Shown here: positions 1-44,029 of the stretch, piece by piece | Position numbering within the stretch: position 1 is the stretch's first letter | How the letters are laid out: each line of letters opens with the position of its first letter | From: Roseibacillus sp. | GTDB lineage: Bacteria; Verrucomicrobiota; Verrucomicrobiia; Verrucomicrobiales; Akkermansiaceae | Direction: 5' to 3' | Assembly (NCBI GenBank): GCA_002686085.1 | Contig: NZAC01000013.1 | Coordinates: forward strand, 1-44,029 | Length of the DNA: 44,029 nt | Translations under genes and position numbers: made by a program | Notes under the pieces: generated by a model | The model's database searches: none | What the model was told of the DNA's origin: nothing | What the model saw: only the letters and a program-made list of their open reading frames with translations

Positions 1-40
1 TTTTCCATGGTCGAGAGAAGAAAAGGTATTACTGGGCGAA

Positions 41-2230
41 TTAGGCAGCTACTGTCCCACGTTCCTTGCAAATCGCCTCGACGATAGCCTGCGGAACCGG
101 TTCAAAACTGGAGGGGGTCATTACGAATGAGGCTCGGCCTGACGAGATCGTCCGGACATCTGTGGAGTATCCGAACATTTCAGCGAGAGGCACCTTGGAT
201 TTGACGATGGCTACATTTCCTTTGCTGCCCATCTCCTGAATCTGGCCGCGCCGACGGTTCAGGTCTCCCATGATATCCCCCTGATTTTCCTCAGGGGTTG
301 TTACCTCTACGTCCATTATCGGCTCGAGAAGGATGGAGCCTGCCTTTCGGAAGGCATCCTTCATTGCAAAGATTGCGGCCATCTTAAAGGCGTTCTCGTT
401 GGAATCCACATCATGAGACGAGCCATCTGTGATATTCACATGAACATCGACGACGGGATAGCCTGCAACAATCCCATTTGTCATCGATTCAGCAACTCCG
501 GCAGTTACTGCGTTCATGAACTCTTTAGGGATTGCACCACCAACCACGAGACTCTTTGTCGTCAGGCCGGCACCCTTTTCGTTCGGCGACACATCGAGCA
601 CGACATGGCCGTACTGACCTCGTCCCCCACTCTGCTTTTTAAGCAGTCCCTCTCCACCTGCATCGGCAGTGATCGTTTCCCTGTAAGCAATCTGAGGTTT
701 ACCCACGTTAGCCTCCACGCTGAATTCACGGCGAAGACGGTCGATTATGACCTCCAAGTGGAGTTCACCCATCCCTGAAATAATTGTCTGTCCGGTATCC
801 TCGTCAGTATGGACTACGAAAGTCGGGTCTTCCTCCATCAGACGAGCCAGACCTGAGGACATCTTCTCCTGGTCAGCTGTAGTTCGAGGCTCAACCGCCA
901 TTGCTATGACCGGCTCTGGGAAGCTGGGAGGCTCTAGAAGAATGTCAAATTTCTGAGAGCATAGGGTATCCCCAGTCGTGACATTTTTGATTCCCACGAT
1001 TGCTGCTATGTCCCCCGCGTAGCATGTTTCAATCTCCTCATGCTTGTCCGCCTGGATCTGAATCAGCCTGCCGATTCGCTCCTTCCTTCGTGTTCGCGGG
1101 TTATAGACCATATCACCCTTCGAAACCGTTCCCGAATAAACCCGGAAGAAGACCAGTTTTCCCACATATTTATCAGCCCACAGTTTGAAGGCCAGAGAGC
1201 AAAACTTCCCATTATCATCGGTAGGAGCTAACACCTCATCATTTTCATCTTCAGAACTCTGCCCTCTCGCAGCAGGGATCTCCAAGGGACTGGGTAAATA
1301 ATCCACTACCGCGTCTACAAGATACTGCACTCCCTTGTTCTTGAAGGCAGACCCCCCGGCAATGGGCACAACCTTGTTCGCTATGGTAGCGCGGCGCATT
1401 GCTTTTTTCAGGTCTGACACCGTGATTTCTTCCTCCAGAAGAAACTTTTCTCCCAGATGCTCATCGACATCAGCCAGGGTATTCAGAATTTCTCCGTAAG
1501 CTTCGTCGGCGTCTTGGGCCTGCTGCTCATCCAGCTCTCGGATCTCAAAAGTTGAACCAAGAGTATCATCCTCGGTGTAAACCACGGCCTTCCTGTTCAG
1601 AACATCAATCTGGCCCTTAAGATGCTCTTCCGACCCTATGGGAATAAGAATTCGCAGTGGCGTTGCCCCCAGCTTTTCTCGAACCTCTTCAACCACATTC
1701 TGGAAATTAGCCCCAACGCGGTCCATCTTGTTGACGAACACGATTCGGGGAACGTTGTACTTGGAGGCCTGCCGCCAGACTGTTTCGGTCTGAGGCTGAA
1801 CTCCAGCAACTCCACAGAACACAACGATCGCTCCATCGAGAACCCTAAGAGATCTTTCTACTTCCGCAGTAAAGTCGACGTGCCCGGGAGTATCGATGAT
1901 GTTCACCCTCTGCTTCTCCTCCTCAAACAACTTGTAAACCCCCTCGTCTTTCCTCTGCATCCATTCGCAAGTAACCGCAGCAGAAGTAATCGTGATGCCC
2001 CGTTCGCGCTCCTGCTCCATATGATCGGTCGTAGTTGCACCATCGTGCACCTCGCCGATCCGGTGAATCATGCCCGTATAGAAAAGGACCCGCTCTGTCA
2101 GCGTCGTCTTCCCAGCGTCAATATGAGCCGCTATCCCGATATTCCGCGTCCGCTCAAGCGGATACGGCCTGTCAGGGCTGTTAGGACTCTCAGACATCTG
2201 GGAAGCTGATACTGTGGCAGTGGCGAGCAT
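41..2230 (-). CDS. fusA: Translation elongation factor G
   Basis: GTPase that moves tRNA and mRNA through the ribosome and, with ribosome recycling factor, splits the post-termination ribosome. The 729-residue product has the P-loop AHIDAGKTT at about residues 35-43, the DTPGH box, NKMD as the guanine-specificity motif, and the domain II-V sequence expected of EF-G. The length is slightly above the usual ~700 because of an N-terminal extension. ATG at 2230 lies 12 bp after rpsG with only a weak GGTAG upstream. An internal ATG at 2197 (MSESPN) would give a more typical N-terminus and is a real alternative. It is the last visible gene of the rpsL-rpsG-fusA operon. No tuf gene is seen in the 40 bases that remain before the window edge. 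Identification is secure; only the start is uncertain. Confidence 0.97.
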   Translation of the reverse strand: MLATATVSASQMSESPNSPDRPYPLERTRNIGIAAHIDAGKTTLTERVLFYTGMIHRIGEVHDGATTTDHMEQERERGITITSAAVTCEWMQRKDEGVYKLFEEEKQRVNIIDTPGHVDFTAEVERSLRVLDGAIVVFCGVAGVQPQTETVWRQASKYNVPRIVFVNKMDRVGANFQNVVEEVREKLGATPLRILIPIGSEEHLKGQIDVLNRKAVVYTEDDTLGSTFEIRELDEQQAQDADEAYGEILNTLADVDEHLGEKFLLEEEITVSDLKKAMRRATIANKVVPIAGGSAFKNKGVQYLVDAVVDYLPSPLEIPAARGQSSEDENDEVLAPTDDNGKFCSLAFKLWADKYVGKLVFFRVYSGTVSKGDMVYNPRTRRKERIGRLIQIQADKHEEIETCYAGDIAAIVGIKNVTTGDTLCSQKFDILLEPPSFPEPVIAMAVEPRTTADQEKMSSGLARLMEEDPTFVVHTDEDTGQTIISGMGELHLEVIIDRLRREFSVEANVGKPQIAYRETITADAGGEGLLKKQSGGRGQYGHVVLDVSPNEKGAGLTTKSLVVGGAIPKEFMNAVTAGVAESMTNGIVAGYPVVDVHVNITDGSSHDVDSNENAFKMAAIFAMKDAFRKAGSILLEPIMDVEVTTPEENQGDIMGDLNRRRGQIQEMGSKGNVAIVKSKVPLAEMFGYSTDVRTISSGRASFVMTPSSFEPVPQAIVEAICKERGTVAA

Positions 2231-2242
2231 TAATATTATTTA

Positions 2243-2716
2243 CTACCAGCGGAAGTGAGCAAAGGCGCGGTTGGCCTGCGCCATCTTATGAACATCATCG
2301 CGTTTACGGACCGCTCCGCCCGTATTGTTAGCAGCATCCTTAATTTCATTCGCAAGGGCGACATGCATCGGCGTTCCCTTACGTCCTCGCGCAAATCCAA
2401 TAATCCACCGCATCGCCAGAGCCTCCGAACGCGACGAGGCTACCTCGAGTGGCACTTGGTAAGTTGCTCCGCCAACCCGGCGACTTTTCACTTCAACCCG
2501 CGGCTTTGAGTTTTCAATTGCCCGGGTCACGACTTCCAGAGGATCAACCGTGTCCGTTCCTTCGTTAGCCTTGTCGATCGCGGAATAGACAACCCTCTCG
2601 GCAAGAGCCCTCTTCCCATCCTTCATAACCTTCGAGATAAGGTGTCCGATCAATTCACTATCGAACTTCGGATCTCGCCTGTCCGGCTTGTGGTAAACTC
2701 TGCGTCTTCTTGCCAT
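2243..2716 (-). CDS. rpsG: 30S ribosomal protein S7
   Basis: Primary 16S rRNA-binding protein that nucleates assembly of the 30S head and lines the E-site/mRNA exit. The 157-residue length matches the family. The product shows the basic N-terminus ARRRR, the GGATYQVP segment and the C-terminal KRDDVHKMAQANRAFAHFRW-type end typical of S7. A good purine-rich ribosome binding stretch (AGGAAGG, then CAGGAAC) precedes the ATG. It sits between rpsL (31 bp upstream) and fusA (12 bp downstream) in the conserved str order. In enterobacteria S7 represses this operon by binding the rpsL-rpsG junction. The 31-bp junction here is too short to hold the E. coli-type element, so any autoregulation would need another site. 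Confidence 0.97.
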   Translation of the reverse strand: MARRRRVYHKPDRRDPKFDSELIGHLISKVMKDGKRALAERVVYSAIDKANEGTDTVDPLEVVTRAIENSKPRVEVKSRRVGGATYQVPLEVASSRSEALAMRWIIGFARGRKGTPMHVALANEIKDAANNTGGAVRKRDDVHKMAQANRAFAHFRW

Positions 2717-2747
2717 GTTCCTGAGTTCCTTCCTGTTTCAGATCAGC

Positions 2748-3122
2748 TTACTTCTTCGGCCGCTTGGCTCCGTATTTGGATCGGCTCTGCTTTCGGTTCT
2801 CGACACCAAGTGTATCGAGGGAACCCCTTACAATATGATACCTCACACCTGGGAGGTCTTTCACCCTGCCCCCGCGGACTAGCACAATACTATGCTCCTG
2901 CAGGTTGTGCCCCTCTCCGCCGATGTAAGCGATAACCTCAAACCCGTTCGTTAAACGAACCTTCGCCACTTTCCGCAATGCAGAGTTCGGCTTCTTCGGT
3001 GTCCGGGTGTAGACCTGGAGGCAGACACCACGTCGCTGCGGGCAATTTGAGAGCGCCGGCGACTTGGACTTCCTGACTGCCTGCTTGCGCCCCTTACGGA
3101 CGAGTTGGTTAATGGTCGGCAT
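2748..3122 (-). CDS. rpsL: 30S ribosomal protein S12
   Basis: Decoding-centre protein of the 30S subunit. The 124-residue length and the motifs [24 protein letters not shown] and [10 protein letters not shown] are diagnostic. The lysines of TPKKPNSA and VKDLPGV, where streptomycin-resistance substitutions are known in other bacteria, are the sensitive-type residues here. ATG at 3122 has AGGAA a few bases upstream. It is the first gene of the str operon, with a long leader of about 180 nt from the predicted promoter. Confidence 0.97.
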
Positions 3123-3187
3123 GATTCCTGCTGTTTGAGAATATCTCTATTGATCTCTGAACACTCACCGAGGCAGGGGGCAGGCCG

Positions 3188-3264
3188 GCGAGGGTTACCC
3201 TCGCAGGAGCCTGTTATCCGGAGCTGCACCCGATAAGCTGATAAACCGCTTTTCAAGCTGGTTT
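3188..3264 (-). promoter_or_regulatory. Structured 5' leader of the str operon (three hairpins)
   Basis: Three consecutive inverted repeats lie between the predicted promoter and rpsL. 3188-3204 is a perfect 7-bp stem (GCGAGGG/CCCTCGC) with a 3-nt loop. 3214-3236 pairs TTATC with GATAA plus two inner G-C pairs across a G-G mismatch. 3243-3264 pairs AAACC..GC with GC..GGTTT with one bulged A. None is followed by a U-run on the minus strand, so they do not look like intrinsic terminators. A role in autogenous or attenuation control is inference from position. Confidence 0.45.
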
Positions 3265-3307
3265 CTGCTATGTCTCACAGAATCCAGCCACGATTTTGGG
3301 GGGCGCG

Positions 3308-3335
3308 ACTATAGGAGTCAGCCCCTTGTTGACAA
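3308..3335 (-). promoter_or_regulatory. Predicted sigma70-type promoter of the str operon
   Basis: Read on the minus strand, TTGTCA (3330-3335) and TATAGT (3308-3313) are separated by 16 bp. Each hexamer matches its consensus at five of six positions. Transcription would start near 3300 and run through the hairpin leader into rpsL. The -35 box sits inside a short inverted repeat (CCTTGT/ACAAGG), which could be an operator or chance. Confidence 0.55.
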
Positions 3336-3630
3336 GGCCTATTTCGCCTATTTTTTAAGAATTTTGTCACTGCTTCCAAAACATCCGTAATAATCTCAAA
3401 TTCCCTTACATTTAGCCCTCAAATCCTTGTTTTTTTCCTCATTTGGCTCCGATTCTCCGATTCTCAGCGCCTTCTTGGACTCCAAAATGTCCGGGGCCAC
3501 CTCCTGACTCCCCAATTTCAACCGCAGGTCGCTGCAAACCCTGCACTGCTCTTTCCTGCCCTCCAGATCTCTTTTTGATATCGACACCGCCGGACCCAAT
3601 CTGTAAGCCCCGTCGCCTCAGAGGTTAAAT

Positions 3631-3702
3631 GGCAGGGTAGCTCAGGGGTAGAGCAAAGGACTCATAAGCCTTGGGTCGGCGGTTCGAATCCGCCCCCTGC
3701 TA
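3631..3702 (+). tRNA. tRNA with anticodon CAT (tRNA-Met, elongator type)
   Basis: A complete 72-nt cloverleaf is readable. The acceptor pairs GGCAGGG with CCCTGCT (first pair G-U), the D-arm is GCTC..GAGC, the anticodon loop is CTCATAA, and the T-arm is GGCGG-TTCGAAT-CCGCC with discriminator A. CCA is not encoded. The G1-U72 pair is unlike the C1-A72 mismatch of bacterial initiator tRNAs, so this is an elongator tRNA. A tRNA-Ile2, whose C34 becomes lysidine, shares the same anticodon and loop and cannot be excluded by eye. An A-G opposition closes the anticodon stem next to the loop (positions 31/39). Confidence 0.9.
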
Positions 3703-3776
3703 CGTTTTCCGTTCGGACAGTTTCCAGTCGAGTATCTGGGCGAACCCCGCCCTGCTCCCATCACAGCCCTCAAGTC

Positions 3777-5132
3777 GTGCCCGACGCTCGCTTCACCCTC
3801 CTTAACCGGACCACAGGAATCGGGGCCAACAGCTACCTGCTTGAGATCGGCGATACCCGCATCGTGCTGGACGCCGGCATGCACCCCAAGGAAAAGGGAC
3901 AGGCTAGCATTCCTCGTTACGAGGACCTTCCCCATGATAGCCTCGATGCCATCATTGTCACTCACTCCCACCTTGATCATGTGGGCACACTTCCGGTCCT
4001 GATGCGTGACCAACCTTCCGCACGGGTTTTCATGACGCCGGCGACATGTGCCCTTGCTGATGCACTCCTTCATAACTCTGTGAACGTGATGAAGTCTCAG
4101 CGTGCAGAACTGGGAATTGAGGACTACCCCCTCTTTACACATCGCTCGATCGACAAACTGATCCCCCGCATCGAGCCTCGTGATTATGAAAAGCCTTTTG
4201 ATCTGGACTGGAACGGATCTGTAAAAGCTACCTTTTACGATGCAGGTCATATCCTCGGATCAGCAGGAGTCCTCCTGGAGGGAAACAGTAAAAGATTTTT
4301 CTACAGCGGTGACATTCGATTCGAAGACCACGCTCTTATAAAAGGCGCGCGGTTTCCGGACTTTGCAGAGAAAAATCTCGATGCCCTGATAGTCGAGACC
4401 ACCAGAGGGGATTCTCCCCGACCAGCCTCCTATTGTCCAAAGAAAGAAAGAAAACGCTTCATCAATGATATTGAGCAATGCCTGAACGAGGGGGGCTCAG
4501 TCCTTGTCCCTGTTTTCGCTATCGGCAAAACTCAGGAGGTCCTCACTATGATTCATGAGGCCAAGTTAAACCACTCCCTAAGAGATGCACCGGTCTACAT
4601 TGGAGGGCTCAGCACCAAGATGACTGTCGTCTATGACAAGTTCTCGGGTTCTACGCGTCGCAGCGCTCCAGATTTCAAGATCCTAAGGGATATGAATCCA
4701 ATCACCGGAAACCGCCGGGGCCGCAGGCCCATACCCCTTGAACGCGGGGCGATATATGCTCTCTCGAGTGGCATGATGACGGAAAAGACGACGTCGAATG
4801 GATTCGCCCGTGGCTTTATTGATAAGCCGGGGAACATGCTCCTTTTTGTTGGGTATGCCGATCCGGATAGCCCTGGAGGAAAGATTCGGGCGGCTCAAGC
4901 TGGAGATGAAATCCAACTCGACCCTGAGCTTCCGGGAGTACCTCTGAATTGTGGGGTGAAGGTCTACGATTTCAGTGGACACGCCCCCCGAAATCACCTG
5001 CTCGACTTTATGCAAACCGCAAATGCCCAAAAGACCGTTCTCGTCCACGGGGATCCCTCAGCTCTGGAATGGTTTGAGAAACAAGTTGAGGGTGCCGTTG
5101 TGCCGGCATCGGGAAGGCCTCTTTCCCTGTAA
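3777..5132 (+). CDS. Beta-CASP metallo-beta-lactamase family RNase/exonuclease
   Basis: Predicted zinc-dependent RNA-processing hydrolase related to CPSF73/YSH1-type nucleases. The 451-residue protein has the metal-binding HSHLDH at residues 63-68, a second ligand region around SGDIRF, and the beta-CASP insert with FAIGKTQEV and SSGMMTEKTTS. A C-terminal VHGD supplies the last histidine typical of the RNA-specificity domain. The start is GTG at 3777, 74 bp after the tRNA, with no obvious Shine-Dalgarno. It converges with lpxD, leaving a 5-bp gap. Closeness to the tRNA could mean read-through expression but says nothing certain about substrate. The family is clear; the RNA target is unknown. 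Confidence 0.88.
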   Translation: MPDARFTLLNRTTGIGANSYLLEIGDTRIVLDAGMHPKEKGQASIPRYEDLPHDSLDAIIVTHSHLDHVGTLPVLMRDQPSARVFMTPATCALADALLHNSVNVMKSQRAELGIEDYPLFTHRSIDKLIPRIEPRDYEKPFDLDWNGSVKATFYDAGHILGSAGVLLEGNSKRFFYSGDIRFEDHALIKGARFPDFAEKNLDALIVETTRGDSPRPASYCPKKERKRFINDIEQCLNEGGSVLVPVFAIGKTQEVLTMIHEAKLNHSLRDAPVYIGGLSTKMTVVYDKFSGSTRRSAPDFKILRDMNPITGNRRGRRPIPLERGAIYALSSGMMTEKTTSNGFARGFIDKPGNMLLFVGYADPDSPGGKIRAAQAGDEIQLDPELPGVPLNCGVKVYDFSGHAPRNHLLDFMQTANAQKTVLVHGDPSALEWFEKQVEGAVVPASGRPLSL

Positions 5133-5137
5133 CTTAT

Positions 5138-6172
5138 TCAGCCCTTCTTCAAGCGGTCTACCTCATCGCGCAAGACCTTCAAAGTTCGGCGCATTTCCCT
5201 GAGCTTGGTGAGGTCACGCCACTGACGGACCTCTTCCTTAAATGGCTTTGCTGGGGTTCCCATGTAAACGCCGGGGTCGTCAATACTCTGCATAGCCCCA
5301 GACTTTCCTCCTAACTGCACTCCATCTGCAATTTCAATATGGCCGTTGATACCAACCTGGGCAGCAAGAGTAACGTTTTCTCCAAGCTTCGAGCTACCCG
5401 CCACACCTGAGAGCGCAACAATTATACAATTTTTGCCAATTTCGACATTATGCCCAACTTGGACTAGATTATCAATTTTAGTCCCCTCACCAACCACCGT
5501 TCGACCAAAGCGAGCTCTGTCGACACATGCGTTAGCACCGACTTCTACATCGCTCTCCAAAACAACGATTCCGAGCTGAGGCACCTTGTGGTGTCTGCCG
5601 TTGACAAACTCATATCCGAAACCGTCAGACCCTATTACTGCTCCCGGTTGCAGGATCACGCGATCTCCCACAACGCACCCTTCCCGCACGCTGACATTAT
5701 GATGAATGATACAGTCCTCGCCTATCACGACGTCTCGGCCAATCACGGCCCCGGAGCGAATTTCTGAACCCCGCCCAATGGTGGCTCCATCTTCGATGAC
5801 AGCTCCAGCGTGCACCGCAGCTCCAGAACTTACCTCTGCGCACTCCGAGACGTGAGCTCCCTTTCGAACTCCTGGCGCAAATCCCCGGTTACGCTCCTCA
5901 ACTTTTTCCGAAAGGGCAGCAAGAGCGTGAGAGGGATTGTCAACTTGAATGAGGGCCACCCCGGCCGGACCTGACCGAATGTCCGGCGTTACCAGCACCG
6001 CTCCTGCCCGAGTTGTGTCAAACTGGGATCTATACTTCGGATTGGAAAAAAAGCTTAGGTCATGCTCCTCCGCTTCGTTGAGGGTCCGCACTCCGCTCAG
6101 GACCCGATCCTGTTGCCCCGCAACGAGTGTCCCTCCGACCAGCTCGACCACTTCCGCGATCCGAAATTCCAC
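5138..6172 (-). CDS. lpxD: UDP-3-O-(3-hydroxyacyl)glucosamine N-acyltransferase
   Basis: Third step of lipid A synthesis: transfers a hydroxyacyl chain from acyl carrier protein to the 2-amine of UDP-3-O-acylglucosamine, at the cytoplasmic face of the inner membrane. The 344-residue length fits. An N-terminal uridine-binding domain (about residues 1-100) is followed by a long left-handed parallel beta-helix of hexapeptide repeats (about 100-300). The repeat region carries [19 protein letters not shown] and QVGHNVEIG, the last with the expected catalytic histidine. A charged helical tail ends the protein. It lies about 40 bp downstream of two Skp/OmpH genes, the order seen in bamA-skp-lpxD loci, though bamA is absent here. 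Confidence 0.95.
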
Positions 6173-6212
6173 GATCAGAAGGTGTTATAACCAGAAGCCC
6201 TAATCGGGCTCC

Positions 6213-6812
6213 CTATTCTCCACTCGCAGGAGGCGCAGCTGGTGCATCCTTGTTCAGAAGCACAAGCAGACCGGCGGTGATGTCCGTGGCGTCCTTGGTG
6301 TAAAGCAGGAAGGGAACCTGCGAAGTACTCATGCCAGATTTATCGAACACATAATCGTAATCATCAGCCTTGGCGCGGTCCTCCACGAGCTTCTGTATTT
6401 CCTCAAGGATTCCCCGCATCTTTTGAACCATCTTTTCGTTCAGCGCGGTGTTTCGCCGCTGAAGGAATTCACGGCGCTCACGGTCAAGGGCAACACCCTC
6501 CTGAGTTTTCATCTGGAACCCCTTGAAAAGCTCCTGCTTTCTCTTGTCGCTCAGGGAAGGGTCGTCCAGCTGCTTACGAAGGCCTTGCAACTCATCTTCG
6601 AGCGCACGAATAGTTTCGAGACGCTCGTTGTTATTCTGCTGAATCTTCGCCCGCTCAACATTGACCTCCTTCTGGGCTGCGTTAGTACGATGATACTGCT
6701 TGAAAAGCGTCTGCATATCTACCGTGGCTATCTTCAGCTTATCCTGCGCGGTAGCGGACAAGGAGAAGAGCAGAAGAGTAATTGCGGCAGGAAGGAGTTG
6801 GCTAAAATTCAT
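6213..6812 (-). CDS. OmpH/Skp family periplasmic chaperone, copy 1
   Basis: Predicted periplasmic holdase for unfolded outer-membrane proteins. ATG at 6812 gives a 199-residue product with a clean signal peptide (MNFSQLLPAAITLLLFSLSA-TAQ). A short beta strand IATVDMQTLF comes next, then a long charged helical hairpin (about residues 45-150) and a closing beta segment with SQVPFLLY and DATDIT, the Skp/OmpH architecture. The frame continues upstream to a TTG at 6866, but that adds residues in front of the signal peptide and is unlikely. It lies between a second OmpH paralogue and lpxD, probably on one transcript. The sequence is glutamine- and charge-rich as expected for the tentacle helices. 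Confidence 0.87.
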   Translation of the reverse strand: MNFSQLLPAAITLLLFSLSATAQDKLKIATVDMQTLFKQYHRTNAAQKEVNVERAKIQQNNNERLETIRALEDELQGLRKQLDDPSLSDKRKQELFKGFQMKTQEGVALDRERREFLQRRNTALNEKMVQKMRGILEEIQKLVEDRAKADDYDYVFDKSGMSTSQVPFLLYTKDATDITAGLLVLLNKDAPAAPPASGE

Positions 6813-6877
6813 GTGCTTGGCGTTTCGGAGTCCCGGTAGTCTGGAGAAAAAACCTCGAGCCGTCAAACCCCAAGCCC

Positions 6878-7555
6878 TTACCTCTCGGCTCCCCGCGAAG
6901 CTGATTCTGCAAGTTTCTTTATGATTCTCGGTGTGATGTCATGGGCGTCCCTGGCGAAAAGCAGAAATGGCACCTGTGAGCTACCAGTTCCGTCAACGTC
7001 AAAGACAAGATCAAAGCCCATACGCTCAGCTTCTAACCTGACGAGACCACGAATCTCCTCCAGAAGAATCTCCATTCGCGCCACCATTCGCCGATTTATA
7101 TCAGCATGGCGGGCCTTCAAAGCTACGTCTCTTTGCCTCTTCCACCGCTCTCGCTCATGAAATCGAACCCCTTTCTCTCTCTCCAAGTCTGGACGCCGGA
7201 CATCTGACTTATTCAATCCCTGAAGTGAAGACTCCAGTTCCCGAAGAACCTGATCCATCGCCCGCAGCTTAAGCGCATGCTGATTCTGCTCTTTCTGAAC
7301 CCGCGCCCTCTCAATATTAATTTCCCCTTCAGCGTGCGCAACCTTGTGGTAGGAGCGAAAAATCTCCTGAATATTGACAGTAGCGGTACGCATCTTTTTC
7401 TCCTCCCCGATCACCGCTACTTTCTGACCAAGTCCCAATCCAGCAGAGTTCTCCGCATCCTCCACGGTCACACCTTCCCCATACGCCTCAGACCCGAGCG
7501 CCCATGCGATCCCACAAAAAAGCATCCCTAGAATTCTTGAATTCAAAGCTACCAC
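6878..7555 (-). CDS. OmpH/Skp family periplasmic chaperone, copy 2
   Basis: A paralogue of the downstream gene. It starts with GTG at 7555, supported by a strong GAGGAG nine bases upstream. The 225-residue product has a signal peptide (about residues 1-27). A linker of about 25 residues absent from copy 1 follows, then RTATVNIQEIFRSYHK, a coiled-coil hairpin rich in Glu/Arg/Gln, and the end DVDGTGSSQVPFLLFARDA-HDIT. That last stretch is nearly shared with copy 1 and marks the pair as duplicates. It is the first gene of the minus-strand run leading to lpxD and is divergent from panC across 68 bp. A distinct client range is possible but not shown. Confidence 0.82.
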   Translation of the reverse strand: MVALNSRILGMLFCGIAWALGSEAYGEGVTVEDAENSAGLGLGQKVAVIGEEKKMRTATVNIQEIFRSYHKVAHAEGEINIERARVQKEQNQHALKLRAMDQVLRELESSLQGLNKSDVRRPDLEREKGVRFHERERWKRQRDVALKARHADINRRMVARMEILLEEIRGLVRLEAERMGFDLVFDVDGTGSSQVPFLLFARDAHDITPRIIKKLAESASRGAER

Positions 7556-7564
7556 AAACTAACG

Positions 7565-7570
7565 CTCCTC
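7565..7570 (-). promoter_or_regulatory. Ribosome binding site deciding the GTG start of OmpH copy 2
   Basis: GAGGAG on the minus strand lies nine bases before the GTG at 7555. It is one of the few strong Shine-Dalgarno sequences in this window and supports GTG over the internal ATG ten codons later. Confidence 0.6.
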
Positions 7571-7623
7571 GCATTCAACTCAAGTTCATTCACTAATCAA
7601 GAGCCTCTCACAGGTCATCTCCC

Positions 7624-8460
7624 ATGATTCAGTTTTCTTCACTCGACGGCCGCCCACTGGATCAGCCCTCCCCGTCGGTTCTCGTCCCCACAATGGGCGC
7701 TCTCCATGAGGGACACGCCGCTCTGATCAGAAGAGGGAGAGAGATTGCGGGACACGAGGGCAAAGTCACGGTTTCGATTTTTCTAAATCCTCTTCAATTT
7801 AATTCTTCATCGGATCTGGCAACCTACCCTCGAACCCTCGAAGCAGACCTCCTGCTCTGCCGCAGTCTTGGTGTCGACGCAGTCTACACCCCTTCTCCTG
7901 AGGAATTCTACGCCGCCGATCACTCAATCTCGATAATCGAAAACTCTCTCTCCCGCTCCTTGTGCGGGAGCACCCGCCCCGGTCATTTTGAAGGGGTCTG
8001 CACGGTTGTCCTGAAACTCCTCAACACCCTGCAGCCTTCTGACGCTATCTTCGGCAAGAAAGACTACCAGCAGCTTGCGATCATCAAGCGTCTCGTCCGT
8101 GATCTTGGTGTTCCCGTGCGGATCCATGGTGTTGACACTGTGAGGGAACCGGATGGCCTTGCCCTCTCATCGAGGAATATCATGCTGAAACCGGAGCACC
8201 GTAAGGATGCCTCACGTATTCATAGGGCTCTTCTTTGTGCACGGGATATCAGGGAAACAGGAGAGCAACGACCAGAAGTATACCTCAAGATCGCACGCAA
8301 GCATCTTGTTGAGAGCGCTCCACCCGAAATGGAAATTGAATATCTTGAGATCATCGATCGCGAAACGCTTGTTCCACTGGCAAAAGTCGCCAGGCCTGCC
8401 CTCCTTGCTACCGCCGCAACCTACGATGCGGTCCGCTTAATTGACAACATTGAGATCTAG
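7624..8460 (+). CDS. panC: Pantothenate synthetase (pantoate--beta-alanine ligase)
   Basis: Joins pantoate and beta-alanine with ATP to make pantothenate, the precursor of coenzyme A, in the cytoplasm. The 278-residue length is normal. PTMGALHEGH contains the HxGH nucleotide-binding signature. FLNPLQFN lies in the pantoate/ATP site, KDYQQLAIIKRLVRDL follows, and LSSRN is the KMSKS-like loop. ATG at 7624 follows a weak AGG. It converges with the NRAMP-like gene, with 24 bp between stops. No panB or panD is nearby, so the pathway is dispersed. Confidence 0.96.
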   Translation: MIQFSSLDGRPLDQPSPSVLVPTMGALHEGHAALIRRGREIAGHEGKVTVSIFLNPLQFNSSSDLATYPRTLEADLLLCRSLGVDAVYTPSPEEFYAADHSISIIENSLSRSLCGSTRPGHFEGVCTVVLKLLNTLQPSDAIFGKKDYQQLAIIKRLVRDLGVPVRIHGVDTVREPDGLALSSRNIMLKPEHRKDASRIHRALLCARDIRETGEQRPEVYLKIARKHLVESAPPEMEIEYLEIIDRETLVPLAKVARPALLATAATYDAVRLIDNIEI

Positions 8461-8484
8461 ACCACCAGAATCCCTGACCTAGAT

Positions 8485-9723
8485 CTAAAACCAGGCTGCT
8501 ACTTTCCGGGCAGCAAGCAGCACCGCGAAGAGGACACCTGCGCCCGCCACAACCTTTAGGATTCCCGGCACTCTTCGCTGCCCAGTGAGCTCAGGCCTCG
8601 TCGCTAGATAAAGCATTGCGAGACCGAGTGCTGGAATTCCAAAAACCGTCAGAGCCTGAGCCCCCAGCATGAGCGAATCACGACTTTCCTTCCAGATAAG
8701 CCCAAAAATCGCAACTGCCATTCCCACTGTAAGTGCCAGGGCCGTAAAATGACGGGCCCACCGCCCCTGCATGCTGGCTCCTTTCCCAAGGCTATCAGAG
8801 AGGACCGTTCCTCCTATGGCTGCATTCACCATGAAAGAGCTCATCGCTCCTGCCATGAAGCCTCCACAGAACACATACTTTGAGCCGGAACCTAACAACG
8901 GCTCCAACTGGCTGGAGAGGTCCCCAATCTGGATGCTCTCAGGGACACCCGGGTTCCGGTGAAAAATCAGCAGAGAGGTAATCATGATCACCGCCGAAAC
9001 TCCACCGAGTACCGCGACTCCGATTCCAGAATCAAACGTTCCCTGCCGCAGGTCCTCCATCTTCCACCCTTTTTCTCTAACCAGATAGCTCTGAAAAAAG
9101 GCGCCCCCTATCGAAAAGGTCGTTCCAACAAGCGCAACTACTGGGAGCCAATCGCGCTTCTCCGCGATGGAGGCATTCCGCTCCGGGGCGTCACTGAACA
9201 TAGCGGCAAGAAGATTAACAGCAAAGGCTCCGATCATCAAAAGAACCAGAATCTTCATCGCTCTCTCCACAGCGGAATAGAGCGAACGCATCAGATACAG
9301 ACAGGATATGATCCCGACATTTGCTATCAAGAGAATGAGGATCTGCAGCATTACCCATCCCTGCGGTAGACCTCCCTCCTCATCTTCAAAAAGAGGCTCC
9401 AAGCCAACACCTAGCGCAAGGTTATTACTTGATTGATACAGGGCAACTATCCCGAAGAGGACGATCCCAACTCCTGCGGCTGTTTTACACCCTAAACGAT
9501 CCGATATCTCCTCACAAATACTTCCCTTGTAAATCACTCCAAGGCGCGCGGAGAGCGCAACCATTCCAACCATCAGAACAACAGCAAGAGCCAGAAATGG
9601 TAAACCCATCCACCCCCACTCAGCGCCTACTCGCGAGCTCGCAAGAATACTTCCAGGTCCAAGCACAACTGCTGCCACGATAATGGCTGGACCAATAGAT
9701 TTTACTCTTTCGCGAATTTTCAT
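8485..9723 (-). CDS. Divergent NRAMP (SLC11)-fold membrane transporter
   Basis: A 412-residue polytopic inner-membrane protein with about 11 hydrophobic helices, related to Mn/Fe transporters of the NRAMP family. The start SIGPAIIVAAVVLGPGS-ILASS aligns with the TM1 region that normally reads DPGN; here it is GPGS at residues 22-25. The TM6 region that normally carries MPH reads TTFSIGGAFFQSYLVR, with SIGG at 204-207. Thus the aspartate, asparagine and methionine that bind metal in characterised members are all replaced. Fold membership is supported by the TM1/TM6 flanks; substrate is unknown and may not be a transition metal. It follows nagA by 85 bp in the same orientation. Confidence 0.75.
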   Translation of the reverse strand: MKIRERVKSIGPAIIVAAVVLGPGSILASSRVGAEWGWMGLPFLALAVVLMVGMVALSARLGVIYKGSICEEISDRLGCKTAAGVGIVLFGIVALYQSSNNLALGVGLEPLFEDEEGGLPQGWVMLQILILLIANVGIISCLYLMRSLYSAVERAMKILVLLMIGAFAVNLLAAMFSDAPERNASIAEKRDWLPVVALVGTTFSIGGAFFQSYLVREKGWKMEDLRQGTFDSGIGVAVLGGVSAVIMITSLLIFHRNPGVPESIQIGDLSSQLEPLLGSGSKYVFCGGFMAGAMSSFMVNAAIGGTVLSDSLGKGASMQGRWARHFTALALTVGMAVAIFGLIWKESRDSLMLGAQALTVFGIPALGLAMLYLATRPELTGQRRVPGILKVVAGAGVLFAVLLAARKVAAWF

Positions 9724-9808
9724 GAGTCCCCCAATTGCGTTTCACCATTGATGCTGACTGACCTAACGCTAATAGCCAATCATTAGCTGCTAGGACCCCT
9801 TGGATGCG

Positions 9809-10714
9809 TCAGAGCCCAATCGCCCTGCGAGGCCTCTCATAGCACAATCCTGCAACCTCATCGTCGTTAAAACCGAGTTCCCGCAGGACTCTGTCCACTT
9901 TTAGCATTGTTGCAGTCGATCCCACGAAATGAGCACCATCCGGAGATCGCGCAACCTCATCCGCTCCGACTTTAATCTCCCGGGCCCCAAGGGTGTAGCC
10001 GCCCGGCCCACAGCGTGCCGCAGAAATCGCATCGGTCACCATGAGACACCGCTCCAGCGTGGCGGCCCTGAGATAGTTTCTCAGAGCGAAACTGGGAACA
10101 TGAATTCCATCACCAATAAAGCAAACCCACAGACTCTCAGAGAGGCTAAGCACCCGTTCCACTATATTTTGATGCCTTGGCAGATTCTGAGGGCAGCCGT
10201 TTCCCAGATGTGTGAACATCGTCAGGCCAGCGTCGATCGCCGCTCGAAGCTGATCCAGAGAAGGGTCACAATGTCCCGCTGACACGACCACTCCCTGCTC
10301 CGCCAGATATCGAGTGGTGGCTAATCCCATGTCACATTCAGGAGCAAGCGTCACAACCCTCGCAAGACCATCTGCAGCCTCCATCAGATCCTTCATGACA
10401 TTTACAGAAGCAGACCGCGCCTGATCTCGAGGATGAGCCCCAATAAAGCCATCTGCAGGATTCAGGAAAGGGCCCTCAATATGAATTCCAACCACCACCC
10501 TTCGAACGGTCTCATCCTCCTCCCGCGCTCGAACGATTCTCCGTATTTTGGCCTTCATAGCCTCAACCGAATCCGTAATCACAGTAGCGAGAATTCCCTC
10601 GGTCCCATCTTCCTCCAGTGCGGAGCAGGCCTGCTTCGCCTCCTCTGTCGTCAGAGCAATGGAATTGAAATCAACTCCGGCATATCCGTTCACCTGAAGG
10701 TCAAAATATCTCAT
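9809..10714 (-). CDS. nagA: N-acetylglucosamine-6-phosphate deacetylase (minimal form)
   Basis: Hydrolyses GlcNAc-6-phosphate to GlcN-6-phosphate and acetate, feeding the deaminase encoded just upstream. The metal and catalytic residues of the family are present: HIEGPF (metal Glu), SAGHCD and FTHLGNG (metal His), DGIHVP (substrate His) and MVTDAISAA (catalytic Asp). The start DLQVNGYAG has the QxN form of the E. coli enzyme. At 301 residues it is much shorter than the ~380 of E. coli. It begins at the first barrel strand and stops right after RRAIGL, so the small beta-sandwich domain made by both termini is missing. It overlaps nagB by 4 bp (ATGA). Confidence 0.88.
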   Translation of the reverse strand: MRYFDLQVNGYAGVDFNSIALTTEEAKQACSALEEDGTEGILATVITDSVEAMKAKIRRIVRAREEDETVRRVVVGIHIEGPFLNPADGFIGAHPRDQARSASVNVMKDLMEAADGLARVVTLAPECDMGLATTRYLAEQGVVVSAGHCDPSLDQLRAAIDAGLTMFTHLGNGCPQNLPRHQNIVERVLSLSESLWVCFIGDGIHVPSFALRNYLRAATLERCLMVTDAISAARCGPGGYTLGAREIKVGADEVARSPDGAHFVGSTATMLKVDRVLRELGFNDDEVAGLCYERPRRAIGL

Positions 10715-11451
10715 CTCGTGAGCAGGCTTGCTGACGGATCATCAAGAAAAAGCCTGCAGTCGGAGTGCTGCTGCAGGATCGTAGCAGGAATTTCAGGACT
10801 CACCTCCTCCTCGACACTACTCCGCACTGCGGGTGCCTTTCGAGCATCGGGAACCGTGCAGATAATTCTCTCCGCCTTCAGGATCTGTCTTACCGACATC
10901 GAAATTGCATGTTCGGGCACTGATGTCAGTTCTGGAAACCACCCCTCTCCTACCTGCTGCTGCCGACACTCTTCATCAAGCTTCACAATAATGTAAGGTG
11001 CTTTGGTATCGAAGTCTGCCGGTGGATCATTGAAGGCAATATGGCCATTTTCACCAATCCCGATAAATGCAACCACAGGATCGCTTCTCTCAATCATCAC
11101 TCCCAGTCTTGCGCATTCCAATCCGGGCTCGGCGCAGCCATTGATAGCGTGAAAGCCTTTCAGCGCGCAGGGCAATTTGTCGACAAACCTGTCTCGGAGA
11201 AATCTGCTGAAGGAGGCCGGATGCTCCCCTTCGAGACCGATATATTCATCTAAATGAAACAGGACGATTCTGTCCCATTCAATGCCTGTCTCCCTCAGAA
11301 GAGCATCAATAACCTCAAACTGGGAAGCCGCAGAGGCCATCACAATCGAAACTTCCTCCCTAGTCGCCAGAGCTTCACGAATTTTATCAGCTCCAGCCGC
11401 CGCCGCAGCGGAACCGAGCTTTGCCTTGGTTCGGAAAATACTGAGATTCAT
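10711..11451 (-). CDS. nagB: Glucosamine-6-phosphate deaminase family protein
   Basis: Predicted to convert GlcN-6-phosphate into fructose-6-phosphate and ammonia, completing amino-sugar entry to glycolysis. The 246-residue protein has FHLDEYIGL (catalytic Asp region) and GIGENGHIAFNDP with the ring-opening histidine. The phosphate-binding loop is atypical: where E. coli has LPTGGTP this protein has MASAASQFEV. FND also replaces FNE. Such variants exist in the wider NagB/6-phosphogluconolactonase-like superfamily. A related sugar-phosphate isomerase role is therefore possible, but the 4-bp overlap with nagA makes the deaminase role likely. It is divergent from nadB across 100 bp. Confidence 0.85.
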   Translation of the reverse strand: MNLSIFRTKAKLGSAAAAAGADKIREALATREEVSIVMASAASQFEVIDALLRETGIEWDRIVLFHLDEYIGLEGEHPASFSRFLRDRFVDKLPCALKGFHAINGCAEPGLECARLGVMIERSDPVVAFIGIGENGHIAFNDPPADFDTKAPYIIVKLDEECRQQQVGEGWFPELTSVPEHAISMSVRQILKAERIICTVPDARKAPAVRSSVEEEVSPEIPATILQQHSDCRLFLDDPSASLLTR

Positions 11452-11551
11452 CTCTCACTCAAGTATGAGAAGGTTTACAAAGTCTCCACAACCAATAACT
11501 CAATAACCGCCTTGTTCTTCGCTCCTTTCGAGTCAAAGGATACCCCCGTTA

Positions 11552-13162
11552 ATGAAAGCAGACTTTCTGGTTATAGGCAGCGGAATCGCTGGCCTCTCTT
11601 TTGCGATTAAGGCAGCCGAACACGGATCTGTGACCTTGATCACCAAGAATGAAGTCTTGAATTCAAACACCGCCTGGGCTCAGGGAGGAATTTCTGCCGT
11701 TCTCCCCGAGGCTCTTCGCGATCCGGGCGATACCGTGGAAAAACATATCAGCGACACTATCGATGCCGGCGCTGGGTTGTGCAATGAACGTGCTGTCAGG
11801 GCCATTATTGAAGAGGGTGAGCAAACGATTGATGAACTGGTCTCGTGGGGATCCGACTTTGATCAGAAAGGAGATCGCTACTCTCTTGGGCGGGAGGGTG
11901 GACACTCAAACCGCCGTGTTCTGCATTCCAAGGACACGACTGGTCATGAAATCGCTTCATCTCTACTCGCGACCGCCCACAAGACCCCGGGTCTGACAAT
12001 CCTGGCCGATCACATGGCTATCGACCTCATCACCACCGACAAGTTAGGCAGCGTCACTGACGACCGTGTTGTCGGAGCCTACGTTCTGGAAAAGGCTACC
12101 GGGGAAGTACATATCCTCCAAGCTGACAGGGTCGTTCTCGCCACAGGTGGTTGCGGAAAAATCTACCTCTACACAACTAACCCAGACTCTGCGACAGGTG
12201 ACGGTATCGCGATGGCATGGCGCGCGGGCGCCCGAATCGCGAATATGGAGTTTATCCAGTTTCCCCCAACGTGCTTTTACAATCCCGCCGCTACCGGACC
12301 GGAGGCTCGCTCCTTCCTGATTTCGGAGGCCTTGAGAGGCGAAGGCGCAGTTTTACTGAACGACAAGGGTGAAGACTTTACCCTCGGCTACGATGAGCGA
12401 GGCTCGCTCGCCCCGCGGGATATCGTGGCTCGATCGATTGACACGGAAATCAAGAAAACCGGGGCAAGCTGCGTCTACCTTGATATCACTCATAAACCAG
12501 AGGGGTTTATCGCTGAAAGGTTTCCCTTCATCCACAGGACTCTTCTTGAGTTTGGACATGATGCCGAAAAGACCCCTATCCCAGTCGTCCCCGCTGCGCA
12601 CTACCAATGTGGCGGAGTCGTAGCCAAACCCGACGGCTCCACCAACCTTCGCGGCCTCTTCGTCATCGGAGAAGCCGCGTGCACCGGACTCCATGGAGCT
12701 AACCGTCTGGCATCTAACAGCCTGCTGGAGGGCAACGTCATGGCTCGAAAGGCGCTTGCCACAATGATCACGCATCTTGGCTCAGGAAAACTCGCGCCTG
12801 CTCCACCCATCCCCGAGTGGGAGCACGGAGACACTGCTCCTCCTGATGAGCTTGTGAATATCTACCATAATTGGGACGAGATTCGTCGCACGATGTGGGA
12901 CTATGTTTCAATTGTGCGGACCGATAAGCGCCTACTTAGAGCAAGCTTTCGCCTCCGAAACCTTGCTAGAGAAGTCCGTGATTTCTATTGGGGTTACCGA
13001 GTGAATTCTGACATCTTGGAACTCCGAAACCTTGTCACTGCCGCCTCCTTGGTGGTGGACTGCGCCATGCAGCGCAAGGAATCCCGCGGGATACACTATA
13101 CCCTTGATTACCCGAGAACAGACCCTCGCTTCAGGCAGGACACTATCATCTGCAGGCCCTGA
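11552..13162 (+). CDS. nadB: L-aspartate oxidase
   Basis: FAD-dependent oxidation of L-aspartate to iminoaspartate, the first step of de novo NAD synthesis; cytoplasmic. The 536-residue length fits. The N-terminal dinucleotide fold is VIGSGIAGLSFA (about residues 7-18). NTAWAQGGISA, the GREGGHS-RRVLHSKDTTG substrate region, GDGIAMAWRAG, HYQCGGV and LHGANRLASNSLLEG are family signatures, and a helical C-terminal domain completes it. ATG at 11552 has AAGGA about 12 bases upstream. No nadA or nadC is adjacent. A fumarate reductase flavoprotein is excluded by the aspartate-oxidase-type length and active-site text. Confidence 0.95.
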   Translation: MKADFLVIGSGIAGLSFAIKAAEHGSVTLITKNEVLNSNTAWAQGGISAVLPEALRDPGDTVEKHISDTIDAGAGLCNERAVRAIIEEGEQTIDELVSWGSDFDQKGDRYSLGREGGHSNRRVLHSKDTTGHEIASSLLATAHKTPGLTILADHMAIDLITTDKLGSVTDDRVVGAYVLEKATGEVHILQADRVVLATGGCGKIYLYTTNPDSATGDGIAMAWRAGARIANMEFIQFPPTCFYNPAATGPEARSFLISEALRGEGAVLLNDKGEDFTLGYDERGSLAPRDIVARSIDTEIKKTGASCVYLDITHKPEGFIAERFPFIHRTLLEFGHDAEKTPIPVVPAAHYQCGGVVAKPDGSTNLRGLFVIGEAACTGLHGANRLASNSLLEGNVMARKALATMITHLGSGKLAPAPPIPEWEHGDTAPPDELVNIYHNWDEIRRTMWDYVSIVRTDKRLLRASFRLRNLAREVRDFYWGYRVNSDILELRNLVTAASLVVDCAMQRKESRGIHYTLDYPRTDPRFRQDTIICRP

Positions 13163-13251
13163 GCAGAGCAGATCCAGAGCACCGGCACGCCTACTCTTCA
13201 GCACCGGCCTCTGGCCGAGGATCTTTCAAGGCTGCAATTGCCTATGCCGTT

Positions 13252-15531
13252 ATGTCTGCTTTATTGAGGGGCATGGGCATTTCCCCTCACTCTCTTATCC
13301 GCCGGCTATCATTCCTTCTGGCGGCCCTCCTTCTCACTGCCCTCTCCTCAGCTGAGGAAGAAATCGAGAACCAAGTTTCTTCCCTGCTGCGCAGGATGAC
13401 TCTGGAGGAGAAAGCGGGCCAGATGACTCAATTGACTCTGGGCGCCGTTTCGAGCAGTGAGGCGAGTTCCGAGAATCCAGAGGCACACGAATTCGACACG
13501 GACAAACTTCGCCATGCGCTCATCAACAAGCACGTTGGATCTATCCTGAACGTTCACAACGTCGCATTCAGTATTAAACAATGGAATGAACTGCTTTCCG
13601 AGATACAAACGGTCGCTACCAAGGAAACCAGACTTAAGATTCCAATCCTCTATGGAATCGACAGTGTCCACGGAGCAAATTACGTGCGGGAGGGAACCCT
13701 GTTTCCGCACAACTTGGGACTGGCCGCGACCCGCAACCGCCTTCTGGTTGAACGCTGCCATGCAGTAACAGCCTTGGAGACCAGGTCTGCTGGAATTCCT
13801 TGGAATTTCGGACCTTCCCTCGACATTGGCCGGCAGCCGCTCTGGTCCCGCTATGTCGAGACCTTCGGAGAAGACGTCTATATCACCAGAGTCATGGCAG
13901 AGGCAGCTATCCGGGGTTTGCAAGGATCTTCCCTTTCCTCCCCAAAATCAGTAGCTGCTACCGCAAAACATTTTCTCGCCTACAGCCTTCCCGCCAGCGG
14001 ACACGATCGCACCCAGACACTGCTTCCGGAGCACGACCTCCGGGAATATTTCCTGCCACCCTTCACAACCGCGATCGAACAGGGGGTGCAGGCAATCATG
14101 GTGAACTCTGGTGAAGTGAATGGAATCCCGGTCCATGCCAGTCATGAAATGCTAAGTAAGCTTCTTCGCGAAGAACTGAAGTTTGACGGAGTGATCGTCA
14201 GCGACTGGGAGGACGTGAAAAAACTCCATAACCTCCACCGGGTAGCACCTGACCTTAAGGAAGCTGTTCGTATCGCAGTGCACGCTGGAATCGACATGTG
14301 CATGGCCCCCTACGATTTTCATTTTTCCAATAACTTGATTAAGCTGGTAGAGGAAGGAATCTTACCCGAGAGCCGACTGGATGAATCCGTACGAAGGATC
14401 CTCCGGATGAAGTTTTCTCTCGGCCTCTTTGACAACCCAGTCCTGCCTGCCTCCACTGCCGGGGAAATTGGCAGCGAGGAGGCCCACGAGACTTCTCTCC
14501 AAGCAGCTCGGGAGTCCCTGGTCCTCCTCAAGAATGAAGGAGTGCTACCTCTTGAGAGGAAGGGTCAGATCCTTCTCACTGGTCCGGGATGCCGCTCACT
14601 TGCTGCTCTGCATGGGTCATGGTCCTACACGTGGCAGGGAACAGATGAAGCCGCATACCCGGAAGGCCTCGAAACCATCCTGCAATCCTTCAACAACGGG
14701 CACGGGCGCGAAAACGTACTTTGGGCCCGAGGCGCTCAATGGGATGGCTCCACCGACTTTGACTACGCCATGAATAAGGCCCGGAATGCAGACGTCGTGG
14801 TTTGTGTCCTCGCTGAGAAACCCAGCACTGAAACCCCCGGAAACATTCCCGACCTCTCGATGCCTGATAATCAGCTTCGCCTCGTACGGCGTCTCGCTAC
14901 AGGAAAACCACTGATCCTTATTGTCCTCGGTAATCGCCCCCGTCTAATCACCGAGATAGCGGGCCACTGTCATGCAATTATTTATGCAGGCCATCCTGGC
15001 CCCCATGGAGGAAAAGCTCTCTATGAATTGCTGACGGGCCAATTCAACCCCTCAGGCCGCCTGCCATTTACCTACCCTCGCCACCCGAACAGCCTTCTGA
15101 CCTACGATCACAAGCACAGCGATAGCGTCGGACCTGACAAGGAAACCCCTGGATTCAACCCGCTCTACGAATTTGGACACGGCCTTAGCTACACCTCCTT
15201 CACCTTCAGTGATCTCAAGTTGAATTCGTCTACTCTAACGAAGGAGGATGATATTATTCTTTCCGTCAAAGTCACCAACACGGGTTCACGACGAGGCAAG
15301 GAGACAGTGGAAGTTTTCACCCGCGATCTATTTGCCTCGATCACGCCCTCCGTAAAGCGTCTTCGCGCTTTCCGCCAAGTTGAACTTGAGGCCGGAGAAG
15401 CCAAAAATGTCACTTTGAAAATACCGGTCAAGGAACTTGCTTATCACGGATTGGAAAACGCTCCTGTGATTGAGCCTGGGGAGTTTGATGTGATGGTAGG
15501 AAAACTCACGGAGAGAATCCGAGTAAAGTAA
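13252..15531 (+). CDS. Secreted glycoside hydrolase family 3 (beta-glucosidase-like)
   Basis: Predicted exported exo-glycosidase removing terminal sugars from beta-linked glycans. The 759-residue protein has a signal peptide (residues 8-34 if counted from the first ATG). The GH3 barrel contains GIDSVHGANYV and KHFLAYSLPASGHDR, with nucleophile D318 in VIVSDWED. The alpha/beta sandwich domain follows (GPGCRSLAALHGSWSYTW), then a C-terminal fibronectin III-like domain with EFGHGLSYTSF and VTNTGSRRGKE. The ATG at 13273 (MGISPH) is an alternative start that would trim seven residues. It follows nadB by 89 bp. True substrate (cellobiose, xylobiose or other) cannot be read from sequence. Confidence 0.92.
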   Translation: MSALLRGMGISPHSLIRRLSFLLAALLLTALSSAEEEIENQVSSLLRRMTLEEKAGQMTQLTLGAVSSSEASSENPEAHEFDTDKLRHALINKHVGSILNVHNVAFSIKQWNELLSEIQTVATKETRLKIPILYGIDSVHGANYVREGTLFPHNLGLAATRNRLLVERCHAVTALETRSAGIPWNFGPSLDIGRQPLWSRYVETFGEDVYITRVMAEAAIRGLQGSSLSSPKSVAATAKHFLAYSLPASGHDRTQTLLPEHDLREYFLPPFTTAIEQGVQAIMVNSGEVNGIPVHASHEMLSKLLREELKFDGVIVSDWEDVKKLHNLHRVAPDLKEAVRIAVHAGIDMCMAPYDFHFSNNLIKLVEEGILPESRLDESVRRILRMKFSLGLFDNPVLPASTAGEIGSEEAHETSLQAARESLVLLKNEGVLPLERKGQILLTGPGCRSLAALHGSWSYTWQGTDEAAYPEGLETILQSFNNGHGRENVLWARGAQWDGSTDFDYAMNKARNADVVVCVLAEKPSTETPGNIPDLSMPDNQLRLVRRLATGKPLILIVLGNRPRLITEIAGHCHAIIYAGHPGPHGGKALYELLTGQFNPSGRLPFTYPRHPNSLLTYDHKHSDSVGPDKETPGFNPLYEFGHGLSYTSFTFSDLKLNSSTLTKEDDIILSVKVTNTGSRRGKETVEVFTRDLFASITPSVKRLRAFRQVELEAGEAKNVTLKIPVKELAYHGLENAPVIEPGEFDVMVGKLTERIRVK

Positions 15532-15569
15532 AACGAGGCAGGCTCACAGATTATAATTTTTCACCCGCT

Positions 15570-16409
15570 ATGCCTGAGAATTCCAGACGGCTACTTCCCG
15601 CCCACCTGTTCTGTGGAATCATACTCACACAGTGGATCGGGGTCTTACCGACCTGGTGCCAGCAAGGACCAAGAGTCACCTCCCCCACTGCGGCACCGCC
15701 TAATCCGTATCAATACCGCAAAACGGTTTACCCGTGGCGGCTCCACGTGACCGCGACAATTTTTTGGATTGGTGAAAAACCCGGTGGACGCAACACCACG
15801 TCAAACCACCAGTCATCGTGGGACGGGCAGTGGGAAAAAAACTACGGAGGTTACGACGATCCGAATCCAGCAGCGCGAGCCAACTACGCACCTAAAGCAT
15901 TCCGACCTGGACTGAATTCATTTTACGTCGCTCTGCCATACAACGACTGTCTGAATTACCGCCGCCATCGCCCTGAGGCCTCACGCGTCATCCCTTGGTT
16001 TTACCGTTACAACCCACGACCGGGAAAGTCTGTCTGCAAGGGGCGATGGATCCAGCTCTATAATGGACGAAAGGTATGCTACGCTCAGTGGGAAGACTGT
16101 GGGCCGTGGGTAACAGACGACTGGCAATACGTGTTTAAAGGCCAAGCCCCTCGTAGCAAAAACGCTGGCATTGATGTCTCTCCGGCTGTCCGCGATTATA
16201 TGGGACTAAAATCTGGCGACAAAGTTCACTGGCGATTTGTCGAATTCGGAGGTGTTCCCCGTGGCCCCTGGTCGTGGTATGGATCCAACAATCCTTTCGT
16301 TAATCCTGAGGCAGATCCTGATGTTGCCGTTATTCGCCAACTCCGTGCCTACCTTGAGCAGAAACGGATTGAAGAATTTCGCCGACTGCAAGCCCCTCTA
16401 CCGCGTTAA
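15570..16409 (+). CDS. Secreted protein with RlpA-like double-psi beta-barrel
   Basis: A 279-residue exported protein with a hydrophobic N-terminal segment (about residues 8-30). The core from about residue 150 to 235 resembles the double-psi barrel of RlpA and related proteins. GRWIQLYNGRKVCYAQ leads to WEDCGPW, which matches the DRGP box with D176 kept. AGIDVSPAVRDYMGLKSGDKVHWRF then matches the IDLSxAAxxxLG-type strand/helix. The upstream 100 residues are Tyr/Trp/Asn-rich with several cysteines. It may act on peptidoglycan or polysaccharide, but no activity is established. It lies 38 bp after the GH3 gene and may be cotranscribed with it. Confidence 0.6.
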   Translation: MPENSRRLLPAHLFCGIILTQWIGVLPTWCQQGPRVTSPTAAPPNPYQYRKTVYPWRLHVTATIFWIGEKPGGRNTTSNHQSSWDGQWEKNYGGYDDPNPAARANYAPKAFRPGLNSFYVALPYNDCLNYRRHRPEASRVIPWFYRYNPRPGKSVCKGRWIQLYNGRKVCYAQWEDCGPWVTDDWQYVFKGQAPRSKNAGIDVSPAVRDYMGLKSGDKVHWRFVEFGGVPRGPWSWYGSNNPFVNPEADPDVAVIRQLRAYLEQKRIEEFRRLQAPLPR

Positions 16410-16459
16410 TCTTCTGTCCGCCTCCGGCGAATTTGCAGACTTCTCTCCAGATCGAGATC

Positions 16460-17761
16460 TCAATCCGGATCCTGTTCCACACAATCCCCGATAAGAGCTC
16501 TTAGCTGCATGATAATTCGATCTGTTGCGCCACGGTGCTTATCGATTGTGGCTCTGGCATTGTCGGTCAGGCTTTGGCGCCGTTGATCCGATGCCAGAAT
16601 AGCCCGAAGCGCCTCAGCGATCTCCCCCTGACTGACACACTCGATTGCCGAGGCGGCGCGAAGCTCACTGACCAAAGGCTCAAAATTGCTCATGTCCGGT
16701 CCACACACCACTGGGGCGTCCACGAGGATGGCCTCAACGGGATTCTGTCCACCGCGACCAAGAAAACTCTTTCCGATCACCACGATATCAGCAAGCGCAG
16801 TCCACTCGCCCAGTTCCCCGGTGGAATCCACCAAAAATACAGCAGCTTCTGGTTTTTCTGGAGACTTGAACCTACTCCGCAGGACCACCTCAAACCCCGC
16901 ATTTTCCAAATCAGATAGGACAACTTGCCGGCGCTCCACGTGTCGGGGCAGTAATACTGCCAAGGCGCCAGAAACTTCACGAATCGCCTCGGCGATAAGA
17001 CGCTCCTCCCCGTGATGAGTGCTCGCTGCCAGCACTATTGGTCTTTCCGAGCCAAAACTCTCAAGCATATCCCTGAATTCGATCCTCTCCATCGGAGCTT
17101 GGACTCCATCGAGATCAAACTTGAGGCTTCCGGTAATGACTAGACGCTCCGGAGAAATGCCAATCTTTATCCAGCTTTCCGCGTGCTCCTCTGCCTGCAC
17201 ACACACAGTCCTGATTTGGTTCAGCATGGGTGCGGCTATCCACTTCACTCGCTGGTATCGCCGTGCTGAACGCTCCGACAAACGCGCATTAGCCAGAGCC
17301 ACCGGAATTCGGCTCTGCCCGCTCACATGAAGGAGGTTCGGCCAGATCTCGGAGTCGATGAGAACGATCAAAATGGGCTTAAAGCGATGAAATACGGATC
17401 GCAGAACGGGAGGAAAATCCAAGGGACTGTAAATCACTCGAACTCCCTCCGGCGCTTCTCTGTCAGCCACCTGAAATCCTGTTGAAGTTGTCGCCGCAAT
17501 CACAAACTGCCTCAGGGAGTCACATTGCTGCCACTGCGCAATTAACCGAAGCGCCATCCGAACCTCCCCCACGCTAACCGCATGAACATAGATCGTTTCC
17601 CGGACCTTCTCATCAGAACAGCCCCGGTAAATTCCGATTCGCTGGAGAAGACGCCAGTCCAGACCTCCTCGACGGGCCATCCTAATCACCCATGCCGGTG
17701 CAGCGATCAGGCAGAACACAGGCAGGAGAAGGTTGTAGATTAACCGCACCCACGCATTCAT
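16460..17761 (-). CDS. waaA: 3-deoxy-D-manno-octulosonic acid (Kdo) transferase
   Basis: GT30 glycosyltransferase adding Kdo from CMP-Kdo to lipid A precursor at the inner membrane. The 433-residue length is normal. An N-terminal membrane anchor (about residues 5-25) precedes HAVSVGEV, whose glutamate is the proposed catalytic base. DSEIWPN corresponds to the ETEIWPN acceptor-domain motif. GSLKFD comes next, and the C-terminal donor domain has GKSFLGRGGQNPVEA and a PDMSNF segment. It is the last gene of the minus-strand run, 20 bp after rsmD. It is mono- or bifunctional, not decidable here. Confidence 0.95.
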   Translation of the reverse strand: MNAWVRLIYNLLLPVFCLIAAPAWVIRMARRGGLDWRLLQRIGIYRGCSDEKVRETIYVHAVSVGEVRMALRLIAQWQQCDSLRQFVIAATTSTGFQVADREAPEGVRVIYSPLDFPPVLRSVFHRFKPILIVLIDSEIWPNLLHVSGQSRIPVALANARLSERSARRYQRVKWIAAPMLNQIRTVCVQAEEHAESWIKIGISPERLVITGSLKFDLDGVQAPMERIEFRDMLESFGSERPIVLAASTHHGEERLIAEAIREVSGALAVLLPRHVERRQVVLSDLENAGFEVVLRSRFKSPEKPEAAVFLVDSTGELGEWTALADIVVIGKSFLGRGGQNPVEAILVDAPVVCGPDMSNFEPLVSELRAASAIECVSQGEIAEALRAILASDQRRQSLTDNARATIDKHRGATDRIIMQLRALIGDCVEQDPD

Positions 17762-17781
17762 GAATTTCGAAGGTATCGAGA

Positions 17782-18330
17782 CTACTCCCTAGCGTAAAAC
17801 AGAATCGAGCTCCTGCCGTAGGTCCGTCGATCTATCATCTGCCATCCGGGAGCCTCCATCTCCTTTCGATTAGCCTCCACCTCGATAATCAAGATCCCGT
17901 CATCTGCCAATTGCCCCGCTAGCGATGGATCCTGCATTAACTCACCGGCACAATCTCTACTGCTATTCGATGCGTATGGCGGATCTGCCATAATGAGGTC
18001 AAAACTTTCGTCAGCCGTGAGCAGATACTCATAAGCATCCCCCTCCTGAACTCTGGCACACTCCTCCAAGCCCAGCTTTTCCAGATTCTCCCTGATACAC
18101 CGGGCTGCATCTCGACTTCGCTCCACAAAAACCGCTTTCTCCGCTCCCCTGCTGAGAGCCTCTATTCCTAGAGCCCCGGAGCCCGCGAAAAGATCCAGCA
18201 CTCTGCCTCCCGCAAGACGACCTTGCAGAATTGAAAAAAGGGCCTCCCTCAGCCGGTCGGTGCTGGGCCGCGTCAATTGGGGCGGCACCTTTAAAGGCAT
18301 CCTCCGCGCCCTGCCTGCGATCACTCTCAT
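17782..18330 (-). CDS. rsmD: 16S rRNA (guanine966-N2)-methyltransferase
   Basis: S-adenosylmethionine-dependent methylation of G966 (E. coli numbering) of 16S rRNA. The 182-residue protein has RVIAGRARRM at the N-terminus, TRPSTDRLREALFSIL, the SAM-binding DLFAGSGALGIEALSRGA and the catalytic MADPPY motif. All are in family order and at usual length. Its start overlaps the stop of the upstream AsmA-like gene by 4 bp (ATGA), implying translational coupling. waaA follows after 20 bp. Confidence 0.95.
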   Translation of the reverse strand: MRVIAGRARRMPLKVPPQLTRPSTDRLREALFSILQGRLAGGRVLDLFAGSGALGIEALSRGAEKAVFVERSRDAARCIRENLEKLGLEECARVQEGDAYEYLLTADESFDLIMADPPYASNSSRDCAGELMQDPSLAGQLADDGILIIEVEANRKEMEAPGWQMIDRRTYGRSSILFYARE

Positions 18331-19820
18331 TGGGAAGAAACTGGCTCTGCCGATCTGGCTGTCATTATGTTTTCTGGCTCAAGAGCCTCCTTTCTTAAAA
18401 ACGCGAGCATCCGGCTCCATGCCTGCTCTAAATCCATCCTCTCTCCTTTCCGGCCTACATTGACCTTCGCCTGATTCACCGTTCCCTCCAATACGATGTC
18501 TCTGTAGTAGCGATCTGGAGTTTCCATCGGCATAAGCCAGGATCTAGTCCACCCGCCTGTCCACAACGCTCCAATCGCAAACCGGGTCAGTGTCGACGCA
18601 TAATCCTGATCCGCAACGATACGCATCACCCCTCCAAGCTGGCCATTGGGCAGTAGAACTCCATTACCCAGAAGAGACAAACGTTCACTCTGGAGCCGGG
18701 CATCAAGAACATTAAACCTTCCCCCGCGCACTACCGCCATCATTCGCCCTTCACTGAAGAGCACATCTTGGTTTGTTCCATCACGCCCCAGAGAGATGCC
18801 CCGTGCGTCCACTGCGAGATCACCCCTCCAGCTGGACAGCAGAGTCAGACTGCCACTGAGCGCACCTCGAAGGCTTAATCGCTTCGCCCCGAGCTTCACC
18901 CCCACACCAGATGGCAGAGCGATTTCGTTAGAAGGCCGATCGCCTGCAGGAATATCAATCCGAACGGCAAAACGTGGCGTGCCCAGCATCTGAAGAACAC
19001 CCTCACTACGAATCGTAAAGCCATTCCACACAACCTCCGCTGGAGGCAGCTTGAGAGAGGGATGCTGCCATTCTACGCTGCTAGCCCAGTCCATTTTGAA
19101 AAAATGCGACCCGACAGAAAGCCCCTCACACCGAATCAACCCGGAAGAATCTTTCCCTCCCAGCGGTAATTCTCCGCTCAAATTGCGCAGCTTCAATGCA
19201 GGGTTCCCATCCGCTTCGTTGGAATACACCTCAATATCGCATTGATCTATGATCACCCTGAAAGATGAGGCCGCCGCGAGACTTGCTTTTTTGTGTTCTA
19301 AGGAGGGTCTGGCCTTCTGCTTTTTATTTGCTGTCTTGCGCTCGCTCTCTTGTCTTTCTACCGGGGGCACAGGCACAGGCGAAGGTTTTGAATCCATCGC
19401 TTTGGACTGATTTTCCTCATCGCCAAGCAGGAAAAGTAGCTCCATCGGAATTGCAATCTGCCCACTTCGAACCCTGACCTCTCTCAGATCTAATGCCCCT
19501 CGTAGCAGAGAGCCCCAGTGTAGTTTTATATCCAGCTCAGCCCGGCAGAGAGAGTGCACGGACGAGCTGCCCCCTGCCGCCGTCCCCTCAACAACGACCT
19601 TTCTAACCTGCACCCCTGTCCAGGGCGTCCAAGAAAGAGATCCAATCTCCCAGCTGACACCACTCCGATTCCTCAGCCGCTTCTCGAGCTTTCCTTTTAC
19701 TGCTCCCATCTGCAAAGCAAGATTGGAGATGAGCAGGGATCCAGCAAAGAAGACCACTAAAGGCACCACACACCAGCGGATACCCAGATTCCAAAAAGAT
19801 GCTCGCCGACTATTTTTCAA
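18327..19820 (-). CDS. AsmA-like membrane-anchored protein
   Basis: A 497-residue protein with one N-terminal membrane helix (about residues 11-33) and a long beta-rich periplasmic part. The start of the soluble region (GVSWEIGSLSWTPWTGVQVRKVVVEG) is the pattern seen in AsmA/TamB/DUF748-type proteins, which bridge or influence the outer membrane in Gram-negatives. A charged low-complexity stretch (about residues 145-185, Lys/Glu/Pro-rich) interrupts it. The C-terminus shows a second AsmA-like strand series and a helix. It is coupled to rsmD by a 4-bp overlap. Assignment to the AsmA clan is by pattern only. Transport of lipids or assembly of envelope polymers is inference. Confidence 0.55.
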   Translation of the reverse strand: MKNSRRASFWNLGIRWCVVPLVVFFAGSLLISNLALQMGAVKGKLEKRLRNRSGVSWEIGSLSWTPWTGVQVRKVVVEGTAAGGSSSVHSLCRAELDIKLHWGSLLRGALDLREVRVRSGQIAIPMELLFLLGDEENQSKAMDSKPSPVPVPPVERQESERKTANKKQKARPSLEHKKASLAAASSFRVIIDQCDIEVYSNEADGNPALKLRNLSGELPLGGKDSSGLIRCEGLSVGSHFFKMDWASSVEWQHPSLKLPPAEVVWNGFTIRSEGVLQMLGTPRFAVRIDIPAGDRPSNEIALPSGVGVKLGAKRLSLRGALSGSLTLLSSWRGDLAVDARGISLGRDGTNQDVLFSEGRMMAVVRGGRFNVLDARLQSERLSLLGNGVLLPNGQLGGVMRIVADQDYASTLTRFAIGALWTGGWTRSWLMPMETPDRYYRDIVLEGTVNQAKVNVGRKGERMDLEQAWSRMLAFLRKEALEPENIMTARSAEPVSSQ

Positions 19821-19833
19821 AAACGAGGAGGCG

Positions 19834-20553
19834 CTATTTTCCTTTCATGGGAAATCTGATCACCATGCTTCTATCGAAGAGAAGCTTTCCCGTAGAAGAG
19901 GTTTCCTGCAGCCGGTAGACAAGAATTCCCCATTTGGTCCCTACCAACGTGCCAATACCAAAATTCTCTTTTATTTTTCCAAGGGTATCCTCCTCCTGGA
20001 ATCTCCACTCGTGGCCGGTCCACCTGCCCAGAATACTGCGTGGATCGGCATCAATATCCTTGAGACGGGCAAGCTCTCCATTCGGTGATTTCACCACATC
20101 CTTACCCTGCTGGTATCGCAGGAGCGAAAGAGGCGCTCCTTTACCCGAAACACGAATCATCCACTCGCCCGGCTTGGCCTGCTCCAATCTCACCACTACA
20201 TTTCCATCTTTCACCGGCACCATCTTCCTCTCATCCCACAACTTATTGTAGTCTGCATAATCCTCTTTGCTTAGGCCCAGTTTTTCATGGAAAGGCAATG
20301 GGATCCCTGGCTTGGCACTCTTGGAGTACACTTTAAACCATGCAGGGTCTGCCCGCGCAGCCTCTTCCACCTTTGCAACATACCGGTTAATTTCCTTTGG
20401 AGGTTCAACCACGACCATCTGCCCCCTTGCAGAAGTTCCCAGCTCAAGGTAGTTGCTGAATACCTCAGGTGCCTCCTGAGCTACGGCTTCCAGAGCGAGC
20501 AGCGCATGGGCAGCCACCGCTGCGACACCTAATGATCTGATGACTTGTTTCAT
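19834..20553 (-). CDS. Secreted protein of unknown function
   Basis: No family is recognised. ATG at 20553 gives 239 residues with a typical signal peptide (MKQVIRSLGVAAVAAHALLA-LEAVAQ). The frame extends to a TTG at 20640, but that puts about 29 unlikely residues ahead of the signal. The mature part has a Pro/Lys-rich segment (AKPGIPLPFHEKLGLSKEDY) and a C-terminal domain with alternating hydrophobic residues and GRWTGHEWRFQEEDTLG. It is probably a periplasmic or outer-membrane-associated beta protein. It sits between a single-pass membrane protein and the AsmA-like gene (13 bp gap), which suggests an envelope role. Confidence 0.6.
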   Translation of the reverse strand: MKQVIRSLGVAAVAAHALLALEAVAQEAPEVFSNYLELGTSARGQMVVVEPPKEINRYVAKVEEAARADPAWFKVYSKSAKPGIPLPFHEKLGLSKEDYADYNKLWDERKMVPVKDGNVVVRLEQAKPGEWMIRVSGKGAPLSLLRYQQGKDVVKSPNGELARLKDIDADPRSILGRWTGHEWRFQEEDTLGKIKENFGIGTLVGTKWGILVYRLQETSSTGKLLFDRSMVIRFPMKGK

Positions 20554-20658
20554 TATCGATTTGTTTACGAGCACGCCGACGCAGATCCAATAAAAACCGT
20601 CGGGATGAGAGGTTCTATCACCCCCGAACCGCCCCCGCAACCAGACTGATTACAATCC

Positions 20659-21738
20659 TCAAGGATCCGTATGCCTCTCCTCGCCGGACCAAACCCAGGA
20701 GGTCGCCAGAACTTTCTCGATCAGGACAGACCGGACGGACTTTGTATGCTGGGAGAAGCGTAACTGAACGAGCACAGGAAGCCCCTCTTCTTTCTCTTCA
20801 AGAAGCGCAAGTAACCCCCGCCCTTCAACACTACTCCTGTCGGCATATCCAAAAAGAAACTCATCATCTTCCCTGAACGTCAGCTTGAAAGACTGGTAGC
20901 GACTCTGGTCAGAAAACTCAAAACTGTAGAACGAGTCCAGCTGTGCGTAGGCCCGGAATGCCATCGATTTATTTGGCTTATTTTTAATATAAGTAGCGAT
21001 TTCCACTGGCTGGTAGGTCACCTCCGACTCCCAGTCAAAACGAAGCTCACCATCCTCACAATCCTCCACCAGCAATAGCCCCAGCTCTTCTTTCCCCTCG
21101 ACGGCTACCTCCACAACGAAGAAAGGGCGTTTACCTACCTCGGTCGGGCGGATGTTCTTGATTACGCTCACCTTCTCAGCTGTCAGCGGGCGACGCTGGT
21201 AATAATCTTTCATCAAGGGAAGCACCCTTCCTCGATTTCTCACATACCTTGCCTTTTCCTCAACCGAAGAGGCTCGCATATACGCATCCGCTCGGGTTTC
21301 CAGGCGCTCGAGCCACCTCTCGGCAGACACCGTTTTCAAGGCACTCCTTTCATTCCACGTATCGGCGGCAACCTCTCTACTTTTCAAATGACCAGCTCCA
21401 TTATTCAGCGTCGTCACACCCCACACTCCAAGAAGAATAAGAAGGACGACTATTAAGGCTAACCATCCCATCGGAATCGCCCCCGTGCTTGCTCCTTCCG
21501 GAGTATCCCATCCCACCCCAAGATCCTCTACCGCGGAATCTAATTTCAGCTTACCCTCACCCGGAAATTCAGGCCCGGGCATCATACTATCCAAGGAGGC
21601 GTTTTCAGGGCTCAGATCTCTTCTCGCCTGCCCCGCTTCCCGGCTCTCTGCACCCTGCACAGGCAGCCGAATCACCTGCGAGGACTCATCTGGAGCCACA
21701 TCCTCGCTTCGCTTTCCAAGTCCGTCTTCCTCAGCCAT
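20659..21738 (-). CDS. Single-pass membrane protein of unknown function
   Basis: A 359-residue protein with no recognised family. About 90 N-terminal residues are hydrophilic, acidic and Pro/Ser/Glu-rich and should be cytoplasmic. One strong membrane helix follows (IPMGWLALIVVLLILLGVWG, about residues 87-106). The remaining 250 residues form a mixed alpha/beta extracytoplasmic domain with no cysteines in obvious ligand positions. It is the first gene of the minus-strand run ending in waaA, divergent from the glycosyltransferase gene across 124 bp. The long disordered cytoplasmic tail may be a partner-binding segment. Confidence 0.6.
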   Translation of the reverse strand: MAEEDGLGKRSEDVAPDESSQVIRLPVQGAESREAGQARRDLSPENASLDSMMPGPEFPGEGKLKLDSAVEDLGVGWDTPEGASTGAIPMGWLALIVVLLILLGVWGVTTLNNGAGHLKSREVAADTWNERSALKTVSAERWLERLETRADAYMRASSVEEKARYVRNRGRVLPLMKDYYQRRPLTAEKVSVIKNIRPTEVGKRPFFVVEVAVEGKEELGLLLVEDCEDGELRFDWESEVTYQPVEIATYIKNKPNKSMAFRAYAQLDSFYSFEFSDQSRYQSFKLTFREDDEFLFGYADRSSVEGRGLLALLEEKEEGLPVLVQLRFSQHTKSVRSVLIEKVLATSWVWSGEERHTDP

Positions 21739-21862
21739 TGAAGAGAGCTCAGACTGCTCGCAATTCCCGCTGCTGACAACCCTAGACCTTTAGGCTTTCG
21801 AGGAGAAATATTCACGAGACCTTACTGGCCGAAGCCCAAACCCTGTTCTACAACTGACCTCG

Positions 21863-23002
21863 ATGACCCATTCCCGTCCAGTCCGCGTGCTAATAGCAAC
21901 TGCTGGCTTCGGCGACGGGCACAATACTGCAGCCCGGGGAATCGCCATGGCCTTGGAAGGTCGAGCTGACTCCCTGATCATAGATCCTTCCGCAAAGGCT
22001 ACCCCGCGCTTTAACAATCTTCTCCGAGCAACCTACCGCTTTATCACCACGTATTTACCAGACACATGGGAGAAGATTTACGATGGCGTGGAACAAAGAG
22101 ACTTCTCGCAGCAGAAATTTCCTTTCAGACGCCGGATGCAGCAAACTTTTACTCTGCAGGTTAACGAGTTTGATCCTGATATTATTGTCTCCACCTTTCC
22201 TCTCTATCCCTACTTCTTTGAGCATTATGTCCGAGAGGGTGGCCGACCCCGACCTGTCATCACTATCGTCACTGACTCAATTAAAATTAATGCTTCATGG
22301 CGGAAAGCCCCAACTGATTTCTGGATCGTCACCGATGAGGAGACCAAAAAGCGCATGGAGGCAAAGAAAATATCTGGGGACAAAATTCTCAATGTCGGAT
22401 TCCCCGTAAATTCACTTCTGAACACGCTTAAGCCTCTTCCTCCAACCGCTTCGGCAACTCCCTTCCGGATCTTATATTTTCCAACGGCGAGCAAAACAGC
22501 GATGTCTGATACGGCTCAGGCTATTCTTGAAGGCAGGCAATGGCCTACTGAGTTGACTATTGTCCTCGGGCGAAACCTGCGGCGTCTTTACCGTTCCGCC
22601 TGTGAAATAAAAAAACGTTATCCGGGTCGAGTGCGAATCAAGGGGTGGTCCCGTAAGGTGCCACAACTTCTCTGTGAACATCATCTGGTTGTGGGAAAGG
22701 CAGGAGGAGCAACCGTGCATGAGTCACTTGCGGCATGCTGCCCCATGCTCATCAGGCACCTTGTCCCCGGACAAGAAGAGGGCAACCTTGAACTTCTCCA
22801 GAAAATTGGAGGCGGATCTCTTGCCGACACTGAGGCCACTCTTACCGCTGCCCTGGATGCGCTTCTCGCCGAACAAGCCTCACTTTGGAGGAGACAAAAA
22901 GAGAGCCTTTCCCTCCACGCCCGGCCCAACGCAGCCGAAAATGCGGCAAACTTCATTCTGGAAACCGCCCTAAAAAGCCACCAAGCAGCTACGAGAAAAT
23001 AA
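21863..23002 (+). CDS. MGDG-synthase/UgtP-type glycosyltransferase (GT28)
   Basis: Predicted to transfer a sugar from a UDP-sugar to a membrane lipid such as diacylglycerol, in the group that includes plant MGDG synthase and Bacillus UgtP. The 379-residue protein opens with RVLIATAGFGDGHNTAARGI, the MGDG-synthase N-terminal signature. VSTFPLYPYFFEHY and VTDSIKINASW follow, then the donor-site loop VGKAGGATVHESLAACCPMLI and PGQEEGNLELL near the C-terminus. There is no membrane helix, so it is likely peripheral on the inner membrane. It is divergent from the unknown membrane-protein gene. Sugar and acceptor are not determinable. Confidence 0.83.
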   Translation: MTHSRPVRVLIATAGFGDGHNTAARGIAMALEGRADSLIIDPSAKATPRFNNLLRATYRFITTYLPDTWEKIYDGVEQRDFSQQKFPFRRRMQQTFTLQVNEFDPDIIVSTFPLYPYFFEHYVREGGRPRPVITIVTDSIKINASWRKAPTDFWIVTDEETKKRMEAKKISGDKILNVGFPVNSLLNTLKPLPPTASATPFRILYFPTASKTAMSDTAQAILEGRQWPTELTIVLGRNLRRLYRSACEIKKRYPGRVRIKGWSRKVPQLLCEHHLVVGKAGGATVHESLAACCPMLIRHLVPGQEEGNLELLQKIGGGSLADTEATLTAALDALLAEQASLWRRQKESLSLHARPNAAENAANFILETALKSHQAATRK

Positions 23003-23090
23003 ACAAATCCCTCCCACCACGCTTACGCGTCCGCAAATGATGATTACTTTGAACCGGAAACCCGCGATGGGGAATTATTGACCGCTTCCA

Positions 23091-23124
23091 GAGACCGAAG
23101 CCTGTTTCTCCCGGCAGCGGTCTC
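23091..23124. repeat. Inverted repeat between converging genes
   Basis: A 7-bp perfect stem GAGACCG/CGGTCTC, with an inner GCC/GGC pair set, lies in the 157-bp gap between two converging genes. Neither strand shows a T-run next to it, so a role as an intrinsic terminator is weak; it could work with Rho or be chance. Confidence 0.35.
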
Positions 23125-23159
23125 ACCAACCCAGTTAATAATCAATTCGCTAGCAGGTC

Positions 23160-24578
23160 TCAAGGATCCTGAGTCTCGCGCTGCTCTGAAAAAAGGCGCT
23201 GCATGGAATCCATGTAGACACCAATTGGACCTTCGTTTTTGCCGGACATGACCTCCAGACGGCTCTTCAAGTCAATGAAGCTGTCGAATTCGCCGGTCAA
23301 TTCCTGAGAGCTCGTAATGCGATACCATTCCAAATAGTCCCGTGTCCGATTCCCGAGGGCAGCGAGACGGTCCCGCTCAGCCTGAAGATTCTGAAGGCGC
23401 TCCGCTATCTGTTTGTCCTTGTCGCTAACGATCTCTCCAAGAAGGAGAAGGTATTCCCGTAAGATGGGCCGATGCGCAGGGAACGCACGGTAAAAAAACT
23501 GACGAAGTCTCTCCGCTACCGGGAGAATACAGGCTTCTCTCTCCGTGATTGGAAGCGCCAAGAGATCCCGAAATTCATGCGCCCCTATCGTGATCAAGCT
23601 TCCGGTGGAATCATTAAAACATACCTTTAGAATCTCCCTTAGCTGCCTCTCTGTCTCATTAATGTTCAACACGTAGGGAAATGGCTTTTCTGCCATCTGT
23701 GCCAGCTGCAGAGCCCACCACTTTGAAAGACTTTCTGGCCCCAAGTTCATACCAGGGAAATGCTTCCTCACGAGCGCTACCTGATCGCCTTCAAAGGTGG
23801 ACATCTCTCTCAGCATCAATCGCATCGATTCTTGGCCTCCATCCTGCTCGAGCAGGGACATGACCAGTGCCCCGGATGACGCCTGAAAGGCCGCTTCTGA
23901 GATCGGATCCATACCCTCCAGCCGCTTAACCTGCATAATTTTCTCAACGGGATAGAGCTCATTCTTATCGAAGAGCGCTTGATACATGACGTATTCGCGT
24001 GCTCCCTCTTTCCACCGGAGACTCTCTTGCATTCCCGCTACCAGCCAAAGCGGGACCCCAACTGACTCCACCGCCTCACCCGCACGACCTCTCAGTCCGT
24101 ATTCAATGAGCAAAACCTCGAGGAGAGCCCTCTCTAACCCACGAGGCTTACCTCGCGCGAGCGACATTTCGATTTGAATCCTATATCCACCGGGAACCGC
24201 AAAATATGCCATCTTGATTGGGCCTTCCTCTTCACGCAGCTGAATGACGATGGAGTGCTCCCATTGCTCATTCTCTCTCCCAATCGTTTCTATTAAAGCC
24301 TTCCTTACGCCTTCTGCAAGGGAAGCCAATGCAACACGAGTCGAGAAGTCAGCCCCGTAGACAACAAACTGGCGCGACTCGCTCTCAGTCTTCGCAACCT
24401 TCGTCCGAGAATCCTCCTCCCCGGGCAGGTCAGCCGCGACGGAGGACACCGGTGCCTGAAGTTCAGCTTCGGACAACTGCTCATCCAACAGAGCAGGACC
24501 CTCTTCCTGACAGCGGACCTCAGGAAGAATGAAAGCAACCCACAGGATGCAGGCTAAGGATCGACGAGCAATATTCAC
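23160..24578 (-). CDS. Secreted protein resembling an inactive peptidase MA-like domain
   Basis: Unknown function. GTG at 24578 gives about 472 residues beginning NIARRSLACILWVAFILPEVRC, a plausible signal peptide. The frame extends to an ATG at 24677, which would add 33 residues before that signal. Residues about 70-215 recall the gluzincin/peptidase-MA layout: a beta sheet, a helix, then VPLWLVAGMQESLRW like the WLxEGxA motif that follows the active site. The helix that should carry HExxH reads LEVLL, so no zinc site is seen. The rest is helical with a C-terminal coiled coil (KQIAERLQNLQAERDRLAAL). It follows the small membrane-protein gene in the same direction. Confidence 0.55.
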   Translation of the reverse strand: MNIARRSLACILWVAFILPEVRCQEEGPALLDEQLSEAELQAPVSSVAADLPGEEDSRTKVAKTESESRQFVVYGADFSTRVALASLAEGVRKALIETIGRENEQWEHSIVIQLREEEGPIKMAYFAVPGGYRIQIEMSLARGKPRGLERALLEVLLIEYGLRGRAGEAVESVGVPLWLVAGMQESLRWKEGAREYVMYQALFDKNELYPVEKIMQVKRLEGMDPISEAAFQASSGALVMSLLEQDGGQESMRLMLREMSTFEGDQVALVRKHFPGMNLGPESLSKWWALQLAQMAEKPFPYVLNINETERQLREILKVCFNDSTGSLITIGAHEFRDLLALPITEREACILPVAERLRQFFYRAFPAHRPILREYLLLLGEIVSDKDKQIAERLQNLQAERDRLAALGNRTRDYLEWYRITSSQELTGEFDSFIDLKSRLEVMSGKNEGPIGVYMDSMQRLFSEQRETQDP

Positions 24579-24707
24579 GCAAATTGGGAGAATTACTAAT
24601 GACTCACGGAATCCCGAATTGCAAGAAGGCAGCACATTTGAGAGTACCCCAATCAAATCCTTACAGGGTTTCCTCATCGCTCACGACGCAGGGCGGATCA
24701 GCAATGA

Positions 24708-25427
24708 TCAGGCCTTAGGCTTGAGGGAGGGCTCGTCAGGTGGAGACAACTCGAGGACGCCATCGGACACCTTGATCTGAAACCTTCCGCGAAACATGTC
24801 CCAGATCTGCTGAGTCTCCGCTCCGTAGGCCTCACGAAGAGAGACAAAGGAGGAGTTAGTGAGAAGCATAAAACCGTTGAGAACCTTCGCACGACCCCAC
24901 TTGCCTTTCCCCCTGCTTACAGTTGTATTAATTCCTCCGTCTTCCTGAGCTGTCTGCTCCGGCTCTAGCAGCATCGAGATCGTATGACGCTTACCCCAGA
25001 CTTCTCGCTCGATAATCACCTCAACTATATTTTCCTGCAACCTCACCCACACTCCCCGTGCTGTGACGAAACTCTCGAACCATCCGCCCTGCTCAAATTT
25101 AAGAGTTCGACGAATGTAGTTGTTAATCTGTTCCTCAGTGAGGCGAACTCCATTCTTATTCCGTGCCGCATTTTCCAAAAGATTGGCTAGATTAGGCCCG
25201 CCGGGAATCACCGCCGAAGAATCCTCAACATACCCGTCAACGTCGGAAAGATCCTGAGGATCGAAAGAGACAAGCGCCAGCAAACCGATTCCCACCAGCC
25301 CGAGGAGAGAGATATAAAACAAATTCCTGAAGAACAGGGCTTTCCGCGTAGGGGACGGGGGAGACTTACGCTCTGTCTTCTCGCCCGAACTATTACTCTG
25401 CCCGGTATCGTTATCCTTATCGGCCAT
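24708..25427 (-). CDS. Small single-pass membrane protein of unknown function
   Basis: A 239-residue protein with no recognised family. A hydrophilic N-terminus of about 30 residues (Asp/Ser/Lys/Pro-rich) is followed by one membrane helix (ALFFRNLFYISLLGLVGIGLL, about residues 30-52). An extracytoplasmic domain contains VRLTEEQINNYIRRTLKFEQ and a strand-rich part with VWVRLQENIVEVIIEREVWG. The pattern of a short helix then paired strands resembles small lipid-binding or secretion-associated domains, but this is only a guess. The tail is Pro/Ser-rich. It is probably transcribed with the FmdB gene upstream (73 bp) and the peptidase-like gene downstream. Confidence 0.6.
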   Translation of the reverse strand: MADKDNDTGQSNSSGEKTERKSPPSPTRKALFFRNLFYISLLGLVGIGLLALVSFDPQDLSDVDGYVEDSSAVIPGGPNLANLLENAARNKNGVRLTEEQINNYIRRTLKFEQGGWFESFVTARGVWVRLQENIVEVIIEREVWGKRHTISMLLEPEQTAQEDGGINTTVSRGKGKWGRAKVLNGFMLLTNSSFVSLREAYGAETQQIWDMFRGRFQIKVSDGVLELSPPDEPSLKPKA

Positions 25428-25500
25428 CTTTGAATCTTAAGTATTTCGTATCGCGGTGAAGCTGTCGAGACCTCAGACCGCCAGGAGCACCTTGATTCGT

Positions 25501-25824
25501 TCAATCTGACTTGGATGAGCTCCCGCCACTACCCGCCCCACTGTCACCCTTTGATCCCGAGCCGGAGGCATCAGATGATTTTGATTCCTTCGGCTTTGAC
25601 GCTTCTGACTCTTTCTTCGCCCCACTTTTATAGGATTCACTACGGTAATCCGTCTCATAAAATCCGCCTCCCTTGAAGATGATCCCTGCGCCCGTACCCA
25701 GCAATCGCTTCACCGGCCCATCACAATCATCCTTCGGGCAATCGCGCAGCTTTTCATCATTCATGCTCTGGAAAAACTCGAAGCGGTGTCCGCATTCTTC
25801 GCATAGATAATCGTAAGTCGGCAT
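25501..25824 (-). CDS. FmdB/CxxC family zinc-ribbon regulatory-type protein
   Basis: A 107-residue protein. MPTYDYLCEECGHRFE with CPKDDC forms the CxxC...CxxxxC zinc ribbon. LLGTGAGIIFKGGGFYETDY is the conserved segment of the FmdB (CxxC_CXXC_SSSS) family. The last 40 residues are Ser/Gly/Lys low complexity, also typical. ATG at 25824 matches the family start, and the upstream frame to 25929 is spurious. Function in the family is poorly defined; it was named from a putative formamidase regulator. It is divergent from the sulfatase-fold gene. Confidence 0.88.
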   Translation of the reverse strand: MPTYDYLCEECGHRFEFFQSMNDEKLRDCPKDDCDGPVKRLLGTGAGIIFKGGGFYETDYRSESYKSGAKKESEASKPKESKSSDASGSGSKGDSGAGSGGSSSKSD

Positions 25825-25949
25825 GAAGAATGTGTAAAAAACACCAAGAACGAACCTTTGCAAGTTGGATGTCATCCAGATCCTCTTGCATCCATGCAAA
25901 AGAGTGGGACACTCGCCCCTTCCCCCCACTCACTGAAACTAAGAAACCC

Positions 25950-28328
25950 ATGGGTCACGAATCGATCCCGCGTTGCTCTCGACCACCTAAATGGGATCTT
26001 GTATTCACCCTGTCATGGGTCACAGGAATTCTTCTGTTTCAAACCCCTTTTCAAGTCACCCTGAAAATGGGGCCAGGTAATTTCGGCTACAACATTTTGC
26101 TGACTACTGGCGCGATGATTCTCGGGGTAATCATCATGGGCACTCTTTCCCGCCTCTATCATCTTGCTAACCGGAGCCGTCCGTCAGAGCCAAGGGCACA
26201 TCGAATCGCATTGATTTCCCATGGGGCCGCAATCCTGCTCCTGCTGCTATCCCTGCTACCGGCATTCTCTCAGGCTTTCTATTGCGCCGCTCTCGCCGCC
26301 ATGCTCCCATGGCTGACAATTCTCATTGCAGGGAGTGTTCATATCCTGCGAAACACGAAAATAGAGCCAGCCACCCCGCCCTCTTCCACAGATACTCTCC
26401 CCCGCGGGTGGCATTTCAACGGGATCTTCTGGCTCATCACAATGGCCACTCTGCTTACACTCGATTTCCTATCTCTCTCCGCAATACGGGAGCGAAATAG
26501 CTGGGAGCTCATTCTTATCATTAGCGGGCGACTTCTCTCAATTGGTACCTTCCTCGCTGCAGCAGTTCTTTTATTCCAAAGCCTCTGGTCTCTCTCCCCG
26601 TCCTACACTCGCTGGCTCCTCGTCCTCGGCGCCTCGCTGATTCCATTGCTGAGTCTGGCAAATCACTTTTCCAATCTTTATTGGAAACAACCCCTGATCG
26701 ACCTCGTCAATAACCTGACCCTCGACGGAAAATTCAATCTAAGGGTAGAATTAGAAGCAGCCGGAATCACGCACCCTCCGCTCCTTGTTGTCGTTGCCGG
26801 CCTTACAATAATCGCACTGGTGGGAGGGCTCTATCAACTCCTCCAGAGAGCCTCTCTGAAATGTAACTTTCGACTCCGCACTACAAGCGCTGTCCTGATC
26901 GGCCTTGGCCTGTGGATAGGCGCTATCGCGCAACAGGGCCTCAGCATGATCAGCATGCGAAAGCACGTCTGGCAGGATGAGCACACTACCTTTGACATCC
27001 AGCTTGGCCTGCTCCGCCCTGATCCGGGTCTGGAAAAACTCTCTATTGATTTCACACGAACCATGACCGGCAGCCAGGAGGAACTCCTCCTCTCGGGGCC
27101 GACTCCAAAACTCGAGAGAACTCCGGACGTCTATGTTGTCATGGTAGAAACCTGGCGGACAGATTCTGTCCGACCAGAGGTCATGCCCTTTCTCTCTCAG
27201 TTCGCCAAAACGGAGTGTCAGCAGTTTAAGACAACCTTCGCAGGATCCAATTGCACTCCCGTCTCTTGGTATACGCTATTCCACAGTCGAGTTGGTATTG
27301 ACTGGCGGGAATCTCTCCGAGAAGACGAATCTATTGATGGATTCAAGGGAAGCTATCCTCTGCGCCTTCTTCATAAGCTTGGATATCGTTTCAGCGTGAG
27401 AGCCGTCTGCGACCTTTCGTATAAGAAGATGTGTGACCTCAATTTCGGAAGGAACCACAAACTTGCAGACCGGTTTCTAGACGCACCCATGATCCCCGGA
27501 AACCTGGATGTTCCAGAGCGTGAGGTTGTCATTATGGATGATCTGAAGCGCGAACTTCAGGACAGCCCTAAAGGCGGGAAACTTCACTTCATATCTCTGG
27601 ACTCAGCTCACTATAACTACTATTGGCCCAGCAAAGATTTTACCCCGATTCACGAGGACTGCTCCGCCATCAACTTTTCCGCCCTCAAGCCTACCGCCGA
27701 ACAGATACGCGAGGTTGTAAAAAGATATGAAAACGCGGTGAATTGGATTGACCGGCAGATGGAGGACTTCATCAAACACCTCAAGTCCGTAGGGCGTTAC
27801 GAAAACTCCATCATCATACTAACTGGTGATCACGGAGAAGAATTCCAGGAGAATGGATCATGGTTTCACTGCTCCAGCCTGAGACGCGAACAGGTAGAGG
27901 TTCCGATTATGATTCGATGGCCGAAATGGGTAACCGAACAACCAAATCAGGATCTGGTTTCGCACATGGACATCATGCCAAGCCTTTTGGACGCCCTGGG
28001 CCTTGAATCTCGTTACTTTTCTGGAATGGCGGGCTACTCGGTCCTTGGCTCACATCCGGGAGAAGCGCTTCTTAGCACCCGTTGGCCAGGCAAATCCGGA
28101 ATCGGCTTATCCCTGGTCGCTAACGGAATGAAGGCAAACTTTAAGGCCTCCAAGCTGTGGTTGGAAGGCATTCCGGAAACCATTCACTTCATGGGATGGA
28201 CAGACTTTGCTGATCGCCCACTCGACCCGGAACAACTCCGCCATAAGCGCTCCTATACCGACACTCTGAAAGAACACTATGGAACGTCCATTGAGCGTCA
28301 CTTCGAACGGTTTCAGATATCCAACTGA
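25950..28328 (+). CDS. Polytopic membrane sulfatase/phosphoethanolamine-transferase-fold protein
   Basis: About 792 residues from the ATG at 25950; an upstream ATG at 25830 is unlikely because it runs over the FmdB start. The N-terminal ~340 residues hold about seven or eight membrane helices. The C-terminal half is an alkaline-phosphatase-superfamily domain with VVMVETWRTDSV (metal Glu as in EptA/LtaS), TGDHGEEFQENG (metal Asp-His) and MDIMPSLLDALGL. The nucleophile region reads SNCTPVSWYTLF: C435 sits where sulfatases have formylglycine, but the arginine of CxPxR is missing, and T436 could instead serve as in transferases. It may modify a cell-surface glycan or lipid. The downstream esterase (48 bp) may be cotranscribed. 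Confidence 0.8.
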   Translation: MGHESIPRCSRPPKWDLVFTLSWVTGILLFQTPFQVTLKMGPGNFGYNILLTTGAMILGVIIMGTLSRLYHLANRSRPSEPRAHRIALISHGAAILLLLLSLLPAFSQAFYCAALAAMLPWLTILIAGSVHILRNTKIEPATPPSSTDTLPRGWHFNGIFWLITMATLLTLDFLSLSAIRERNSWELILIISGRLLSIGTFLAAAVLLFQSLWSLSPSYTRWLLVLGASLIPLLSLANHFSNLYWKQPLIDLVNNLTLDGKFNLRVELEAAGITHPPLLVVVAGLTIIALVGGLYQLLQRASLKCNFRLRTTSAVLIGLGLWIGAIAQQGLSMISMRKHVWQDEHTTFDIQLGLLRPDPGLEKLSIDFTRTMTGSQEELLLSGPTPKLERTPDVYVVMVETWRTDSVRPEVMPFLSQFAKTECQQFKTTFAGSNCTPVSWYTLFHSRVGIDWRESLREDESIDGFKGSYPLRLLHKLGYRFSVRAVCDLSYKKMCDLNFGRNHKLADRFLDAPMIPGNLDVPEREVVIMDDLKRELQDSPKGGKLHFISLDSAHYNYYWPSKDFTPIHEDCSAINFSALKPTAEQIREVVKRYENAVNWIDRQMEDFIKHLKSVGRYENSIIILTGDHGEEFQENGSWFHCSSLRREQVEVPIMIRWPKWVTEQPNQDLVSHMDIMPSLLDALGLESRYFSGMAGYSVLGSHPGEALLSTRWPGKSGIGLSLVANGMKANFKASKLWLEGIPETIHFMGWTDFADRPLDPEQLRHKRSYTDTLKEHYGTSIERHFERFQISN

Positions 28329-28376
28329 TCATCGGTGATGCCTATCCTCTGATCCACCTGCAACCCACAATATATC

Positions 28377-29354
28377 ATGCCCTACTTACCCAGACTTATA
28401 CTCATATTCTTTTTTCTGTTTCTGACGCTTCAGGGACACACGGCAGAAAAAGTTGTTACGATCTTCATTCTTGCAGGCCAATCGAACATGGAGGGGCATG
28501 GGCGTATTGCAGGAAACCAGAGAGGAACCCTCGAAAGCCTGATTAGAGATCCTGCCACTGCCTCCCGCTACCGTCATCTGCATACCAATGGAAACTGGAT
28601 TACGCGAAAGGATGTCTGGATTTCGTGGCTCGGCCGATCTGGCAATCTCGGGATAGGGGGTTGGGCTGCGAAGGGAGCCATTGGTCCGGAGCTGGGATTC
28701 GGGTGGACGGTTGGAGACCAAATCGAGGAGCCCATCCTCCTGCTGAAATTCGGCCCAGGAGGAACCAGTCTAGCTGGCCCATGGCGACCGCCAAGTGCTG
28801 GGCCTCACCGCAATGGAAAGCCCAGAGGCCAGGGAATCGGAGACCAATTCGACAATCTTGTGTCCTCAGTCAAACAGCGTCTCAAGAATCTCGAATCTGA
28901 ATTTCCCTCACTGGCGGGCTATCGTCCCAACCTAGCTGGCTTTGGATGGCATCAAGGGTGGAATGATGGGTGCAGTAAGGTCGATAGTGTTGAATATGAA
29001 TCAAACCTCGCCCACCTAATCCGCGACATGCGTACCGAGTTAAATTCTCCCCAGCTCCCGTTTGTCATTGCGGGCAGCGGCTTTGGTGGATGGGACCAGA
29101 AGATCGACCGGCGCCTCATGATCATGAAGGCTCAGGAGGCTGTCACTAAGTATGATGAGTTCAAGGAAACAACCCGCTACGTCGAGACCCGAGGATTTTT
29201 CAGGGATGGCCCGATTTCTCCTCGCCCGATCCGCTATCACTGGTGCTGCAACGCAGAAACTTACTGGCTGATTGGCGAACACATGGGACATGCCATGGTG
29301 GAGCTACTGGGGGGCAGGAAGGCCCCCGGAATTCCGGGGAGCCAGTCAAATTAG
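28377..29354 (+). CDS. Secreted SGNH esterase (sialate O-acetylesterase/CE6-like)
   Basis: A 325-residue exported hydrolase predicted to remove acetyl or other acyl groups from carbohydrates. A signal peptide (about residues 1-23) is followed by FILAGQSNMEGHGR with nucleophile S36. GPELGFGWTVGDQ is next, then LKFGPGGTSL (oxyanion Gly), AGFGWHQGWNDG and the terminal RYHWCCNAETYWLIGEHMG carrying the catalytic histidine. These blocks and their spacing match the SASA/DUF303 family. It ends 28 bp before the stop of the convergent giant protein gene. The substrate is unknown; xylan acetyl groups and sulfated polysaccharide side chains are candidates by family. Confidence 0.87.
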   Translation: MPYLPRLILIFFFLFLTLQGHTAEKVVTIFILAGQSNMEGHGRIAGNQRGTLESLIRDPATASRYRHLHTNGNWITRKDVWISWLGRSGNLGIGGWAAKGAIGPELGFGWTVGDQIEEPILLLKFGPGGTSLAGPWRPPSAGPHRNGKPRGQGIGDQFDNLVSSVKQRLKNLESEFPSLAGYRPNLAGFGWHQGWNDGCSKVDSVEYESNLAHLIRDMRTELNSPQLPFVIAGSGFGGWDQKIDRRLMIMKAQEAVTKYDEFKETTRYVETRGFFRDGPISPRPIRYHWCCNAETYWLIGEHMGHAMVELLGGRKAPGIPGSQSN

Positions 29355-29382
29355 GTTCAGGATCCCTTGCCCGCGATTTCCC

Positions 29383-32300
29383 TTATTCTTCCACTGACAC
29401 TCGATAGAATCGCTGATCCTCTCCGATGGCCCGGGGGTCAAGCTGCAAGGTTACTGTTCCTACCGCGATAATTCCCGAAGAGGTTACTTCCCAGTTGATC
29501 AAATCAGTGCTTGCTTCGAGAGTGTAACTCTTTCCTGGCACGCTATCCCATCTCACTGTAACAAAACCTGTAAGAGGATTTCTGCTTAGTGTCGTTATCT
29601 GAAAGAGCGAGGCCCCATCGAGTGGATCAGTTCCAGCCGCAATTTCGGATCCATCGGGAGACCCATCGCCATCTGTATCCGGGCGGAGTGGATCGGTGCC
29701 CGCGACTGACTCATCGGTATCACTGAGACCGTCCCCGTCACTATCAAGAAGCAATCCAGCCCCCGGAGTCCCTCCTACTACCGCACTGGCTCTCCAGTTA
29801 AGAGGGTCATTGTAGTCACCCTCGGTATCAATAATCTCCAACGATGGACCGTCCCCTGCTGGCGCCAGAGGCCATGGTTCAACCGAGTCGTAATTGAAGT
29901 CGTGGACGAGGTTTCCCGAACCGTCCCGAAGGACTATGTTCTCCCCACTGTTTGAGAGCGCACCTGCAGCCCACTCTCCCAACACTCGCACGCCTGGCCC
30001 ATACTTCGCCCGAAAGGCCTCGAGATCTGCAACCACAACGGCATGCTCGTCGGGAGCGAGTGCCTCAGCCGGAAAGCTGAAGGCGTTAAACGGATCACCG
30101 TCATCAAACCCGATCCCCTCGAGCTCCAAGACATTAGCTCCGGTGTTGACCAACTCAATGAATTCAAGGGCACTCCCTTCAACAGGCTCATACATGAGCT
30201 CCGTGATTCGGAGATGATCTGCGGCTGGGCTGGATACCGAAGGATCGATCAGCATTACGTAATCAAATTTAAAACGAGACGCCCGAGCACTATCGTTAGC
30301 TGCAAAAATCCCGCCTCTTCCAGCAGTAGCCGCAGAAGGTATGGAGCGTGAATAGATTACCGTCCAGACGCCGGGCTCCAACCGGCGCTCGAACCGCAGG
30401 TTTCTCCCGTCCCGCCTGATCCGGATCACCGCCGACCCCTCCGAATACGCCCTGTTAAAGAGTTGCGTGAAGGCACCTCCGCTAGAGCGTTTGACGCGCA
30501 AAGCGTTACCATCTTCCATGGCAAATACATACCGGGTTGAGGCTGCTCCCTCCTGCATTTCTACGATAAGCCCCGAGATGAAGTCCCCGCGTTGTACTGA
30601 ATCGAGCGATAGATCCGTCTGAAGGACAAAGTCCGCAGAATCGGGAATCTCACGCCAGATAGCAGGAAAGGTGGGGTTCGATCCCGTGAGCGGTCTCGCC
30701 ACGTTATCACCCAGTTTGAGCACCAGATTACCGGGCCTGTCGTTAAGAGAGTACCAGGAACCCTCACTGTAGTCATGCCGGACATCTACATTTTCAGGAT
30801 CCCACCAGCTCTCGAGTAACCTTGAGGTGAAGGGGCTCCATCCTGAATCCGCATAGACAGAAACCTCCCTCATTTCGGAATGGCTTTCTCCATCATCATC
30901 AGACGCCGCCAGCACAACCTCGTAGAGCCCTGGACCTCCAAAGGTTAGTTCTGCACTGTCTACTGTTGGGTTCGCAAGAACGACACGTTCTTCTGGAGTC
31001 GCAGACCATGAGAACTCGAGGCCCCTACCCTCAGGATCGTAACTGTCTGCTGCATCAATATCCAAAGTATCTGCCACTGAGATATTGAACGAATCAGGAC
31101 TCGAATCCAATTCCACAACCGGATGGGCATTTCCTGATTTGTTCACGTTCACTGTATCGGTGTGGACAACGTTTCCTTCACGGTCCAAACCATTGACTGT
31201 GAGAGTCGTAATTCCCTCTTTCAGCTGGATTCCACTGACAGTCCAGCTGGTTTCTGAATTGAAAACCCACTCAGCCTCTGGATGGTCTTCCACCTGAACT
31301 GAAAATACGTTGTAAGGGCTACTTCCACGCAGCGACAAGGTTTGCCCACTCGTTCGGACTGTTCCACCTCCACCTGAAGTGACATTAAAATCCATATTCA
31401 GCGAGCTCGAACCAATAGCGTTGTTCCGAGCATAATTCGCACGACTATTGTTGAAATTATTGTAGGTCGAAATGTTGGCCGAGTAGGACCCGGAAGCCGC
31501 CTCTTCCAAATTCAACCACATCCCCAGACGCCCTGATCCAGCAGTATACTTATCGACCATCTCTCCTATGTAGTAGTTGAGACGCTGACGAACATAGGGC
31601 TTGAAGAAGAAGTTCCTCACACCTGTAAGGTTGCCAATGAATTCAGCAGAAGTGCTACCAAAGGTCAGATCAGAATCCCACTGAGCGAGCTGCCACTTCC
31701 CATCAGAATAACGGCGAAGAAAATACCCATTCTTGCCTCGATTTCGTGTCAGGGTATCCCAGTCATCGACCCACCCCCTGACAGCTGCATTCGCTGCCAT
31801 GAGATCTATGTCGGCGAGCCGCTCGATTTCAGCCCGGGTGAAATTATCCTGACCTACCTGCTCTACCCAGTTCACGAAAGAGGAATAGTCATACTCATCC
31901 TCGCGAGACCTCTTGATCCACTCCGCATGGTATCTCTCAGGTTCGCGGGTTCCCTTGTAGCTCCAATCAGCATTCCGATTTCCTCGACTCCAATTATCTT
32001 CAAACCACCACTCATCATCAATTCGATAGAGCTCGCCCTTCTCTCCTTGCTCCCAGTTACGCTTCAAAAAATCGTTGGCGTTAGGTTCCACGTCCTCCCG
32101 AAGAGAGGCACTGCTCCCGTTGATGATCACACGGACAAATTCATTCTCGTTCGAGGCGTGTCCAAGCAAGTAGAGCCAATAGCGAATAATTCGATTATGA
32201 TACCCCCGTCCTCCTCCGGCATCGTTATCAATCGCACGCTTGGTGTACCCACGAAACCGACGGTCCCGTGGCGATTTCCATTTCGCTCTCGACAAATCTT

Positions 32301-35300
32301 CTCCGTCAGACCGAGTCCACGGACTCCCACTTTTCCGGATCTCGGCGTTATAAATTACCTCATTTTCTTCACTGATGAACGTCGAATTAAAGTATTGATT
32401 CGAAAGGCGTGGAAACGCGTAGTTGTTCTTCGATTCTCCCGACGTTCCACCGCCGAGATAATCTATGTCACGTGCTGAGATTACAAAGCGCTGGGTTCGC
32501 AGATCCGTCGGAATATTACTATTATCGACAACATACAGCGCCGGTGCATCAGGCGCTGAGCGAGGAATATGATTGGTTCCTGCAGCAGATGTGGCCTCCA
32601 CATAAAACTGAATGATCGTTCCATCACCACGCGAGGGCAACGTTGTGCTGTAGATTCCATCACCAGCCTCGAGGTCCCCAGCCTGACCATTATCATTCAT
32701 GGCCTGTGTTCCCCACGAATTACTCCATGTGGCATTATCAACTCTGTAGCGAAGATTCACCCCGGTAAGAGACCTCACTGAGTTAACTCTGGTCGTGATG
32801 GTGACCGAATCCGAGGAAGTGGGCACAGGAGGGGCATGCATGATTTCGGACAGAGTTGGCATCGCCTGCTCCTCCGCGCTCGAATTGACCGAGCCTGGTG
32901 TGCCGAGGTTGCGCGGAATTGGAAGCCGGATAATGCCACCGAAGCTTCGATCCCAGGTATTAACGACCAGTGTCGGTTTCCCGTATACCCAACGAGCCTG
33001 GCACTGCCACACGAGATCGTCATTGTCAGAGATGGAGGTTACATCGATCTCGCATCGATTAGCTTTGACATCGCCGTGGCCCGTCGAGACGAGGCGCAGC
33101 TCGTTACCTGACATGAAGGTCCGGTAGTGGGTTCCCTGACAAAGCCAGCCGTTGGAAGCATTCCCATTGGTCACCACCCTTTCTCCCGAGCTCGGCAGAA
33201 GATTCGACCCGTTGGCACCCCGCCTGAGGCTCATGGTCCGTAGAGCGATGTGGGCATCTCCCACCGCGTGGATATGCAGCTCCTTATAACTGGAACTCCC
33301 CCCTCGGGAGTTATTCTGCAGATACCGGTCCTCAATGGTGTAAGTCTCAAAACGCGACTTCTGGGACTCATCCGAATCGGCCCACGCACTGGGCATAGAA
33401 TTATCCATGTCAGGGTTCCGCAGTTCCATGCTACTACCCAGTCCCCCCGCAAGCGCGGGCCATTCACCGCCTGTCGAATAATGCACTTCATCAGCCAGAT
33501 TGCCCCATGAATCCAGGAGAACGAGTAGTTCCCCGCTGTTACTCAGGGTGCCATCATATGGGCCGAGCACCCGCGCCCCGGGGTGAGCCTCACTCGTGTA
33601 GGCAGGGTTGGCGGCGACAACGAGATACTCTCCGGCCGAAAGACTGACACCGGCAGGAAAAGTATAATCCACCCCTTCATCAATACGCCAGCCACCCAGA
33701 TCGATTGAAGCCCTTGAGTTATTGTAGAGCTCGATATATTCGCCATCCCTGTGACTGGAGGGGGGCTCCACCATAAGCTCGGTGATCACGATACCCTGCT
33801 CGCGCGTTGGATCGTTCGCCCGGTTTTGGCTTCCCACCTCTGAGGAGTAGAACATCCCGGATCCATCCGGATACGCTGCTGAAAAATTGCGCCCCCAAGC
33901 TTGCTCGACTACTACCGCATCAATAACTCTGTTCCCGGAATCCACCAGCCATAGAACTTCATCACCGCCACCGGTTCCAAACAATACAGGCCAGCTCCTG
34001 AAGCCCCGCGGGCCAATGGCCCCTGAAAGAGGAATCTTGTCACTGAAATCCCTGCGGCTTGACAGGAAGAGCCCCGACAAGCTCTGGGAGGTAGCCCCCT
34101 CGTGATAAAGTTCGACCCAGTCTATATTGCCATCCACGTCATAATGCACTTCATTGATGGCGAGGACCGTGCCCAGTTCCGCCGCGCTGGAATTAGCTGC
34201 GTCGCGGGTCGGTGAAGTAAAAAGAAACCAGCTACCAGCTCCTGCCGGCTTACGGCCCAAGGATCGCCCATCATTGGGCATGGCCGTATCAATACCATTG
34301 ACGATGGTGGAACCATCATTCTGAGTGAGATACACTACAGTGGTGGTTCCCACTGACAGATTAGCCTCGGCAAATCCCACGGAAGAAAGACCTCCCGGCT
34401 GAATAACAAGACTCCCCGGGATGCGATACTTCGTGAGGTTACTTGCGGAATCGCTAAGATACCAACCTCCCACGTCGATTGAGGATCCCGTAGGATTGTA
34501 GAGCTCAACAAATCCGCTTCCATTCTGAGGAAGCACCTCGTTGATGACGATACTCGGAGCACTTGGAGTCGAAATGTTTACCCTTGCTCCAAAAACGACA
34601 TCAGAACTTGTGGTTCCAGTTTGGTGAACCTCAACAGCCAGAACATTGGTGCCCTCTACCAGGGGCGGGGAGCTGCTGGTCACAATCGCTTCTTCCTCAC
34701 TTGCGTCTCCCACCGTTCTTGAGGCTGTTGTCGTGAAGCCAGCACCCTCTTCGACGCCAATTCCTCCCAGCCATTGGCCATTGAGCCAAAAGCCTGCTCC
34801 GTCATCCAAAATGGTATCAATGGAAATACTGGTTCCCTGAGTCGTACCGTTGAACTCAAAAGAAGTCCTGAAATAGTATGTTATGATATCGTTGCCCGGC
34901 GCGTTTGGATTTTCGAAAGGCGTTGAAATCCCCGGCGAGGGAACCACCGAAGTCTCATACCCAAAGAGGCCTCGCCCTGTATCCCAGCTTGCATCATTAA
35001 ATCCGGGATTCTTCCACCCGCTTCCCTGATTAGAACCGTCGTCAAGATACTTCCATCGATGGTCAAAGTTGATGTAAGGGAGCCCCACTGAAAGGTCTAC
35101 CTCCGGGTTCGAATACGGTTCCTCTGCCGCCGCCGGCTCACCTGCTCCGGGTGTCCCCCCCGGGGAACTACTCGCCCTCCAAACTCGATAGTCATCAATG
35201 GCGTAACTGTCATTATCGAGAACAAGGCTATGCCCTCCTCCGTCGGCAGCAATCGGCCACGGATGACGGTCATCATACCTTAACGTGCAAACCGTCGCTC

Positions 35301-35688
35301 CGTTTTTGTCCCGAATATTGATTCGTTCTCCTTCATTGGCGAGGGATCCCGTCCAGGGACCCAGTACTCGCACAGACTGAGGCAATCCGTAATCCGCCCG
35401 GAAAGTTGCGGGATCTACTCCGCAAATGACAACGCGCTCCCACTGCTTGAGAAAGTTACTCTCATGGTTCCCGGAATCGTAAACCGGAAAGTCAAAGTCC
35501 ACCGCTCCTCTCACCTTCCATTGGGCAATATCATAAATCGTTGCGGTAAGGTTCTCGACCTCGATGAATTCGTGGAGGCCGGCAGGGGGATGATACATCA
35601 CTTCCCTGATAACTACCTGCTCTCCCTTCAAGGATGAGAAGGCCCCGACAAAAACGAGAGGTATGCAGAACTTAAAAACGCAATTCAT
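29383..35688 (-). CDS. Giant secreted lamin-tail/CotH protein, copy 1
   Basis: A 2101-residue secreted protein (signal peptide residues 1-22). Domains in order: lamin-tail domain (23-180); a 170-residue beta domain with FDHRWKYLDDG and GWKNPGFNDASWD (about 204-375); three more lamin-tail domains (about 379-500, 509-625, 632-755); a linker; and a CotH-kinase-like region (about 1060-1430). The CotH region has REDVEPNANDFLKRNW and GKWQLAQWDSDLTFG. A PKD-like domain (1527-1612), a LamG-like beta domain (1616-1820), a fifth lamin-tail domain (1826-1960), two thrombospondin type 3 repeats and a C-terminal 70-residue beta domain follow. CotH phosphorylates spore coat proteins in Bacillus; here the role is unknown. 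It is paralogous to the next gene. Confidence 0.85.
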   Translation of the reverse strand: MNCVFKFCIPLVFVGAFSSLKGEQVVIREVMYHPPAGLHEFIEVENLTATIYDIAQWKVRGAVDFDFPVYDSGNHESNFLKQWERVVICGVDPATFRADYGLPQSVRVLGPWTGSLANEGERINIRDKNGATVCTLRYDDRHPWPIAADGGGHSLVLDNDSYAIDDYRVWRASSSPGGTPGAGEPAAAEEPYSNPEVDLSVGLPYINFDHRWKYLDDGSNQGSGWKNPGFNDASWDTGRGLFGYETSVVPSPGISTPFENPNAPGNDIITYYFRTSFEFNGTTQGTSISIDTILDDGAGFWLNGQWLGGIGVEEGAGFTTTASRTVGDASEEEAIVTSSSPPLVEGTNVLAVEVHQTGTTSSDVVFGARVNISTPSAPSIVINEVLPQNGSGFVELYNPTGSSIDVGGWYLSDSASNLTKYRIPGSLVIQPGGLSSVGFAEANLSVGTTTVVYLTQNDGSTIVNGIDTAMPNDGRSLGRKPAGAGSWFLFTSPTRDAANSSAAELGTVLAINEVHYDVDGNIDWVELYHEGATSQSLSGLFLSSRRDFSDKIPLSGAIGPRGFRSWPVLFGTGGGDEVLWLVDSGNRVIDAVVVEQAWGRNFSAAYPDGSGMFYSSEVGSQNRANDPTREQGIVITELMVEPPSSHRDGEYIELYNNSRASIDLGGWRIDEGVDYTFPAGVSLSAGEYLVVAANPAYTSEAHPGARVLGPYDGTLSNSGELLVLLDSWGNLADEVHYSTGGEWPALAGGLGSSMELRNPDMDNSMPSAWADSDESQKSRFETYTIEDRYLQNNSRGGSSSYKELHIHAVGDAHIALRTMSLRRGANGSNLLPSSGERVVTNGNASNGWLCQGTHYRTFMSGNELRLVSTGHGDVKANRCEIDVTSISDNDDLVWQCQARWVYGKPTLVVNTWDRSFGGIIRLPIPRNLGTPGSVNSSAEEQAMPTLSEIMHAPPVPTSSDSVTITTRVNSVRSLTGVNLRYRVDNATWSNSWGTQAMNDNGQAGDLEAGDGIYSTTLPSRGDGTIIQFYVEATSAAGTNHIPRSAPDAPALYVVDNSNIPTDLRTQRFVISARDIDYLGGGTSGESKNNYAFPRLSNQYFNSTFISEENEVIYNAEIRKSGSPWTRSDGEDLSRAKWKSPRDRRFRGYTKRAIDNDAGGGRGYHNRIIRYWLYLLGHASNENEFVRVIINGSSASLREDVEPNANDFLKRNWEQGEKGELYRIDDEWWFEDNWSRGNRNADWSYKGTREPERYHAEWIKRSREDEYDYSSFVNWVEQVGQDNFTRAEIERLADIDLMAANAAVRGWVDDWDTLTRNRGKNGYFLRRYSDGKWQLAQWDSDLTFGSTSAEFIGNLTGVRNFFFKPYVRQRLNYYIGEMVDKYTAGSGRLGMWLNLEEAASGSYSANISTYNNFNNSRANYARNNAIGSSSLNMDFNVTSGGGGTVRTSGQTLSLRGSSPYNVFSVQVEDHPEAEWVFNSETSWTVSGIQLKEGITTLTVNGLDREGNVVHTDTVNVNKSGNAHPVVELDSSPDSFNISVADTLDIDAADSYDPEGRGLEFSWSATPEERVVLANPTVDSAELTFGGPGLYEVVLAASDDDGESHSEMREVSVYADSGWSPFTSRLLESWWDPENVDVRHDYSEGSWYSLNDRPGNLVLKLGDNVARPLTGSNPTFPAIWREIPDSADFVLQTDLSLDSVQRGDFISGLIVEMQEGAASTRYVFAMEDGNALRVKRSSGGAFTQLFNRAYSEGSAVIRIRRDGRNLRFERRLEPGVWTVIYSRSIPSAATAGRGGIFAANDSARASRFKFDYVMLIDPSVSSPAADHLRITELMYEPVEGSALEFIELVNTGANVLELEGIGFDDGDPFNAFSFPAEALAPDEHAVVVADLEAFRAKYGPGVRVLGEWAAGALSNSGENIVLRDGSGNLVHDFNYDSVEPWPLAPAGDGPSLEIIDTEGDYNDPLNWRASAVVGGTPGAGLLLDSDGDGLSDTDESVAGTDPLRPDTDGDGSPDGSEIAAGTDPLDGASLFQITTLSRNPLTGFVTVRWDSVPGKSYTLEASTDLINWEVTSSGIIAVGTVTLQLDPRAIGEDQRFYRVSVEE

Positions 35689-35896
35689 GGGATTTGGTTG
35701 GAAGGAGTGTCTGGACGAGGCGTTACAATATCGTCACTTGATCCCCAAGCAAAGTTGAATACCGCACACCAGTCTTCCCGATCAGGTGTGGTTTTAACCC
35801 AGAAGTGGCATCAAGGAGCACGAAGCTCCCCGAAAGGATCTCAGGCTCCTCAGATCGCTAAAAGGCCTGTTTCAGAGTGTCCTCCGCCATTTTCAA
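35689..35896. other. Spacer between the two giant genes
   Basis: A short hairpin (GGAGC/GCTCC, 35814-35828) is present without a T-run on the minus strand. No further gene or promoter is evident. The genes may form one transcript, but a separate promoter for copy 1 cannot be excluded. Confidence 0.35.
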
Positions 35897-38800
35897 TCAC
35901 TCAACCACCACCCTGTAGTAGAGCTCCTGACCATCGGCAGAGACATGTGGCAGCACCGTAATGCCTCGAGAAGCCTCCACCGTTCCCACATCCGCCCAGC
36001 TATCTGGGGTCAGGTCCGGACTGACTTGAAGAGTGTAGCTCCGCCCAGGGACACTGTTCCAGCTAGCCCGGGTGGTATCTCCAACTCTCGTAACCTCGAT
36101 CAACTTAAAGACAGAGAGAAGGTCCAGGGGGTCAGTTCCGGCATCAACCTCACTGCCGTCTAGTGCCCCATCGCCATCGCTGTCAGGGTTCAGGGGATCC
36201 GTTCCTGCCAACGCTTCACCAACATCGTCAAGCCCATCGTTATCCAAATCACCCTCAGAAGTTACAATACCCGGGGTTCCCCCCAGAACCAGACTCGCAC
36301 GCCAGTTGGACGGGTCATTATAATTCCCTTCGGTATCAATGACTTCCAGAGAGGACCCTTCCCCATCAGCTTCAACCGGCCATGGAAGGTCATCAGAATA
36401 TTCAAAGTCGTGGATAATATCACCCCCGGCATCAACGAGCACTATAGACTCTCCACCATTACTGATTCCTCCATCACCCCAACTGGCCAAGACTCTGATT
36501 CCTTCTCCATAAATTGCTCTGAAATCTGATGGGTTCGCAGTAACCACAGCAATTTCTCCGGCAGCCAATTCAAGGCCATCAAAAACAAGCCCTGAAAACG
36601 GATTTCCATCTTCAAATCTGACACCAGTCAGATCGATCGATGAGCTGCCAGTGTTGGCAAGTTCGATAAACTCCAAATCATATCCAACCCCAAGATCAAG
36701 AGGGTGGTACATAACCTCCGTAATACGAAGGTCCTCAACCGCAGCACTTTCAGAGGCAGAATCAACCACCACGAAATAATCAAACTCAAAGCGTGCCATA
36801 AGGGCCGAAGGAGTTGAGGCAAAAATCCCTCCGCGCTCAAGGGATGCCTCTGCATCGATATCCTCGGAATGCAAGGTTTCCCATGTTCCTGGGCTAACAC
36901 GGTAATCAAAATGCAGACCACTCCCTACCCTCCGTATACGGACGACAGCAGCACCTTCAGCCCATGTTACGCTTCCCAGGCGGGTCTCAGTGGTGCCGAC
37001 AATCTTTCGCGCTCGCAAAAAGTCTCCGTTCTCCATTCCGAACGCATACGTGACCTCCTGCCCGTCCTCGATAACCCTCACGATCAGGCCCGCGATAAAT
37101 CCTCCCTGCTGAATGGAGGAAAGGCTCAGGTCGGTCTGGAGAAGAACGTCCTCCGCCCCGGCCAGATCGCGCCAGAGGACCGGATATTGCGGATTCACAG
37201 TCCGCATCGACTTCGCGGAATCATCGTTTAATTTCAGAGTAAGCTCGCCCGGCCTGTCATTCAGGGAATACCAGGCACTACCGCTGTAGTCGTGCCGAAC
37301 CTCCACATTTTCTTCGACCCAGCCCTCACCGAGAGTCTGATCCGAGAATGGATGCCACTCAGATTCCGAATACACCGTAATTTCTCTTGTAGTCACAGTC
37401 TCGGTTGCGTCCTGATCCTCTACCGTGACGGTAAGCACATACAAACCGGGCCTCGGAAAGCGAACGTTAACAATTTCGGGAGACGGATTTTCCAATATTG
37501 CGTCCCCATCAACTTCCCATCGATAACTTAGATCCGTCCCTTCAGGATCAAAACTCGCACCTCCATCAACCACCAATGTGCTGTGTACGGGGACATTGAG
37601 AGAGGAGGGCGAACTATCAAGATCGACAACCGGGGGAGCGTTACCTGCCTTATTGATCACGACTACATCCGTTCCAACGACCAGCCCCTCTGAGTCAAGA
37701 GCCTGAAATTCCAGCTCGTTACGACCTTGGCGCAAATAAATGCCCGAAGCAGCCCACTCAGTCTGCCCCGTGAACTGGACCTCTACATCTGGGCGGTCAA
37801 CGACGCGGATATCAAACGCCCGATGGTTGCTGGTTCCGCTGAGGTCAATGATATCTGCAGCCGTGCTTGAGGGACCGTTGACAGTAAAACGGGTATTCGC
37901 AACAGCACTTCCGATTTCAGAGTTCATGGCATAATTGACCCTCGAATTGTTAAAGTTGAGATACCGACTCGGATTAATGGACACTCTCCGATTGGAGCGC
38001 GCCTCGAGATCAAACCATGTCTCCAGACGCTCTGATCCACTGGTATACTTCTCCACCATCTCCCCAATATAATAATTCACCCTCTGCTCCACGTAGGGTT
38101 TACGGAAAAAATTAGGCACTCCCGTTAAGCCCCCGATGAATGGAGCCGAAGTATTCCCATAGGTCAGGTCAGAGTCCCACTGCAGGAGCATCCACTTCCC
38201 ATCGCTATGCCTTCGGAGAAAATATCCGTTCTTTCCCCTGTTTCGAGTCAAGGTGTCCCAGTCATCGACCCAGCCACGAACCACCGCATTAACTGCCATC
38301 ATATCAATGTCCGCCATCCTTTCAATTTCCTCGCGGGTAAACCGATTCTGACCCACGGAGAAAACCCAATTGAGGAATGACCCGTAGTCGTATTCGTCTT
38401 CACGCGACCGCTTCATCCATTCAGCGTGATACATGTTTGGCTCCATGCTGCGTCCATCCACTCCCCAGTCTGCGTTTCTCTGAGTACGGCTCCATCCATC
38501 GTCAAACCACCACTCATCATCGATACGGTAAAGTTCTCCCTTTTCGCCCTGATCCCAGTTGCGTTTAAGAAAATCGTTCGCGTTAGTTTCCACGTCCTCA
38601 CGAATCATCGCCGGACCGTTGTTGATCACGATCCGAACGAACTCGTGCTCGTTGGACGGGTGCCCAAGCAGATAGAGCCAATATCTTACCAGCCTGTTGT
38701 TGTGGGACCTTCCTACCGCCGGGTCGTCATCAATCGTCCGGCGAGCCCATCCACGATAGCGCTTATCACGGGGGCTTTTCCACTTGAGGGTCTTGCCCTG

Positions 38801-41254
38801 AGAGGTGCTGAAGCTATCGCTTCGCTGCCATGGACTACCCGCCTTACGGAATTCAGCATTGTAAATGATATGCCGTTCGTTGCCTATGAAAGTAGCGTTG
38901 AAAAACTGGTTCGAAAGCCGGGGAAAGGCATAATTAAAAGCCGAACCTTGGCCGGCATTACCCAAAGCTTGCACAGTTCGGGCTGAGATGACGAAGCGCT
39001 GGCTTCTCAGATCCCGGGGCACTGCAGTAGTGTCCACGATGAACATCGCGGGACGTTCAGGAGCGGGGCTTGGCATAACGGTCACTTCTCCACTTGCACC
39101 TTCTGCCTCGACGTAGAACTGGGCGATGACCCCGTCGGAGGTGTATTCAGAGAGAGTCGCAGTGTAGATCCCATCACCTGCTATGTTATCTCCATTAGAT
39201 CCGTCATCGACCATCCGAGTCGTATCCCACGCCGTGTCAGGATTAGCGCTGTCGAGGCGATGCCGCAGGTTCACCGTTGGAGCATCCGATGAACTGACCC
39301 TGACGGTGACCTGCACAGGATTACCCCGCGGCACGGCCGGACTATGTATCAGCCCACTCAATGCCGGAGCCGCTGAGGGGATCAGGGCAGAGTTGCCGGA
39401 CCCCGCACTTCCGAGATTTCGCGGCACTGGCAACCTCAAAATCCCTCCGAAGGAGCGATCCCACGTATGCACAATAACGGTAGGCTTGCCGTAGACCCAG
39501 CGAGCCTCGCACTCAAAGGTCAGATTGTCTGAGCGATTCATACCGGTCACATCGATTTCCACTCTGTTAGCCTTGATATCTCCATGGCCTGTAGAGACGA
39601 GATGGAAGTCGCGTCCCTGCATGTAACTCAGGTGGTGTGTCCCCTGACACAACCAGCCGGAAGAACCCTGCCCGTTCGTGCTAACCCTCTGCCCCCGTCC
39701 GGGAAGCAGGTTGGGTCCACCCTGGCTCAATGCGAAATTCATGTTCCGCATGGCAATTTCGCAGTCCCCAACGCCATGCATGTGCAACTCTTCGTAGCTA
39801 CTTTCTCCTCCCATAGTCCGCAGGCGGTCATAGCTGTCTGTTATGGAGAATGTCGTCCATTCTCCTTTTTCTGACTCATCAGAATCTCTCCAGGCCGTCG
39901 GCACTGAGTTATCCATCGTCGGATGCCGCAATTCGAGTGAGCTACCAAGCCCCCCGGCCTTTTCCGGCCAGTCTCCACCCGTATGATAGTGGACTTCATC
40001 GACCATGTTCCCCCATGCATCCTCGATCCGGAGCAGTTCGTTATTGTTGCTCAAGCTGTCGTTATATTGCCCTATGATCCGGGCATCGGGAAAGGCAGCT
40101 GCTGTGAGGCGCTCGTTCGCAGCGATAACCACATACTCACCGGGAGCAATCGTCGACCCCGCAGGGAAGCGAAAATCCACACCATCCACAACTCGCCAGC
40201 CACTCATATCCACAATCGTGTTCCCTCTGTTGTAGAGCTCGATGAACTCTCCATCCCGATGCCCGGAAGGAGGCTCAACCATAAGCTCATTGATCACCAC
40301 TTCAGTTTCGCGGTCCGGATTGTTTGGCGCCTGCCTGCTTCCTTGGGCAGAGGAGTAGAAATCCGTGGAGCCATCGGGAAAGGCTGCGACATGGTCGCGA
40401 AGACTCTGCCGGTCGTATCCCACCGCACTCCGGACCACATTGTTGCCGTCCACGAGGAACGCGACCCCGTTATCAGAAAATCCTACATCAAAGGAAAGAA
40501 ACCCATTGGGTGGCACCGACCCCGATATCTCGGTTCTGTCACCAAACCCCCGCGCTCCACTCAGAAAATACCCATCGAGGCTCTGAACGATATTCGACGT
40601 GTTGTAGACCTCCACCCAGTCAACATCTCCATCCGAGTCAAAATGAAGCTCATTGATCACGAGAGAAGACACTACCGCACTGTCGGAATTACCAGGAAAC
40701 CCTCCTACCCTGGAACTTGCTCCCCAGCTCCGGTAGTCATCGATCCTCCGCTCTGACTCAGTTAATACGAGACTGTGCCCAGCTCCATCGGGCGCAACCG
40801 GCCATGGGTGGGTGTCGTCGTATCTTACCGAGGTCATCACAACACCGTTCTTGTCCCGCAATGTGATCCGATCGCCGGCATTATCGAGAGACCCGGTCCA
40901 TGGGCCGAACACCTGAATCGCATTAGACACCCCGTAGGCGGCCCTGAATTCCGCAGGATCCCCTTGGCACACCACGATCTTACGTCGTCCAACAAGAAAT
41001 GAATCGTTAGGAGCCGCAGCAGAAAAATCCGGAAAGGTGTAATCAACCCCGCCTGTAATCTTCCACCCTGCAATGTCAAAGACGCTTGAAGTGAGATTTT
41101 CGATCTCGATAAACTCCGGGAGCGGAGTCTCTCCCTCCGGGACCATCTGTGGATGATACATGATTTCCCGAATCACCACCTGCTCCCCACGGACGAGCTG
41201 GAGTGACAAGAGAATGCCTAAAAGCGGGAAGGCGAAAAAGGAGCGAAGATTCAT
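35897..41254 (-). CDS. Giant secreted lamin-tail/CotH protein, copy 2
   Basis: About 1785 residues from the ATG at 41254 (signal peptide MNLRSFFAFPLLGILLSLQL); a further upstream ATG at 41299 adds 15 unlikely residues. Order: lamin-tail domains at about 20-175, 198-310 and 318-440; a linker; CotH-kinase-like region (about 745-1115, with REDVETNANDFLKRNW and MLLQWDSDLTYG); PKD-like domain (1208-1290); LamG-like domain (1298-1500); a fourth lamin-tail domain (1508-1640); thrombospondin type 3 repeats (about 1670-1715); and the C-terminal beta domain. It lacks the extra beta domain and one lamin-tail domain of copy 1. Strong similarity across the CotH region shows tandem duplication. The cell-surface role is unknown. 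Confidence 0.85.
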   Translation of the reverse strand: MNLRSFFAFPLLGILLSLQLVRGEQVVIREIMYHPQMVPEGETPLPEFIEIENLTSSVFDIAGWKITGGVDYTFPDFSAAAPNDSFLVGRRKIVVCQGDPAEFRAAYGVSNAIQVFGPWTGSLDNAGDRITLRDKNGVVMTSVRYDDTHPWPVAPDGAGHSLVLTESERRIDDYRSWGASSRVGGFPGNSDSAVVSSLVINELHFDSDGDVDWVEVYNTSNIVQSLDGYFLSGARGFGDRTEISGSVPPNGFLSFDVGFSDNGVAFLVDGNNVVRSAVGYDRQSLRDHVAAFPDGSTDFYSSAQGSRQAPNNPDRETEVVINELMVEPPSGHRDGEFIELYNRGNTIVDMSGWRVVDGVDFRFPAGSTIAPGEYVVIAANERLTAAAFPDARIIGQYNDSLSNNNELLRIEDAWGNMVDEVHYHTGGDWPEKAGGLGSSLELRHPTMDNSVPTAWRDSDESEKGEWTTFSITDSYDRLRTMGGESSYEELHMHGVGDCEIAMRNMNFALSQGGPNLLPGRGQRVSTNGQGSSGWLCQGTHHLSYMQGRDFHLVSTGHGDIKANRVEIDVTGMNRSDNLTFECEARWVYGKPTVIVHTWDRSFGGILRLPVPRNLGSAGSGNSALIPSAAPALSGLIHSPAVPRGNPVQVTVRVSSSDAPTVNLRHRLDSANPDTAWDTTRMVDDGSNGDNIAGDGIYTATLSEYTSDGVIAQFYVEAEGASGEVTVMPSPAPERPAMFIVDTTAVPRDLRSQRFVISARTVQALGNAGQGSAFNYAFPRLSNQFFNATFIGNERHIIYNAEFRKAGSPWQRSDSFSTSQGKTLKWKSPRDKRYRGWARRTIDDDPAVGRSHNNRLVRYWLYLLGHPSNEHEFVRIVINNGPAMIREDVETNANDFLKRNWDQGEKGELYRIDDEWWFDDGWSRTQRNADWGVDGRSMEPNMYHAEWMKRSREDEYDYGSFLNWVFSVGQNRFTREEIERMADIDMMAVNAVVRGWVDDWDTLTRNRGKNGYFLRRHSDGKWMLLQWDSDLTYGNTSAPFIGGLTGVPNFFRKPYVEQRVNYYIGEMVEKYTSGSERLETWFDLEARSNRRVSINPSRYLNFNNSRVNYAMNSEIGSAVANTRFTVNGPSSTAADIIDLSGTSNHRAFDIRVVDRPDVEVQFTGQTEWAASGIYLRQGRNELEFQALDSEGLVVGTDVVVINKAGNAPPVVDLDSSPSSLNVPVHSTLVVDGGASFDPEGTDLSYRWEVDGDAILENPSPEIVNVRFPRPGLYVLTVTVEDQDATETVTTREITVYSESEWHPFSDQTLGEGWVEENVEVRHDYSGSAWYSLNDRPGELTLKLNDDSAKSMRTVNPQYPVLWRDLAGAEDVLLQTDLSLSSIQQGGFIAGLIVRVIEDGQEVTYAFGMENGDFLRARKIVGTTETRLGSVTWAEGAAVVRIRRVGSGLHFDYRVSPGTWETLHSEDIDAEASLERGGIFASTPSALMARFEFDYFVVVDSASESAAVEDLRITEVMYHPLDLGVGYDLEFIELANTGSSSIDLTGVRFEDGNPFSGLVFDGLELAAGEIAVVTANPSDFRAIYGEGIRVLASWGDGGISNGGESIVLVDAGGDIIHDFEYSDDLPWPVEADGEGSSLEVIDTEGNYNDPSNWRASLVLGGTPGIVTSEGDLDNDGLDDVGEALAGTDPLNPDSDGDGALDGSEVDAGTDPLDLLSVFKLIEVTRVGDTTRASWNSVPGRSYTLQVSPDLTPDSWADVGTVEASRGITVLPHVSADGQELYYRVVVE

Positions 41255-41599
41255 TGAGGGCGGGGGCTTGTATGGGGGTTTGCAAGCAGGTAGCTGCAAT
41301 CTATTCCGGGTGGCATTTTTGCCGTGTTACCCCCCAAGTAAAGGCCGAAAGATGCAGATGGGCTAATCACCACATCGCCCCAGCCCCGGAGAAAGGGCAG
41401 CGCAGAGCCACGCCCCGCTCTCAGAGTCTTGCCACCTCGCCGGGAGCGGATCAATGAATCATCAGTTTTGTGCTCAGCACCCCTTCTCGCTCATTTATTA
41501 CAGAGTTCTCCATCCCGTAAGATAAAAATTCGGGTTGAGCTGGCAGGAGGATTGTTTAACAAGTGTTAGGGCTTCAATCATTGGTCCAGAAAACCCGTC
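41255..41599. other. Divergent intergenic region upstream of the giant genes and the cytochrome gene
   Basis: 345 bases between divergent starts, so it should hold promoters for both sides. On the plus strand a weak TTGAGC/TAACAA pair with a 16-bp spacer lies at about 41535-41562, some 40-60 bases before the cytochrome gene. No convincing minus-strand promoter, Shine-Dalgarno, small RNA or riboswitch was recognised. The start codons on both sides lack purine-rich ribosome binding sites. Confidence 0.3.
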
Positions 41600-44029
41600 A
41601 TGAGATCTCAGACACTGGCAGCGCAACGATGCCTCGCCCGGGGTATATTTGCATTCCTAGCCCTCACGCTGGGCAGCCCCCAGCAATCCAAAGCCAAGGA
41701 GCTGGACTTCGCCCGTGAGGTTCTTCCCATTCTCTCTAACAAATGCTTTGTCTGTCACGGACCGGACGCAAAAAAGGAGGATGATCTCCGTCTTGATTCC
41801 TACCAAGGCGCCACCGAAGACCGCGATGGACTTCGAGCCATCGATCCGGACAACCCTGAAGACAGCGAACTCATTCTACGGATCCACGACGCGGACGACC
41901 CGATGCCTCCGAAGGAGGCCGACAAGCAGCTCACTTCCGACGAACGGGAAATTTTATCACGATGGGCCAGAGAGGGCGGCAACTATGCCAAGCACTGGTC
42001 TTTTGTGGCTCCTGTGCGCAAGAACCCGAGCACGGCTCCCGAAGACACCAAAACCAAGCATCCGATCGATAGCTTTGTCAAAGCCAAGCTGATTGAAAAT
42101 CTCGGCGAGAAAGCGGACTTCGCCAGCATGAGCGACCGAGCTACCCTGGCGCGGAGGGCGGCCCTTACCCTTACTGGTCTGCCTCCCGATCCCGCTGTCC
42201 TGGCCAGCTTCCTGAGCGACGAGACAACTACTGCATACACACGCTATATCGAAACGCTGATGGAGAGCCCTCGCTATGGAGAACATCAGGCTCGATACTG
42301 GCTTGATGCAGTTCGTTATGGTGACACCCATGGCCTCCATCTGGATAACAAACGGGGCATCTACCCGTATCGTGACTGGGTGGTTCGCGCCTTCAACAAG
42401 AACCTCCCACTTGACGAATTCATCATCTGGCAACTTGCGGGCGACCTCCTTCCCGAAGCAACTCTGGAGCAGAAGGTAGCTACGGGATTTGTCCGCATGA
42501 ACCCCTCGACAGCAGAAGGCGGAGCCATCCCTGCAGAATTTCAGTGTAAAAACAATTTCGACCGGACAGAAACCATTGGCACAGTTCTCCTGGGGATGAC
42601 CATGTCCTGTGCTCGCTGTCATACCCATAAATACGATCCGATAACTCAGACTGAATACTACCAGCTTCTTGCCTTCTTCAACTCGACATCGGAGTCCCCG
42701 ATGGATGGGAACAAATACGAGTATGGGCCGGTCATAAAAGCCCCCGCAGACCAGGTCGCATGGAACGAATGGGAACATCTCACCGCCCGAAACGACGCCC
42801 TTCTGAAAGAGCTGGCTGCCTTGAAAGCTATCCCCATTGCAGATACCGAAAAACCGCAATGGAAGACGCTCTCCCGGAGGGAACAACTAAATCGGGTTGC
42901 CGATCCGAAGGGACCGTTCAAGGAGTCCGCTCTCCATCCAAAAGCCACAGAGCTGAAGACCCTGTTCGCGGAATCCGAAAAGCGTTTTACCTCAACCTTG
43001 GTGGCTCAGGAACTTAGCAAACCCAGACCTACCAAGGTACTTGTAAGAGGCGAATACAATCAACCAACCGGCGACCCGGTGAAGCCCGGAATTCCCTCCG
43101 TCATGGGCAGTCTCCCTGCAGATGCGCCCCTCAATCGTCTTGGACTCGCGCAATGGCTCGTCTCCCCCGAGAATCCACTCGTCGCGCGGGTTCTCGTCAA
43201 CAGAATCTGGCAGCGAGTCTACGGCGACGCCATCGTGCGTTCCCCAGAGGACTTTGGTCTGCAGGGCAAGCAGCCAACACATCCTGAACTTCTGGATTGG
43301 CTTGCTTTGGAACTGCAGGAGTCCGGTTGGGATCTTCGTCACATCCTCCGATTGATGCTGACCAGCCAGACCTTCATGCAGCAATCCAATCAGAGAGCTG
43401 ATCTACCCGAAGACCCGGAGAACCTCTGGTATGCAAGGGGTCCAAGCTATCGCCTCGACGCAGAAGTTATCCGGGACATGTCGCTATGGTCCAGTGGACT
43501 TCTGGACGATCACATGGGAGGCGAGGGAGTGAAGCCTTACCAGCCCGCGGGTCTTTGGAAGGCCCTCATGCACCCAGGCAGCAACACCAAGAACTATGTC
43601 GCCGATAAGGGCAGCAAGGCGTATCGTCGCAGTCTCTACGTGTACTGGAAAAGAACGAGCCCTCACCCGATGATGACCCTTTTTGACGCACCTGACCGCG
43701 AATCGAGTTGTGTCCGCCGCTCCCGTACTAACACCTCGCTGCAATCACTCGGCCTGCTCAACGAGACCCAGCGTGTGGAAATGGCCCGGAAACTTGCAGA
43801 ACGCCTTGTCACCGAAGCCACCGACGATGATTCCAGAATGGATCTTCTTTTTACCCTGGTAGCAAGCCGACCACCACGTGACGCCGAGAGAAAGGCATGT
43901 GACCACTTGCTAGAGCAGATGCTCCACCGCTACCGATCCTCTGAAGACGACGCCCTTGCCCTTCTTTCGACCGGAGAGATTGCCCGCAACCCAGACCTCG
44001 AACCCGCGGAAGTAGCGGCATGGACCCAG
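41600..44029 (+). CDS. PSCyt1/DUF1549/DUF1553 secreted cytochrome protein (partial, 3' end missing)
   Basis: An open frame of 810 codons with no stop before the window edge. A signal-like N-terminus (about residues 10-32) is followed by a planctomycete-type cytochrome c domain with CFVCH at residues 49-53. DUF1549 follows, containing SPRYGEHQARYWLDAVRYGDT and a second haem motif CARCH at 337-341. DUF1553 comes last, with NPLVARVLVNRIWQRVYG, PEDFGLQGKQPTHPELLDWLA and SSCVRRSRTNTSLQSLGLLN. These proteins are abundant in Planctomycetes and Verrucomicrobia and usually pair with a DUF1501 sulfatase-like gene, which would lie beyond the window. Redox or glycan-degrading roles are proposed but unproven. 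Confidence 0.9.
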   Translation, partial: MRSQTLAAQRCLARGIFAFLALTLGSPQQSKAKELDFAREVLPILSNKCFVCHGPDAKKEDDLRLDSYQGATEDRDGLRAIDPDNPEDSELILRIHDADDPMPPKEADKQLTSDEREILSRWAREGGNYAKHWSFVAPVRKNPSTAPEDTKTKHPIDSFVKAKLIENLGEKADFASMSDRATLARRAALTLTGLPPDPAVLASFLSDETTTAYTRYIETLMESPRYGEHQARYWLDAVRYGDTHGLHLDNKRGIYPYRDWVVRAFNKNLPLDEFIIWQLAGDLLPEATLEQKVATGFVRMNPSTAEGGAIPAEFQCKNNFDRTETIGTVLLGMTMSCARCHTHKYDPITQTEYYQLLAFFNSTSESPMDGNKYEYGPVIKAPADQVAWNEWEHLTARNDALLKELAALKAIPIADTEKPQWKTLSRREQLNRVADPKGPFKESALHPKATELKTLFAESEKRFTSTLVAQELSKPRPTKVLVRGEYNQPTGDPVKPGIPSVMGSLPADAPLNRLGLAQWLVSPENPLVARVLVNRIWQRVYGDAIVRSPEDFGLQGKQPTHPELLDWLALELQESGWDLRHILRLMLTSQTFMQQSNQRADLPEDPENLWYARGPSYRLDAEVIRDMSLWSSGLLDDHMGGEGVKPYQPAGLWKALMHPGSNTKNYVADKGSKAYRRSLYVYWKRTSPHPMMTLFDAPDRESSCVRRSRTNTSLQSLGLLNETQRVEMARKLAERLVTEATDDDSRMDLLFTLVASRPPRDAERKACDHLLEQMLHRYRSSEDDALALLSTGEIARNPDLEPAEVAAWTQ

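Follow-up and report, generated by a model that had tools for sequence, protein, structure and literature searches.

A conserved Nramp-related carrier with an altered metal site, encoded next to nagA- and nagB-like genes in Roseibacillus sp., and its possible role in moving an organic solute

The stretch of DNA analysed here (the window; 44,029 nucleotides of contig NZAC01000013.1 from Roseibacillus sp.) encodes a membrane carrier related to Nramp, and directly upstream of it on the same strand lie genes resembling nagA and nagB, in agreement with the initial annotation, which had placed the carrier behind nagBA. The genes and the residues considered in this study are as follows.

8485-9723, minus strand: gene for the Nramp-related carrier, 412 aa, of the GPGS/TxxS type (intact ORF; PF01566; model with pLDDT 85.6 and pTM 0.85)
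9649-9660, minus strand: GPGS, residues 22-25, at the DPGN position of TM1 (translation; alignments; helix break of the model at 21-22)
9421-9435, minus strand: QSSNN, residues 97-101, in TM3, with N100 where canonical Nramps and EleNRMT have Glu (Q97, N100 and N101 invariant in 78/78 aligned rows)
9121-9123, minus strand: T201 in TM6, corresponding to A227 of DraNramp and Thr224 of EleNRMT (invariant in 78/78 rows; alignment)
9103-9114, minus strand: SIGG, residues 204-207, at the MPHN position of TM6 (translation; alignments; helix break of the model at 203-204)
8656-8658, minus strand: Q356 in TM10, a retained ligand-type residue corresponding to Q378 of DraNramp (invariant in 78/78 rows; alignment)
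9809-10714, minus strand: nagA-like gene, short form, 301 aa (TIGR00221 at 155 bits, below cut-off; the sole nagA-type match of the genome)
10711-11451, minus strand: nagB-like gene, 246 aa, overlapping nagA by 4 bases (PF01182 at 55.5 bits; TIGR00502 at 122.7 bits, below cut-off)

The NagA model aligned with the short nagA gene from its position 59 onward only, and no Pfam family matched this gene at 0.001. No terminator-like site was found between nagA and the carrier gene, the scan for promoters and terminators being at chance level. No metal riboswitch was detected in the window at the Rfam gathering score, at which only a tRNA matched. Within the cluster of nag and carrier genes, no kinase gene was recognised. 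On the other side of the carrier gene, its 3' neighbour (7624-8460, opposite strand) is panC-like by inspection, and a tandem pair of homologous genes (6213-6866 and 6878-7555), which by inspection resemble the periplasmic chaperone OmpH/Skp, is located beside an lpxD-like gene (5138-6172).

The carrier matches PF01566 at 127.4 bits, above the Pfam cut-off of 29.8, and scores 52.5 bits with the NCBIfam MntH model, far below its cut-off of 430. In the AlphaFold2 model calculated with 52 family sequences, helices span residues 3 to 411, nearly all of them in the membrane, and the breaks of TM1 (residues 21-22) and TM6 (residues 203-204) coincide with both motif sites. The best Foldseek matches of the model are DraNramp (3e-12) and EleNRMT (8e-12), with TM-scores of 0.78-0.80, for which VIA-align gave Z of 43.3 and 39.8, respectively. 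The next structural matches are AdiC, NKCC1 and BasC (Z of 28-33), all of which are amino-acid or ion carriers, and the YcsG model 9a52 matches at Z of 36.5. As modelled, then, the fold of the carrier is that of NRAMP, as had been supposed from the sequence. In the profile alignment, the closest solved protein by sequence is EleNRMT (1.3e-19). The dN/dS ratios of 0.07-0.15 against five close relatives indicate purifying selection; a pseudogene or a sequencing error was considered and rejected on the basis of these ratios, the intact ORF and the sharing of the residues with homologues.

Translation of the intact 412-aa ORF reproduced the GPGS and SIGG motifs on which the initial annotation was based. 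In the profile alignment, “lGPGsi” of the carrier was placed on “MDPGNf” of DraNramp and “NDAGGi” of EleNRMT, and “gttfs” on “GATVM” and “GTTIA”, so that TTFSIGG in TM6 is set against ATVMPHV of DraNramp and TTIAPWM of EleNRMT. From DraNramp to the carrier, namely, D56 is replaced by G22, N59 by S25, A227 by T201, M230 by S204 and H232 by G206; the second His of TM6 is replaced by Q211, and the Glu of TM3 (E134) by N100. The Gln of TM10 (Q378 in DraNramp and Q379 in EleNRMT) is nonetheless kept as Q356, and T201 aligns with Thr224, which is described as a ligand in EleNRMT (PMC8806188). The claim that all side-chain ligands are replaced hence holds for TM1 and for the Met of TM6 but needs to be restricted, given the retained Gln and the Thr shared with EleNRMT. 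We also considered that the ligands might be shifted elsewhere in the protein by misalignment, and, to the extent that sequence and model permit, this was rejected because the positions in TM1 and TM6 are the same by profile alignment, by MAFFT and by the helix breaks of the predicted structure. The placing of residues of the carrier at the central cavity is by analogy with the homologues.

Homologues were collected by a scan with two patterns, one containing GPGS and the other SF..N..GG, from which the best 80 of 295 confirmed stretches were kept; after L066 and L067 were dropped for X residues, the alignment comprised 78 rows (the carrier and 77 homologues). Among these best-scoring stretches, GPG, T201, N100, N101 and Q356 are invariant in all of the 78 rows, and S25 and S204 are each found in 77. 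Since the scan was seeded on a pattern containing GPGS, this motif is partly selected for in the alignment. Among the named sequences, those closest to the carrier came from Roseibacillus and other Akkermansiaceae. A motif-free protein search, however, gave 27 matches below 1e-70 (the carrier included), all of which have GPGS and 26 of which have S204, with Val in the remaining one. The replacements at the motifs are more than chance or decay.

When 98 genomes of relatives were searched, the carrier was found in 27 and an orthologue of the short NagA (E at or below 1e-90) in 42, and both were present together in 25 of the 27 carrier genomes (25/2 versus 17/54; Fisher 4e-10 with kinship ignored). 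In 23 of the 27, nagA is located at most 0.8 kb from the carrier gene on the same strand; the gap is at most about 165 bp at 22 of these loci, and nagB intervenes at the other one. The window's own genus accounts for 14 of the 23 nagA-linked carriers, but the linkage is seen even in homologues with 38-48% identity (G080, G063 and G065). The carriers without nagA nearby are those of G074 and G072, where nagA is elsewhere, and of G043 and G051, which have a distant nagA only. In a broader set of 51 named loci (non-redundant at 85%), nagA is present within 5 kb on the same strand at 23, nagB at 20 and either of them at 25; measured to the start of the match, the gap between nagA and the carrier is -6 to 108 bp at 21 of the 23 nagA loci and 660 and 776 bp at the other two. 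The linkage of nagB, nagA and the carrier is thus operon-like.

Neither nagA nor nagB was found within 5 kb on the same strand at 26 of the 51 loci, some of which are on short contigs. Indeed, nag genes are present at none of the 12 loci from planctomycete-titled records (L076, L080, L081, L085, L088, L090, L115, L120, L123, L127, L137 and L139). A class-level profile search found the carrier at 1e-40 in three of 188 genomes including the window's own, and both of the other homologues (in G295 and G242) have no nag neighbours. Conservation of the nag linkage, which the initial annotation proposed to check, is evident among the relatives (nagA in 23/27) but does not extend to these nag-less loci. 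The carrier gene of G295 (L214:4714-7267) is flanked by folK-like and panB-like genes, and that of G242 is near a DHDPS-like gene (all named by inspection); the parallel between the neighbours in G295 and the panC-like gene of the window is possibly a coincidence. Where nag genes are absent, the partners are Gfo/Idh dehydrogenases, isomerases, sulfatase-labelled genes, BNR proteins and a DHDPS-family gene; any of nagA, nagB, Gfo/Idh and an IolE-like isomerase is found at 31 of the 51 non-redundant loci. At seven loci (L077, L092, L110, L111, L112, L124 and L126), the carrier gene and the genes for an ABC transporter of the PhnSTU type (for 2-aminoethylphosphonate or iron) point away from each other, the label of the transporter being taken from one scanned member for each of its three gene clusters. 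Near the carrier gene in L140, a record labelled Luteitalea sp., a gene for a RhaT-type sugar/proton symporter is encoded on the other strand (8718-9722).

Conversely, 17 genomes have the nagA orthologue but not the carrier, meaning that nagA does not need the carrier. ORF calling recovered nagA at 12 of these 17 loci (not in L142, L146, L148, L150 and L154). With a view to another transporter taking the place of the carrier beside nagA, proteins with at least five predicted membrane segments were found within four genes of nagA in L143, L149, L153 and L158, but they are of differing kinds and speak neither for nor against such a replacement.

As a control, other PF01566 genes of the phylum were surveyed, a match being found in 33 of 115 genomes. 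Motifs were read in 46 genes, a few of which were added from the searches of relatives, with seven weak matches (L199-L205) excluded. At the position of the TM1 Asp, canonical genes have DPGN and two NRMT-like genes of one genome also keep Asp, while the other types have Gly, as in GPGS, GGGS, GAGS, GSGE, GTGS, GPGT, GGSH and others. To judge from these sequences, loss of Asp is not unusual, and Gly generally occupies this position in the Nramp-related PF01566 genes that were read in the phylum; the rarity implied by the initial annotation does not stand, the more so as D56G is the most heavily weighted mutation in a family-wide sequence analysis (PMC13060092, preprint). In a quick tree of 74 rows with several long branches, the GPGS group forms one clade with a more distant GPGS sequence, S_L184 (SH-aLRT 100), apart from the canonical genes, and EleNRMT joins S_L179 and S_L180 (99); the phylogeny including NRMT that had been suggested for this protein accordingly places it away from EleNRMT.

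The neighbourhoods of PF01566 genes, most of them from this survey, were compared over about 5 kb on each side where the contig allows, and are also distinct. A MntR-type repressor gene is nearby in 7 of 19 canonical DPGN loci, in contrast to 0 of 24 other Gly-type loci and 0 of 79 GPGS loci (Fisher p of 8e-7, with kinship ignored and with control loci that were unthinned, several being from the same genus). The nag, Gfo or IolE labels are absent from all 19 canonical loci but appear at 9 of the 24 other Gly-type loci and at 31 of 51 GPGS loci; as the profiles were built from neighbours of the GPGS genes, the GPGS count is not independent, but the other two counts are. L184 (GPGS-like) and L179/L180 (NRMT-like) belong to neither of the two control sets. 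Pfam scans of up to three genes per side covered 111 canonical and 124 Gly-type neighbours, for which the top 25 families were tallied, so that other families may still match a couple of neighbours. Among the families listed, the canonical neighbours have Fe_dep_repr in 7 and alpha-amylase/CBM48 domains in 4, and the Gly-type neighbours have Gfo/Idh in 8, AP_endonuc_2 in 6, 3-keto-disaccharide hydrolase in 4, sulfatase in 4, UxaC in 3, SASA in 3 and histidine-kinase-type domains in 4, together with unrelated genes.

The window's genome itself has two further PF01566 genes. One of them, which encodes a protein of 576 aa with GGGS in TM1, is grouped at L061:3965-9459 with genes for a Gfo/Idh dehydrogenase and two AP_endonuc_2 (TIM-barrel) isomerases; the order of carrier, Gfo and IolE-like genes is also found in L190, L208 and L210, and in L209 with one extra gene between. 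Such GGGS groups of Verrucomicrobiota resemble the carrier in having Gly at the Asp position and sugar-metabolism neighbours but differ in forming a separate clade, in their size (about 530-610 aa), in GINMTF of TM6 and in having Gfo/Idh and isomerase partners instead of nagBA. Nramp-related genes with GTGS in TM1 are found in L181-L183; the proteins of L181 and L182 are about 790 aa, with sulfatase-labelled genes near both, and a ribokinase-type gene precedes the Nramp-related gene in L181.

Canonical NRAMP/Slc11 proteins (MntH, DraNramp and DMT1) share with the carrier PF01566, the fold (Z of 43.3), broken TM1 and TM6 and the Gln of TM10. The carrier nevertheless has GPGS in place of DPGN, lacks MPH, has an invariant Asn instead of the TM3 Glu, and shows TxxS followed by Gly and Gln instead of the canonical A/CxxM and His in TM6; in addition, MntR-type genes, which occur near canonical genes, are absent near the GPGS genes (0/79). 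Asp56 of DraNramp is reported to be strictly required for Mn import, with D56G as an example of no activity (PMC13060092), and the same preprint regards the aligned members as “likely metal transporters” while describing the specificity of most Nramp-related ones as unknown. The Mg2+ carrier EleNRMT is similar to the carrier in its sequence, its structure (Z of 39.8), its TM6 Thr and a small residue at the Met position. It retains, however, the TM1 Asp and the TM3 Glu, neither of which is in the carrier, and the NRMT signature of DxxG in TM1 and TxxA/T in TM6 (PMC8806188) compares with GxxS and TxxS here. Nramp-related proteins have been described as paraphyletic with diverse residues replacing both motifs by Ray et al. 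(PMC12873925), and Cellier has described an “orphan” outgroup and NRMT as relatives of Slc11 (PMC9606685 and PMC10606218).

Regarding organic solutes, PxpT, an NRAMP-family protein of C. glutamicum, is required for growth on 5-oxoproline, as confirmed by complementation (PMC13274462, 2026), which serves as a precedent. The evidence is genetic, and its authors leave metal transport by PxpT possible (PMC13274462); YcsG, the homologue of PxpT in B. subtilis, has moreover been described as a Mn2+ importer (PMC10448178, 2023), so that an organic solute for NRAMP-family proteins is contested. The carrier is likened to PxpT and YcsG as an NRAMP-family protein in a catabolic operon, namely by its context and by the match of its model to 9a52 (Z of 36.5), although their operon is pxpABC and that of the carrier is nagBA; catabolic neighbours are indeed found for the carrier (nagA in 23/27 and any of the four partner types at 31/51). 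A GGSH-type homologue had no match among PDB sequences. Our literature search, with most subscription journals outside its coverage, returned no paper on a nag-linked Nramp-related carrier (two papers that mention both Nramp and glucosamine-6-phosphate deaminase do so separately), and it is this nag context of the carrier that looks new.

We consider, with a probability of roughly 0.4, that the protein is a secondary carrier related to Nramp that does not bind a bare divalent metal; its substrate would be a small organic solute, uncharged or zwitterionic, and most likely GlcNAc, GlcN or a close derivative of such amino sugars. As the breaks of TM1 and TM6 offer neither an acidic nor a sulphur ligand, there would be little for a bare divalent metal to bind, and the loss of the metal-holding residues together with the amino-sugar operon makes a small organic nutrient likelier than a metal. 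The small residues G22, S25, S204, G206 and G207 would open a widened neutral site, in which T201, N100, Q356 and Q211 could bond a neutral polyol or an N-acetyl group; a sugar may thus be bound by side chains of Asn, Gln, Ser and Thr together with backbone groups of TM1 and TM6. Alternating access by rocking of TM1 and TM6 is a property of this fold, and the solute would cross by such a rocking-bundle movement. In the cytoplasm, the sugar would be phosphorylated by a kinase encoded elsewhere, for which the one ROK-family gene of the genome, located beside a SIS-domain gene, is a candidate, and would then be deacetylated by NagA and deaminated by NagB. The genome has two PF01182 genes, of which the copy outside the operon scores above the NagB cut-off, so that a route from GlcNAc through a kinase, NagA and NagB may be possible in terms of gene content. 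PTS_EIIC has no match in the genome, and SSF matches eight stretches in about six genes, which could include other sugar carriers. The suggestion of the initial annotation that the protein may carry a different solute thus gains partial support from the conserved nagA/nagB linkage and from the contrast between Gly-type and DPGN neighbourhoods.

Several observations count against an amino sugar, among them the 26 of 51 loci, the 12 of 12 planctomycete loci and both class-level homologues without nag genes, the 17 genomes with nagA but no carrier, the SSF stretches, the description of YcsG as a Mn2+ importer (PMC10448178), and the carbohydrate genes beside canonical Nramps. The carrier might move instead another organic solute with the same fold, such as another sugar, a sugar acid, an organic acid or an amino-acid derivative, in which case linkage to nag would be only one context among several. 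The contexts with IolE-like isomerase, Gfo/Idh, sulfatase-labelled, BNR-type and DHDPS-family genes, the RhaT-type gene (L140), the folK/panB-like neighbours (G295), the sister group of the L061 type with its Gfo/Idh and isomerases, and the growth of C. glutamicum on 5-oxoproline with PxpT (PMC13274462) all fit this reading; nagA is, however, the commonest of the five partner types tallied, nagA or nagB is present at 25 of 51 loci, and the nag link spans homologues down to 38% identity within the order, and we hence find a solute other than an amino sugar rather unlikely. Less likely still is an NRMT-like metal carrier, in which T201, Q356, Ser residues and backbone carbonyls would hold hydrated Mg2+ or another cation, possibly to supply the metal enzyme NagA. 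A hydrated cation would agree with the kept Gln and with the Thr of NRMT type, TxxS of TM6 resembles TxxA/T, and EleNRMT is the closest solved sequence (1.3e-19); but the TM1 Asp, which canonical Nramps and EleNRMT retain and whose mutation strongly compromises transport by EleNRMT (PMC8806188), is gone, as is the TM3 Glu, and the carrier is separated from EleNRMT in the quick tree with its long branches (clade at 100). No MntR-type gene near the GPGS genes and no riboswitch in the window at the Rfam gathering score also argue against this metal reading.

The initial annotation further raised a sensor, as in the NRAMP-like domain of EIN2; the protein would then be a membrane sensor or receptor that transports nothing. 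The loss of the ligand residues and the strict conservation of their replacements would suit such a role. In EIN2, however, the Nramp domain is fused to a cytosolic signalling domain, while the carrier, with 412 aa modelled nearly entirely as membrane helices, has no added soluble domain for output; a sensor thus finds no support and seems very improbable.

If the nag-linked group does carry amino sugars, many PF01566 genes whose names refer to divalent metals are probably wrongly named, and it would become testable how metal selectivity arose in NRAMP, by comparing a carrier that has a neutral site with its metal-binding relatives. The carrier is also a candidate amino-sugar importer for Verrucomicrobiota, in a genome with no match to PTS_EIIC. 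A wider proposal, which we put forward tentatively and regard as somewhat doubtful, is that all Gly-type Nramp-related proteins are organic-solute carriers (for amino sugars, other sugars or 5-oxoproline) and that metal transport is a derived property marked by the TM1 Asp. Were this the case, carriers of organic nutrients would be the ancestors of NRAMPs, and the nag-linked group would represent a new kind of importer for amino sugars.
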